Shown piece after piece: positions 1-64,000 of a DNA stretch of 64,000 nucleotides. Where the stretch lies: positions 40,208,001-40,272,000 of the forward strand of contig CM069873.1 in assembly GCA_036172665.1 (NCBI GenBank). The letters run 5' to 3'. Each line of letters begins with the position of its first letter. Position 1 is the first letter of the stretch. The notes below the pieces were generated by a model that made no database searches, was not told the DNA's origin, and was given only the letters and a program-made list of their open reading frames with translations. Origin of the DNA: Prosopocoilus inquinatus. Lineage: Eukaryota > Arthropoda > Insecta > Coleoptera > Lucanidae. The position numbers were made by a program, and so were the translations under genes.

Positions 1-28
1 TATATATTTTAACACATTCGAACATAAA

Positions 29-1883
29 ATGAATTTGTATAAGAAAGCACAATTAATACCCAAGAAAAGAAAATTATATGGACTGACAAAGGAATATTTG
101 ACTCAGGCAAGGCGGATTGAGAAAGAGAGCATGACAAATGCTGAAAAATTAAAAAATATTCTTGAAATGGTAGAATCTGGTGAAATGTTTAAATCAAAAG
201 TTAATACTGTAACATACAATTTTTTGCGAAGTCAGCTGACACAACAATGTAAGAAAAGAAGAGGGTGTCGTTTTACTTTAGACGACAAATTATTGGGCTT
301 AATATTATTGAAACAAAGCCCTAAAGGCTACAAATTACTACAAAAGCTATTTGCCTTACCATTACGTAAGACGTTAATCGCTTTATTGAAAAGAATTCCT
401 TTTAATTGTGTATTAAACACCACTATTTTAAACAGTTTGCAACAATGTGTAGCAAAATTAGATGATCGGGATAAAAATTGCATACTGTTATTAGATGAAA
501 TTGCACTGCACCAATCCTTATTTTATAATAAATCCGAAGATTGCTTTGAAAGATTCGGAGATGATGGACAAAGACGTCCCTGTAGAATAGCTGACCACGC
601 TATGGTATTTCTAATAAAAGGAATTGCAAAAAAATGGAAACAACCACCAACATATTATTTTTGTGAAAACGGCATGAAATCTGCAGATATTGCAAGACAT
701 ATTAAAGAAGTTATAATGGTTTTACAAGAAATTGGTTTAAGAGTTGGAAGTACAGTTTGTGATCAATATAATAAAGCAGGAATTAATATATTGGTGCAAG
801 AAACTAAAACCAATTTGGCTAGAATGGGTCGGTTACACAATTCATACAGTTTTTTCATAAATGATCAAGAAATAATGGCATTATTTGATCCACCTCATCT
901 TATCAAGGGTATACGGAATAATTTACTGTCGTGTGACCTAAAATTCAAATGGAAAGATGATTTAGAAATAGCCAAGTGGGAACATATTCAGACACTACAT
1001 GAAATTGATGGTGATAGTACTATTTCGATAGATGATTCAAATGTCAGTGATTATAGAATGTTGAATCGTTTAACATAATTTCATATATACCCAGACAAAA
1101 TAAAAAAGATAAAGGTAAAGAATGCTGCATAAATGTTCTCACAAAGATAATTCTTTACCAAAAGAAGCTGAAGGAACTACAAATTTCTTATTATTTATAG
1201 ATCGTTTATTCGATCAAGTCTTATGAATGTAAATTGTTTAGATGTGCAGTAACTTCAGATTCACCACATATTGGCTTTTGCACTGAAGCCGAACGAGTTT
1301 TGGAAAGTATCACATTTTAAAAAAAAGATAAAAATGAAACCATTGTCGAATTTATATCTCGAACAGTAAAAATTGGATTTTAACAATTGATGGTTTTTAT
1401 TAATCTGTGGCGAAATTTGAACAAAAATGGTTTCTCTTTTCTGTTAACTAGACATTTCAATCAAGATGCTTTGGAAATTTTTTTGTGTGCATCAGGAATT
1501 ACGGAGCTCGAAATGTTAATCCCACTTGTACAAGTTTTCGATCATCTTTTAAAAGCTTAATAATTAACAACTTTATTTCAACACACGCTCCAGGTTTCAA
1601 TTGTGAAGACGATGATTCTGATGGAGTGTTGGACTCTTTAAAATCTTTCATTACACCTTTTGCCACCGAATTTGACCAAATACAATTACTTGCTGTGACT
1701 GATGATACGGAATTTACATACAGTGTTAGCATTAATGAAAAAATTTTGGAAATCGAGTCATACTTAACAGGCTATCTGGCAAAAAGAATATTAAAAGTAA
1801 CTGGTAAGTGCAAACTTTGTCAAGCCATATTAATTACCGATATAAATTCCTCTGAACTGAATCTAATTACTTATCGTTCATGA
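29..1883 (+). pseudogene. P-element/THAP9-like transposase, decayed
   Basis: An open frame from 29 to 1078 (349 aa) has the RNase-H-like core of P-element transposases. The sequence DPPHLIKGIRNNL near residue 295 is the block expected around a catalytic acidic residue and the start of the GTP-binding insertion, and LLLDEIALH near residue 152 fits the first catalytic Asp. A second frame, 1485-1883 (132 aa), contains the family C-terminal block (CIRNYGARNVNPTC, then GYLAKRI and a C-x2-C pair). Between them the coding sense continues through stops and at least one frameshift near 1475-1490. The N-terminal THAP zinc finger is absent or lies left of the window. The family excises and integrates P-type DNA transposons in the nucleus; this copy cannot make a full protein. 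No terminal repeats were identified. Superfamily assignment is confident from motifs. Confidence 0.82.
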
Positions 1884-2228
1884 ACATTAAAATCTTTGTT
1901 CACGCCAAGGACAAAATTTGCAACTCTGTTGAACATATGTTTTTAAGTGGCACATCACTATGTAGTTAAATTTGCTACAGATAAACACATTAAGAGTAAA
2001 ATATTACGTATTTTGCAGCAGAAAATAAATTTAGTTAATTTTCCCGCACCTGACGTTCATGATCTATAATCTTTATTTTTTGATATATTTACCTCTTTTT
2101 ATTTATTTACTTACGTAGGTAATGTAAATAAATTACTGAAGGGCACTCTCATAAAAACAGTTAATGACTTATTAAACAACAAGCTTTATTTAGATTTAAA
2201 AAATATAAGGGAAAACAGGCAGCAATAA
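1884..2228. other. AT-rich DNA, no gene seen
   Basis: Probable 3' remainder of the P-like element. I see no coding sense, repeat or recognisable terminus here. Confidence 0.5.
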
Positions 2229-2236
2229 GGCTACAG

Positions 2237-3437
2237 CAGCGTTTCCCAAACCGTGGGGCGCGCCCCCCTGGGGTTACGCATAAGTCTTCAAAGGGGGGCG
2301 CAGCAGAATAAATAACTATAAACAAAGCAAATTGCAACTAATTTATCATCTTATTTTTTAAAAGAAATTACTTATACAGCCCTTTAACTTCTTTATTTTT
2401 GACTTTAGAAAGAAGTTTTTTTTATAAAACCTGCTGATACTCACAGAACCGGAAAACGGAACACTTGGTAGAACACTTGGTATATTTATAATTATTATAT
2501 TATATATTATTATCTGAAATAATAATCGCCTTTCTTTTTCTTAAACAAATTTTATCTTTTAAAACTTTAATTAATTAAAATGTAACATTTTGTCTAAGAG
2601 ACGATTATTCACATTTTATATCACGGGCTTCTAACGGGTTCGGTATCGACCCCTTGGAGGTCCGTGAAGACTTGAAATGGGTTGATGAACCTTTATCAGG
2701 GGTCGGCTAGAGGTCTTTCAGGGCATCGGAGTTGTTAAGTCTTGTGTAATGAAGGTCTTACTGAATAGTTTATAAAGAAAAGTAAAAAAAAATACATATA
2801 ATATTAAATGAATTTGAATTAGCTCGTACAAATGAGAAAAAAAAGACGTTCAATTGATTATCAAAATCAAAACACTCCTAAAATACGAATAAAATTGAAT
2901 GAAATAAAAACAAAAGACGATCATCAAACAAGACAAGACGAAAATAAAAATTGTGTGAAACTCATTAAATCAAATTGATATAAACTGACTTTCACCAGAA
3001 TCAAAAATTTAATTCAATTTAATAATTATAAAATAAAATACATAAAATAAATTCGCAAAAAATAGCGATCAATCGGCGGAATTAAAATGTAAAATAAAAT
3101 AATCTTAAATCGTGTAAAAAAAGAAACAAAAGACGTTCAATTGATCATTAAAAAAATCAAAAGTCATATCAAATAAAATCAAACAGAAGATTATAATTTA
3201 AAAACAAAATAAAGTCAAATCAAATAAAAGAGAATATAAAATATCAATCAATCGACGGGATTAATGTATAAAATAAATTCACACTCAATAAATGAAAATC
3301 AAAACAAATCAGCGAAGAAATAATAGTAAATAGTAGTTAAAAAAAAAATAAAATATAAAAAAGAAAGGGAAATGAGGGCGTGAATCATAACACAGCTCAA
3401 AAAGGGGTCGCGAAACCTAAAAGCTTGGGAAATTCTG
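2237..3437. mobile_element. Non-autonomous hAT element (1.2 kb) with 8-bp TSD
   Basis: The ends are imperfect terminal inverted repeats: CAGCGTTTCCCAAAC on the left, and CAGAATTTCCCAAGC as the reverse complement of the right end. Both are flanked by the identical 8-bp direct repeat GGCTACAG (2229-2236 and 3438-3445). An 8-bp duplication plus a CAG-nGTTTCCCAA end is the hAT signature. The interior has no long ORF. It is AT-rich with short internal repeats, for example AAAAGACGTTCAATTGAT near 2843 and 3129, and a cytosine/guanine-rich stretch only near the ends. The right-end sequence recurs in inverse orientation at 46112. It must have been mobilised by a transposase encoded elsewhere. Confidence 0.85.
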
Positions 3438-3445
3438 GGCTACAG

Positions 3446-3858
3446 AAAAGACTACAATACTAGTATTCTTTGTACGCAGTTCTACTTACAGGTAGTTGTA
3501 ATATCAGTAAATGTTATATGTAAATACATACAGTGAGAGTCTGTAACTTGGAATAAATTCGGTAATGCAAAAACAGTCTTTTTTCGGAAATATGCGGACA
3601 TGTCGATTAGTATTTTAAATTGCGCTCTTTTTCATGTAAGAACATTTTGTACAGCGTGTCCCAAATTTGAGATATGACGTCATCGACTATTTTTTTAAAT
3701 GGCAATCCTATTTTTGTATGACTATTCTTAAAGTGTAATATCAAGATATACATGCGTACCAAATTTCAAATTTTTATTCCTTGTCATTTGAAAGATATTT
3801 AACATACTGTCACGAAGGTTACTTTTGTTAACATGAAACACTCTGTAAATATAAGATA
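3446..3858. other. Intergenic, possible transposon end
   Basis: AT-rich. Near 3653 the sequence CAGCGTGTCCCAAATTTGAG resembles the outer end of a mariner-type element and could be the left end of the decayed transposase copy at 4286, but no matching right end was found. Confidence 0.3.
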
Positions 3859-3859
3859 T

Positions 3860-4154
3860 CCACTATTGCGGAACAGCGGCGCACTTTGCTGAGTCGCCAA
3901 TATGCAAAAAACGTTCGATCGAGCGGGACGGGCAATTGGCTGAGCGGAGGCGATTGAGGGAGGTGCGTCGCCAGAAGATATTTTTGGGGGTTGTGCCTTT
4001 ATCCAATAAAAGCTGTGACAAGTGAGAGGGCTTTTCCTGAAACCCCTTGACCCGTCGAGCAGCCTTAGAAGATTGCGGGACGACTCCAAGTAGGCCGGTA
4101 ACTCCAAGCCACCTTCCAAGCGGCAAAAGGGCTCCGTACCACTGAGCTACCCCC
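3860..4154 (-). repeat. tRNA-derived SINE-like element
   Basis: Read on the minus strand the sequence starts with GGGGGTAGCTCAGTGGTAC. It contains a perfect RNA polymerase III A box (TAGCTCAGTGG, plus-strand 4139-4149). At the right spacing it has a decayed B box (TTGGAGTTACCGG, plus-strand 4095-4107). The following ~220 bp is GC-rich compared with its surroundings and is not a tRNA. A head resembling a tRNA with a non-tRNA body is the usual SINE structure. No poly(A) or simple-repeat tail or target duplication was found, so the 3' boundary is approximate. Confidence 0.6.
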
Positions 4155-4285
4155 TAATTTATTTGGCGTTGTCGTTACCCCCGAGCGAGCGCTACAATAC
4201 ATTAACTATTTTTTGTTGAACAGGATTGACGTCTTATCACCAGGTTATAAATACATTTGAATTATTAAGAACAAGTAAAAAAAGC

Positions 4286-4875
4286 AGCATCGCATTCGAC
4301 TCGTATTGAGTGAGGAGACTATTAGTTTGTCGTCTTGTGATAAAAACCGTTTGTTACGGCGATAGGACAAAAACACAAAATGAAATAATTCACTTATTCA
4401 AAGAAATATATCCTGATTTACCACCCACATCGTAAAGTACCGTAAGCAAAATTGAAAAACAGTTTCGGGAAAACGGGCATTTAAGAAAAACCAATAATCA
4501 TCGTCAGAGTGCGCACAATGAGGAGGTCAAACTTAATGTACTTCTCTCTGTTCAAGAAAATTGTAATGTCTCCACTAGGCAGATAGCTAGGGAAGTCGAA
4601 ATTAGCCAGTCGTCAGTGGCAAGAATTTTTAAAGCGCAAAAATTGCATCCTTATAAAATGACAATCCTCCAGGAACTCACCGAAGATGATCCGGATAGAA
4701 GACTCCAGTTTTGCGAACAAATGATGGATTTACTAAACAGAAATTTTCTAAACATAGAAAACGTCCTGTTTTCTGATGAATCAATTATGTTGAATGGTCA
4801 GGTAAATCATCAAAATTGTCGTTATTGGGCAGACAACAACTTCATACTTCATACTGGATGAGGGAAGGCCACACA
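4286..4875 (+). pseudogene. Mariner-like transposase, N-terminal half, truncated
   Basis: Conceptual coding sense runs from about 4370 with stops and a frameshift. It covers a helix-turn-helix segment (STVSKIEKQFRENG), a second HTH (VSTRQIAREVEISQSSVARI), and then the open part 4616-4861. The sequence LFSDESIMLNGQVNHQNCRYW carries the first catalytic Asp of the DDE domain. The order matches DUF4817-type insect mariner transposases. Just after the family's next conserved block (WMREGHT, in a shifted frame at 4854-4875) coding stops abruptly where the hammerhead repeat at 4876 begins. The repeat therefore appears to interrupt this transposase, and its C-terminal half is not found beyond 5345. 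Confidence 0.75.
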
Positions 4876-5345
4876 AAATTTTTCTAAATCTTTCATTATG
4901 CTTTGACAGCAAGCATGGCCGCCTTGCATGGGGGACTTATTAGGAAATCCCGCTTCAATTTGTCTATCCTACTGCAATGTCAGGTCAAAAAGCGATCGTA
5001 AGATGTCGCAATTTTATCTGTTCATCATTCTTACATCGCAATTGCGAATAAATTGGGCAAGTCGTTTTTGGTCTGCGGTGGGAATGTCGAGCTACGTCTC
5101 TGCTGAAGAAGCCCCAAGCAGGGCTGAAACAGCTGTCCAGAGGCTGCTCGAGGTTTCCACTGCAATCAAAAACGATTTGCACAAAAATTTTTCTAAAATT
5201 TTCATTATGCTTTGACAGCAAGCATGGCCGCCTTGCATGGGGGACTTATTAGGAGCAAATCCCGCTTCAGTTTGTCTATCCTACTGCAATGTCAGGTCAA
5301 AAAGCGATAGTAAGATGTCGCTATTTTATATGTTCATTATGTTTA
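4876..5345 (+). repeat. Retrozyme-like tandem repeat (~309-bp unit) with hammerhead
   Basis: The ~155 bp at 4880-5030 (starting around TTTCATTATGCTTTGACAGC) recurs at 5187-5345, a period of about 309 bp. The unit contains the hammerhead ribozyme at 5098-5142. The first unit is truncated at its 5' side. Related pieces occur at 10505-10640, 25537-25606 and 60654-60804. Small tandem repeats carrying type I hammerheads are the hallmark of metazoan retrozymes, non-autonomous elements thought to depend on Penelope-like reverse transcriptase. It encodes no protein. The 3' limit (TATATGTTCAT) coincides with the 3' limit of the copy in element C. Confidence 0.75.
5098..5142 (+). ncRNA. Hammerhead ribozyme (type I)
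   Basis: All conserved parts are present in order. Stem I is CTCTG (5098-5102) paired with CAGAG (5138-5142). The core CTGAAGA (5103-5109) matches CUGANGA. Stem II is AGCCC with GGGCT around a CAAGCA loop. GAAA follows at 5126-5129, then a self-complementary stem III (ACAGCTGT, 5129-5136) with cleavage predicted after GTC (C5137). The very short palindromic stem III fits the dimer-active hammerheads known from Penelope elements and retrozymes. Activity is inferred, not shown. Confidence 0.8.
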
Positions 5346-5717
5346 TGCATATTAATGTAGCATTAAAAAAATAAAACAATCAGTGTTTTATTTTAGGTAT
5401 TCTATAAGATTAATCATTAATTGATTAATTGGTCCTGAACGAAACTTTTCATATCCCACTTTTTATATACAGGTTTCAGTAGCACAGGTTTAAATCCGTT
5501 TGGAACTGTACTTCTGAGGCGTTTCATTTTCTCCGTAGAGAAAAACAAGGGCGCTTGAGCAGTGCAGCTCTGAACCGATTTAAAATAATTGTGGTAAACA
5601 AACTCTAATTTTAAATTGGAATATTATCTAAATATCGCGCCGCTTGTCAGCGCCCTCCAGTGGTAATAGTACGGCAATTAGAAAAGCATTGAAAGTTCAC
5701 AAAGTTGTAGTCTTTAA
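5346..5717. other. No gene recognised
   Basis: AT-rich stretch containing at its right end the presumed 3' continuation of the gypsy fragment that starts at 8063 on the minus strand. No intact reading frame or repeat boundary was found. Confidence 0.35.
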
Positions 5718-5762
5718 TTTATGGTTAGCGATTCTATGCGCGATAGGGTGTCTGCCACTATA

Positions 5763-6363
5763 CCGAATCTCTCACAACCTACGGAGGAGATTGAAAGGGC
5801 AGCTGTAGGAGATCAAAATAAAGCTTTTTTCTTAATTCGCTTTTGACCGAAACCCAATAATAAGAAAGTTACAGCGGTTTAACTGTCTTCATTTCTTCTT
5901 CAATTTACACCTATGGCTTCTTAATTAATGAAGATTTTCTCACAAACTGCAACATTATTGTCAAATAAATTCTAGATTTATCGTAACCGCGATTCATAAA
6001 ATGTTTATGTGAATCTATTTCCAAGTTTTGTTTTAATGAGTAAGCGGTGCACAGCAACACGAAAATCTGTTTTTGGGCATTAAAAGAAAAAATGAAATAG
6101 CCACAACTTTTATGTAACTACATCTTTTTAGATAGTTGTTTCATGTCAAACAGTGTTCAATTAATTCATAAATACCGCAACTTTGAATTTAAAACGTGCA
6201 ATATTACTCCACATAGTAACTTTTGTTTCTTAAGAAATTTCACTTTAAATTCTTGTAACTTTTTGGATATTGTTTTTTTCTAAAAGTTTATTGGGAAAAA
6301 AGCATTAATTTGATCTGCTCTGGCTGCCCTTTCAATCTCCTCCGTACGTTATGAGAGACCCAG
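5763..6363. mobile_element. MITE with ~60-bp TIRs, TA target duplication
   Basis: The left end CCGAATCTCTCACAAC and the reverse complement of the right end, CTGGGTCTCTCATAAC, open inverted repeats of roughly 60 bp. The repeats share TACGGAGGAGATTGAAAGG and extend to a purine-rich run (AGATCAAA..GCTTTTTTC). TA lies on both sides (5761-5762 and 6364-6365). Removing the element and one TA leaves the RNase H frame of the host gypsy copy open, which fixes the boundaries. The TA duplication suggests the Tc1/mariner superfamily. There is no coding capacity. Confidence 0.82.
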
Positions 6364-6712
6364 TATTGTCTCTTCCGGTGACATGTCGGATGTCGGTAGT
6401 GAACTGTCCAATACAGTCCAGAGAGCGAAATTGTCGCGGAGAACAATTTTCGGGTCTCTGTTGGAACGCGAATGTTAAGGATTTGTGATCTATAAATGTG
6501 ATCACATTTCGTTCCTCTATCATGTGTCGGAAATGAGCGCCTTGTAAATCGCGAATAATTCGCGGTCGGAAGCGGAATGTTTGCGCTGTCCAGGGCTCAA
6601 GTTCTTGGAAAAGAACCGGAGCGGTTCCCATCCGTGCGTTGATCTCTGCTGCAGTGTTGCTCAAATTGCTAGATCGGACGCGTCACTAAAGATGGCGAGG
6701 GTAATGTCATTC

Positions 6713-6976
6713 CAGACCTAGGCGTATTTTAGGCGGTTAAGTTTCGTTAAATATAGAAGCAACTACTAAGCTGAAGCGATCATAGTCGTAAAAAGTTCGA
6801 ATCTTTAACGCGTCTGCCCTGTAAAAACAAAACAATAAATCAGTAGAAGCCTGAGAAGTCTATGCGGCACGCAGTAACCACTACAGTTCTGGTTGACTGG
6901 ATATAAAAACTTGTTTACATAACACAATAATTTCCAAATGAGCTCGCATCCTTTTTGCAGTGACGGCCCTACAATT
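6713..6976 (+). repeat. Dispersed repeat, copy 1
   Basis: About 265 bp is shared with 46290-46555 in the same orientation, beginning AGACCTAGGCGTATTTTAGG and ending TTTTTGCAGTGACGG, with scattered differences. It contains TATAAAAACTTG. It may be a promoter or leader segment of an LTR element, because copy 2 lies directly upstream of a BEL gag, but no LTR ends were established. Confidence 0.65.
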
Positions 6977-7210
6977 GATATGAATTAAATGTATTATGCC
7001 AGTCTTTTTAAAAGTTATATTAAAGAATTATGTTTTCATAATTATTAATTTAACATCAAACGGTTGCTTCTGATGCAATGAGCGCAAGGGTGGAAGTGCC
7101 TCGGGCATATAAACCGTTCAGCGGCGACGTTAAAATCTACGCCGCTGCTTTGTTTATCTTTATACTGGCTTTTAAAGGATATTCTAGGAACGTCCGACCC
7201 TTAGGCCAGG

Positions 7211-7426
7211 CCGGTATTTATAAACCAAACTTACGCTTTGCGTCCGATTGAAATTCGCTATATTTCATAAACTGAGCATATTTCCCACATTTTTGGCGCA
7301 TAATCAGTGAGGGTTTATGAATGTTTTGTGAATTACTTTCCGATAATGTGGCGAATACTTACCGTTTATCAAATATAGCGAACTGTAAACGAACGCGTAG
7401 CGTAAGTTTGGTTTATGAATACGGGT
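7211..7426. mobile_element. Small foldback MITE
   Basis: Inverted ends share ATAAACCAAACTTACGCT followed by TTCGCTATATTT..ATAAAC on both sides, giving stems of about 60 bp around a short loop that contains GGCGCATAATCAGTGAGGG. It is non-coding. The short open frame at 7321-7548 merely crosses it. Confidence 0.65.
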
Positions 7427-8088
7427 GTTATGTCCGGGTGAGCGAGGAGTGTGGCTTCGGCGAGCGATTCCTTGCAATCGTGAAATGCTCCCTCCAGTTC
7501 CTCAATCCATCACACGGATACTTTTCCGCTCGTTTTCAGTCCGCTTAAACATTTATTTAGTGGAGCTTGGATGAGTATCGCTCTCGGGATGAATCGTCGG
7601 TAAAAATTCACCATGCCGAGAAAACGGCGTAAGTCTCTAATTATTTTTGGTGGCGGCATCGGCATGTCGAAGCATTGCACGCACTTTGTCTGTTAACGGG
7701 CGCACTCCCTCTTCTCTCACGCAGTAGCTCAGAAATTGTACTTACTATAATTACCACCCTGTACTTCTCGAGTCGTTAGAGTAGCTGGCGGAGATGTTCT
7801 TCGCGTTCGGCTTCCGACGACGATGCGACAAAGATGTCGCCGATGTACGCATAGGCGAAGTCAAGGTCGCAGAGTGCTTTGTCCATAAAACGTTGTAACA
7901 TTTGAGCTGCGTTGCGTAAACCGAACGTCATCAGGGAAACTCGAACAGACCGAACGGAGTAATGATAGCCGTTTTTGTGACATCGTCCGGGTGCATCCGA
8001 ATTTGATGGTATGAGCCGCCGAGGAAACGGAGTGATCACGCGCTGCTCTTGTGACACCGACACGGAAAGCCGTATTTACATCAAACAC

Positions 8089-8358
8089 CAGAAATTACCA
8101 CTTACCACTATTTTATTCAAATATTAAATTAAGTCTTAAGAAAGACTGATTAATAATGACGCCAATTTGCTAAAAATAGGAAAAATACGAACTACTGGAA
8201 ATATGACCACGTTTTTACTCTGCAGAGTGACCGACACTGTAGGCTAGTGTAAATCTGTCGGTACTTAGCTCACAGAAACAGCAATCATGTGTATATCACG
8301 CAGTTTTATTACTCCGTTTCTTCGGCGGCCCGACTATAAATCAATCGTTGAGAATATT
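8089..8358. other. No gene recognised
   Basis: AT-rich flank between the gypsy fragment and the Harbinger terminus; nothing supportable. Confidence 0.4.
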
Positions 8359-8584
8359 GGGTGGTATGATTAAATAAAACGAGTATTTTACTTCAAGTAG
8401 AAACTTTTACTTCAAAGTATTTTGTGGAGTATAATCTTTTACATGAAGTAAATTCTTCGATGGGAAGTTTTTACTTAGGTTAGAAGTACAAACTACAGTA
8501 AAAGCTAGGACGTGTTTAACCTCAATTGGTTCAATTGTTGTTCTATTATTTTCTGGTGATAAAAGTGCACTAACTATTAATACA

Positions 8585-9344
8585 ATGAGTGAGAGTGACG
8601 ATAGTGTTGAAGCAAGTGGTAAGGATGATGAAAATGTGGGAGATAAAGACTTTAAGATGGCATTTGTTCTTCTGTTGGAAGATTTTAAAATACTTCTTGA
8701 CAAGCGGCAAACTTCAGCAGTCAAAGCAGAAAAAGATAAAGCGGCTAAGTCACTCGCTGAAGCTTATAGTAAGAATACCAACGAAGTAATAACTGTAAAA
8801 CAAGTTATGAAAAAACTGAATAATATGAAAACCAAAGTGAAAGAAGCCACAGATCGTAAAAAGACAGGTAACAAAAAAATTATACTGACAGATTGGCAAA
8901 ACAAATTGTATTCTATTTGGTAAGCTAAGGAAGTTCGGGGAGAAAATCCGATATTGAATAAAGTACCTGGTAATGTTATTTAGACTTTATTTGTTAATAC
9001 TCTACATAATCACAATAATAAGTTTTATAGGTGCCGTAACTTCCGGCTATGCGACTGCATCTACTAGAAAGTCAAGTGCTTCAACATTACTGTCGCCTCC
9101 CGAAAAAAAGAAAAAGTTACAATTAGCCCAAATCAAAAGTGAACCAGAAGAGTTTCGAGGATATTCTTTACAGCAACTGCAAAGAGCATGCTTAATTCAA
9201 CAAATTCAGACCGCTCGAGCTCAAGAAAGTGCTGTTATTCAAATGAAGGAATACTATCAAACGACTACCATTCAAGAGAACTCGTTAGTACTGTATTCCG
9301 AACCTTTATTTAACAATATTAGTGATAATTGTGAAGAGAACTGA
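8585..9344 (+). pseudogene. Harbinger Myb/SANT-like accessory protein, two exons, one in-frame stop
   Basis: Exon 1 (8585-8969) starts at the ATG giving MSESDDSVEAS. The acidic leader is followed by a basic helical domain (VKQVMKKLNNMKTKVKEATDRKKTGNK), typical of Harbinger Myb/SANT-like proteins that bind subterminal sites and help import the transposase. A GT-AG intron (8970-9030, GTAATG to TTTATAG) joins in frame to exon 2, which encodes a Ser/Thr-rich stretch, a KKKK nuclear-signal-like run and a glutamine-rich tail ending at 9344. An in-frame TAA (8921-8923) interrupts exon 1 although coding sense continues after it, so this copy is probably dead. An alternative splice at the nearby GTAAGC (8916) would give another frame and looks less likely. 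Confidence 0.65.
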
Positions 9345-9477
9345 ATTGTATGTGATGTTTGATTCTTTTGTTATTTAATATAAATGAATACTGAAATATT
9401 TTATATTTAAATTAAGTATTGCAGTTTACATTATTCAGTCTAGCTACATATAAATAAAAGTTACTCCATGTTCAGCC

Positions 9478-10146
9478 AGAACTTGTTGTGCAACAGCATC
9501 ATGACGTTGCTGACCCGTACGACGGACACCATCAGCTTGCTGGGCTGGGCAACTAGGTGCATTGTCATCAACAAGGATAGGATTTGAATATGTATACGTC
9601 ATCGTTTCAGTAGCGCCGTAAAAATGTATCGAACAGGCACATTGTGTAATGGGACGGTGAAAATAATTTACGGCGTTCTTACACTCTTATGCAATGTAGC
9701 GGAGGTCGAGGTACAATTGGTCAACTACTTACTCTGAAAATCTTTACACATTTAAACACGAAGAGTTAATTGCATAACTGTAATTTTTTATTGCGGCAAT
9801 ATTGCTCTGTTTTTTGTTATACTGAGTAACACCATTGCTGTAGCGGCGTTAATTGTCTCCGTAGCCCTCGCGTTTGTTTGCATGCTACGGTCCAATATTT
9901 TTTATTGCCCGCTTCACTAGAATTTGAACCGCGCAAAATATATTTCCCCGACCCATAGTCATCAATAACGTTAAAATCTTCGTGAGGATCCTGCAAATAT
10001 TTGACACCATTGTAAAGTATGAATACTGCTACTATAAAAGTACACAATCGTTCAGTTTTCAGTCGCAGAGTATGATGAAGCATTGGGAAACGTCTTTTCA
10101 ACTGTCCAAAGCAGCATTCAATTTCAGCGCGATTATTGCAATGCAC
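9478..10146 (-). pseudogene. HARBI1-like transposase, C-terminal pieces
   Basis: At 9817-10146 (minus) the sequence reads NRAEIECCFGQLKRRFPML. This is the last conserved block of DDE_4 Harbinger nucleases, where the catalytic Glu lies in the helix, and TFIVAVFILYN follows. A second scrap at 9478-9610 (minus) reads like the family's extreme C terminus (RRTGQQRHDAVAQQVL). The DNA between the scraps (about 9611-9816) is unrelated. The first two catalytic Asp residues are missing, so no active nuclease is possible. Confidence 0.65.
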
Positions 10147-10204
10147 TTTATTATAAACTCTTTGACTTGCCTACTCAAATATCGTTGGGACTCCATTTTA
10201 CTGA

Positions 10205-10504
10205 CTTATAACCTAAAATAAAAATGACTTTGACAGTCTTTGAAAAGAATAACAAGTTTAAATATATTTACAACAGCGTTTACAACATTCGTTTCAGATG
10301 ATGGAATTGTTTAAAATCTGGGATCTCAAACCTAATCAAAGTTCGTTTTTCTGCATTTTTCGACATTTTTTGCATCAATCGCTCCCAGAAAGTGTAGAGC
10401 AAACCTAAAATTAATTGAAAATTATATTGGTATGTGTACCGAGTTTAGTACAATGCAAGAATTCAATCGGGCGGTTCATGATTTTAAGAACGCAAATAAA
10501 ATAT
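10205..10504. other. No gene recognised
   Basis: AT-rich spacer; nothing beyond short chance frames. Confidence 0.4.
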
Positions 10505-10640
10505 CTATCTTTTTAAGAGTGATGAACAGATAAAACAGCGACAAATTACGTCTCTGCTGACGAAGCCCCAAGCAGGGCTGAAACAGCTGTACAGAGACTG
10601 CTCGATGTTTTCACTGTAATCAAAAACGATTTGCAGTAAT
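10505..10640 (+). repeat. Retrozyme-like repeat fragment
   Basis: It carries the hammerhead region and the following ATCAAAAACGATTTGCA block of the repeat at 4876. Immediately upstream, 10520-10541 is an inverted copy of the family 3' end (GATGAACAG..AGCGAC), so the fragment is rearranged. Confidence 0.7.
10550..10598 (+). ncRNA. Hammerhead ribozyme, best-preserved copy
   Basis: Stem I is GTCTCTG (10550-10556) paired perfectly over 7 bp with CAGAGAC (10592-10598). The core is CTGACGA (matches CUGANGA). Stem II is AGCCC/GGGCT, followed by GAAA (10580-10583) and a palindromic ACAGCTGT stem III. Cleavage is predicted after GTA (A10591), an allowed NUH triplet. The first stem is longer here than in the 5098 copy, and every required core residue is present. 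Confidence 0.82.
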
Positions 10641-10878
10641 TTTTTTTTTACCTTTTTAAGGTTAAAAAGAATTTTAGCTGAACCCAAAGCGCTCTTTTAT
10701 TCCTAATCTTTTGCATCAGTAGTTTACATCGCTGTATCAAGTCCCAGTGCTGATGATTTCAATAACATCTTTGCGTTAAAATAAAGAATATTCCCCTACA
10801 AACAGTGCATATGTGTGTGTTGACATCCACATTAGACCCCTCTAACTACGTCATAAAACTCATAGTTCCTGCTTTACC
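10641..10878. other. Left flank of element A
   Basis: AT-rich with no recognised gene. It ends in TACC (10875-10878), the left copy of element A's target duplication. Confidence 0.6.
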
Positions 10879-12218
10879 TGTTACCACCAAAAGATTTAAA
10901 AGCTAATACTCCTGGATTCCAACATCGTAATACTGGTAACAGATAGCGTTGTCTTTGGACAACTGGTTGCCACGGCTGAACTTGGTGGAGAATGGGCGGG
11001 GTAACTAAATATAAACAAATAGGGCGCCAGGGAATTACTATAACACTTTGATGCTTTCCCAAGGCCTCAATGTGCGCGCTTGAAGTATTCTCAATTTTCT
11101 CCAGGAGATTTTTCCTCTCTTGATGCGTTCAAAGTAGGAGATTAACATAAGCAAAACACGTTCAGTGATACGGTGTTTATTAACACACACATACACTAGT
11201 TGAACAAAATTTAACAATGTTTAAATTGTAACCTATCAAAACTTTAAATGATAACCATAATACGCGGGATGGACAGATCTGACCTCACAATCGGTGCTCC
11301 AAAGACACCACGAAATTTACGTAGACGTTACTTAAATATTAAACTAAGTTACGAACTATTAAATACGTAAGTTGCTTTCGTGTCCGGTAAAATAGTCGGC
11401 ATGCAATTCGAATCAAAATAATAATGGTATACGTCACTCTTTGTCGCTCAGCTGAGCTCCAGTTCCTGCGAGAAGCGTAAGATGTCACTAGTTGGTAGGC
11501 GCCGCTTCGTTCCAAGACGATTTTCAATCAGCAATGCTGCCAACGGCGGTCCAACTCCAGATGTCTGTCTCGCTCTAATGTCGCAACGGAGTCCAGCGAT
11601 TCAAACACAGGTGCGTTTCGTATTCGAAATGTTCACATACCCATTCGGGAACTGATACCAACGCTCAGTACTAATACTAATGCAATCAGTAACAATAACC
11701 AACAACAAACAAACGACTCTGAAAGGGGGCGAAAAAAACAACCATTAACCACGTGTAACGAACGAATTAATTAAACATACCTGCTACTTAGCAAACTCGT
11801 TGGACGTGAACGTATAAACGTTCCACAAGACTCGGGAGAGATATTTGCTTCCGGAAAATCCGTAGAAAAGTGGTTTTGTTTAAACAAACACAAACCGTCG
11901 ATAGCACTGAATATGCGTCTGCCCTCGCCCGAGTCAGAAGAAGGAATGCCCGTAATACACAATGGCCGCTGAAGAAGATGATTTCCGTTTTATAGACTAC
12001 ACAAAATGGCCAAACCAATGGGAAAATTATGACGTCAGAAGACGGAGATTAAACACCAATAAGAAATTATTAATTTGAAAGAATCGCTTCCTGCCGCGAA
12101 TGTTACAGCGTTGCCAGATGACACAACGCCGAGCGTTGCCGGTAGGCGTCCAGTAGCAACGTTGCCAGTTCTTAGCCGAATCGGAAATAAATGCGTAATA
12201 ACAAAATCGACTGTAACA
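10879..12218 (-). repeat. 3' LTR of element A
   Basis: 1340 bp, TG...CA. It differs from the 5' LTR by a 13-bp shortening near 11038 and by one T/G base in the AATGTGCGCGC context. It shares with the 5' LTR a 62-bp insertion (about 11716-11777) that is absent from both LTRs of element B. Confidence 0.93.
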
Positions 12219-12229
12219 ACTCCCCCTTC
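12219..12229 (-). promoter_or_regulatory. Polypurine tract of element A
   Basis: The minus strand reads GAAGGGGGAGT directly against the TG of the 3' LTR, the position required for plus-strand priming. Confidence 0.85.
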
Positions 12230-12961
12230 ACCAGCAAGGAAATTTTTCCTGAAAGGACAAATTTCAGAAACCCAACGCGAGTCTTCAAAGATGGAAAAGA
12301 AAACTGGTGGAGGCGCCACGCCAGGAAACGAAGAGGAGGACAAAAGAAGAATTCCAGTTGAAACACACCATACTGCAACCCGGGACGTGAGATGTTCCAA
12401 GTCAAACTTACCAGTAGAGAGGGTAGGAAGTGCTTTCACGAGATCTGGCACGCCCAGTCTCCCACAACACTCGCAAGCAGTGACCAACAAAAACATCTCT
12501 CGGCCAGAAAGGCTGAGCTGATCAATCCAACCAGAGGAAAGAAAGAAAGAGAGTAGAAGAAGGAGATAAAATTGAAATAAGGATAGAAAGAGAAGAGAAT
12601 GTTTCACGATGGATAAATACGTTCTTCTTCACAATCACGAAGCGTGCCAGTCATCACTCATATGCAATGTTCGCAAAGAGAGAGGGCAAGGAAAGTCTTC
12701 ACGTGATCCAACTTCCTTGTAATTCCCACAACCTTCGCAAACCGCTAGGTGACATCTCACAATCAACGAGACTGATTCAAAGAGTATTATCCATCCAAGA
12801 ACATCCGAAGATGCTCGATTCCACAGATGTAAAGAGGAATTCCAAGAATCTTTTAGGAGCCTTTTACTCCACGCAGAAGATACGTCGGGCGTATTCTAAT
12901 TTCATTTAATATTCAACCCGCAGGTCGAATCAAAAATGAAAAGATAGAAACAACCATAACC
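12230..12961 (-). other. 3' non-coding region of element A
   Basis: Lies between the pol stop and the polypurine tract. Open frames exist on both strands. The minus frame 12035-12607 begins with a leucine-rich stretch, but it runs into the LTR and its start is not kept in element B, where a short segment near 31805-31830 differs. I treat this as untranslated. Confidence 0.65.
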
Positions 12962-15900
12962 TTAGTCATCAGAAGGGCTAGGCTTAAGGTGTGAGCTATG
13001 CCACGTACCTGGCAAGATTTTACCATCACAATCCTTCAGCTCGTAAGCGTCTGTGGAAATTCGGCGATTAATGACGAAAGGACCGATAAACTTATCAGCC
13101 AGTTTGGCTGCGAAATGCTTAGAAGCGTCCGATAAAACAAAATTCTTTCGCCATACCAACTGATTTGGTTCGAAATCGACTTTACGCCTACGAAGGTCAT
13201 AACGGCATTTAGACTTTTCATAAGACTTTTGAAGACGTTCCTGAACATCTTGGTACAATCTAGCAAATTTACCAGAACGAGATTGAAAATCAGTTGGGTT
13301 TTGCTCAATTTCCACATTTATCTCGTCAGAGTCCGGGGTTTTCTCAGAATTAAGACTACCTTTGAGACACATTTCTCTACCGAAATTCAGGAAATACGGA
13401 GTCAATTTAGTAACCTCATGACGTGCAGTTCTCAACGCACAAGCAACCTTCGGTAAAAACAAATCCCATTTACGATGATCTTGGGAAACATAAGAGATCA
13501 ACATGGTTTTGATAACACGGTTGACCCTCTCAACAGGGTTTGCCTGAGCGTGATAATAAGAAGTGTAAGATGGTCGAACATGATATGACGTCAGAAGATT
13601 TCGATATTCACGGGATTTAAACTGGGCTCCGTTATCCGAGATAATAATACGAGGAACTCCAAAAAGTAGAAAAATATTCTCCTCAAGATGTTGAACTATC
13701 TTAGGGGTAGTAGCCTTACGAAGAGAGAAGCACATCGTAAATTTACTGAAGCAATCAGTTACCACGAGAATGTATTGGTTGCCTTTCGTCGAACGAGGTA
13801 GAGGTCCGATAAGGTCGATGCTTATGACTTCCCAGGGTTTTGAAATTTTTGTGTGCCCACCCATGCGTCCAGCAGGTGCTTTCTGTTCGGGTTTAGCTCG
13901 AAGACAAGTCTCACAACGCTGTACATACCTAACCACATCAGAACGCATTTTGGGCCAGTGATAATCTTGGGCAATACGGTTGTAGGTCTTATAAATGCCT
14001 AAATGCCCACTAGTGGGAGAGTCATGGCATTGACGTAAGATGTCAAGGCGATTTTCTTTCGGAACGACCTGTTTCCATTGACGATCAGCTTCAATGAGAT
14101 GGTAATAAGTACATTGGATAAATTTGTACAATTTGTCTCCCTCAACTCGATAGTCCGGAAAATTCAATGGGGAAGTCTTAACCTTACCGAGCAAATTCAA
14201 ATACCTGGCATCTTTCACATTAGCACAGTCTATGGAGTCAACAATTGGTACAGCACGAGAAAGGGCATCCGGAACGACATGTTCCTTGCCTTTACGGTGA
14301 ACAACGGTAAAATCATATTGCTGAAGTCGAACACTCCACCTGCATAACCGTCCAGAAGGGTTTTGTAGCCTATTTAACCATAACAAAGAATGATGGTCGG
14401 TTATTACTTGAAAGTGACTACCTTCCACATAGGGACGAAGCTTTTCAATAGCCCAAAGCATGGCCAACAATTCCTTTTCACAAGTGGAATATTTTCGCTC
14501 AGCTCTAGAGAGCGAACGACTCAGATAGCAGATGACCTTTTCTCCATCCGATTGCTGTTGCGTAAGTACCGCACCAACACCATAGTCTGAAGCGTCAGTT
14601 TGGATGACAAACTCTCTTGTGAAATCCGGGCATGAAAGTACAGGAGCAGAAACCAGATGCTCACGAATTTTCTCCCACGCCTCATCACAAGTTGTATCCC
14701 ATCGGTATTTAGAATTCTTACGAAGTAGGTTCGAAAGGGGTGCAATAATCGTTGAAAAGTTCGGGATAAAACGTCGATACCAACTTGCCATACCCATGAG
14801 TCTGCGAACTTCCGTGACAGTACTAGGCTTAGGAATTTTTAGGATAGCCTCAACCTTTTCAGGATCTACACGAAGACCAGTATTGTCAACAACATAGCCC
14901 AAATACTTCAGTTCATTACGACAAAAATGACATTTATCCTTACCAAGAGTTAAACCTGCGTCAACTAATTTCTTATGAACTTCGGCTAATACTTCCAGAT
15001 GTTTCTCGAAAGTCTGAGTTACAATAATGATGTCATCAAGGTAAACAAATACATGGGGTTCCAAATCTGCACCTATGACACGGTCCATAAACCTTTGAAA
15101 AGTTGCCGGAGCGTTATGCAAACCAAAGGGCATGCGTCGAAATTGGAATAAACCACGATTTGGTACCGTGAAAGCGGTGTATTGACGAGATTCCTCAGCG
15201 ACAGGTATTTGCCAATAAGCAGACTTGATATCTAGAGACGTGAGGTATTTAGCGTCTCGAAGTTTATCTAAAGTAGCCGATACATAGGGCAAAGGGTAAG
15301 CATCCTTAGTCGTAACCTGGTTAAGTTTTCTAAAATCGACACAAAATCGTACCGAACCATCCTTTTTGGGGACCAAGAGTATTGGAGATGACCAAGCGGA
15401 GTTTGACCGTTCCACAATTCCTAATTCGATCATTTTGTCAAGTTCTTTATTGACCATCGCTTGTCTAGCAGGGGATATCGGATAGTATCGTTGCTTGATG
15501 GGGGCACTTTCCGTCTTGATGACATGCTCAACCAAACTAGTGCAACCTAATTCCTTTTCGTCGACGTTATGGAAAAGTTTCGTAACCATTTCGTCAAGTT
15601 GGCACTGTTGTTGAGGATTGAGATCAGAGCGAGATGTAATATGCTCGATGGAACAGATGTCCTCATTACGAAAGGTCCACTCACCAGATCTTAAGTCGGG
15701 GACTATACCCATCAATCTCCAGAAATCTGCACCCAAAATCAATTTATGAGGCAGGTCAGGCACAACAAGAATGTCGATAATCTTAACGCGATCCCTTAAC
15801 CTAATCGGGGTAGTAATACTTCCAGGGCTCAAACAAGGTTGACCGTTAGCGACAGTGCAAGTTCTTTGATGCTTAATGAAAGGGAGGCCGAACGCCTTAA

Positions 15901-16132
15901 GAATTTCCCATCCAGGCCCACCGATTATTGTGCAGGAAGCACCAGAGTCCAACAAACCTGAGAATTTTATGCCAAAAATCGTTACTTCTAAGTAGGGTCT
16001 TTCATCGCCTACCGCGTTAGATAAAACATAATCAAGGCATGTCAAGATATGAGAAGGGGTGGTCGGTTTTGATAGTCGAAAGCATCGCACTAGACGACCA
16101 TCTAATGCGGAACTGAGAAGTTTTTTGAACAC
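12962..16132 (-). CDS. pol: Pol polyprotein (protease, RT, RNase H, integrase), element A
   Basis: 1056 residues, read by a -1 frameshift from gag. The annotated start at 16132 is only the first Met of the pol frame, just upstream of the slip site. Domains in order: aspartic protease (DSGA at 62-65, ILGADF near 132); reverse transcriptase with YLDD at 364-367; RNase H with TDAS at 512-515; integrase zinc finger H703, H710, C740, C743; integrase core D773, D833, E869 (35 residues between the last two, the DD35E spacing); and a GPF-type module near 1021. No chromodomain. It makes cDNA in cytoplasmic particles and integrates it. Open throughout with every catalytic residue present, so it is plausibly active. 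Confidence 0.95.
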   Translation of the reverse strand: MFKKLLSSALDGRLVRCFRLSKPTTPSHILTCLDYVLSNAVGDERPYLEVTIFGIKFSGLLDSGASCTIIGGPGWEILKAFGLPFIKHQRTCTVANGQPCLSPGSITTPIRLRDRVKIIDILVVPDLPHKLILGADFWRLMGIVPDLRSGEWTFRNEDICSIEHITSRSDLNPQQQCQLDEMVTKLFHNVDEKELGCTSLVEHVIKTESAPIKQRYYPISPARQAMVNKELDKMIELGIVERSNSAWSSPILLVPKKDGSVRFCVDFRKLNQVTTKDAYPLPYVSATLDKLRDAKYLTSLDIKSAYWQIPVAEESRQYTAFTVPNRGLFQFRRMPFGLHNAPATFQRFMDRVIGADLEPHVFVYLDDIIIVTQTFEKHLEVLAEVHKKLVDAGLTLGKDKCHFCRNELKYLGYVVDNTGLRVDPEKVEAILKIPKPSTVTEVRRLMGMASWYRRFIPNFSTIIAPLSNLLRKNSKYRWDTTCDEAWEKIREHLVSAPVLSCPDFTREFVIQTDASDYGVGAVLTQQQSDGEKVICYLSRSLSRAERKYSTCEKELLAMLWAIEKLRPYVEGSHFQVITDHHSLLWLNRLQNPSGRLCRWSVRLQQYDFTVVHRKGKEHVVPDALSRAVPIVDSIDCANVKDARYLNLLGKVKTSPLNFPDYRVEGDKLYKFIQCTYYHLIEADRQWKQVVPKENRLDILRQCHDSPTSGHLGIYKTYNRIAQDYHWPKMRSDVVRYVQRCETCLRAKPEQKAPAGRMGGHTKISKPWEVISIDLIGPLPRSTKGNQYILVVTDCFSKFTMCFSLRKATTPKIVQHLEENIFLLFGVPRIIISDNGAQFKSREYRNLLTSYHVRPSYTSYYHAQANPVERVNRVIKTMLISYVSQDHRKWDLFLPKVACALRTARHEVTKLTPYFLNFGREMCLKGSLNSEKTPDSDEINVEIEQNPTDFQSRSGKFARLYQDVQERLQKSYEKSKCRYDLRRRKVDFEPNQLVWRKNFVLSDASKHFAAKLADKFIGPFVINRRISTDAYELKDCDGKILPGTWHSSHLKPSPSDD

Positions 16133-17562
16133 TTAGGGCAAGTTCGGGTTGTCTCATTAGGCTTGCCACAACGGAAACAGTGTTTCTGAACAGGTATAGT
16201 ACAGCTGGCCGAAAAATGGCCTACCTTTTTGCAGTTCCAACATCTTTTGACTGTGTCCCTGGTTTGTCCAGATGGTTTTGGGCTAGAATCAACCGCGTTA
16301 CATTGAGCAGGGTCAGAAGGTATCGCGCTGACATAAGCTAAATCCGGTTCTAGAGAATGTCCTTTACGTGAAGGAGGTACATATGACTCAACGGCAACCT
16401 TTCGTACTTCCAATTGCCTACCCAGCTTCAGTAACTGTTCAATGGAATTTATTTCGATCAGTCCTAATTGATTTTGGTAGTAAGGGACCAGATTTTTGAG
16501 AAGGATCTTAATCTGTACGTGTTCAGGCACATGAGTATTCAAACGATTAAATAGATTGGTCATAATTGAGACATACATTCCGATAGATTCGTCATGACCT
16601 TGCGTACGACGCTTAATCTCTTCGAAAAGACGATCATCAAAATCAGGGGATTGAAATTCCTCACGCATAAGTCGCACTAAGTCTTGCCAAGACTGGCAGC
16701 GATGTCGATTTGCACGGAACCAAATGAGTGCTTTGCCACGGAATAAATCAGAAGCTGAGATTAGTAAAGTTGTCTCCGAGACGTTACGCGAAATGCAAAG
16801 TTCCTCAACTCGCTCTAAGAAAGCGTTAAGCGACACGTGTTTGTTGTCACCAGAGTATACAAGGTTCCATTTAGATACCGGGACCGACTTTAAATCGCTT
16901 GGCTTGGTATGCGCATGATCAAGATTAAAACTGCGTCTAGGATTTTCACCAATTGGACTTGACGAAAGAAAAAGCGTGTTACATGCACCAGACGAATTTG
17001 GTGGAGGCGCTTGAACTACGGGTGCAGGCACGGGTCTAAGATCGTTGTCAATTTCCATGTCTAAATTCCTGTTGTCATCGTTACTATGCATGCTCAAAGC
17101 TGTTACGTCACTATGACTTGGACTTAAATTAGGCGAAGACAGTTTTAGTCGCAGCGCATTAGCTTTCGCTTGAAATTGCATATTTAGTTTGTCTAATTCG
17201 GTTTTAATTTGACTGCTCGCATTTATTTCTGAGTCCGTGATAGCTAGACACCGATTTACTCGAGCAAAAGCATGTGCGAGCTTTGAAGAAGTCTTTTCAT
17301 AATAATAGTTAGTCGTAGTCCGGGTTAATGATTCAATAAGCGCACGTATTTCTATTACTTTCGATTGCAAGGCTGCGAAATCATCAACGAAGGGCACTGA
17401 ATATTCTACGGTAGTGAGACGCGATTCACTCTCTGCATGCAATAGATTCTTTAGTAATTCGGCTTTCTGCGAAACGTTTCCACCGTCAGTGATTCCACGC
17501 ACAAGCAACTCATATGTCAGTTCTTCGGAACTAAGTCTGTCAAAGCGCACTTTAATATCCAT
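16102..17562 (-). CDS. gag: Gag, element A
   Basis: 486 residues, capsid/nucleocapsid precursor. The ATG at 17562 is the first after the primer site (64 nt downstream of it). The N-terminal third is helical (LLVRGITDGG.., a motif also seen in the fragment at 48733). The central part is the Ty3-type capsid region (WFRANRHRCQSWQDLVRLM). A CCHC zinc knuckle lies at 441-454 (CWNCKKVGHFSASC) and a second cysteine cluster at 462-478. The C terminus overlaps pol by 31 bp, with the slippery site ten codons before the gag stop. Confidence 0.93.
   Translation of the reverse strand: MDIKVRFDRLSSEELTYELLVRGITDGGNVSQKAELLKNLLHAESESRLTTVEYSVPFVDDFAALQSKVIEIRALIESLTRTTTNYYYEKTSSKLAHAFARVNRCLAITDSEINASSQIKTELDKLNMQFQAKANALRLKLSSPNLSPSHSDVTALSMHSNDDNRNLDMEIDNDLRPVPAPVVQAPPPNSSGACNTLFLSSSPIGENPRRSFNLDHAHTKPSDLKSVPVSKWNLVYSGDNKHVSLNAFLERVEELCISRNVSETTLLISASDLFRGKALIWFRANRHRCQSWQDLVRLMREEFQSPDFDDRLFEEIKRRTQGHDESIGMYVSIMTNLFNRLNTHVPEHVQIKILLKNLVPYYQNQLGLIEINSIEQLLKLGRQLEVRKVAVESYVPPSRKGHSLEPDLAYVSAIPSDPAQCNAVDSSPKPSGQTRDTVKRCWNCKKVGHFSASCTIPVQKHCFRCGKPNETTRTCPKCSKNFSVPH
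16120..16126 (-). promoter_or_regulatory. -1 ribosomal frameshift heptamer A AAA AAC
   Basis: In the gag frame the codons are TCA AAA AAC, giving a perfect X XXY YYZ site. Slipping back one base enters pol and continues without a stop. The element B copy lies at 35389-35395. I have not modelled the downstream RNA structure. Confidence 0.88.
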
Positions 17563-17625
17563 GTTTTGCTATGTCCCAATAAATCTACCCTGAACGCAAT
17601 TCTAAAGTGAGTAAAGTTAACAAAA

Positions 17626-17645
17626 GCCCCACTACTTGGGCGTCA
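17626..17645 (-). promoter_or_regulatory. Primer binding site, tRNA-Lys-like
   Basis: The minus strand reads TGACGCCCAAGTAGTGGGGC five bases inside the 5' LTR. It resembles the tRNA-Lys(1,2) primer site used by several retroviruses (TGGCGCCC .. GTGGGGC), with a mismatch and small changes in the middle. Copy B is at 36895-36914. Confidence 0.6.
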
Positions 17646-17650
17646 TTTAC

Positions 17651-19003
17651 TGTTACCACCAAAAGATTTAAAAGCTAATACTCCTGGATTCCAACATCGT
17701 AATACTGGTAACAGATAGCGTTGTCTTTGGACAACTGGTTGCCACGGCTGAACTTGGTGGAGAATGGGCGGGGTAACTAAATATAAACAAATAGGGCGCC
17801 AGGGAATTACCTTCCCAATTGTCAAACACACTTTGATGCTTTCCCAAGGCCTCAATGGGCGCGCTTGAAGTATTCTCAATTTTCTCCAGGAGATTTTTCC
17901 TCTCTTGATGCGTTCAAAGTAGGAGATTAACATAAGCAAAACACGTTCAGTGATACGGTGTTTATTAACACACACATACACTAGTTGAACAAAATTTAAC
18001 AATGTTTAAATTGTAACCTATCAAAACTTTAAATGATAACCATAATACGCGGGATGGACAGATCTGACCTCACAATCGGTGCTCCAAAGACACCACGAAA
18101 TTTACGTAGACGTTACTTAAATATTAAACTAAGTTACGAACTATTAAATACGTAAGTTGCTTTCGTGTCCGGTAAAATAGTCGGCATGCAATTCGAATCA
18201 AAATAATAATGGTATACGTCACTCTTTGTCGCTCAGCTGAGCTCCAGTTCCTGCGAGAAGCGTAAGATGTCACTAGTTGGTAGGCGCCGCTTCGTTCCAA
18301 GACGATTTTCAATCAGCAATGCTGCCAACGGCGGTCCAACTCCAGATGTCTGTCTCGCTCTAATGTCGCAACGGAGTCCAGCGATTCAAACACAGGTGCG
18401 TTTCGTATTCGAAATGTTCACATACCCATTCGGGAACTGATACCAACGCTCAGTACTAATACTAATGCAATCAGTAACAATAACCAACAACAAACAAACG
18501 ACTCTGAAAGGGGGCGAAAAAAACAACCATTAACCACGTGTAACGAACGAATTAATTAAACATACCTGCTACTTAGCAAACTCGTTGGACGTGAACGTAT
18601 AAACGTTCCACAAGACTCGGGAGAGATATTTGCTTCCGGAAAATCCGTAGAAAAGTGGTTTTGTTTAAACAAACACAAACCGTCGATAGCACTGAATATG
18701 CGTCTGCCCTCGCCCGAGTCAGAAGAAGGAATGCCCGTAATACACAATGGCCGCTGAAGAAGATGATTTCCGTTTTATAGACTACACAAAATGGCCAAAC
18801 CAATGGGAAAATTATGACGTCAGAAGACGGAGATTAAACACCAATAAGAAATTATTAATTTGAAAGAATCGCTTCCTGCCGCGAATGTTACAGCGTTGCC
18901 AGATGACACAACGCCGAGCGTTGCCGGTAGGCGTCCAGTAGCAACGTTGCCAGTTCTTAGCCGAATCGGAAATAAATGCGTAATAACAAAATCGACTGTA
19001 ACA
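17651..19003 (-). repeat. 5' LTR of element A
   Basis: 1353 bp, TG...CA. Same content as the 3' LTR apart from the 13-bp length difference and the G variant at AATGGGCGCGC. It should contain the promoter (U3 at the 19003 side); I did not identify a convincing core promoter. Confidence 0.93.
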
Positions 19004-20330
19004 TACCGACGGCGAGAAAAGTTAATTTGAATCGCCAATAGCTTACGCAAGCAGAACTTTAAATCCCGCTGAAAGAAAATACACGACAACAGAAAAAGAA
19101 CTTTTAGCTATTGTTTGGTCAACTAATCATTTCAGGCCGTATCTATATGGTCATAAATTTGATGTTGTTACTGTTCACTAAGCTTTAAAAGGGATGTTTA
19201 ACTTGAAAAATCCGGGTTCGCGATTATTTCGTTGGAAACTAAAATTAGCTGAGTACGATTTAGATAAAGTAATTCACAAATCAGGTAAAACAAATTTAGC
19301 TGCAGATGCTTTAAGTCGGGTTCATTCTATAAAACAACATAATAGGGAAACAAGTGCAACAAATAATTATGCAAAATTTTTATAGGAACTTCAACAAAAG
19401 GTAATAGTAAATTCCCGTGTTAAAGAAGATACGATATCTGTTGATAATGTAAATTTAAATTTTTTTCCACGAAATATTAGTACTGTTCCAGAAGTTATTG
19501 ATTTACATTTAAATAAGGATTTAGAACTTTACGATTTAATTGACATCGATAATGTGTTTTATTTCGTGGAAAGAGAAAACTATTTCGGTAGACTTATTTA
19601 TGAAAACTTTTTCGATAATATATGTAAGCTTCAAAGTGCATTACCTGAAGAAACAACATTTTTAACAAAATTTGGAAACCGAGATAATTTAAAATGGGAC
19701 AAACTTAGGATAATATTACGTTGTGTTTAAAGGCGTTTCACTTGATTTAGTCATAATTAATAAAAATATTTTAAAAATAGTAACAAGAGAGAACCGTTAA
19801 TTCAACATGAGGTTCCCAAAGCATTCTGGATAAAGGTTGGTACAGACTTAATTGAATTTAAGGAGAAATATTATCTTTTGATCATGATTACTTCTCAAAA
19901 TATGTAGAGTTGGGATATTTACCAAACATATCAACAGAAGCTGTAATTACGGTACTAAATTCGGATCCTGATACTCAATTTACGAGTAGTTCTTTCAAAA
20001 ACTTTGCACAAGAGTGGGATTTTAAACATGTCATATCCGCAGCCAAATATTCCCAAAGCAGTGGCATGGTTGAACGACACATTCAGACAATTAATTAACA
20101 ATACGTTAAAGAAAACAGAATATTGAACGAAAAGATCCCTATTTGGCTTTACTTGAGTACAGGAATACTTCTATTGCACAGGACATACCGTCCCCAAATC
20201 AACTAATGTTTGGGAGAAATGTAAATGGATATATACCTATCTTTAACACGGGCTTTAAACGACATAAAAAGTCGATTAAGAAATTGTAAGACAAAAATTG
20301 TGCGATCGACAAGGTAATCAAAAATTCTAT
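19004..20330 (+). pseudogene. Ty3/gypsy RNase H and integrase remnant
   Basis: The plus-strand coding sense starts inside RNase H ([23 protein letters not shown] near 19045), passes NPGSRLFRWKLKLAEYD and the ALSR block (19310), and reaches an integrase core piece (LNSDPDTQFTSSSFKNFAQEWDF near 19945) and VERHIQT with the catalytic Glu. Several stops (for example 19180 and 19383) and frameshifts disable it. This family differs from A, B and C and resembles K02A2.6-type gypsy. The upstream half should lie left of 10875, but I could not recognise it there. Confidence 0.75.
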
Positions 20331-20628
20331 TATAAGTGTTAGGATGGATAAATAAGTTTTTGTTAATTCATGAAAAGATAAGTTCTTGTTAATTTCTTAT
20401 TCCCGATTGTGAGATGTCTACAGCCTAACAAGAGAAATAAATTCAGTACCGTCCCAGCTCTGGTCTTTGTATTACCCCGACCACAAATATTCTTTAAAAT
20501 GAATATTTAAACAAATTTACAACAGTGCGAAGATTAAAATTCGCAATTTAGTAAAAATGTGTTTGTGCAAGTGCAGTAACAGTGTTTTTTAAAGTTACAA
20601 AAAAGTAATAAATTTAAATGCAAATAAA
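20331..20628 (+). other. Possible LTR and leader of a gypsy element
   Basis: A TGTTAGGATGG start at 20337 and a TTTACAACA end near 20525 could delimit an LTR between the integrase remnant and the gag start. No second copy is in the window and no clear primer site follows, so this is tentative. Confidence 0.3.
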
Positions 20629-20966
20629 ATGTCGATTGGCAAAATCAACGAGTTTCAAATTGGGTCAAAAAACTGGTCCACCTATATCGCACGTTTGGAG
20701 CAGTTTTTCATTGCAAATCAAGTTAAAGAAGAAGCCAAAAAGTCAATTTTATTAACCGTAGTGGGTGATGAAACTTACGAATTAATGACTGATTTGTGTG
20801 ATCCAGACAAACCTTCAGATAAAACTTAATTGCTAACTTGCGTGCCAATTTTTGAATAGTTTAATGGAAATTGTTCAGGACCACCTGGAGCCTGCACCGT
20901 CGATTTACGCTGAAGGGTACAAATTTCGTTTACGTAGGCAAGAAACTAATGAAATGATAAGCCAAT
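20629..20966 (+). pseudogene. Gypsy gag N-terminus, truncated by Harbinger insertion
   Basis: 66 open residues (MSIGKINEFQIGSKNWSTYI) match the start of K02A2.6-type gypsy gag. After a stop at 20827-20829, coding sense continues in shifted frames (PAPSIYAEGYKFRLRRQET) right up to 20966, where the Harbinger terminus begins. No continuation was found to the right of the insertion. Confidence 0.65.
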
Positions 20967-23386
20967 GGGTGGTATGAATAAAAACGAAGTAAATGCTAAT
21001 GCTACAGTCTAAAGTATCTTCTTCGTAGTATTTACTTCAGTTTTTGAGAAGATGCTACACTCTGAAGTAAGTACTATTATTTTCCGGAAGACACTACGGC
21101 AAATAGCATTCGTGTGGAAATTATCGAATTGTTTACTTCACTCTGAAGTATTTATTTTGGCTACTAAATGCTTTAGTTTTAACTCTAAATTGTAGTATTT
21201 ACTTTAATGTCAGCGAAGCTGGTCCCATTGCAGCTTCAGCTTGCGTACTTCGATTCGTAGCATTTGCGAAAAATGGCACAGCTGCCTAATAGAAAAATTT
21301 ATTATGACAAAAGAAATTACACTGCATTACAAAATATTTAGATAAGTATAAATGTGTAAAATAATTACCATAAATCTAGTTATACAAAGCCTGAACATAT
21401 ACCGGCTGCAAGATAAAATATGCCACAAGACATACATAACCATAGTCCGATTTGAATTAAGTAAGAAACATATAAAATCACTTCATAAATACTACAAATT
21501 GGTAAAAGTTGCATTTTGTTTTAGTATCTATTATAATAAATGATAGTCAACTTTTTTCTTGAACTGGACATACATGTATTTCTTTTTTAATTCAGTGATA
21601 TGAGGTAAGTAAATGACTTAAGGTTGTACTGGATCACTTTCAAAAATATGGCTAATAATTTAATATTTCGTCAAAGGATTATTATTACTACAAAAATTAC
21701 TTACAAATTTAATAATGAATGCTAATTCCGTTGTAGCAAGAAAGTGTTGAGCGGTGATCAATTTAAAAAATATTTTAAAAACTCATTATATCTTTTTGTT
21801 TAATTAATTTTCTTTTGTAAGATTATAAGAAAATTTCTATTATTAGCCGTATTGCTCTATGAAAGTTATGATGGAACTGTTGGTCATTCGATTAATGGAG
21901 AACGTAGAAGGGATTGACATCTTCAGCTACGATGTTGTCTAGGTAACAATCCACATTTATACAGGATGATAATAAGAAAACACCGTTTGATAGGTGATAG
22001 TAGAGATCAAAATAAGAAAAAAAAAATGTAATAAAGCTATTCGAATACACAATATAGGATGTCAGCTATGTGTTCACTTTTCTAGAATTTTTATATTTTA
22101 CATAAAATTCGAGATCCAGAAATTAAATAAAAAGCTGAATTTTCTGACGTAGCATTGGCCGACGTACGAATTCTGGTTTCGCCGGAAGTGACATCAGCTT
22201 TCTTATTTTAAATGGAAAAAGCTATATATTTTTACATACCTGGAATTTACAGATCATTGTGAGTTTGAATATGTATCACTTGATAAGTTTGGTTTTCATG
22301 ATAACGACATTTCTTTTTGTTTTTTACTTCGTAAACCTATAAATCGTAATGCGATCTTAAGTAATTCGAGAAAGTCACTCCTTTGCATTTTGGTTTTTAA
22401 CATTTTTAAAGTACATGAAATTTTCATTAGGTCGTTAAGATGTCCCATCTGGAAAAAAATAAGTTACGAGCTAATCGAAGAACAGTCAGCTGTGAAAAAT
22501 CTTCAGTTATTAATGTCAAATTAATAGCAATTCGTTTCTACTTCTGAAGCTTGATAAAATTCATTTGAAGGTATTTTGTGTACTCAATGAACATTCGCAC
22601 TCTTATTATGAGGAACAACGTAAGGAACAACGCATCTTATTTTTTTGTGATGTATATCTGTTGCTCATTGCCTTCTACATAATGCATTGACCTGTTTTTT
22701 TTTTGTACAAAATATACATAACGACCATGTATATAAAAAAAGAAAAAATCCCTGTATAGTGGTTCGTTATTTTGATCTGGAGTTTAGATTTATTATAAAT
22801 ATAGATTTATTATAAATAAGAAATTGAACTTTTTAATATGTTTAAATAGTAAATATTAAAAAAGTATATAATTTTCCTGTCGAAAATTATCGAAAAATTT
22901 GTAATAATTAATGGGAGATTCAGAAAACCAGTATAAATGTAGATGTTTCGTTATACATTTGACAGCTATTTCAATAGATAGATACACAATAAAATTTTAA
23001 AATATTTGAGAATAAATAATGAATTTATTTATTCCGAACTCTGTATTATTCCATCATTTATTATCAATCATTTATTATTAAAAAAAAATTGTTATTACAT
23101 TTAAACTAACAATCAACTATTTATTCCTGCACGAAACGCTTATTGTGACATTTGAAATTACAAATGTTTGATCTTTTTACATTAAAATATTGAAATTTAT
23201 TACACTTACCGTCAATAGACAAAAATTATTAATAACTGTAACTAAATAAATTTTCGCAAATTTATTAATTTAACGTATTAATTAATAAACATGCGATATG
23301 TTTTAAAGGAAGTAGGAGAGAATGCTACGTAGAAGTTGCTAATACTTGAAGCATTAGTAGATACTTCATTTTTATTCATACCACCC
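20967..23386. mobile_element. Harbinger-type non-autonomous element with 24-bp TIRs
   Basis: The left end GGGTGGTATGAATAAAAAC (20967) and the reverse complement of the right end (23363-23386) match over 24 bp with one difference. The subterminal ~250 bp at both ends is packed with GAAGTAAATACT-like motifs in both orientations, probable accessory-protein sites. The same terminus and motif family open the coding Harbinger remnant at 8359. The interior is AT-rich with no supportable gene. A clean 3-bp target duplication was not seen. Confidence 0.7.
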
Positions 23387-25527
23387 AGTACTTCAAATCG
23401 AAGTAAATACTTCTCTAGGTGTAGTATGTGCTTTTGCAGTGTAGTATTTACTCTAAAATGTGCAGCATTTTCTTCTACTTCCTTTAAAACATATCGCGTG
23501 TTTATTAATACGTTAAATTAATAAATTTGCGAAAATTAATTAATTACAGTTATTATTAATCATTTTTGTCTAATGATGGTAAATGTGATAAATTTTAATA
23601 TTTTAATGTAAAAATATCAAACCTTTGTAATTCCAAATGTCACAATAAGCGTTTCGTGCAGGAATAAATAGTTGATTGTTAGTTTAAATATAATAACATT
23701 TTTTTTAAATAATAATTGATGGAATAATTCAGAATTAGAATAAATAAATTCATTATTTATTCTCAAATATTTTTTAATTTTATTGTTTATCCTGAAGTAG
23801 CTGTCAAATATATAGCGAAACATTTACATTTATACTGCTTTTCTGAACCGTCTCATTAATTATTACAAATTTTTCGATAATTCTCAACAGACAGGAAAAT
23901 TATATACTTTTTTAATATTTACTGCTTTATACACATTAAAAAGTTCAATTCCTTATTTATAATAAATCTAAACTCCAGATCAAAATTAACGAACCACTAT
24001 ACAGGGATTTTTTCTTTTTTTATATACATAGTCGTTATGTATACTTTTGTAAAAAAAAAAAAAACAGGTCAATGCATTATGTAGAAGGCTATGAGCACCT
24101 TATATTGTTCCTCACAATTAGAGTGGGAATGTTCATTGAGTACACAAAATATCTTCAAAGGAATTTTATCAAGCTCCAGAAGTAGAAACGAATTGCTATT
24201 AATTTGACATTAATAACTGAAGATTTTTTACAGCTGACTGTTCTTTGATTAGCCGTAACTTATTTTTTTTCCAGATGGGACATCTTAACGACCTAATGAA
24301 AATTTCATATCCTGATGTTAAAAGCCAAAATGCAAAGGAGTGGCTTTCTCGAATTACTTAAGATCGAATTACCATTTATAGGCTTACGAAGTAAAAAACA
24401 AAAAGAAATATCGTTATCGTGGAAACCGAAATTATCAAGAGATACATATTCAAACTCACAATGATCTGTAAATTCCAAGTATGTAAAAATATATAGCTTG
24501 TTCCATTTAAAATAAGAAAGTTGTACGGTGACAATAATTACGTTAGAAAATTTAGCTTTTTATTTAATTTCTGGATCCCGAATTTTATGTAAAATATAAG
24601 AATTCTAGAAGAGTGAACACATAGCTGACATCCTATATTGTGCATTCGACATAGCTTCATTACGATTTTTTTTCTTATTTTGATCTCTACTATCACCTAC
24701 CAAACGGTGAACAAGCTTTTTATCATCATCCTGTATAAATGTGGATTGTTACCTAGACAATATCGTAGCTGAAGATGTCAATCCTTTCTACGTGGATGGA
24801 TAGATTTGATTTCTGTTGATACTTCATTAATCGAATGACCAACAGTTCCAACGTAACTTTCACGGCTAGTAATAGAAATTCTCTCATAGTCTTACAAAAG
24901 AAAATTAATGAAACAAAAAGAAATAATGAGTTTTCAAAATATTTTTTAAATTAAATAATAATCCTTTGACGAAATATTAAATTATTAGCCATATTTTTGA
25001 AAGTGATCCAGTACAACTTGAAGGCATTTACTTACCTCATATCTCTGAATTAAAAAAAATACATGTATAATTCAAGAAAAAAGTTAACTATTATTTATTA
25101 TAATAGATACTAAAACAAAATGCAACTTTTACCAATTTGTAGTATTTATGGTAATTATTTTACACGTTTATACTTATCTAAATATTTTGTAATGCAGTGT
25201 AATTTCTTTTGTCATAATAAATTTTTCTATTAGGCATCTGTGCCATTTTTCGCAAATGCTACGAATCGAAGTACGCAAACTGAAGCTGCGATGGGACCAG
25301 CTTCGCTGACACTGAAGTAAATACTTCAATTTTGAGTTAAAACTGAAGCATTTAGTAGCCGAAGTAAATACTTCAGAGTGAAGTAAACACTTCGATAATT
25401 TCCACACGAATGCTATTTGCCGTAGTATTTTCCGGAAAATAATAGTACTTACTTCAGAGTGTAGCATCTTCTTAAAAACTGAAGTAAATACTACGAAGAA
25501 GATACTTCAAACTGTAGCATTAGCAGA
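23387..25527. repeat. Inverted partial copy forming a giant palindrome with 20995-23360
   Basis: Nearly the whole stretch is the reverse complement of the preceding element, from CCTTTAAAACATATCGCG (about 23483) to CTGTAGCATTAGC (25515-25527). It lacks the outer 24-bp terminus. The left arm is about 270 bp longer, partly because of a ~130-bp extra segment near 21375-21505. Substitutions are frequent enough to show the arms are not newly made. Open frames within it are chance. Confidence 0.8.
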
Positions 25528-25606
25528 TAAAATTGCGACATTTTACGATCGATTTTTGACCTGACATTGCAGTAGCCCCAAGCAGGGCTGAAACAGCTGT
25601 CCAGGT
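25528..25606 (+). repeat. Retrozyme-like fragment with half a hammerhead
   Basis: It has the family's GACCTGACATTGCAG segment joined directly to AGCCCCAAGCAGGGCTGAAA and CAGCTGTCCAG. The hammerhead's first stem and CUGANGA core are deleted, so this copy cannot cleave. It sits exactly between the Harbinger palindrome and Penelope. Confidence 0.7.
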
Positions 25607-27192
25607 ATAAGGCAAAGATATGTATTTATGGTTCGAAGTTTGTCTAATGTTATTAGACACATTTGAATTTTGTAAGTATTTAATACGATTTTTAATTACT
25701 GATTCAATAAGATTTATTGGATAAGAATTTTGAATAAGAGTTTTCTTTATTAAATTTAAGTTATCATAAATGAAAACTTTATCAGAAAGTAAAATAGCTC
25801 GATCAGTTAATGAAATAATAGTTGCAATTTTATAATTTTTGGGTGTGTACGAGTGAAAATTTATGTACCTACCTGACCAGGTAGGTTTATGAAACCAAGT
25901 AGTAATTAATTTATCATTCTGTCTGATAATATGGAAACTATAGGACGAAGAGGTGTATTAGGTTTATGAATTTTTGGAATGCAGTATAATTTAGGAAATA
26001 TGGGATGTTGTACTTTAAGAGATTTAGCAACAATATTACTAATTTCAACGGATTTCTCTATCTTATTAATAATACTGAAAGTTTTACGTTGCTAAGATTC
26101 GGTGGGATCGTTAGCTAATTCTACATATATATTATTATCAGACAGCATAGTTTGAACTTTTGAAAAATAATCAGTTTTATCAATTAAAACAGTTACATTG
26201 CTTTTATCAGCGATAGTAACAATAATATTAGGATTTTCTTTAAGAAATTTTTTACAAGACAAGACATCTCTAATAAGAATCTTATACTTTGATTTTTCAA
26301 AAGTTTTATCAATATTTCTAATATAATTTAAAAAATTAGAACAAAATTTATTTCTTATTTGTATTTTTGAAGGTGAATCTAAAGATTTAATACCAAACTC
26401 TAAGCTACTTAATACTTTTAAGAAATCTACTTGTTGTTTATGAAAATAAGGTAATGCAAATTTTTTGCCTAAAGCCAAAATGTATTTTAAATTTGACGGA
26501 ATCTCAGTTTTTGTATAATTTACAAGCCACTTATTTATTATATTTTGATCAAATTTAATGTAAAAATTTTTATCTCTAAAAGAAATAAGATTATCTAACT
26601 TTCTAATCTGCGTCAATCGAATTTTATTAAAATACCTTTCATTTTTTTGATTTTCAAAATTTGGAAAATTAGTCAATGTGATATTATCAAGAAAATTACT
26701 TAACTGACCTAAGGTATAATCTAATTTCCAAGTTAATTTGGCAAGAAATTTGAAAGTTACCTCTATTTCATATGAAAGAATTTTATTAGCAAAATCTGAT
26801 ACGTATCTGTCAATTTTGTGACATGACATATCGTACGCTCTTTTTAAAGGTTCAATTATATGACGAGGGAAAACTCCCTCTTTCCTACATTTAAGTATAA
26901 AGACCTTACGATTTTTCATTCTTGTAATTTTAATTAAAGTATTAGAATAAATTTTGCACAGCACCTTATTTTGATGCCCGTAGTGAAACTCGACAAAACC
27001 GTAAAACCCTATGTTTCTGATATCCATAATTGAAGTTTGTTCTTGTCCGATGAAAATAGTAAGTACAAAGTTACGATTTTTCATTCTTGTAATTTTAATT
27101 AAAGTATTAGAATAAATTTTGCACAGCACCTTATTTTGATGCCCGTAGTGAAACTCGACAAAACCGTAAAACCCTATGTTTCTGATATCCAT
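25607..27192 (-). pseudogene. Penelope reverse transcriptase, internally deleted
   Basis: The open part is 26092-27192 (366 aa). After two copies of a 55-residue N-terminal segment it reads as the Penelope N-terminal domain and early RT (FLKENPNIIVTIADKSNVTV). Downstream, in broken frames, come the RT block ending PKIHKPNTPLRPIVS (about 25960) and then, after a deletion, the post-RT block (TWFHKP, GRYINFHSYTPKN). The RT palm with the YxDD box is therefore missing, and no GIY-YIG nuclease is seen in this copy. It cannot encode active enzyme. Initiation at the first Met is uncertain because of the duplication. Confidence 0.78.
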
Positions 27193-27237
27193 AATTGAAG
27201 TTTGTTCTTGTCCGATGAAAATAGTAAGTACAAAGTT
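26908..27237. repeat. Two direct copies of a 165-bp unit in Penelope
   Basis: 26908-27072 and 27073-27237 appear identical by eye. 165 bp is 55 codons, so the duplication keeps the frame (MDIRNIGFYGFVEFHYGHQ occurs twice). Confidence 0.92.
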
Positions 27238-27275
27238 TTTTTAATCTCAAACCCGACAGAAAAATGAAGGGAACA

Positions 27276-27317
27276 CACTCAACGTTTCACTATAGATTTA
27301 TAGCTTCGTCAGGAGTG
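27276..27317 (-). ncRNA. Penelope hammerhead ribozyme, minus strand
   Basis: On the minus strand: stem I CACTC with GAGTG, core CTGACGA, stem II GCTATA with TATAGT (one G-U pair), GAAA, and an ACGT palindrome as minimal stem III with GTT cleavage. Penelope pLTRs are known to carry such hammerheads. Confidence 0.75.
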
Positions 27318-27740
27318 AAAAAAAGTAAATAAACAAGTTGTCAAGAGAAACAAGTCGTCAAGAGAAACGAAAAGGTAACATGATTTTAAACTAAAATAAG
27401 AGTTGTCCGGAAAAAAGAGAAAAGTAACGAGAACTAAATTAAAGCTAATTTAGTTCTTGTTACTTTTCTCTTTATTCTGAACAACTCGTATTTTAGTTTA
27501 AATTAAAAAAAGTAAATAAACAAGTTGTCAAGAGAAACGAAAAGGTAACATGATTTTAAACTAAAATACGAGTTGTCCGGAATAAAGAGAAAAGTAACGA
27601 GAACTAAATTAAAGCTTTAATTTAGTTCTCGTTATTTTCTCTTTATTCCAGACAACTCATATTTTAGTTTAAAATCATGTTACCTTTTCGTTTCTCTTGA
27701 CGACTTGTTTCTCTTGACAACTTGTTTACTTACTTTTTTT

Positions 27741-27782
27741 CACTCCTGATGAAGCTATAAATCTATAGCGAAACGTTGAGTG
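27741..27782 (+). ncRNA. Penelope hammerhead ribozyme, plus strand
   Basis: Stem I CACTC (27741-27745) pairs with GAGTG (27778-27782). The core CTGATGA is the exact consensus. Stem II is GCTATA/TATAGC with an AATC loop. GAAA lies at 27770-27773 and the ACGT palindrome at 27773-27776. Its mirror partner lies at 27276-27317. Confidence 0.8.
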
Positions 27783-27816
27783 TGTTCCCTTCATTTTTCT
27801 GTCCGGTATGAGATTA

Positions 27817-28640
27817 AAAATGATTTATCTTTTGATACGGTATGTCCTGCGTTAACCCATGTCTCATCCATATAATAAATTTTTCCACCATCCTGCCGAT
27901 ATTCACGAATTTTATTTAAATATAAACCACGCCATAAAACTATTTCTGGTTTGTCAAGAAGCATGTGATTTCTACCTCGTTTCTCAAATCGAAATCCTAA
28001 CTCTTTTAAAATCTTCCATACAGTGGACCTGGACATTGGTGGTATAGTTTCGTTTTCAGTTATTGCCTGCAAACAACATACTTTCATAAGTAACCACTAA
28101 TAAATAATAACAAAATCACAGCAATATCTAAAATAATAAAAATAACTAACCTGAAGAATTTTATCCAACGTAGGAATTTCATTTCTTTGAACAAAGTTGT
28201 GCATAGTGTGACGAATAGATTTTTTTTTATCTTCGTCTAAGTTTGTAAACAAGGTTGCACGAGATCTTTTCTTGGGTGGTGATGAAATCGTTCCCTCATT
28301 CTCTATTTCCCTAACAATTTTCCATACACTGCTTTTTGAAATACCACTGTCTCTTGCAGTCAATGCCACGGCCTGAGACATTCCTTCAGTAACCAAATGC
28401 TTGTTATATATATTTAATGCCATATGCCGTTGTCCACTACCAATACGCTTTCCTTGTGCATTTTTTACAGGCATAAATGCATCTTCATTTTGTTCATCGG
28501 CCACAGGTTCATAACTGATAAATAAAATATAAATGTATTATAACTAATATTGATTATAAAAGGGAAAACTTACCATAAACTTTCAGAATTAAGCAGCGTC
28601 CTGAGAAGAACGTTTGTAAATAATTCAAAGTAATTCGGAA
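27817..28640 (-). pseudogene. IS630/Tc1-mariner-like DDE transposase gene with introns, 3' truncated
   Basis: Read downwards: a 5' exon from about 28640 to 28574; a 59-bp intron (28573-28515, GTAAGT to ATCAG); an exon to 28151 encoding an HTH region (GSGQRHMALNIY; SGISKSSVWKIVREIENEG); an 84-bp intron (28150-28067, GTTAGT to TTTGCAG); and an exon with SRSTVWKILKELGFRF and YYMDETWVNAGHT, which contains the first catalytic Asp. Coding stops at 27817 where Penelope inserted, so the rest of the catalytic domain is lost. The intron joints keep one frame. The 5' exon start codon is not clear. Confidence 0.72.
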
Positions 28641-29447
28641 ATACGACTGAACTTTTGTAAACAAAACACACGATAAATATTTTTATAGGTTATGACAATC
28701 AGCTGTTTAAGGTTTAAGCGGTTACATAAGCGGTCGCCTGTTCTAGTGTAAATCTGGTCGCAATTTTGACCAATCATAAGGAAGGAAAAATACGTCCTAT
28801 CTCCTCCACACTGTTTTCTTAAAAAAAACGGACTATAGTTAATAACTGTTTATAAGTTATCATCGTGGTTTTATTAAACAAACCACGACATTATTTTTAT
28901 AACATAGGTAACCAAAAAAGCTTTAGTAACAAACTAAAATTCTCTGTATCTATAGCATACAAATTAAAAAAGGCAGTTCACTTCAGCAGGTTTTTCCTTA
29001 TTTCCTACGAAGTAATTTCGTAATGGATTCTTTTACAGGATTTATTTGAGTTCACTGTACATATTTTAGAATAGGTAAAAAAACACTTTGAGATATAACA
29101 GTTAAAGAAAAGATTTACGTCATAAATTCTGTAAGTGGCGCCTTACACGCAACTAGGTGAAAATGTATGTACCCGTTCATAATGTGAATTTTTTTTTAAA
29201 TTTTTATACAAAAGAAAATCACTTCTGTCATGCGATTTTAATTGGTTGAGGTAATAATAGCATTTCAGTAAACCTTATTTAAAAATATTTACGAATTTTA
29301 GAATTCTTATGAACAGAGATATTATTTCGTACATAGAAAAAAAAAGGCTCAGAAATGCGCATGACGCAGATACTTCAGGCATTATATGAATAACACATCA
29401 AGGATATTCTTATTGTTAATAACACGCGATTTTTGTTTTCAATTTAG
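28641..29447. other. No gene recognised
   Basis: AT-rich. Contains a small perfect stem around 28861-28890 (CGTGG..AAACCACG) and nothing else supportable. It includes the upstream region of the small peptide gene. Confidence 0.4.
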
Positions 29448-29455
29448 TATAAAAA
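29448..29455 (+). promoter_or_regulatory. TATA box of small peptide gene
   Basis: TATAAAAA lies 69 bp upstream of the ATG, leaving a short 5' leader if transcription begins 25-30 bp downstream. Fits a pol II core promoter. Confidence 0.55.
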
Positions 29456-29516
29456 TTCCGTGTATTTTGTGTATCAAAATCAATTTCTGATTCAGATCGA
29501 AAGCAGAAAATTTAAA

Positions 29517-29818
29517 ATGGCAACCATCAAGTTCGTATTTGCTAAAGTCTCTACGGTAGCCTTAATTGTCCCAACAAATGCTGGTAGGTAGAAACGTAGT
29601 TACTTATTTTTTCCTGCGTTCAATGTTCATGTAAATTTATTGCAGAGGTAGTTGGAGACTTACTGCATATTTAATTTTCTATTTAATTATCATTTGTTTT
29701 TTAATTGCAGACAGTGGGTGCCGTTAATGATGCTGTTGGGAGTCTAGGTTCCACTGTCGGTTCTGTAGGTTCTATACTGCACAGTTTATTTGGTCCCTTA
29801 TTGAACCTGTTGTTTTAA
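29517..29818 (+). CDS. Putative small secreted peptide, two exons
   Basis: Exon 1 is 29517-29583 and exon 2 is 29715-29818, with a GT-AG intron between (GTAGGTAG to TTGCAGACAG); total 56 residues. Residues 1-22 (MATIKFVFAK.. ending PTNA) look like a signal peptide with a small-residue cleavage site. The remaining ~34 residues are rich in Gly, Ser and Val in a repeating pattern (VGSLGSTVGSVGS) and end in a hydrophobic tail (LFGPLLNLLF). A TATA box lies upstream and AATAAA follows 48 bp after the stop, so the unit looks complete. Two acceptors lie 4 nt apart; the second (AG at 29713-29714) gives this reading, the first (29710) ends within a few codons. I do not recognise the family. Function could be defensive, structural or signalling; all three are guesses. 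Confidence 0.6.
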
Positions 29819-29866
29819 TCGAATTTCCTACTGAGCAAACAGCACAAGAGAACGTATGCGGAGATG

Positions 29867-29872
29867 AATAAA
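29867..29872 (+). terminator. Polyadenylation signal
   Basis: AATAAA downstream of the small peptide stop codon, inside GATGAATAAACTTTAG. Confidence 0.55.
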
Positions 29873-29879
29873 CTTTAGC

Positions 29880-30346
29880 ATTGTAAATATGATTATTTTA
29901 TTCCTTAATAATATAACCTTATCAGCCAGATCAACATTAAAATTTTGTTTTATTGTTTCAATACCCAACACTTTTTATAAACAAATGGGTATCTCAAGTT
30001 TGGCGACGACCGGCGGTATATAGCATATCGTAATACCTACAGCTTCCGGAGAAAAAAAATTATAGTCAAGGTGACCAAGAGAAATTCAAAGAAAATATTT
30101 TTAAATATCTGAGTTGGCCACAAGGTGACGCAATTAATCGACTCAACAATAAGAATTAATTTTACTAACGAAAGTCTCAGTATAAGGTGCAACTTTGATA
30201 GCGCTTTTAGAAAGCTGAATTAATTCTGCGCAACTTTGATTTTAGACTTATTGTATCACCGCTAATTAGGGTGGAGAAAAGAGTTGAATTATTTACTTTA
30301 AAAAATATCATTACTTCTGTACTCTTTATCAGAACTTAACGAACTT
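29880..30346. other. No gene recognised; left flank of element B
   Basis: AT-rich spacer ending in ACTT (30343-30346), the left target duplication of element B. Confidence 0.5.
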
Positions 30347-31497
30347 TGTTACCACCAAAAGATTTAAAAGCTAATACTCCTGGATTCCAACATCGTAATA
30401 CTGGTAACAGATAGCGTTGTCTTTGGACAACTGGTTGCCACGGCTGAACTTGGTGGAGAATGGGCGGGGTAACTAAATATAAACAAATAGGGCGCCAGGG
30501 AATTACCTTCCCAATTGTCAAACACACTTTGATGCTTTCCCAAGGCCTCAATGTGCGCGCTTGAAGTATTCTCAATTTTCTCCAGGAGATTTTTCCTCTC
30601 TTGATGCGTTCAAAGTAGGAGATTAACATAAGCAAAACACGTTCAGTGATACGGTGTTTATTAACACACACATACACTAGTTGAACAAAATTTAACAATG
30701 TTTAAACTGTAACCTATCAAAACTTTAAATGATAACCATAATACGCGGGATGGACAGATCTGACCTCACAATCGGTGCTCCAAAGACACCACGAAATTTA
30801 CGTAGACGTTACTTAAATATTAAACTAAGTTACGAACTATTAAATACGTAAGTTGCTTTCGTGTCCGGTAAAATAGTCGGCATGCAATTCGAATCAAAAT
30901 AATAATGGTATACGTCACTCTTTGTCGCTCAGCTGAGCTCCAGTTCCTGCGAGAAGCGTAAGATGTCACTAGTTCACATACCCATTCGGGAACTGATACC
31001 AACGCTCAGTACTAATACTAATGCAATCAGTAACAATAACCAACAACAAACAAACGACTCTGCTACTTAGCAAACTCGTTGGACGTGAACGTATAAACGT
31101 TCCACAAGACTCGGGAGAGATATTTGCTTCCGGAAAATCCGTAGAAAAGTGGTTTTGTTTAAACAAACACAAACCGTCGATAGCACTGAATATGCGTCTA
31201 CTCTCGCCCGAGTCAGAAGAAGGAATGCCCGTAATACACAATGGCCGCTGAAGAAGATGATTTCCGTTTTATAGACTACACAAAATGGCCAAACCAATGG
31301 GAAAATTATGACGTCAGAAGACGGAGATTAAACACCAATAAGAAATTATTAATTTGAAAGAATCGCTTCCTGCCGCGAATGTTACAGCGTTGCCAGATGA
31401 CACAACGCCGAGCGTTGCCGGTAGGCGTCCAGTAGCAACGTTGCCAGTTCTTAGCCGAATCGGAAATAAATGCGTAATAACAAAATCGACTGTAACA
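30347..31497 (-). repeat. 3' LTR of element B, with 140-bp deletion
   Basis: 1151 bp. Relative to the 5' LTR, 140 bp is missing after GTCACTAGTT (about 30974). The lost segment is bounded by the repeated trinucleotide GTT, suggesting microhomology-mediated deletion or template slippage. Like the 5' LTR it lacks the 62-bp segment of element A. Confidence 0.93.
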
Positions 31498-32230
31498 ACT
31501 CCCCCTTCACCAGCAAGGAAATTTTTCCTGAAAGGACAAATTTCAGAAACCCAACGCGAGTCTTCAAAGATGGAAAAGAAAACTGGTGGAGGCGCCACGC
31601 CAGGAAACGAAGAGGAGGACAAAAGAAGAATTCCAGTTGAAACACACCATACTGCAACCCGGGACGTGAGATGTTCCAAGTCAAACTTACCAGTAGAGAG
31701 GGTAGGAAGTGCTTTCACGAGATCTGGCATGCCCAGTCTCCCACAACACTCGCAAGCAGTGACCAACAAAAACATCTCTCGGCCAGAAAGGCTGAGCTGA
31801 TCAATCCAAAAGGAACGAATAGAACAAGAGTAGAAGAAGGAGATAAAATTGAAATAAGGATAGAAAGAGAAGAGAATGTTTCACGATGGATAAATACGTT
31901 CTTCTTCACAATCACGAAGCGTGCCAGTCATCACTCATATGCAATGTTCGCAAAGAGAGAGGGCAAGGAAAGTCTTCACGTGATCCAACTTCCTTGTAAT
32001 TCCCACAACCTTCGCAAACCGCTAGGTGACATCTCACAATCAACGAGACTGATTCAAAGAGTATTATCCATCCAAGAACATCCGAAGATGCTCGATTCCA
32101 CAGATGTAAAGAGGAATTCCAAGAATCTTTTAGGAGCCTTTTACTCCACGCAGAAGATACGTCGGGCGTATTCTAAGTGACCCAACCCGCAGGTCGAATC
32201 AAAAATGAAAAGATAGAAACAACCATAACC
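31498..32230 (-). other. 3' non-coding region and polypurine tract of element B
   Basis: The polypurine tract GAAGGGGGAGT (minus strand) is at 31498-31508. The remainder matches 12230-12961 of element A except for a short replaced segment near 31805-31830. Frames here are not conserved between copies. Confidence 0.7.
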
Positions 32231-35200
32231 TTAGTCATCAGAAGGGCTAGGCTTAAGGTGTGAGCTATGCCACGTACCTGGCAAGATTTTACCATCACAA
32301 TCCTTCAGCTCGTAAGCGTCTGTGGAAATTCGGCGATTAATGACGAAAGGACCGATAAACTTATCAGCCAGTTTGGCTGCGAAATGCTTAGAAGCGTCCG
32401 ATAAAACAAAATTCTTTCGCCATACCAACTGATTTGGTTCGAAATCGACTTTACGCCTACGAAGGTCATAACGGCATTTAGACTTTTCATAAGACTTTTG
32501 AAGACGTTCCTGAACATCTTGGTACAATCTAGCAAATTTACCAGAACGAGATTGAAAATCAGTTGGGTTTTGCTCAATTTCCACATTTATCTCGTCAGAG
32601 TCCGGGGTTTTCTCAGAATTAAGACTACCTTTGAGACACATTTCTCTACCGAAATTCAGGAAATACGGAGTCAATTTAGTAACCTCATGACGTGCAGTTC
32701 TCAACGCACAAGCAACCTTCGGTAAAAACAAATCCCATTTACGATGATCTTGGGAAACATAAGAGATCAACATGGTTTTGATAACACGGTTGACCCTCTC
32801 AACAGGGTTTGCCTGAGCGTGATAATAAGAAGTGTAAGATGGTCGAACATGATATGACGTCAGAAGATTTCGATATTCACGGGATTTAAACTGGGCTCCG
32901 TTATCCGAGATAATAATACGAGGAACTCCAAAAAGTAGAAAAATATTCTCCTCAAGATGTTGAACTATCTTAGGGGTAGTAGCGTTACGAAGAGAGAAGC
33001 ACATCGTAAATTTACTGAAGCAATCAGTTACCGCGAGAATGTATTGGTTGCCTTTCGTCGAACGAGGTAGTGGTCCGATAAGGTCGATGCTTATGACTTC
33101 CCAGGGTTTTGAAATTTTTGTGTGCCCACCCATGCGTCCAGCAGGTGCTTTCTGTTCGGGTTTAGCTCGAAGACAAGTCTCACAACGCTGTACATACCTA
33201 ACCACATCAGAACGCATTTTGGGCCAGTGATAATCTTGGGCAATACGGTTGTAGGTCTTATAAATGCCTAAATGCCCACTAGTGGGAGAGTCATGGCATT
33301 GACGTAAGATGTCAAGGCGATTTTCTTTCGGAACGACCTGTTTCCATTGACGATCAGCTTCAATGAGATGGTAATAAGTACATTGGATAAATTTGTACAA
33401 TTTGTCTCCCTCAACTCGATAGTCCGGAAAATTCAATGGGGAAGTCTTAACCTTACCGAGCAAATTCAAATACCTGGCATCTTTCACATTAGCACAGTCT
33501 ATGGAGTCAACAATTGGTACAGCACGAGAAAGGGCATCCGGAACGACATGTTCCTTGCCTTTACGGTGAACAACGGTAAAATCATATTGCTGAAGTCGAA
33601 CACTCCACCTGCATAACCGTCCAGAAGGGTTTTGTAGCCTATTTAACCATAACAAAGAATGATGGTCGGTTATTACTTGAAAGTGACCACCTTCCACATA
33701 GGGACGAAGCTTTTCAATAGCCCAAAGCATGGCCAACAATTCCTTTTCACAAGTGGAATATTTTCGCTCAGCTCTAGAGAGCGAACGACTCAGATAGCAG
33801 ATGACCTTTTCTCCATCCGATTGCTGTTGCGTAAGTACCGCACCAACACCATAGTCTGAAGCGTCAGTTTGGATGACAAACTCTCTTGTGAAATCCGGGC
33901 ATGAAAGTACAGGAGCAGAAACCAGATGCTCACGAATTTTCTCCCACGCCTCATCACAAGTTGTATCCCATCGGTATTTAGAATTCTTACGAAGTAGGTT
34001 CGAAAGGGGTGCAATAATCGTTGAAAAGTTCGGGATAAAACGTCGATACCAACTTGCCATACCCATGAGTCTGCGAACTTCCGTGACAGTACTAGGCTTA
34101 GGAATTTTTAGGATAGCCTCAACCTTTTCAGGATCTACACGAAGACCAGTATTGTCAACAACATAGCCCAAATACTTCAGTTCATTACGACAAAAATGAC
34201 ATTTATCCTTACCAAGAGTTAAACCTGCGTCAACTAATTTCTTATGAACTTCGGCTAATACTTCCAGATGTTTCTCGAAAGTCTGAGTTACAATAATGAT
34301 GTCATCAAGATAAACAAATACATGGGGTTCCAAATCTGCACCTATGACACGGTCCATAAACCTTTGAAAAGTTGCCGGAGCGTTATGCAAACCAAAGGGC
34401 ATGCGTCGAAATTGGAATAAACCACGATTTGGTACCGTGAAAGCGGTGTATTGACGAGATTCCTCAGCGACAGGTATTTGCCAATAAGCAGACTTGATAT
34501 CTAGAGACGTGAGGTATTTAGCGTCTCGAAGTTTATCTAAAGTAGCCGATACATAGGGCAAAGGGTAAGCATCCTTAGTCGTAACCTGGTTAAGTTTTCT
34601 AAAATCGACACAAAATCGTACCGAACCATCCTTTTTGGGGACCAAGAGTATTGGAGATGACCAAGCGGAGTTTGACCGTTCCACAATTCCTAATTCGATC
34701 ATTTTGTCAAGTTCTTTATTGACCATCGCTTGTCTAGCAGGGGATATCGGATAGTATCGTTGCTTGATGGGGGCACTTTCCGTCTTGATGACATGCTCAA
34801 TCAAACTAGTGCAACCTAATTCCTTTTCGTCGACGTTATGGAAAAGTTTCGTAACCATTTCGTCAAGTTGGCACTGTTGTTGAGGATTGAGATCAGAGCG
34901 AGATGTAATATGCTCGATGGAACAGATGTCCTCATTACGAAAGGTCCACTCACCAGATCTTAAGTCGGGGACTATACCCATCAATCTCCAGAAATCTGCA
35001 CCCAAAATCAATTTATGAGGCAGGTCAGGTACAACAAGAATGTCGATAATCTTAACGCGATCCCTTAACCTAATCGGGGTAGTAATACTTCCAGGGCTCA
35101 AACAAGGTTGACCGTTAGCGACAGTGCAAGTTCTTTGATGCTTAATGAAAGGGAGGCCGAACGCCTTAAGAATTTCCCATCCAGGCCCACCGATTATTGT

Positions 35201-35401
35201 GCAGGAAGCACCAGAGTCCAACAAACCTGAGAATTTTATGCCAAAAATCGTTACTTCTAAATAGGGTCTTTCATCGCCTACCGCGTTAGATAAAACATAA
35301 TCAAGGCATGTCAAGATATGAGAAGGGGTGGTCGGTTTTGATAGTCGAAAGCATCGCACTAGACGACCATCTAATGCGGAACTGAGAAGTTTTTTGAACA
35401 C
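32231..35401 (-). CDS. pol: Pol polyprotein, element B
   Basis: 1056 residues with the same domain order and catalytic residues as element A pol. It differs from A at only four positions that I can see: V201I, S572G, V791A and K806N, none of them catalytic. It is fully open, so like A it may be functional. Expressed through the -1 frameshift at 35389-35395. Confidence 0.95.
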   Translation of the reverse strand: MFKKLLSSALDGRLVRCFRLSKPTTPSHILTCLDYVLSNAVGDERPYLEVTIFGIKFSGLLDSGASCTIIGGPGWEILKAFGLPFIKHQRTCTVANGQPCLSPGSITTPIRLRDRVKIIDILVVPDLPHKLILGADFWRLMGIVPDLRSGEWTFRNEDICSIEHITSRSDLNPQQQCQLDEMVTKLFHNVDEKELGCTSLIEHVIKTESAPIKQRYYPISPARQAMVNKELDKMIELGIVERSNSAWSSPILLVPKKDGSVRFCVDFRKLNQVTTKDAYPLPYVSATLDKLRDAKYLTSLDIKSAYWQIPVAEESRQYTAFTVPNRGLFQFRRMPFGLHNAPATFQRFMDRVIGADLEPHVFVYLDDIIIVTQTFEKHLEVLAEVHKKLVDAGLTLGKDKCHFCRNELKYLGYVVDNTGLRVDPEKVEAILKIPKPSTVTEVRRLMGMASWYRRFIPNFSTIIAPLSNLLRKNSKYRWDTTCDEAWEKIREHLVSAPVLSCPDFTREFVIQTDASDYGVGAVLTQQQSDGEKVICYLSRSLSRAERKYSTCEKELLAMLWAIEKLRPYVEGGHFQVITDHHSLLWLNRLQNPSGRLCRWSVRLQQYDFTVVHRKGKEHVVPDALSRAVPIVDSIDCANVKDARYLNLLGKVKTSPLNFPDYRVEGDKLYKFIQCTYYHLIEADRQWKQVVPKENRLDILRQCHDSPTSGHLGIYKTYNRIAQDYHWPKMRSDVVRYVQRCETCLRAKPEQKAPAGRMGGHTKISKPWEVISIDLIGPLPRSTKGNQYILAVTDCFSKFTMCFSLRNATTPKIVQHLEENIFLLFGVPRIIISDNGAQFKSREYRNLLTSYHVRPSYTSYYHAQANPVERVNRVIKTMLISYVSQDHRKWDLFLPKVACALRTARHEVTKLTPYFLNFGREMCLKGSLNSEKTPDSDEINVEIEQNPTDFQSRSGKFARLYQDVQERLQKSYEKSKCRYDLRRRKVDFEPNQLVWRKNFVLSDASKHFAAKLADKFIGPFVINRRISTDAYELKDCDGKILPGTWHSSHLKPSPSDD

Positions 35402-36831
35402 TTAGGGCAAGTTCGGGTTGTCTCATTAGGCTTGCCACAACGGAAACAGTGTTTCTGAACAGGTATAGTACAGCTGGCCGAAAAATGGCCTACCTTTTTG
35501 CAGTTCCAACATCTTTTGACTGTGTCCCTGGTTTGTCCAGATGGTTTTGGGCTAGAATCAACCGCGTTACATTGAGCAGGGTCAGAAGGTATCGCGCTGA
35601 CATAAGCTAAATCCGGTTCTAGAGAATGTCCTTTACGTGAAGGAGGTACATATGACTCAACGGCAACCTTTCGTACTTCCAATTGCCTACCCAGCTTCAG
35701 TAACTGTTCAATGGAATTTATTTCGATCAGTCCTAATTGATTTTGGTAGTAAGGGACCAGATTTTTGAGAAGGATCTTAATCTGTACGTGTTCAGGCACA
35801 TGAGTATTCAAACGATTAAATAGATTGGTCATAATTGAGACATACATTCCGATAGATTCGTCATGACCTTGCGTACGACGCTTAATCTCTTCGAAAAGAC
35901 GATCATCAAAATCAGGGGATTGAAATTCCTCACGCATAAGTCGCACTAAGTCTTGCCAAGACTGGCAGCGATGTCGATTTGCACGAAACCAAATGAGTGC
36001 TTTGCCACGGAATAAATCAGAAGCTGAGATTAGTAAAGTTGTCTCCGAGACGTTACGCGAAATGCAAAGTTCCTCAACTCGCTCTAAGAAAGCGTTAAGC
36101 GACACGTGTTTGTTGTCACCAGAGTATACAAGGTTCCATTTAGATACCGGGACCGACTTTAAATCGCTTGGCTTGGTATGCGCATGATCAAGATTAAAAC
36201 TGCGTCTAGGATTTTCACCAATTGGACTTGACGAAAGAAAAAGCGTGTTACATGCACCAGACGAATTTGGTGGAGGCGCTTGAACTACGGGTGCAGGCAC
36301 GGGTCTAAGATCGTTGTCAATTTCCATGTCTAAATTCCTGTTGTCATCGTTACTATGCATGCTCAAAGCTGTTACGTCACTATGACTTGGACTTAAATTA
36401 GGCGAAGACAGTTTTAGTCGCAGCGCATTAGCTTTCGCTTGAAATTGCATATTTAGTTTGTCTAATTCGGTTTTAATTTGACTGCTCGCATTTATTTCTG
36501 AGTCCGTGATAGCTAGACACCGATTTACTCGAGCAAAAGCATGTGCGAGCTTTGAAGAAGTCTTTTCATAATAATAGTTAGTCGTAGTCCGGGTTAATGA
36601 TTCAATAAGCGCACGTATTTCTATTACTTTCGATTGCAAGGCTGCGAAATCATCAACGAAGGGCACTAAATATTCTACGGTAGTGAGACGCGATTCACTC
36701 TCCGCATGCAATAGATTCTTTAGTAATTCGGCTTTCTGCGAAACGTTTCCACCGTCAGTGATTCCACGCACAAGCAACTCATATGTCAGTTCTTCGGAAC
36801 TAAGTCTGTCAAAGCGCACTTTAATATCCAT
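35371..36831 (-). CDS. gag: Gag, element B
   Basis: 486 residues. Identical to element A gag except for one Ser-to-Leu change in the N-terminal region (VEYSVPF versus VEYLVPF). It has the same CCHC knuckle at 441-454 and the same overlap with pol. Confidence 0.93.
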   Translation of the reverse strand: MDIKVRFDRLSSEELTYELLVRGITDGGNVSQKAELLKNLLHAESESRLTTVEYLVPFVDDFAALQSKVIEIRALIESLTRTTTNYYYEKTSSKLAHAFARVNRCLAITDSEINASSQIKTELDKLNMQFQAKANALRLKLSSPNLSPSHSDVTALSMHSNDDNRNLDMEIDNDLRPVPAPVVQAPPPNSSGACNTLFLSSSPIGENPRRSFNLDHAHTKPSDLKSVPVSKWNLVYSGDNKHVSLNAFLERVEELCISRNVSETTLLISASDLFRGKALIWFRANRHRCQSWQDLVRLMREEFQSPDFDDRLFEEIKRRTQGHDESIGMYVSIMTNLFNRLNTHVPEHVQIKILLKNLVPYYQNQLGLIEINSIEQLLKLGRQLEVRKVAVESYVPPSRKGHSLEPDLAYVSAIPSDPAQCNAVDSSPKPSGQTRDTVKRCWNCKKVGHFSASCTIPVQKHCFRCGKPNETTRTCPKCSKNFSVPH

Positions 36832-36919
36832 GTTTTGCTATGTCCCAATAAATCTACCCTGAACGCAATTCTAAAGTGAGTAAAGTTAACAAAAGCCCCA
36901 CTACTTGGGCGTCATTTAC

Positions 36920-38210
36920 TGTTACCACCAAAAGATTTAAAAGCTAATACTCCTGGATTCCAACATCGTAATACTGGTAACAGATAGCGTTGTCTTTGGA
37001 CAACTGGTTGCCACGGCTGAACTTGGTGGAGAATGGGCGGGGTAACTAAATATAAACAAATAGGGCGCCAGGGAATTACCTTCCCAATTGTCAAACACAC
37101 TTTGATGCTTTCCCAAGGCCTCAATGGGCGCGCTTGAAGTATTCTCAATTTTCTCCAGGAGATTTTTCCTCTCTTGATGCGTTCAAAGTAGGAGATTAAC
37201 ATAAGCAAAACACGTTCAGTGATACGGTGTTTATTAACACACACATACACTAGTTGAACAAAATTTAACAATGTTTAAATTGTAACCTATCAAAACTTTA
37301 AATGATAACCATAATACGCGGGATGGACAGATCTGACCTCACAATCGGTGCTCCAAAGACACCACGAAATTTACGTAGACGTTACTTAAATATTAAACTA
37401 AGTTACGAACTATTAAATACGTAAGTTGCTTTCGTGTCCGGTAAAATAGTCGGCATGCAATTCGAATCAAAATAATAATGGTATACGTCACTCTTTGTCG
37501 CTCAGCTGAGCTCCAGTTCCTGCGAGAAGCGTAAGATGTCACTAGTTGGTAGGCGCCGCTTCGTTCCAAGACGATTTTCAATCAGCAATGCTGCCAACGG
37601 CGGTCCAACTCCAGATGTCTGTCTCGCTCTAATGTCGCAACGGAGTCCAGCGATTCAAACACAGGTGCGTTTCGTATTCGAAATGTTCACATACCCATTC
37701 GGGAACTGATACCAACGCTCAGTACTAATACTAATGCAATCAGTAACAATAACCAACAACAAACAAACGACTCTGCTACTTAGCAAACTCGTTGGACGTG
37801 AACGTATAAACGTTCCACAAGACTCGGGAGAGATATTTGCTTCCGGAAAATCCGTAGAAAAGTGGTTTTGTTTAAACAAACACAAACCGTCGATAGCACT
37901 GAATATGCGTCTACTCTCGCCCGAGTCAGAAGAAGGAATGCCCGTAATACACAATGGCCGCTGAAGAAGATGATTTCCGTTTTATAGACTACACAAAATG
38001 GCCAAACCAATGGGAAAATTATGACGTCAGAAGACGGAGATTAAACACCAATAAGAAATTATTAATTTGAAAGAATCGCTTCCTGCCGCGAATGTTACAG
38101 CGTTGCCAGATGACACAACGCCGAGCGTTGCCGGTAGGCGTCCAGTAGCAACGTTGCCAGTTCTTAGCCGAATCGGAAATAAATGCGTAATAACAAAATC
38201 GACTGTAACA
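36920..38210 (-). repeat. 5' LTR of element B
   Basis: 1291 bp, TG...CA. Lacks the 62-bp segment present in both element A LTRs. Carries G in the AATGGGCGCGC context, as the 5' LTR of A does, while both 3' LTRs carry T. Confidence 0.93.
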
Positions 38211-38214
38211 ACTT

Positions 38215-39526
38215 CGGCTCATTTGAAAGGGAATTTTAAGCTGATTTAAAATTTCTATTCAACGACTACGGTTACTTTGTTATAAAGTAGTTAGAGGGCG
38301 CTATCTGTAACAATAATAGTTGTTCCCAGTTTCCCAAAATAAATTATTGGAAAGGGAATTTCTTCTACAGTGATTACAAGCGTCCAATCAGGAGAAAATT
38401 TTGGAGAAAACCCGAAATTGATCACCTTTCTCGTTCTCGAGTTATTACCAAATGAGTCTATTAACTGAAGATAAAAACGAATTTAAGAGCTCAAACAAAT
38501 GCTATCAAGTGATGCTTTTCATTTTGTGGTAAATAGAGAGAAATTAATCTGTTTAAATGCATGCAGTTGGTTTTGAGAGCCTAATTAAATAAAAGTACAA
38601 GTCATTTTTACAGTTTTAAAATGTAATTATTAATTTCCGACCCTATGTTATACAACAAAAAAAGTCTTATTTTGGCGTCCTTTACTTGCCCTAGAAATTT
38701 GAATTTGAACTTTTCAACACCCTGTGCAAGGGTGATCAAAGTTACTGCCGCAGTATTGCTAACTTCGTTTTTATTGGAGATACAAAATCGTTCAAAATAC
38801 TTTCATATGTAATTTTTTCCTTAAGGCTGTATGCTCGCTTACAGCTGAACTCGATTTCAAATGGGCGTATCACTATTTTTCGCATATATTTAGAAGAAAC
38901 ATACGTTCAACATGTGTTCCTGCATTTTTACACACAAACGAAAAGAACAGAGAACAGAATTACCACCTAAACGTTTTCCTTGTAATTTATGACTCTAGTG
39001 TCACTGATCTTTATTTTTGATTGGTTTACGTGTCAGTTTGACACACCCACAAGAGAATATTCGAATAAGGCCTCGTTCACATGGTTACCGCCCGCGGCCT
39101 CCTGCAAATTCTAAGGTCGAGCGCACACTCAGATGAGTAAAATTTTTTATGTAAAAGTGATGTAAATAAAAACGGCGACCTGATCTAACACAGAAATTAT
39201 GTAAAACTTGGAAAATAAAACTACGTCTGTCGGAAAGTGAAAGTTTATCAGAATTGAAACAACGACACAAAAAAAGCGCATCGCCTGTTCCTCTGTAAAT
39301 CAATAACGTCATTTTGTTGTTTCATTACCGTTATTATTATCCCCATAAAATTGTTTTTCTTTTTAATTTTTCGTGGATTGTTTTTTTATCTAGACTACAC
39401 TTCTGTGCACTAAAATTAGGCACAATGAAATATTGCGGTTTAAAGTGGACGTAAAGAAAAAATATACATTATACAGAATAATTGTGCTTATGATTATTGG
39501 AATAGGAATTAATACTGCTCTAATGT
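38215..39526. other. 1.3 kb without recognised genes
   Basis: AT-rich on the left and slightly more GC-balanced near 39080-39130. No coding sense, terminal repeats or RNA genes that I can support. Confidence 0.4.
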
Positions 39527-40002
39527 ACCGACGCTCATAGAGCAAGTTAATGCGTTAAAAAAGGATATTATTCATTGCCCTAAGCAAGTAATCGGCGATC
39601 ATTCTGATTGTGACGTTTATTTTTGCACCGGGTTCAAAGATAATGAAATTAATTCAGTTCCAGACTTAGTAGAATGTGGATGACTTCATGATATTATTGC
39701 TTGCTGCAATCATTTGACGCATAATGCACAGTTTACTTTTAAATATGAACATTACTGCAGCGGAGACGTACATTTCAATTGTTTCAAAATTTGTTGGTGG
39801 AAAAAGAGTTAACTTCTCTTTGAAAAATAGCTACGAAGTGAAATGCCACGCTGCGAGCTTTTCTTAAAATTTCAGTGAGCAATATCACCACCGCATTTAT
39901 AAGAGAATGATCGGGAAAAGTCCAGGCAAATATACCAAAGTATACAGTGTGCCCAAAATCTCCTCATTTCTTTTATTTGCCGCAACTTTTTTGTTATTTA
40001 AG

Positions 40003-41451
40003 ATATTGAGATGCGGTTTGAACTAGTTTGCATGATAATTTAAGTACTTTTATGGGCACTTAATAAAACTAATCTCATTTTTACAAATTTTCAATAATCT
40101 AACCTAACCTTAAAATTTTAAATTGGTACTCCCTAATTTTCTTGGCCTTTTTAAGAGAAAATTTATTTCCGAATGCAATGATGTAGCACACGATATGGAG
40201 ACTTCTTCAAAATTTTGAAAAACCGAACTTATTCTTTTTACGAACAGAAATCGCTAGTGCCATGATCACAGAAATTTTGCTTTTTGTTTATCAAGTTATT
40301 CTGCAGTGGCACTGATCGATTGCAGCTAATGGTGAGCGAGCCATTAAAATTTTAAACCAATATTACATCAGCTAGGGGTATGATGTGCCAAAAAGATAAG
40401 AATTTCATTGGTCTAAAATTTTAATCGCTTGTACACGATTGTCCACGAACGATCAGTGGCACTGCAGCTTCATCTGTGTAGCCTTTTCTGGATACTGAGC
40501 TTCGTATATTTCACGAGTAAGTTCTACGTTCTTGTAGCACTTGGTATACGTATAGTCGCAATCAAGTGAATCGAGACCTATTTAAAGTTCTGCAATCCTT
40601 AAGGAGTGCTTACATTACATACATGTCTTCAATAAATTCAAAACCAAATCTTTACAAAACTGTCGACTTGTCGCATACAAATCCTGATGAATCTTTAGCA
40701 CAAGTCTTCGACAAATACTAGCACAGGACATCGTTTACACTATGTGACCGGTTCGCTACATATCTAGTATTTAATAATAAAAAAAAGTATCGCTCGTGAA
40801 AGATGACAATCAATTTTTGTTTTAGGCCGCGGCAGCATAATATTACTATGCTCTTTTTGGATCACTCCATCGTCACAAACCATCAGATCCCTTAATAGCT
40901 TAAAACAGCTAACTATTCTGCACGTGCGTAAAGTACCTTTGTATGGTCTGCGATCGCTGTGTTTTCCATTAATTTGGAATACAAATCTGTCTGGTAAAAC
41001 ATGTCGGATACATGTCAAATACATGAAAAATGTAATAGTAGTATGAGACAAATTTCAGATTCATTCCAGACTTGTCAAACAATATGTAGGACACATGTAT
41101 AATACAAATATGTATGTAATGTAAACGCCCGTTTATTACCAACGTTAACAAGGGCGCGGTTAGCTTGCAACAGTCTCGATAACAAAGTTTTGTGATCATG
41201 GCACTAGCGATTTCTATTCATAAAAAGAATAAGTTCTGTTTCCCAAAATTTTGAAGAAGTTTCCATATCATGTGATACATCATTGCATTTAGAAAAAAAG
41301 TCTCTCTTAAAAGGGCCAACAAAATCACCAATTTAAAATTTTAAGGTTAGGTTAGATTATTGAAAATTTGTAAAAATGGGATTAGTTTTATTAAGTGCCC
41401 ATAAAAGTACTTAAATTATCGTGCAAACTAGTTCAAACCGCATCTCAATAT
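40003..41451. mobile_element. Foldback element with ~265-bp inverted repeats
   Basis: The left arm 40003-40272 (from ATATTGAGATGCGGTTTGAAC) is mirrored at 41185-41451 (ending GTTCAAACCGCATCTCAATAT). Both arms include TAACCTAACCTTAAAATTTT and GCACTAGCGATTTCT-type sequence. The interior (~910 bp) has no supportable gene but holds a nested inverted repeat. It lies inside the YqaJ-like coding sequence. Confidence 0.78.
40300..40468. repeat. Nested palindromic MITE
   Basis: Ends TTCTGCAGTGGCACTGATCG and its reverse complement CGATCAGTGGCACTGCAG enclose matching ATTAAAATTTTA..CCAAT segments. A ~170-bp hairpin within the foldback element. Confidence 0.65.
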
Positions 41452-42278
41452 AATCAAGTTGGTCATGACAAGTAATATTTGAAAATGGATTCTGAATAAG
41501 CTCTCGAACCTGCACCTCTTTGCTAATTTAATCATCTTTCTATCCGGGTACACTGTATACGTCAAAGTTGCGTAGCAGACGTTTTTACCGAAAATGCAGA
41601 GCACGACTATTTCTTGGGCAAGGCAGAAAAGAAAACAGGTAGCCGAAGCTGAGGGTGACTATGGACTAATAGAAGAGGTGATCCCTCTTAAAAACTTAGA
41701 AGACAAGAAATCATCTTTAATGGACTACTTGAGCAGGACCCTGGTAGAGTTAGAATCGTTAGAGAGAAACACTGTTGGTCAAAACACCAAAGTGAAATGG
41801 CATAAAGAGCGAATACTAACAGCAACGAAATTTGGTATTGTCTGTAAAAGGCGTCAAACAACTGATGCATGCCAAAAAATTGGCGTAAAAATTAATTTCC
41901 TCTAATTTTTCGAAAGTATAGTTACAAATTGGCGCCGTAACCATGAAGAAATTGCGAGAAGACAATTTTCACAGGAATTTGGACATAAAGTTGAACGGCG
42001 GATTATTTATATCTAAAGAAATGCCGTATCTTGGAGCTAGTCCTGATGGACTAGTTGCTGAGGATGCTATAATTGAGATCAAGTGTCCCTATAAGTTAGC
42101 GAAGTTCAAAATAACTCCTCAGGAAGCAGCAAAGATGAAAGTTATGCCCTATTTCTTTTTGGATGGCAATACTGTGAAACTGAAGAAAACACATATCTAC
42201 TATTATCAGATTCAAGGGCAGTTGGCTTTAACGAATAGTTGTATTCGTTGTATGGACACCTTTGGGAATGATATGTGA

Positions 42279-42831
42279 ACAAGTAATGTTATTTACATAA
42301 ACGTCAAGAAAGTTCTGAATTCATCATAATACATTATTTTTTTCTGAAATCTTATAAGATTATTTTTGTAATAGTTTCAACTTTTAAGCACACGAAAGCT
42401 ATAATTTTGACAATAAAAATAAGTAAAACCGATTTGGTTTTGAAGACTAGTGTATAAAATAGAAATTATAGACGATTTTAGAAAAAATAACAAGCAATTT
42501 ACATTTACAACACACCTGTAATACGTTTTCTTTTTCAAATTAAAAAAGATGACAATTTTTGGCATAACATGAAGCCGAAGTTAAAATATTTTCATTTAGA
42601 ACATATGCTGCCTATACTGGCTTTAAAAGAAAATTAAAATAACGATCCTGATCGATCTGGACAGTTGAAACCTCTTTCTGATAATCTGGTGACAATTCTG
42701 AAATAGATCTGTATTTGAAATCTGCTCTGCAAGATTCCATATTATATAATGCCATATAATACCTAACTGTACTATGTCCACTAAAAAAAAATTGAGACAA
42801 TTGTTGTGCATACATATTTGAGTTATTTTAT
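42279..42831. other. Mostly featureless; one unexplained minus frame
   Basis: AT-rich. A minus-strand frame at 42612-42815 (67 aa, with GHSTVRYYMALYNMESCRADF) has protein-like composition and might be an old coding scrap, but I do not recognise it and it has no supporting signals. Confidence 0.3.
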
Positions 42832-42958
42832 TATAGCGTTTTCCGCTGGCTGCACCGGTATGCACTGAGTGCATCTCCATCTCGTTTTATTACATAAAGC
42901 TGAACCGAGTTGGAAATACACTCAGTGCGCACTAGTGCAGCCAGTGGAAAACGCTATT
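42832..42958. mobile_element. 127-bp palindromic MITE
   Basis: ATAGCGTTTTCC on the left and GGAAAACGCTAT on the right open arms that continue through GCTGGCTGCAC..GCACTGAGTG and its complement. A TT/TA context flanks the ends; the exact duplication is ambiguous. Confidence 0.7.
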
Positions 42959-43690
42959 AGTTTGAATCCAATTTTAAACTTGTTTCTACAGAAACTTAAA
43001 AAACACGGAAATAAACAAACGGACGAATACATGATAGCAACAATAATTAACTCCTCGTATTTACAACAGAACGTATTACGTGTTCCAGATTCTTTTGGTG
43101 TGTAGTACAATATGATTCAAAATGGCCGCACTATTATCACCAGAATGTTAATATTAACAGGATCAAAAACAAGCTTTTAATTTTTTTTTTGAGATGCTTG
43201 ACGAATGTTTAAAAATATCGTATAATGCAGATGCACTTACAAATTTGAAACCGTGGTTGTAGATTAGGTTACAGTTGATGAGATCTGAATCCTCGTATTC
43301 ATCAAGTATTTATATTTTATTCAATTAGTTGTGTAGAAACAAAAATTATTTGACGCAGTTCCGTTTCACTATTTGGGTGAACTTGATATTCCAAATGTTA
43401 CATCACCGACCCATTTTACTTATTGTTTATTCCTGTGTTATCACATAATATTAATTACATGCATTAACAGGCATTTTTAAAGATGTCAAGGTAAATGTGT
43501 ACACAAATAAATAACAAAATATTGAGCAAAATGTTGAACATTCCCTTTTTAAAACTAATTAAGTGCATGACTACCAGATTTGCAGAAGTTTATTATGACA
43601 AAAATGTTTCTTTCAATGTACCGTAAAAAATTTACCAAAAAGCACGACTCTGAAAAGAGAAATCTTTGTAGAATTATTTCCTGGCAGCGC
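42959..43690. other. No gene recognised
   Basis: AT-rich spacer; nothing supportable. Confidence 0.4.
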
Positions 43691-44160
43691 TCGGTAGCGT
43701 TCGTGTGTTTACGGTGCGTGTATTATGTGTTTCACTCATACACGCACTGAAACGCATTCGCTTTCGCTCACTCTTCATCTGTCACTAAATCGGGAGAATG
43801 AATGTGCGAATTCGCCCCTCTTGCACTAGGTCCGAAGGCGGAGCTAGCGTGTATCACATACCACATTTGATTTCAGCGATTTCATTCCGAAAATTTCAAC
43901 TTTGTTTCCCATTTCCTGACCTTATTTTTAAAAATAAAAAAAAAACTAAACGGTTTATTATTATTGAATATTGCGAAATTTCGGCTAAAGGCTTACATTT
44001 TCGAATTTTTTTAATTTTAATTTTTTTTAAGGCCTTTTTGGCAATTCTCGAAAAACGAGCCTTTAGCCGCCTAACAGAATGTATTTAAAAATTTTTCGCG
44101 AAAAATTGGTACGATTTTAATGAAAAATAAGCCCAGGAAATGGGAAAAACGATTTTGGGG
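43691..44160. other. Locally GC-richer stretch with a small inverted repeat
   Basis: 43690-43860 is richer in CG dinucleotides. GTTTCCCATTTCCTG (43905) and CAGGAAATGGGAAA (44135) form the ends of a ~245-bp foldback with complementary GCCTTTAGC / GCTAAAGGC segments inside. Probably a MITE. The open frame 43798-44088 is across this foldback and is not considered a gene. Confidence 0.4.
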
Positions 44161-44732
44161 CCGAGCAAACAGCCTTAATGGAACACTTTATATTTTTAGT
44201 GGCATTTGAAAGAATATTTAATTGCAAAGGACAGCTTAAGCCGTGACACTGTCGGACCGGATTTTGACCTTTAACTGGACGATAATATCACTAGCCTGCG
44301 AGAAAGTATTTCTTTTGCGGATGAGATAAGACCATGTGCTTTTCAAAGATTTCAACATTAAAAAAAGAATCTCTTATTAGTTATTTTTCTATCACGTCAG
44401 GATTCCAAAAAAAAATGAATTAAACTTTTTAGAGAGTTTTTGTTTACATTTTATGCGGTACTTGCACACTTTATTATCAGACATATAAAAATATGTTAAT
44501 TGCAAACGGTTTAGAGATTTGCCTGAACCGCCAGAACTTACTAAAAAAAAAAACAAGTGATGATTGGAAATGAGAATCAATTTGTTATTCTAATTGAAAT
44601 CGATTTTTGTCCAATTTTAAAACTCTCTAGTTCAAGTTTTAAAAACTATTATGTTTAATATTTTAGATTAAAAATTCAGCATATTTTCTCGAATTAACAA
44701 AAAGTTCCTTTTTTTACTTCCAAAAATATATA
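44161..44732. other. No gene recognised
   Basis: AT-rich spacer. Confidence 0.4.
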
Positions 44733-44900
44733 CAGTCGTACCTTTTAACTTGAACCTCCACAAATCGACGTTTTCTGTAAGTCGAAATTTAGTGATGGTC
44801 CTTGCACATTATATTATTTATTATTTACTTCTTTAACTGGAAATCTCTATAATTCGTAATTTTTCGGTCCCTTGAAATTTGAGTTATGGAGGTTCGATTG
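44733..44900. mobile_element. Pogo/Tigger-type MITE (168 bp)
   Basis: The left end CAGTCGTACC and the reverse complement of the right end CAATCGAACCTCCATAAC are related terminal repeats. TA lies on both sides (44731-44732 and 44901-44902). CAGTCGAACCTC-type ends with a TA duplication are typical of pogo-like elements. Confidence 0.6.
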
Positions 44901-46111
44901 TAGTTTGTTTATCAAAAGCCCTGTACAGTGAAGGACGGCTGTAGTGAATCCGTTTGTAGAGAACTTTCGATTATAACTCTACTAAATACATAGTTCATTT
45001 TTAGTTACCGGTCATAACGAACTTTGGATATATCAAATGTATTTGGTGTTTTTTTTGGGTTCAACCACAAATGTAGCAAAATTGTTAGAATCATTTAGAC
45101 AACGTCTTTTAGTAACATTTACCTTATCATTAATTTTTTCTCAATATTTGCTTATACAGGAACATACGGTATAGTACAAACTAATATTTCGTAAAGTATG
45201 AAACGTATAAACACTTAAGCAATCCTAAGCACAAATCTGTCAATAATGACAAGTGGAATGTGCAAGCAAGTAACAGTTGGCTTCTCGAAAATTATGATTG
45301 AAGAAACTACCTTGAAATATTGTTATTTAAAAGTGGTACGTGATGAAAAAATTATTATATGGATTATATTCTCGAACTCAGGAACAGCAAATCTACTACA
45401 TACACGAAGTTTTATGTCATCCGCAAAACCTTCGCAGGCTAGTATAATCTAACGACGATGCTGTTGTGTACATCGTGCACTACTATTACATTACTATTCA
45501 TCTTAAGACGAAAAACAGATATTATTGCGATATTTGTAATTGGTACAACATTTAATCACATTTGCTCCAATTAGTGCGGAAATATCCAAACAAGGGATGC
45601 TTACGAACCTCATCTAACCAACATGAAGCTGACTTAAAAATGATGCAATGTGTGTCTGCATTGACATGTGAGTGATAGCTTACAAGACAAAACTGTACTT
45701 TACAATCAATTAAGCGCTGTGAATACGTAACAAAGCCGTATAGGTCAGATTACGACGCAATTTCCAAACTGCTCTTCTGCGGATGGGACCGCAATTAGGA
45801 CCGAAATCGTTACAATGCGATACCCTGTTACAATTTAGCCGATTTGTAATTTTTCGTAAGTGATGACTACAAATACTACTCCTTCATTATCGTTTAAGTG
45901 TGAATTAGTAAACAATAATTTGTATTTAGAATTTTATGTTGTTTCATTTGACAATAAAAAATACAGGGTATGGATGGTCGAAGGTCGTTCGATCGTCTTC
46001 GCGGTCAAGTTGCTTGTAACGGCTAGATGCAAGTTATTTAAGGCCGTTGGTTGCGTGCGTAACGTTTGAGTTCAAATTTCTATAAGAGAAGTATAGCGCG
46101 GGACGTTAATC
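44901..46111. other. 1.2 kb without recognised genes
   Basis: AT-rich. 44930-44995 (AAGGACGGCTGTAGTGAATCC) again resembles pogo-type repeat sequence. The short frames at 45246 and 45860 have no supporting features. Confidence 0.35.
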
Positions 46112-46175
46112 CAGCGTTTCCCAAACTTTTAGGTTTTGCGACCCTTTTTTGAACTGTGTTATGAATCACTAAAAC
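46112..46175. repeat. Solo hAT terminus
   Basis: CAGCGTTTCCCAAACTTTT followed by AGGTTTTGCGACCC and AACTGTGTTATGA matches the reverse complement of the right end of the hAT element at 2237-3437 for ~60 bp. The rest of the element is missing. Confidence 0.75.
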
Positions 46176-46289
46176 TGAACATGGAAATACTTGAGGCAGT
46201 TTTAGATTATACCTAATTATTTATTTTATCGGTTTGCCACAGAAATCTAAGGTTTTGTGCATACAAGGCAACGATGGCTCGTGCATAAC

Positions 46290-46555
46290 CAGACCTTAGG
46301 CGTATTTTAGGCGGAAGGTTTCGTTAAATATACGAGGAACTACTAATATGCTGAAACGATCATAGTCGGAAAAGGTTTCGAATCTTTAACGCGTTTGCCC
46401 TGTAAAAACAAAACTATAAACCAGTCGAAGCCCGAGAAGTCTATGCGGCTGGCAGTAACCACTACAGTTTGGTCGACTGAATATAAAAACTTGTTTACAT
46501 AACCGAATGATTGCTAAATGAACTCGCTTTCTTTTTGCAGTGACGGCGCTTTAAT
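46290..46555 (+). repeat. Dispersed repeat, copy 2
   Basis: Same family and orientation as 6713-6976 (shared CAACTACTAA.. CGATCATAGTCG, AACGCGT.TGCCCTGTAA and ATATAAAAACTTGTTTACAT). It lies just upstream of the BEL leader, so it may be part of that element's LTR. Confidence 0.65.
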
Positions 46556-47127
46556 GATGTTCGTCGATGAGTAACAAATTTATTGATTCGAGGAACGGCA
46601 AGACAAGAATTTCGGTGATTCCGGTGCGACAGGTAGAAGTCGAGGGCTAGCCGAAAAAACAAAGAGACCGAACAAGGATTCCGCGTCTAACATTAATACA
46701 GGCTAGATCGTCGTTAAAATTAAAAACATATAAATTGTAATTTAGTGAGTAAATAAGTTTTAATCTAATAAACTTCTTTTATTGCTCCAAAAACATCAAC
46801 AAACATCAACAAAACATAATTATAAAATCTTTCAAAGTGATTAACAAAAATATCGTGTCCGGTGACACGCAGAACTTTGAGTTATCATCGTTCGATCCTG
46901 ATCATGGTCCTTCGAGCCGGATTTGCAGCGAATCCACTTCCGGAAATTCAAGAAACTACAATTGGATCCCACAACGAAAGCGGATCAAGAGTCAACAAGG
47001 AAAATTAGGTCAGTGACTAATTCCTATCTATCCTTTCTTATTTTTATATCACCTGTGTGTGAGTCAAGCAAAACATATCGTGGTTTCCAAAAATTCTATA
47101 ATTTCGGGTCATTTAAACTATTCAAAC
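46556..47127 (+). other. Probable BEL/Pao LTR end and leader
   Basis: Contains AATAAACTTCTTTTATTGC (about 46769), a plausible polyadenylation region, and GTGTCCGGTGACACG (46856), a small hairpin before gag. LTR limits could not be set without a second copy. Confidence 0.4.
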
Positions 47128-47975
47128 ATGACTGACTTAGCAAATTTAAATCAAGCCCGTGGTCAACTCAAATCGAAAATTACGCTGTTTCAGCAACATG
47201 TTAACAAAAACTCCAGTTCAATTGCAGAACTAAAAATTCGGTTCAAAAATTTCGAATCTGTTATCAAGGAATTTGAACAAATGCAATTGCAAATCGAATT
47301 AACAGATAATTCGGACAAACAATTAGAATATCGCGACGAGTTCGAAGATTCTTATTATAAACTTGCAGCTGAAGTTGAAAATATTATTAGTGGAGATCAT
47401 AATCAAAATCAATCGTCAATGGTCACACGGGATAATTCGAGTTTTAACAGTACTAGCGAAATTCAAGTTAAATTGCCGGTTATTAATTTACCTTTCTTTT
47501 CGGGTGACTATGACCAGTGGACATCCTTCGAGGAAACCTTTGACGCGCTAATAAACAAAAACGAAAAGCTTGCTAATGTTCAAAAATTGCATTATCTAAA
47601 ATCTTGCCTAAAGAGTGACGCACTAACTACAATCGAGTCAATAGCAATATCCGAAGCTAATTACAAAATTGCTTGGGATCTTTTCAAAACGCGATTTGAG
47701 AATAAACGCTTAATTGTAAAAACCCACCTAAATGCGTTAATTAATTTATTAACTGCATCAAAGGATTGCGCCAGCTCACTCAGAACGTTACATGATATTG
47801 CAAACTTGCATATTGAGTTGCTAAAAAATCAAGGCTTACCTATAGAGTACTGGGACGCAATATTGGTGCATTTAATCTCATTTAAATTAGATTATTTATC
47901 CTTGCGTGAGTAGGAAAAAGACTTAACGAACAATATGCCTACTTACAAGGAGCTGTTACATTTGAAAACGTGGCA
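47128..47975 (+). pseudogene. gag: BEL/Pao gag (DUF1759), truncated
   Basis: I chose the ATG at 47128 because MTDLANLNQARGQLKSK matches the usual start of BEL gag; the frame is open further upstream. Residues from about 110 on (KLPVINLPFFSGDYDQWTSF) are the DUF1759 capsid domain, continuing through NKRLIVKTHLNAL. A TAG at 47911-47913 interrupts coding sense that then continues (NMPTYKELLHLK) to about 47975, where similarity ends. Zinc knuckles, protease and pol are missing here; an unlinked BEL pol scrap lies at 52270. Confidence 0.8.
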
Positions 47976-48130
47976 ACAACTCATACACCGAGTTTCGTAT
48001 TTATCTGGCAACACTGTATGCCATTGCTTCTCCGCATTATCTGACCAAATATGGTCACGAGCAATTTTATTGGTTATTAAGGCATTAAAGTCGTATTTGA
48101 GCTTTCAGCTGATTGGCTGGTATTCTTAGG

Positions 48131-48575
48131 CCTCTAGTACGTTCCGCGATTACTTGTTACAAGTTGTTCTGCTCTTGCCGGCTAAAGGTGTGTTATGTTG
48201 GTGTTGGGCATTTAACGAAGTTCTTACACCAGCGAGCTTTGGGGTATTTTAAAGCTTCATCCGAAGCCTGAGCTGGTTGTAAACTCAGGTAAATTAAGCG
48301 AATCGCATATGGGTTTCTTTCTTTATTTTTTTCAGGCTTTTACTTTCAGTTTCAGCTTCAGTTTTACTTTCATCTTCAGTTGCAGTTTCAGCTGCAGCTG
48401 CAGTTGTAATATCGCTTTATACTTTACTCCTTCAAGTACGAAATTACCCCCTTCGGTAGATTAATCGTCTTATCCATACGATATGAGTTTTCACCGAGAC
48501 GGACTCGCCATCTCCTGGGCTGACGTCGAAACTCTTCTGCTTAGACCCCATATCACCAGGTGTCGCTGCTGGCTC
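48131..48575 (+). repeat. Probable LTR of a gypsy relative of A/B
   Basis: Lies before the gag fragment at 48733. Its right limit is suggested by CCAGACGCCGCAACGGGG (about 48575), which resembles the primer-site region of element A. It includes a (TTTCAG/TTGCAG)n-like run at 48345-48412. No second LTR exists in the window, so limits are approximate. Confidence 0.4.
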
Positions 48576-48732
48576 CAGACGCCGCAACGGGGTTTAACCT
48601 GATTATAACCTGACACATTTAACGTTCGAATACGTGAGTCGATCATATGTTATTTTATTTAACGATTTTGATATCGCGTTTCGATGAATGCATGCCCTTT
48701 ACGGAGAGCGAATTTCGGCTGTACTCATAGAT

Positions 48733-50501
48733 TATTGTTATGTGTGACTTAAGTAGCAGTAACACAGGAGCTGTCATATGAGTTACTTGCTCGAGGTATC
48801 TTGGACGACGATACAGCGGCTGAAAAAGCCATGTTGTTGAAAGACCTTTTGCATGCAGAAAAGGAATCGCGTCTCACACCTGTTGCTTACCGAGTGCCTG
48901 TGGTCGACGATCTCTTGGCCTTGCAAGTCAAAGTTATCGAAATTCGTGCGCTTGTACAAACGCTGTCGCAGCGCACGACAAAATATTTTTATGAAAGACA
49001 TCTTCAAAGCTGGCACACGCTTTTGCCCGTGCTAATAGATGCTTAGTTGTTTCGGAATCCGGCATTGAAGCACGTGATCAAATTTTAACTGAATTAGACA
49101 AATTAATCATAAAGCAAAAGTTAATGCGCCTATCTTTAATGCGGCCGAAATTGTTGGTTCGCCTCTGCCAAATGCAAATGCAATCACTAATACGTGGGCT
49201 GCTGAAAAAGTTTCTGGAAACGGTATGAAAAAAACGCATATGAAATTTGGTAAACGGTATCATTGTTTTTCGAAATATTCGCCTTTGACGTCAATACACT
49301 TTTGCATACGCTCGAACCAATTTCTAAAGCACGTGTTCCACTCTAAAGATGGTACCGCAGAAACCAGTGTCCGGAGTGTTTCAATCGCTGCTTCAGCCGA
49401 CGAAAATCGCTCACTACGCATTTTATTTTTGATATTTGGGAAAAAAACAAATCATTAGGTGATAAATCAGGTGAATATGGACAATGAGTCATTAATTCAA
49501 CATTTTTGTTGGACAAAAAATCAACTGTTTGACGGGCTGAGTGAGAGCTGGCGTTGTCATGATGGAGGATAATTCTTCGATTTCGATTGTTTCTTCTTAT
49601 TTGATCGATGACTTCCCGCATACAAATTGTAGTATACCAATCAGCATTTACGGTTTTTCGATCCTCTAAAGTCACGGTTGCTACATGTCCAGTTAAACCA
49701 TAGAAACAACCAATCATTTGCTTCACAGCACTGCGTGTACGGACAAATTTAGTTGGTTTTGGTTCATTTTGAAATACCCAGACGGTAGATTGTTGTTTAC
49801 TTTATGGCTCGTACGAATAGATCCACGTTTCGTCACCAGTAACGATGTTATAAACTAAATTTGAACGACCTCCATTGAATTTCTTGAGCATTTCTTCGCA
49901 CCATTTGACACGACCCTGCTTTTGCGCTTCTGTTAAATTATGTGGGATCCAACGACTGCAAAGCTTTCGTACGTTCAAATGATCACGCAAAATCTAGTAT
50001 ATTGCTTTCATGTCAATGCGTAAGGATGCTTGAATCTCACGGTATGTCACATGTCGATCTCGCTCAAGCATTTCACGCACAGCATCTACATTAGTGACAA
50101 CAACAGATGTTTGATGGACGACCTTCAAGAAATTCGTCACTGAGAGAGATACGTCCACGCTGGAATTCGGCAAACCAATTATAAACACTGCTCTTTGATG
50201 GTGCTTCATCTCTAACAGCCAAATGAAGCCGGTCGAGGCATTGTTTCGGCGTTAGATCACATTTGAAATCGTAAAAAATCATGGCACGAAAATTTTCACG
50301 CGAGATTTCCATGTTTACACAAAATTACTTTTTCTCAAATGCTGTACAAACAAAACTAGTTTACTTGGATAGGAACTGTCAATAGAATTATAGGCGAAAA
50401 ACGGCCAATTTTTCAAATATGACAATGACAATGCAGATAGTGACAATAACGAATATATTCATTCGGTGGTTGCGGCTCAGGCCCCGAACAGAAATTCAAT
50501 C
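48733..50501 (+). pseudogene. Gypsy gag fragment related to A/B, interrupted by mariner
   Basis: It reads ELSYELLARGILDDDTAAEK, then LLHAEKESRLTPV and VKVIEIRALVQ, which align with residues ~12-80 of the A/B gag. Frameshifts follow from 49020. After ~49215 a mariner (49220-50425) interrupts it, and a short continuation (DNDNADSDNNEYIHSVVAAQ) is seen at 50425-50500, where the palindromic Penelope insertion begins. The orientation is opposite to A and B and divergence is high, so it is an older lineage. Confidence 0.7.
49220..50425 (-). mobile_element. Mariner element, disrupted transposase
   Basis: The transposase starts with an ATG at 50312 (MEISRENFRAMIFYDFK). The paired HTH region includes RDEAPSKSSVYNWFAEF. 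After frameshifts and stops come TGDETWIYSYEP (first catalytic Asp, 49820), HHDNASSHSA (second, 49570) and YSPDLSPND (third, 49485; D34D type), and the coding sense ends at about 49245 with the family C terminus. At least three disruptions (near 50110, 49991 and 49800) plus one near 49345 inactivate it. Its terminal repeats are weakly preserved, so the ends are approximate. Confidence 0.82.
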
Positions 50502-50512
50502 ACTTGATATAA

Positions 50513-52111
50513 AAAAAAAGTGGATTATCCATAATATTAGTGACAATCAAAATTGAAGAAAGCGTAAATGCCGAAGGTCACTAAAACAACCACGTGTAGT
50601 CTTGGCTATATTTTGCTCATCCGTGTAATAAATTGATAACTGATGACATGTTTCGGTTAAATAACCATTATCGAATCTAAAATACAAGATTGGCACTCAA
50701 AAACAAGCAATAAATAGTAAAATAAGTTAACAAACCATAAACGAGAGTCCACGCAATATTATGGCCATTTTTACTTAACAAATGACAAAGTAAGAACTTA
50801 ACCTAGTGAAAGTTACTAACAAGTGGTAAGTTACTAAACAGTACCAACATGAAATCAATGAAACAAAATTGCGGAGAACAAAGTTAAAAACAATTACGGT
50901 GAAGACTGATGGTAAAAAAGTTACTCATAAGGAGTAAATAACCAAGAACAAATTAACATTAAACAATGAACAAGTTAAACAAAGGAGGTTAATTTATCAA
51001 AGAATGGTTCCAATTTATAGATTCAAAAAAGTTAAAATGAGGGAAAGTGATTTGATCATTCAAGAGATTGACAGTATTGTCAATTTTAGAAAGGAAAATT
51101 TCTAAAGATTCAGCTATGTTAAGCTTTAAACCTTTAGGTAACTGATGTTAATTTCACATTAAAATTAGGATCTGGATAGTGTCCTGAATCTAAAAGGTGA
51201 AGAGCAAAGTTAGAGTCAGTCTTTCCTAATCTAGCTGAGGACAAATGTTCTTTGACCCGAGTGGCTAAATTACGACCGGTTTGACCAATATAAACAGAAT
51301 TACAATTGGAGTGTATACAAGTGATGGAGTAAACTCCACTTTTATTCATACAAGCCAATTGTAATTCTGTTTATATTGGTCAAACCGGTCGTAATTTAGC
51401 CACTCGGGTCAAAGAACATTTGTCCTCAGCTAGATTAGGAAAGACTGACTCTAACTTTGCTCTTCACCTTTTAGATTCAGGACACTATCCAGATCCTAAT
51501 TTTAATGTGAAATTAACATCAGTTACCTAAAGGTTTAAAGCTTAACATATCTGAATCTTTAGAAATTTTCCTTTCTAAAATTGACAATACTGTCAATCTC
51601 TTGAATGATCAAATCACTTTCCCTCATTTTAACTTTTTTGAATCTATAAATTGGAACCATTCTTTGATAAATTAACCTCCTTTGTTTAACTTGTTCATTG
51701 TTTAATGTTAATTTGTTCTTGGTTATTTACTCCTTATGAGTAACTTTTTTACCATCAGTCTTCACCGTAATTGTTTTTAACTTTGTTCTCCGCAATTTTG
51801 TTTCATTGATTTCATGTTGGTACTGTTTAGTAACTTACCACTTGTTAGTAACTTTCACTAGGTTAAGTTCTTACTTTGTCATTTGTTAAGTAAAAATGGC
51901 CATAATATTGCGTGGACTCTCGTTTATGGTTTGTTAACTTATTTTACTATTTATTGCTTGTTTTTGAGTGCCAATCTTGTATTTTAGATTCGATAATGGT
52001 TATTTAACCGAAACATGTCATCAGTTATCAATTTATTACACGGATGAGCAAAATATAGCCAAGACTACACGTGGTTGTTTTAGTGACCTTCGGCATTTAC
52101 GCTTTCTTCAA
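50513..52111. mobile_element. Penelope fragment as a near-perfect 757-bp-arm palindrome
   Basis: Arms 50553-51309 and 51355-52111 are reverse complements with no net indel (paired positions always sum to 102664), around a 45-bp spacer. I noticed one mismatch in the stretches compared. The insert is flanked by the direct repeat ACTTGATATAA (50502-50512 and 52112-52122), an 11-bp target duplication. Each arm carries the Penelope GIY-YIG nuclease end and 3' region. A decayed hammerhead-like motif (GGTTATTTAACC, GAAAC, ATGTC) lies near 52000 and its mirror. Confidence 0.88.
51134..51358 (-). pseudogene. Penelope GIY-YIG endonuclease fragment (left arm)
   Basis: 75 codons: GVYSITC..NSVYIGQTGRNLATRVKEH is the GIY-YIG nuclease core (GVY, YIG, the Arg of GRN, and the downstream His/Glu region). 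A frameshift after TSVT separates it from the family C terminus. No reverse transcriptase is attached. The enzyme nicks target DNA in intact Penelope elements. A mirror copy lacking the first codons runs on the plus strand from 51355 to 51530. Confidence 0.8.
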
Positions 52112-52122
52112 ACTTGATATAA

Positions 52123-52269
52123 TGTAACATGGAACTATGGTGGTCCGGCCCAGCATGGTCAAGTGATCCAGTTTACAACTTACCAGCTAGTAAAGGGGCC
52201 ACCTAGAACTGCTGTGATACACCTGAACGGCGCAAGGTCAATTTATAAGTCATCAGTTTACTGCCAATT
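52123..52269. other. No gene recognised
   Basis: Short spacer with no clear coding sense. It should be the right flank of the Penelope target site, but it does not continue the gag seen on the left. Confidence 0.4.
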
Positions 52270-52612
52270 GATTACAATTTATTAGAAAGATCTTACCCAA
52301 AACTCACTCGCATTATAGCACTATCCTTTAGATTTATAGTTAACTGTAAAAATAAAAATACCAGAAAAATTAATACGTTGTCAGTGACTGAAATTAAAAA
52401 GGCAGAAAATAGAATAAGTTTAATCCAGCGTCAAAGTTTTTCAAAGGAAATTTCTTTATTAAAGTCTGGTAAAAACGTCGAACCCCGAAGTAAACTACAC
52501 CTGTTAAATCCGACTTGCTCTCTAATCGGGTAGAACCTAATCGACCATTTTTAAACAGCGGGGTGGATTACGCGGAACCGATATCTTTACGTTTGCTACC
52601 AAAATGCGGCAG
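52270..52612 (+). pseudogene. BEL/Pao pol remnant (RNase H-integrase linker and integrase start)
   Basis: The block SYPKLTRIIALSFRFI, then TEIKKAENRISLIQRQSFSKE and NVEPRSKLHLLNP, matches the BEL linker before the integrase. A frame change and internal loss follow, after which RVEPNRPFLNSGVDYAEP gives the start of the BEL integrase catalytic region with its first Asp. Everything else is missing. Confidence 0.7.
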
Positions 52613-52785
52613 TGTAATATAATGTTAATTTTGTAAAATGTTTTACTGAATTTCTTTTGGGTTGTTTACTCGTAAATCCACCTGTGAGAGTACGTTTTAT
52701 TTTTAAACGAGTCAGTCCATAAATAGATACACACGAGTATGGGTGTTTTAATTATTAATAATTTATAATACACGGCATTATAACA
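52613..52785 (+). repeat. Candidate LTR of the gypsy gag at 52868
   Basis: Runs from TGTAATATAATG to TTATAACA, immediately followed by TGGCACAGTCAGTATG (52786), which could be a primer binding site. The other LTR is not in the window, so the start is a guess. Confidence 0.4.
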
Positions 52786-52867
52786 TGGCACAGTCAGTAT
52801 GAAACAATAAATTAAATAACAGAATTGTTACGTTATGATTTGTTGTTAGTGTGTTAGTTTTTTAAAA

Positions 52868-53683
52868 ATGAAAAAAATGTCCGAGTTTCAAGGAATACAG
52901 CCGATCTGCATGGAAGGAAATGTTGCTGAAAACTGGAAATTATGGCGTCAGCGGTTTGAAAATTATTTACTGGCCACGGAGTACAGTAAAAAATCTGAAA
53001 CTACTCAGAGTGCGCAATTATTACACTACATAGGAGAGGAAGGTTTCCGTATTTACAATACTTTTACTTTTGCCGATGAGGAAAAAAGTAAGTTAAAAGT
53101 GTTACTTCAAAAATTTGAAGATTATTTTATACCAAAAAAGAGTGTGGAATATGAACGACACAAATTTTTTATTCGGAAACAATTAGAAGAAGAAACCGTT
53201 GAACAATACGCAACTGCTTTAAAAAATTTAGCTCTATCTTGTGAATTTAATGAGCTGAAAGAAAGTTTGATTAAAAGCATTTTAACATGCGGATTAAAAA
53301 GTGAAGAAATGAGACAAAGACTTCTAGGGAATTTCTTTAGAAGAAGCTATAAAAATTTGTCGGGTGATGGAAGAATCCAGAACAATATCTGATGAAGTAG
53401 CTAAGAAAAACTTTGCAGTTAATGCATTACGTCATAAAGATACAGAAAAAAGAAAAAAGAAGATTAAGGAAGAAACTGTTTACAAATCAGGGAGCGGAAA
53501 GCAAAGATTTCTGAAATCAACGGTTGCGGGACCCTCAAAAAATAAAACCGTACAGGAACATTATAACTGTGGTCGTTGCGGCAGATACCACCAACCCCGT
53601 CAGTGTCCAGCATATAACAAGTTATGTAATTTGTGTAAAGTGAAAGGTCATTTTGCCCAAATGTGTTTTAAAAAAGTGCATAT
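52868..53683 (+). pseudogene. gag: Gypsy gag with zinc knuckles, frameshifted and truncated
   Basis: 52868-53340 is a capsid-type gag (NWKLWRQRFENYLLATEY; FIRKQLEEETVEQYATAL). A frameshift near 53330 moves to the 53364 frame (EESRTISDEVAKKN). That frame leads to two cysteine clusters, CGRCGRYHQPRQCPAYNKLC and CNLCKVKGHFAQMC. Coding is cut at 53683 by the 3' LTR of element C, so pol is missing. The gag is of the K02A2.6-like type, distinct from A/B and C. Confidence 0.78.
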
Positions 53684-54060
53684 TGTCACGAACCTGAAAA
53701 GATCGAGGGTCGCAAAGGGGGGTTGCTCAGAGGGAGCACTCGCTAGCTAGTAGCGGAGGTACCTTAACGGAATGCTGGAAAGTTAAAAATAAAAATAACC
53801 ATACCTTTCAGAAGCGGTTTATTTGCAAAAACTCAAAGAATCACTTCAGCAAGCAGAGCCCGGTAACCGCCAGGTGACGTCCACGGCACCGCACACACAC
53901 ACGCCCCCTGTCTGTCTGTCTATCTCCGCGCGACGCGTTTTCCTAGCGGTTTTATTATGCCTGCCTGCTGAAGTCAGCAAATCATTTATCCCAATCTATA
54001 ACTAATTAATTAAAACAGTTATAACAATAATTGATACCTACCTTAGCATCATTTGTGGCA
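53684..54060 (-). repeat. 3' LTR of element C
   Basis: Plus-strand TGTCACGAAC .. TTTGTGGCA, 377 bp with TG...CA ends; the right end abuts the polypurine tract. On the minus strand it contains AATAAA (near 53824) and a GC-rich R/U5-like part with a short CA repeat. The limits are inferred from TG/CA ends, the tract and the break in the host gag, since the partner LTR is not visible. Confidence 0.65.
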
Positions 54061-54075
54061 TTTCCCCCCCTCTGG
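54061..54075 (-). promoter_or_regulatory. Polypurine tract of element C
   Basis: The minus strand reads CCAGAGGGGGGGAAA directly before the TG of the 3' LTR. Confidence 0.75.
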
Positions 54076-54540
54076 AGAAAAAACGTCTCCTGACCGTTTC
54101 TTAATGGATACAATTACCATATCGTTTTTATTAAAAAGGTAACGATTGAATAGCCACAAATGATACTAGGTTTACATATACGAATCAGTCTAAAAGTAAA
54201 AAACACATATGAAATACTGTAAACTATCTATATAAAACACGTATGTAAGTGAAAAATAAACGCAATACAAATTAATTTTACTCAAAACCGCACTCACAGT
54301 TTTAGTTTTAGAGTTCGGACGGACACTTTAGCAGTTTGTGGAAAGGGAATCCCTTTACGTTAGTTTGTCACAGGACAATCCACCAAAATCTTCTACGTAA
54401 CCACCAAGTTCTCCGGCGTTGTTGACCAGTGGCTTTTTAGGCTCCCCGACGTTAGTGTTTACGGGTTTTTGCTCAGTGGCCTCTTCAAAAGCAGCAAGCA
54501 GTTAAATTGGACCTTTTGATGGTAGTTGGTAATGAGTTCC

Positions 54541-54765
54541 TCAATGGCCTGTCCCAGATTTGCTGTTGATGAACTTAGGCTCTTGTAGTAGAAGTACTCT
54601 TGTCCTTTGATAAATGGTGTGAACAGGACCAACAAGACCCTTGCACGCCCTACTCAATTCAGGCGTGGCATCTGCAATGTGCTGGAGATTCTTGAGGTTG
54701 TAGTTGATTGTCCAGTTTTGTGGAACAATTTTGGTCAAATTCTGGAGGCTCTGTTTCATCCCCAT
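54541..54765 (-). CDS. Unidentified small ORF downstream of env in element C
   Basis: 74 residues from the ATG at 54765 (MGMKQSLQNLTKIVPQNW), mixed helical composition with LQHIADATPELSRACKGL in the middle, ending GTGH. In another frame, coding-like sense continues past the stop (AIEELITNYHQKVQF). Local GC content is higher than in the neighbouring 3' region. I do not recognise a family. It could be a captured accessory gene between env and LTR, or a scrap of another element. Confidence 0.35.
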   Translation of the reverse strand: MGMKQSLQNLTKIVPQNWTINYNLKNLQHIADATPELSRACKGLVGPVHTIYQRTRVLLLQEPKFINSKSGTGH

Positions 54766-55606
54766 GTTTTTTTGTGACGGTCGGGTGTATCCCTTTCCCT
54801 TGTAATTTGTCCGTCTCCGTACGGTTCATGCAAAATTAAAACAAAAACAAAAGTAAATAATAATAAAAATTAATATTAATTAATACTAAATAAACTTCTA
54901 ATGAATTTACACACACATTTATTATTGTATTTATACAATTTATTTTTCTTTTTTTTTATAATCTAGGATTCATTTAAAGGTTCTGTTATAAACGATATTA
55001 AAATACGTATTTGGATAGTTTGAATAATTTTTGTGTATACAATTTATATATTCATACAACACTTTGGATTAAAACATTGGGTAGCCTTGTTAATATGTAG
55101 ATTATTCTAATAAACATGTAGTGTACGTACTTTAACTTATGTCATCGAAAATTTCATTCTTTACTCTTTTCGAGCATACAATACATATTTAATACTTTCA
55201 AACAATTAGTCCATATGGCTAATACATAAGAAATATTTTGTCTTACGTAACATAATATACTTTTATAAAGTTTCATTCTCTTTCATTTTCTTTCTTATAG
55301 TACTAACTTAGTATTAATGTAATCGAAAATTTCATTCTTTACTTTTTTCGAATATACAAAATACTTGTTGCAATTTTGCAGTTGAAAATTTCAGTTCTTA
55401 CTCTTTTCAACTACAATTACTCACTGTAAAATATTTAATAATTAGGCCATTTCATACTTTCAAGTGTTATTACTTTAATATTTAACCCATTTAATCATTT
55501 CTTTTACTATTAATTTATATAAATTGCATACCCACTCATTTGCTTTGTAATTATTTACAGGGGGCCCTTACATCTTCGATTCTAACTTACTAGGCTGCAG
55601 TCCTAG
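54766..55606 (-). other. AT-rich 3' region of element C with repeated hairpins
   Basis: Three copies of a ~30-nt hairpin lie at 55145-55173, 55323-55351 and 55381-55411. The first two have TCGAAAA/TTTTCGA stems; the third has GTTGAAAA/TTTTCAAC, so both stem sides changed together. The loops share ATTTCATTCTTTACT-like sequence. No ORF. Might act in RNA export, stability or packaging; this is inference only. Confidence 0.5.
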
Positions 55607-57508
55607 TTAATGTAGACTCGACTCTGATGTAGATGCTTTAAGATCAATCTTACAACTTCTCCCGTCTGGCAAGACAAAGATTCCCTCATCGTACTGTTTT
55701 GAACCAACAATTCCTTGCGAATCCCTTTTTGTCACTTTATTTGCACATGTTCTTACTTTTAAATAACACCAAATTATAATAACTATACCAATTACAGTTA
55801 ATACCGTGGCCGTGGTAATGAATCCTATGTGTGTGTTTCTTCTGAAATTAAAATCTAAATCTAGATCGTCAATATCTTTTAACACCTCATCTAAATTTCT
55901 ACTGTTTTCTTTTAGTCTACTTCCTTTAACTAAGTCTTCCAACTTATAAAAATTTATTTTGTCAAGGTCAGCAATCAATGGATTTATTAAATTTCTTTCT
56001 GTTGTGTTGAAATGAAAGAATTTCCAGCGTGATGAATATTGAATACTTTTTGTAAACTTAACTGAATGAACTGGATTTAAAATTATGTTTTTGGAAAACC
56101 CTTTGCACTCTTCAGATAGTGTAATTCTTCCTGTACCCCATAATTCTATATACTCAATTTTTTGGTTATTTTTGCAATTAACAGTCATTGTTTCTCTGTT
56201 TGGTGCTACGAAAATCCATGAGTTATAAACGCCTGACTCAATAAATTTTGTTCTATTCAAATAAATGATATGTCTTTCACATACATTGGGCAATTCTTTT
56301 ACTGGCCGAAATAACTGAACTTCACATGATTGTTGTGAGTCAGATAATATTGGTTTTTCATAATTTAAAATGTAGTTTCTGTTTTCTGAAATAAAACAAT
56401 TCTGAAATTCACTTTCATCTAAATGAAAATATTTATTGTGCAGTTCATTAATTGCTAAATATCGAAATTCATTGTTAATAAATATAAAGTTGTTGTCATG
56501 TAGTCTAATTGGAACTGATACAGTTTTAAATAAAAGGTAAGGATTTACATGAACTAATGGAATTTTTAAAGCACAATTCAATTTTGATTGTAGAATAAAA
56601 ACGTTTACCTTTAAAATTCGCCACAAAAGTGTATTATCCTCATGATCTAAAATATTAAATGGTAATTTTAGCCCTGGTGGAATATGGTTAATAATTGTAT
56701 TTAGTTGTTCCATGATAGTCGTGGGTGTAATTAATAAGGGGTGCAAAATTCCTTGCTTCGCAGCAACTAATACATTTACAAGATTCGTTGTTTCTAACTG
56801 ATATTGATCAATTAAAAGAGTTAACAAAGCTACATGATCCTTCAGTCGTCTATCTATTTTATAAATAAAATCGATGTTGGTTAAAGTATTGTTAACCAAA
56901 AATTTTAATTTTTGAAAATTTTCGAGAATAATTTTTTCATTGTGCTGAAAATGATCAATAGTATTATTTAAAGAATCCAAAGTTGATTTAACGACAGAAG
57001 TTTGTTTGGCTAAAATTTTACTCATTTGTTTTTCGTTTTTTGTCAATGCTCCTATTGCTTTCTCGAAATGTTCTTCATCTTCTGTAGTTAAGGTTCCAAA
57101 CAAAACTTTTGAAGCTTTACCTACAATATCAAAATACCCTCTTTTTACTCGAACGTGGCCAATGAAACTTGGTATTACATTTCTTTCCCAAGTTACCCGA
57201 TTCATAGTTTGATTTATTAATTTAATGTAATTGCCACATAGTTCATTTTTCTCAAGCAAAGGTTCATTACAGATTTCTGTTGTTTCCCTAAACATATTTT
57301 TCAGTTGAACAAATTTATCATCGTATGACTCTAAATCGATGTAAGTAATAATATTCCAAAAAGTATTAGTCAGATATAGATTACCTACATCTTCAAATAA
57401 AATTCCTGATGTTTTTTCTAACGATTCGACTTTATATGGAATTTTTACGTCTTCTTCTCCATATCCAAATGTGAAAAATATCAAGTATAAGAAATAATAT
57501 AACTCCAT
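55607..57508 (-). CDS. env: Envelope glycoprotein, baculovirus F-like (element C)
   Basis: 633 residues, uninterrupted. Residues 1-17 are a hydrophobic signal peptide. A furin-type site RVKR lies at 120-123, followed by a hydrophobic GYFDIVGKASK fusion-peptide-like start. A long helical, coiled-coil-prone region follows (about 140-235). A transmembrane segment lies near 560-585, with a 48-residue cytoplasmic tail. This is the plan of the baculovirus F / errantivirus Env family, class I membrane fusion proteins. The start is the first ATG after a good splice acceptor at 57531-57532, fitting expression from a spliced mRNA. Env is open although the gag and pol of the same copy are broken. Confidence 0.88.
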   Translation of the reverse strand: MELYYFLYLIFFTFGYGEEDVKIPYKVESLEKTSGILFEDVGNLYLTNTFWNIITYIDLESYDDKFVQLKNMFRETTEICNEPLLEKNELCGNYIKLINQTMNRVTWERNVIPSFIGHVRVKRGYFDIVGKASKVLFGTLTTEDEEHFEKAIGALTKNEKQMSKILAKQTSVVKSTLDSLNNTIDHFQHNEKIILENFQKLKFLVNNTLTNIDFIYKIDRRLKDHVALLTLLIDQYQLETTNLVNVLVAAKQGILHPLLITPTTIMEQLNTIINHIPPGLKLPFNILDHEDNTLLWRILKVNVFILQSKLNCALKIPLVHVNPYLLFKTVSVPIRLHDNNFIFINNEFRYLAINELHNKYFHLDESEFQNCFISENRNYILNYEKPILSDSQQSCEVQLFRPVKELPNVCERHIIYLNRTKFIESGVYNSWIFVAPNRETMTVNCKNNQKIEYIELWGTGRITLSEECKGFSKNIILNPVHSVKFTKSIQYSSRWKFFHFNTTERNLINPLIADLDKINFYKLEDLVKGSRLKENSRNLDEVLKDIDDLDLDFNFRRNTHIGFITTATVLTVIGIVIIIWCYLKVRTCANKVTKRDSQGIVGSKQYDEGIFVLPDGRSCKIDLKASTSESSLH

Positions 57509-57530
57509 TTCAATTTTCTTGCTTATGACC

Positions 57531-57540
57531 CTGTAACAAT
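57531..57540 (-). promoter_or_regulatory. Candidate env splice acceptor
   Basis: The minus strand reads ATTGTTACAG then GG, 22 nt upstream of the env ATG. A subgenomic spliced env RNA is the rule in errantiviruses; the donor would be near the 5' LTR, outside or at the edge of the window. Confidence 0.5.
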
Positions 57541-57664
57541 TCTTTATTTATATATACAGTCTACACTTCAATTGGAGGAAAAAAAATCCAACGTATGATA
57601 AAAATACTTAATTATATCCCCTTAAAATTAAACTTATTATTTATTTGTTTATTTAAGTAAAAAC

Positions 57665-59092
57665 TTATGGCATCCATTTTTCGTAATAAGGAGCTAAACG
57701 CGAAATGTGAACTGTCTCTCGTTTGGCCTTTTTGCCTTTTCCCGATTCTATAACGTAATTTAAGTTATTTCGTTTTTCAACTATCGTATATGGGCCAAAA
57801 TATTTTGGTTGTAACTTGTCGCTCTTTCCTACTTGTCTGATGAACATTTTTAATTTTACCTTATCTCCTACTTCAAAACTCGCATTACGATGTTTTTCGT
57901 CATATCGTGTTTTATCAATTTTTTGTTGTTTAATAATATTATTACGAGCTTCTTCTCTTAACTTTATAATTGCTTTTTGATTACGCAATGCAAAATCAGT
58001 TGTCATTAACTGATTTATTTGAGCATCGGATGGTAAAACAGGTTCTCTGCCATAAACTAAAGAGAAAGGGCTACATTTGATAGTTTCCTGACGAGTGGTA
58101 TTATATGCAAATACGCAATGAGGAAGGAAGACATCCCAATCCTTTTGAGACGTGGAACAATATTTACTCAACATGTCTGCCAACGTTTTGTTTAGCCGTT
58201 CGGTGAGTCCGTTGGTAGAGGGTTTGTAAGCTGTAGTAAAACTACTCCCTGTGCCTAGCAACCTTAATAACTCTGTGACGAGACGTGACATGAAGACAGC
58301 TCCCCTGTCGCTGAGTAACTTTTTTGGTGAACCATGTCGACAAATGATCTGCTGCATGATAAATTTTGCAACAGCTTCTGCTTTACCACTAGGAAGGGCT
58401 TTGGCCTCCGCCCACCTAGTCGCATAATCTGTCGCCACAACGATAAATGTACAACCAGAATTGCTTTTTCGAAAAGGGCCTAGAAGATCTATACCAACCA
58501 TTTCGAAAGGATTTCCTACTTCGATCGGATTTAATAATCCCGCAGGTTTTTGATTTAACCCTTTACGCATTTGGCAATCAGGACATCCCTTAATATATTT
58601 TTCTACATCGCGCTTCATACCTTCCCAAAAGTATTTTTTTCTAATTTTGTCTAATGTTCGAGAAATTCCTAAATGTCCGCTAACAGGTTCATCGTGATTA
58701 TTATATAAAATTTCTGCGCGTATATCTGCTGGTATTACTAGTAATTTCGTTTCTGTGTTTGGTTGAATTTTATATAAAATGCCGTTTATAATTTCAAAAT
58801 TTTTAGCTGCCCTTTGTAAAGCCGGTCCACCGAATTGTTCATCGTTAATAGCTGCAATAATCTCTTGTATTCGTGCATCCTTAGATTGTAAGTTGATTAA
58901 TTCCTTTGTTGAAATTAAAAAAGATGGAACCTCTAAAGCTTTAGATTGATCGAATGTAGTTGCCTCCGTACAGGGATATCTAGAAAGAGCATCTGCATCC
59001 TTATTTGCAGATCCTTTTTTATGAAAAATTTTATACGAATATTCCATTAATTTGAGTGCCCATCGAACTAACCTGCTACCGGGAGTTTTTAA
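57665..59092 (-). pseudogene. pol: Pol C-terminal part: RNase H end and integrase (element C)
   Basis: The listed start Met at 59047 is inside the RNase H/tether region; coding is continuous with the RT segment except for one in-frame TAA at 59093-59095. The integrase HHCC finger (H-x6-HLG .. CPDCQMRKG) is followed by the DDE core: DLLGPF, SDRGAVF and TNGLTERLNKT, with ordinary D-D-35-E order. A basic C-terminal GPY-like module (FGPYTIVEKRNN) ends at PYYEKWMP. It inserts cDNA into the genome. The domain itself looks intact, but the upstream stop uncouples it from RT. Confidence 0.85.
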
Positions 59093-60523
59093 TTATTGAA
59101 GCCAGCAAAGAGAATGGTGATCAGTTACTATTATGAAATTTTTTAAGCTCCAAAGATACGATCTGAAGTACTCAACTGCCCAAACTGCAGCCAAACATTC
59201 TAATTCACTTATTGTATAATTTTTCTCATACGGAGTTAGAGTGCGAGAAATATAAGACAAAGGATGAAGTTTACTAGATATATGATCTCTTTGAAGTAGA
59301 ACAGCTCCAATACCCACACCACTAGCATCTACGTGTAATTCTGTATCCGCCAATGGATTGAAATGATGTAAAAGAGGTGGACTTGCAAGCTTAGATTTCA
59401 GTGTATTAAATGCAGTTTCTTGAGATTTTTCCCAGATGAAATTCGACTTGGATCCGATAATATTATAAAGAGGTTTAGCTATAATTGAGAAACCAGGAAT
59501 GAATCTTCTGTAGTAATTGCATAAACCTAAGAAACTCTGCACATCTTTAACCTTTTTTGGAGTTGGAAAAGAAATTACCGCCTCAACTTTTCGATTGTCT
59601 GGTTGAATACCATTACCAGAGATGTTAAATCCTAGAATATTTATGTTTTTATAAGCGTACTTACATTTAACAGGTTTTAGAGTTAGACCTGCATTTCTGA
59701 TGCATTGGAAAACGTTATTTAATCGATCTAAATGTTCATCAAAAGTTTTACTTACTACTATTATATCATCTAAATAAATAGCGACCTCTTTCCATTTTAG
59801 ATCTTTAAAAACTGTATCCGTTAATCTCTGGAAAGTTCCCGGAGCATTACAGAGACCGAAACTAAGTCTATTAAATTCAAATAATCCGTCATTCGTTATG
59901 AACGCTGATTTATGCTTATCCTCTTCTTTAATCGCACACTGCCAATAACCGCTATTTAAATCTAAAGTTGTAAAATAACTATTTCCACCGAGAAAATTTA
60001 AAATGTCATCGATTAGGGGCAGCGGATAAGCGAATTTCGTTGTAATTGCATTTAGTTTTCTGTAGTCGACACAGAAACGGTAGGTGTTGTCAGGTTTTTT
60101 AACTAAGACCACTGGGCTTGCAAACTGACTATCTGAAGGACGAATTATACCTAACTCCAACATTTCTTGAATTTGATTTGAAATGATATTTCTTTCTTTA
60201 AGGCTCACTCTATAAGGACGCGATTTTACCGGTGCATTATTTCCAATGTCAATTGTGTGTTCGGTTAAATGTGTCAGTCCTAACATTGATGAATCCCATG
60301 CCATAATGTCGTTATTATTTCGAAGTAATTTACTTAACCTTTGTTTTTCTTTATCGCCCAATTCAGCACTAATATTAAAGTGTTGTTCACTTTGTACATT
60401 ACAAACAAAGTTTTTGTTAAAATCAAAATTTTCTTCATTGTAGGCTGTCATTAACAAAGTCATCAGTTTAGTATAAATAACCCAATACTGTTCCTTTACG
60501 TAATGTGGAAGCAAAGTTTCCAT
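59093..60523 (-). pseudogene. pol: Pol central part: reverse transcriptase and RNase H (element C)
   Basis: 476 open residues. RT motifs include YRFCVDYRKLNAITTKFAYPL, LDLNSGYWQ, FGLCNAPGTFQRL and the catalytic YLDDIIVVS. RNase H begins with HVDASGVGIGAVL and runs to the premature TAA after CWLQ. The upstream reading comes from another frame (ending near 60468), so a frameshift also separates RT from the protease-macrodomain part. Ty3/gypsy affiliation is clear. Confidence 0.87.
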
Positions 60524-60937
60524 AATTAAAAATATTTATTTGATGGTCACCTAGAACTTCAAAAGGATCGTTAAATTCTAATTTATTTTTATTCAGAAAC
60601 TCCATTCTAGGAAAGAAAGTGTAAAATGTTACTTTCTCATTGTTATTTAAATTGATGAACATATAAAATAGCGACATCTTACTATCGCTTTTTGACCTAA
60701 CATTGCAGTAGGATAGACAAATTGAAGCGGGATTTGCTCCTAATGAGTCCCCCATGCAAGGCGGCCATGCTTGCTGTCAAAGCATAATGAAATTTTTCTA
60801 AAAAGTTATTTAAATTATCTATTGTAACGTGACATTTTTTATTACATTTTCGTGCAATAACTACGTCTTCACATAGTTTTACTTTAATTATTTTATTGTT
60901 CGAAATTTCATTTACAATTTCTTGATCAGGTAATGTA
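60468..60937 (-). pseudogene. Protease-RT spacer of element C, disrupted
   Basis: Coding sense continues from the TGA at 60940 (NEISNNKIIKVKLCED), is broken by the 151-bp insertion at 60654-60804, and resumes with VTFYTFFPRMEF up to ASTLRKGTVLGYLY. The spacer resembles the beta-rich region between protease and RT in many Ty3 elements. There is a frameshift to the RT frame near 60470. Confidence 0.65.
60654..60804 (-). repeat. 5'-truncated retrozyme-like repeat inserted in element C pol
   Basis: On the minus strand it matches the 3' half of the ~309-bp hammerhead repeat (CATTATGCTTTGACAGC to TATATGTTCATC). It is flanked by the perfect 12-bp duplication GTTATTTAAATT (60642-60653 and 60805-60816). 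The hammerhead itself is not included. It adds 163 bp and shifts the pol frame. Confidence 0.85.
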
Positions 60938-60939
60938 TT

Positions 60940-62121
60940 TCATAGATCAACGCTACTATTTTGTATGGTATTGGATGCTTCTGTTTCCGTTTCCTTGTTT
61001 AAATGATATATTTTGATATTAATATTGGAATTTTTGAAGACATACAAGATCATATTTTTTATTATATCCCATTTACATCCATCTAACCCACAGGCAATTT
61101 TGGGTATTGCTAATTTATTGATCTCGTTTATTGTCATGTGTTTTTTCAAATTGCATAAGCTATTAAAAATTGCTTCATAAGTAGGTTTTTCATTTGACTT
61201 GTTTTTTGTGACTAAATAATATATAAAACGCTTATTGATTTTGAGGAATGCTAAACCTCCCACTTTAGGATTTTGTTTTTTAAGTTGCGTAACATTGTTA
61301 AATTTTTCTTTAAAAACCCTTGCGATTCCCGAGGACATTTGAAAATCTCGCGCCACACAATGAGCTAAACTGTATTGTTTCGATATTTTAAATAAATCTC
61401 CGCATTCTTCCTTAATATTTGAATACGTTAACGTTGATTGAGAATGCTTAACAAAATCTGAAAAACATTTTTCGTAACTAATGGAAAAATCTTCATTTTC
61501 TTTGAAAATATATGGGGTATCCTGACCTATGCTAATACTAGAACGCTGCTGACCGTCGTTCGCTATCGTGTTACTTCCAAAGTCAACGTCCGTGTCGTTC
61601 TTAAACATTTTTATGCGGTCTTTTTTAAAAGTTACAGTATTATTAATGAAATTTATATTGGCCTGATTGTCCTTCAAAAAGGGATACCCTAAAATAATAT
61701 GTGGTGCTAATTTATCAACAACTAAAGCTTTTATAGGATAGCTTTCTTCGTTTATGTTAATTACGATTTCAGTTATACCTATAGGATAAACGTGATAATT
61801 ATTTATTGTATTTAGGATTAATTCCTCTTTTAAAGGAGAAATTTTATTGGCAAAACAAGGTCTTACTAAATTGTATGATGAGCCAGTATCTAATATCGCT
61901 GTTATATATTTATTGTTTACTTTTCCTTTAATTTTAAGTATATTCGTATCTTTTAAAAATACAGGCGCTACGGTGGCTGGCGTTGTATTATAAAATGTCC
62001 AATTTTTACTGTGACCTTTATTAACATTTTTATTATTATTACTTAGGCCCTCGCCGTTTGATTCCAACAAGACAGAATTTAGGGCCTCGTGAAATTCTGT
62101 CCGTTCCGGTTTCCCTGCGCT
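60940..62121 (-). CDS. pol: Pol N-terminal part: aspartic protease fused to a TARG1/OARD1-like macrodomain
   Basis: The pol frame opens at 62121 and is entered by -1 frameshift at 62109-62115. The numbering below starts at the codon at 62070. Retropepsin: DTG at 61-63 and IILGYPF at 125-131. Residues ~214-357 form a macrodomain of the TARG1/OARD1 ADP-ribose glycohydrolase type: GDLF (224-227), SLAHCVA (234-240), SSGIA (246-250), YYLVTK ending at K289, KPTYEAIFNSL, and IACGLDGCKWD with D330. K289 and D330 correspond to the Lys84/Asp125 catalytic pair of human TARG1. The likely role is removal of ADP-ribose from proteins. An in-frame TGA (60940-60942) follows; it could be a mutation or a natural end. 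Confidence 0.85.
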   Translation of the reverse strand, partial: SAGKPERTEFHEALNSVLLESNGEGLSNNNKNVNKGHSKNWTFYNTTPATVAPVFLKDTNILKIKGKVNNKYITAILDTGSSYNLVRPCFANKISPLKEELILNTINNYHVYPIGITEIVININEESYPIKALVVDKLAPHIILGYPFLKDNQANINFINNTVTFKKDRIKMFKNDTDVDFGSNTIANDGQQRSSISIGQDTPYIFKENEDFSISYEKCFSDFVKHSQSTLTYSNIKEECGDLFKISKQYSLAHCVARDFQMSSGIARVFKEKFNNVTQLKKQNPKVGGLAFLKINKRFIYYLVTKNKSNEKPTYEAIFNSLCNLKKHMTINEINKLAIPKIACGLDGCKWDIIKNMILYVFKNSNINIKIYHLNKETETEASNTIQNSSVDL

Positions 62122-63858
62122 TTATTATATTGTTGATTTTTGTTAAAATATTCAGAATTTTTATTACATATCAATTCATTGTAACGTGACGGATAATTAG
62201 CTCTTTGAAAATTGTTTTGGGTTTGATAGCAAATATTAGCAGTATGGCCACTTCGATGACATAATTGACAAATAGGTCTGCCGTTCAATGTTCTACTGCG
62301 ATTTTGTAACGTGAAAGAATTATTTGGAATTCTATTTATGTTATTAGTAACTGGATCTGGTTTTTGGTTAACTCCCCCACGGTGACTCTGATAATTTTGC
62401 CTATATTGATATAAGTTGTTATAGTTCCGTTTCGTGAAATTCTGATTGTAGTTAGGATAAAATTTCTGATTTTGATTAAACTTGACCTTAGTAAGCTCTA
62501 ATTTCATTTGCTTCAATTGCTCTGCAATGTCTGTTACAGTATTCTGTAAAACTTGTGAATTTTGTAGAAATTGTGAATTTTGTACCGAATGTGAGTTCTG
62601 TGACGTAGAACCATTCAGTTTACTTATGGTTTTCGACAGTATCTCTGTTTTGAAAGAGTGACCTTCTCGTTCTGTTTCAGCTACATATTCAATGAAATTT
62701 TCAATTTCCCCGAGCGATGAAGGACGCGTTAAATTTATCATATATCTGTGATATGGTAATAACCCTGCAATAACTCGTTTAATAATGTCCGTTTCGGCCA
62801 TATTTGGGTTAACCTCGTAACATAAGTCTAAAATATCGTAGTAATATGTTATTAATTGCTCATCTGTTTGTTGTCTGCGAGAAATTAATCTAGCTTCAAT
62901 ATCTGTATCGTAACTCGGACCGATAAATTTGTTTTTAAATTCTTTTGTTGTCAATGTCCAGTCGGCATTTGGATGTCTTTTAACAAATTCCCGGAACCAC
63001 ACTGCAGCCGAATTTCGTAAAGAATTACCAAAATAACATAATTGAAGTGTATCATCCCACGCGTTCGACTGTGCAGCTAATTTATAGTTTTTTAAGAAAA
63101 AAATTGCGTCATCGGAGGACGGATCAAAAATAGGTGGTGGGAAATATTTCGGTTTTGTAGGAGTTCGATTTTGAAGTAACATTGATAATGTGTTATTGAC
63201 TGTAGCAGGATTACTGTTTGAGAAATTATGAGATTCTTGTGATTCTAAAATAAAAGTGTCCGCTATGTGAGCATCCCTAACTGGTTTAGAACTTTTTCTA
63301 GAATTAGCTTGAGGAAATCTCACAGATTCATTAATTGTTTCTGTTGGCAACTGGAATCTTGTTGATTTTGGAATGGCACCGGTTTTTTTTGATATTAGAA
63401 TTTGGGGTAATTTCTGAGCCAACCACCTCGTCATAAGAGTTATCATTTGTCATACGAACTGACTCGAACATTTTTGATGAATTATTATCTCGGTCAAAAG
63501 CAATTTCGGGGGGTAGTACACTGTTAATAGAGAAACTTGAGGGCGGCGACGGCGGGGGTATTTCTGAATTATCGGAAAGGCATTTAAATTTATTTATTTC
63601 TGGAGGAGTACTTTCCGGAAGAACTGTAATAGTGGTCGGTTCATTAATTGTAGTAACTATCGATGAAATTGGAGGAACCACGGGTTCTAAATATTCACTT
63701 GCGGCAGGAACGGGTGTTTGACTAGGAGAACGCGGAATTAGCGAGCTCCTCGCGCTAGGGAAAAATACATCCTTTTCCAAATTTATCTCTATATCGTATT
63801 TATTTTTGTCGTCTTCTTTGCTTTGTGAACGAGTCTTAGGTTTTTGTCGTTTATCCAT
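62079..63858 (-). pseudogene. gag: Gag of element C, one frameshift
   Basis: The N-terminal frame is 63858 to ~63385 (basic start MDKRQKPKTRSQSKEDD, then a proline-rich region). The second frame runs to 62079 and holds the capsid-like region (YFPPPIFDPSSDDAIFFLK; LRNSAAVWFREF), a Gln/Asn-rich repeat (NSHSVQNSQFLQNSQVLQN), an Arg/Asn-rich part and a CCHC knuckle (CQLCHRSGHTANIC). The shift occurs at a run of eight T (plus strand ~63384-63391). It could be a real mutation or a homopolymer error. The total would be about 590 codons. Confidence 0.8.
62109..62115 (-). promoter_or_regulatory. -1 frameshift heptamer G GGA AAC
   Basis: In the gag frame the codons are CAG GGA AAC; slipping back one base enters the pol frame. 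The heptamer GGGAAAC is known from retroviral gag-pro junctions. It lies 28 nt upstream of the gag stop. Confidence 0.75.
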
Positions 63859-64000
63859 ATGTCTTCAAGTCAATGTCCGTTATTTTATGAAGAAGGAAAA
63901 AAAAGAAATTAAACACGTGTCATTTGTAGCGCAATTACGGAATCTTATTACGTAAAGTAAAAATGCAAATAATGTAACTTCACGCATTTCCTATTACGTT
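63859..64000 (-). other. 5' leader of element C
   Basis: Untranslated sequence upstream of the gag ATG. No match to the 3' LTR, so the 5' LTR and primer site are beyond 64000. Confidence 0.6.

What the first reader, a model, noticed from the sequence alone, without database searches (positions are those of the whole stretch)
60940..62121. Retroelement Pol carries a TARG1/OARD1-like macrodomain between protease and RT
The same open frame that begins with a retropepsin (DTG, ILGYPF) continues into a macrodomain with the GDLF, SLAHC, SGIA, TK and CGLD motifs of the TARG1 branch of ADP-ribosyl glycohydrolases. The residues matching the catalytic Lys and Asp are both kept (K289, D330). Macrodomains that reverse host ADP-ribosylation are known in several RNA viruses. 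I know of no described example built into a Ty3/gypsy or errantivirus Pol. It may be a captured host gene used against PARP-type antiviral defence, or to help integration-linked DNA repair.
Basis: partly seen in the sequence, partly recalled or inferred. Interest (0 to 1): 0.92.

Follow-up and report, generated by a model that had tools for sequence, protein, structure and literature searches.

The report
Retroelement polymerase with built-in ADP-ribose eraser
A retrovirus-like element in an insect-like genome carries, inside its main polyprotein, a domain closely related to the cellular enzyme TARG1, which strips ADP-ribose marks from DNA, RNA and proteins; related elements carry the same domain at three other places, which suggests that it is repeatedly useful to them.

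Summary
Confirmed, and larger than reported. On the minus strand, a Ty3/gypsy Pol frame carries a TARG1/OARD1-type macrodomain (60991-61434) between protease and RT. It matches human TARG1 (E 1.3e-32); its model (pLDDT 94) overlays TARG1 with TM 0.98. It is not a one-off: this genome holds at least 14 full-length copies at 94-100% identity (151 matches listed in all). The catalytic Lys and the conserved Asp are kept in 50 of 50 aligned retroelement rows, and dN/dS is 0.14-0.29 in the seven diverged pairs of 20.

The domain sits at four places in Ty3/gypsy Pol: before PR, PR-RT, RNaseH-IN and after IN; the last three occur in this genome. The RT tree rejects one clade of carriers (p 3e-6); the macrodomain tree does not reject a single origin (p 0.17).

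Most likely it is an active ADP-ribosyl hydrolase delivered in Gag-Pol that protects cDNA, RNA or Pol proteins from host ADP-ribosylation; activity and substrate are inferred. A precedent exists: macro domain ORFs in teleost retroviruses. Ten library searches showed none inside a Ty3/gypsy Pol.

The parts
53683..53892 (-). 3' LTR (210 bp matched). The matching 5' LTR lies outside the window, at 64421-64630 in window numbering
   Evidence: blastn 99.5% over 210 bp, one mismatch; target-site duplication not resolved
55607..57508 (-). env: baculovirus F-like fusion protein
   Evidence: PF12259 E 2.9e-37
57665..59047 (-). Pol C-terminal part: integrase (H2C2, rve, p58_C)
   Evidence: Pfam
59093..60523 (-). 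Pol: reverse transcriptase and RNase H. Frame differs from the macrodomain frame and ends in RNase H: this copy is broken
   Evidence: Pfam RVT_1 5.1e-31; Ty3 RT 4ol8 E 2e-88; frames
60940..62070 (-). Open frame with protease and macrodomain (376 aa)
60991..61434 (-). TARG1/OARD1-type macrodomain
   Evidence: phmmer to 4j5r 1.3e-32; custom profile E 2.5e-68, the window domain being one of its seeds; AlphaFold2 pLDDT 94.1; Foldseek TARG1 TMt 0.98
61204..61206 (-). Codon of K289, equivalent of TARG1 catalytic K84
   Evidence: alignment, codon; K84 named as the catalytic lysine in PMC8501950 (passage)
61081..61083 (-). Codon of D330, the invariant Asp of the CGLD motif (D125 of TARG1; number and role recalled)
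   Evidence: alignment, codon
61591..61950 (-). Retropepsin-type protease (DTG ... ILGYPF)
   Evidence: PF08284 5.9e-6
62109..62115 (-). Heptamer GGGAAAC in -1 frameshift phase, inside the gag-pol overlap (pol frame opens below 62124, gag stop at 62081)
   Evidence: a consensus match only
62079..63446 (-). gag (Ty3 capsid-like)
   Evidence: PF03732 6.7e-8, PF19259 1.1e-7

Best explanation
An env-bearing Ty3/gypsy element whose Pol carries a captured TARG1-type ADP-ribosyl hydrolase that is probably active. Shown: TARG1 fold and catalytic residues, purifying selection between diverged families, many copies and families, four positions in Pol, and a gag-pol overlap in -1 register with a phase-correct heptamer. 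Inferred: the macrodomain is made in Gag-Pol by frameshifting and packaged with RT and IN; in the particle or pre-integration complex it removes ADP-ribose that host transferases place on viral cDNA or RNA (terminal phosphates or bases, which TARG1 can clean) or on Gag, Pol or host proteins, so that reverse transcription and integration can finish. It would be a counter-defence or cDNA-maintenance domain, analogous in placement to the dUTPase that retroviruses acquired repeatedly (dUTPase parallel recalled).
For: TARG1 match and fold; DarG is the next structural neighbour, with a sub-cut-off NCBIfam DarG match (41 bits, cut-off 250). Catalytic Lys and conserved Asp in 50 of 50 rows (35 from this genome, many near-identical, and 15 database rows; fragments L021 and L027 dropped) and in 14 of 14 window-family copies. 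dN/dS 0.17-0.29 at dS 0.39-1.24 in five diverged pairs, and 0.14-0.19 for the window against L038/L039 where dS is saturated. Family-wide: 14 full-length copies at 94-100% identity (two with a stop inside), 151 matches listed. Four Pol positions. Phase-correct heptamer in 5 of 5 relatives' overlaps and in the window. TARG1 reverses DNA ADP-ribosylation and needs K84 (PMC8501950, passages); it removes mono-ADP-ribose from dsDNA and ssRNA termini (PMC11088682, passages).
Against: No assay, and no host transferase acting on these elements is known here. Other motif residues vary: the LAHC His is Gln in five copies (L033-L037), the GDLF Asp is Asn in three rows, the GIA Gly is Asp in P0110; one macrodomain of a two-macrodomain locus has Asn for the conserved Asp (L077), and two window-family copies have Arg for Gly in CGLD. 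Of the best 120 RT relatives listed, 119 show no macrodomain under default filters (with filters off, 1 of the 119 has a weak partial one), so the domain is dispensable for Ty3/gypsy life in general. The heptamers are weak evidence: 8-34% of shuffled overlaps hold one.
Confidence: 0.58

Rival explanations
1. The domain serves integration itself: it clears PARP-type ADP-ribosylation that host repair enzymes lay down at the gapped integration site, so repair can be completed. A repair aid, not a counter-defence.
For: Several placements are next to IN (RNaseH-macro-IN: L088, L090, P0046, P0050; after IN: L016 family, P0013, P0041 and others). TARG1 is linked to DNA repair in a review (PMC4695847, passages).
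Against: The window and many other families place it next to protease, and P0039 before protease, so there is no fixed link to IN. Nearly all of the 120 best RT relatives lack it.
Confidence: 0.25
2. It acts as an ADP-ribose reader that tethers Pol or particles to ADP-ribosylated chromatin or other sites, without needing catalysis.
For: Many macrodomains are readers (PMC11088682, passage). The pocket motifs are conserved.
Against: The catalytic Lys and conserved Asp are invariant in 50 of 50 rows; a pure reader should lose the Lys in some lineages.
Confidence: 0.1
3. It targets host proteins that silence elements, for example by reversing mono-ADP-ribosylation of heterochromatin factors.
For: A review reports that SIRT6 mono-ADP-ribosylates KAP1 to silence L1 (PMC4695847, passages).
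Against: KAP1 is a vertebrate factor (recalled). A domain made by frameshift and packaged in Pol would be scarce in the nucleus before integration (inference).
Confidence: 0.08
4. A passenger: a chance capture with relaxed selection.
For: Nine young pairs show dN/dS of 0.24-0.56, and two pairs with very few changes reach 0.85 and 1.66, as expected for decaying insertions. Some copies are broken (L021, L027; L073, L076, L078).
Against: Seven diverged pairs have dN/dS 0.14-0.29. Lys and Asp are invariant in the rows counted. There are four Pol positions and many families.
Confidence: 0.03

Closest known systems
TARG1/OARD1/C6orf130 (cellular ADP-ribosyl glycohydrolase)
   Same: About 43-44% identity to human TARG1, same fold (TMt 0.98), same catalytic Lys and conserved Asp
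   Different: Here one domain of a retroelement Pol, not a free-standing host protein; activity untested
Macro domain proteins in teleost epsilon-like endogenous retroviruses (Basta et al. 2009, as cited in PMC4977317)
   Same: A macro domain carried by an LTR retroelement
   Different: Described in the review as an additional ORF in vertebrate retroviral sequences. Here it is inside Ty3/gypsy Pol at four positions. The original paper is not held, so its macro type is unknown to me
dUTPase domains of retroviral Pol (recalled)
   Same: A nucleotide-linked host enzyme repeatedly inserted at different places of Pol
   Different: Unrelated fold and reaction
DarG macrodomain of the DarTG toxin-antitoxin system
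   Same: Next structural neighbour after TARG1 and sub-cut-off NCBIfam match
   Different: 18-21% identity; bacterial antitoxin; no DarT partner was looked for here
Viral macrodomains of alphaviruses and coronaviruses
   Same: Macro fold in a viral replication polyprotein
   Different: 15-18% identity with TM about 0.6-0.7 in the rows shown; another branch of the superfamily

Membership tests
TARG1/OARD1 macrodomain | Sequence match to TARG1 well above other macrodomains | tested here: met
   1.3e-32 to TARG1; the next chain aligned over this region (2afc) scores 0.068
TARG1/OARD1 macrodomain | Catalytic Lys (K84) and Asp of CGLD | tested here: met
   50 of 50 rows; 14 of 14 window-family copies
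TARG1/OARD1 macrodomain | TARG1 three-dimensional fold | tested here: met
   AlphaFold2 model against 4j5s, TMt 0.98, rmsd 0.6
TARG1/OARD1 macrodomain | Hydrolase activity on mono-ADP-ribose | not testable with these tools
   needs the purified domain
Ty3/gypsy LTR retroelement | gag - PR - RT - RNaseH - IN order | tested here: met
   Pfam; PDB Ty3 RT E 2e-88
Ty3/gypsy LTR retroelement | Flanking LTRs | tested here: met
   210 bp, one mismatch; one of the two lies beyond the window edge
Ty3/gypsy LTR retroelement | Target-site duplication | tested here: inconclusive
   no clear 4-6 bp duplication seen in the flanks
Errantivirus | env with Baculo_F-type fusion protein | tested here: met
   PF12259 2.9e-37
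Errantivirus | RT groups with reference errantiviruses | not tested
   no reference errantivirus RT in the set; many of the nearest RTs are unnamed or 'K02A2.6-like'
Retroviruses with macro domain (teleost) | Vertebrate retroviral RT and a separate macro ORF | tested here: not met
   Ty3-type RT; the macrodomain is inside the Pol frame

The most novel reading that the evidence does not exclude
Ty3/gypsy elements of insects have repeatedly taken up, shuffled and kept a TARG1-type ADP-ribose eraser in Pol because the host marks retroelement nucleic acid with ADP-ribose. This would be an unrecognised insect defence against reverse transcription, countered inside the particle by an enzyme fused to the replication machinery, in the way DarG answers DarT.
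Probability: 0.3. Interest if true: 0.93.

Novelty: new variant of a known kind. Interest (0 to 1): 0.82.

Why it matters
Macrodomains that erase ADP-ribose are established in some RNA viruses (recalled), but ADP-ribosylation is not known to me as a barrier to retroelements in insects. A hydrolase built into Pol at four positions, in at least three RT lineages of one genome and in beetle and metagenomic elements, says that ADP-ribosylation probably meets reverse transcription or integration often enough to be selected against. It gives a small soluble domain with a known active site and known assays, so whether hosts ADP-ribosylate retroelement nucleic acid becomes directly testable.

Tried and rejected
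Artefact or one-off insertion: rejected by copy number and by dN/dS of diverged pairs. MacroD-type or viral-type macrodomain: rejected by sequence and fold ranking; the three best PF01661 matches in the genome (L001-L003) do not match the TARG1-type profile. Relatives in IMG/VR: none confirmed. Phages carry TARG1-like genes at 34-39% identity in the 10 of 24 records shown. A single clean origin could be neither shown nor rejected from 145-147 kept columns. A host TARG1 gene as donor: the search with a beetle OARD1-like domain did not complete, so the donor is open. Target-site duplication: not found. A CCCH finger behind the L016 macrodomain: none by Pfam or pattern. In L076 and L078 the macrodomain looked 60-70% identical while the flanks were 98-99%; the DNA shows ordinary decay with indels, not a replaced domain.

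Full report
What is there. The finding is on the minus strand. From 63446 down, gag (62079-63446), a protease plus macrodomain frame (60940-62070), RT/RNaseH (59093-60523), integrase (57665-59047) and a Baculo_F env (55607-57508) follow one another. LTRs of 210 matched bp lie at 53683-53892 and, outside the window, at 64421-64630, with one mismatch, which suggests a young insertion. The window copy is broken: RT is in another frame than the macrodomain, and the frame ends again inside RNaseH.

The macrodomain. Residues 220-357 match human TARG1 at E 1.3e-32. The Pfam model only sees it weakly (18.7 bits, cut-off 22). An alignment of the domain with 42 other proteins shows the TARG1 motifs nearly invariant; K90 and D131 of the query (K289 and D330 of the frame) are invariant in all 43. 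The AlphaFold2 model has pLDDT 94.1. Foldseek ranks TARG1 chains 1 to 8, best TMt 0.98 at 0.6 A, and DarG ninth.

It is a family trait. A search of the host genome with this domain listed 151 matches (1313 first-look candidates of which 150 were scored, and more were not listed, so a lower bound; I read the surroundings of 33 loci from that list). Fourteen full-length places, the window included, have 94-100% identity; two of the 14 have a stop in the match; three without one lie in open frames of over 1000 residues, so longer open copies exist. With PF01661 alone the genome gave 39 places. I read all 39 as stretches (8 loci, 31). 36 of 39 match a TARG1-type profile. Of those 36, 27 have RT or RNaseH downstream, 7 lie after integrase, and 2 have protease upstream but no RT in the stretch. 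Protease upstream was shown only in the members scanned: L008, L032, L034, L038 by Pfam and L038, L039 by tblastn.

Four places in Pol. (1) Before protease: P0039 (macrodomain 30-167, protease 230-320, RT 439 on); P0051 has the same spacing to RT, its protease was not located. (2) Between protease and RT: the window family, the L008 and L034 families, L038, L080 family, P0053. P0048 has the domain before RT with no protease found by Pfam. (3) Between RNaseH and integrase: L088 and L090 in this genome; P0046 and P0050 as deposited beetle protein models, not checked at DNA level. (4) After integrase: L016 family in this genome, and P0013, P0024, P0041, P0045, P0052, P0080, P0110, P0145. Of the 33 loci read, 27 are PR-macro-RT (some with broken frames), 1 is PR-macro without RT in the stretch, 2 are RNaseH-macro-IN, and 3 loci at two places (L074; L077 and L089 overlap) have IN-macro followed by a second macrodomain and RT, a two-macrodomain chimera.

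Selection. Lys and Asp are kept in 50 of 50 rows (35 from this genome with at least 125 profile positions, many near-identical; 15 database rows as matched, P0137 partial); the fragments L021 and L027 were dropped before the count. Outside that count, the second macrodomain of L077 has Asn for the Asp. Of 20 pairs, seven diverged ones have dN/dS 0.14-0.29 (two of the seven at saturated dS, and the pairs share members). Nine young pairs lie at 0.24-0.56, two with very few changes at 0.85 and 1.66, and two have no synonymous change. In one pair (L008, L034) protease, macrodomain and RT show 0.17, 0.17 and 0.04, so the domain is constrained like protease and less than RT.

Origins. In an RT tree of 67 rows (20 carriers, 47 others thinned from 119 non-carrier hits), starred branches force at least 5 changes of presence and at least 3 for the PR-RT position. 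L022 and several database carriers without a full RT (P0024, P0045, P0046, P0052, P0053, P0080, P0110, P0145) are not in it. In the earlier 62-row tree one clade of all 15 carriers is rejected (p 3.2e-6), as are one clade for the nine PR-RT carriers, P0048 counted among them (p 6e-4), and for the three after-IN carriers (p 5e-14). The window clade plus P0048 is not rejected (p 0.08), and P0228, near P0048, holds a weak partial macrodomain (16 bits), so some absences are probably losses. The non-carriers are the best 119 of 5957 hits to one carrier's RT, which limits the test; changes cannot tell gain from loss. Default filters found a macrodomain in 0 of those 119, filters off in 1 (P0228). 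In 65 of them with protease and RT located the median gap is 168 residues (144-398) against 387 in L038. The macrodomain tree does not reject one clade of all retroelement domains (p 0.23 with 21 rows; p 0.166 with 27 rows). Transfer between lineages is plausible because mosaics exist: L008 and L034 are 90-97% identical in DNA over RT but 66-76% over macrodomain and linker, with macrodomain dS 1.24 against RT dS 0.30. I cannot decide between one capture with later moves and several captures.

How it would work. In five of five gag-pol overlaps examined in relatives a heptamer TTTAAAC or TTTAAAT stands in the phase for -1 frameshifting, and the window has GGGAAAC at 62115-62109 in the same phase. 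Shuffled overlaps hold some such heptamer in 8-34% of cases, and two of the five are one family, so this is suggestive only. The domain would thus be made with Pol and packaged. TARG1 reverses thymidine-linked DNA ADP-ribosylation, needing K84 (PMC8501950, passages), and removes mono-ADP-ribose from DNA and RNA ends (PMC11088682, passages). I infer that the domain erases such marks, or marks on Pol and host proteins, during reverse transcription and integration.

What is in print. Ten full-text searches of the held library listed no paper that I could see to describe a macrodomain in a Ty3/gypsy Pol. Most listed papers were seen as listings only, and one search showed 20 of 540. They did give a review of fish retroviruses that mentions macro domain proteins as additional ORFs, citing Basta et al. 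2009 (PMC4977317, passages read; the cited paper is not held). A 2025 paper on insect endogenous retroviruses has no word beginning 'macro' or 'ADP-ribos' in its main text (PMC12992720, term search only). Most subscription papers are not in this library.

Host. Pol-embedded relatives with names come from beetles (Leptinotarsa, Rhynchophorus, Molorchus), so a beetle is a guess.

Noticed in passing
L046:907-2535 and L055:441-2473 (downstream of L034 and L032): The third ORF of one macrodomain family is a Monjiviricetes (negative-strand RNA virus type) fusion glycoprotein, PF24664 E 3e-172, not Baculo_F, in 2 of 2 copies read (one of them broken): env genes differ between the families.
   Followed up: partly
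L044, L050, L051, L052 (downstream of L008, L006, L007, L012): In the L008 family the place downstream of pol holds a 192-aa ORF in 4 of 4 copies read; the two scanned (L044, L051) have a KH domain, nearest PCBP2/hnRNP K among solved structures.
   Followed up: partly
P0013, P0024, P0110, P0083: A CCCH zinc finger follows the macrodomain in these; P0013, P0024 and P0110 are after-integrase elements, P0083 shows no integrase. P0076 has a weak one.
   Followed up: partly
L074, L077/L089: Two-macrodomain chimeras: IN-macro joined to macro-RT, at two places on different contigs.
   Followed up: partly
G000:C5:47386717, 47398199, 47409681: Three matches of the 1764-aa family stand exactly 11,482 bp apart in the same orientation, like a tandem array.
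   Followed up: no
P0023, P0032, P0035, P0040, P0043: Proteins with DNA-ligase domains from metagenomes match the TARG1-like macrodomain, some with zf-PARP.
   Followed up: no
P0045: IN - chromodomain - macrodomain - weak rhabdovirus glycoprotein match in one protein.
   Followed up: no
window 60985-61473 and L059: A copy 8.4 Mb away on the same contig is identical over the macrodomain and has the same frame arrangement, so the broken form itself may have been copied or duplicated.
   Followed up: no
Fusobacterium and Lactobacillus phages (H2-H9): TARG1-like genes in phages, 35-38% identical in these rows.
   Followed up: no
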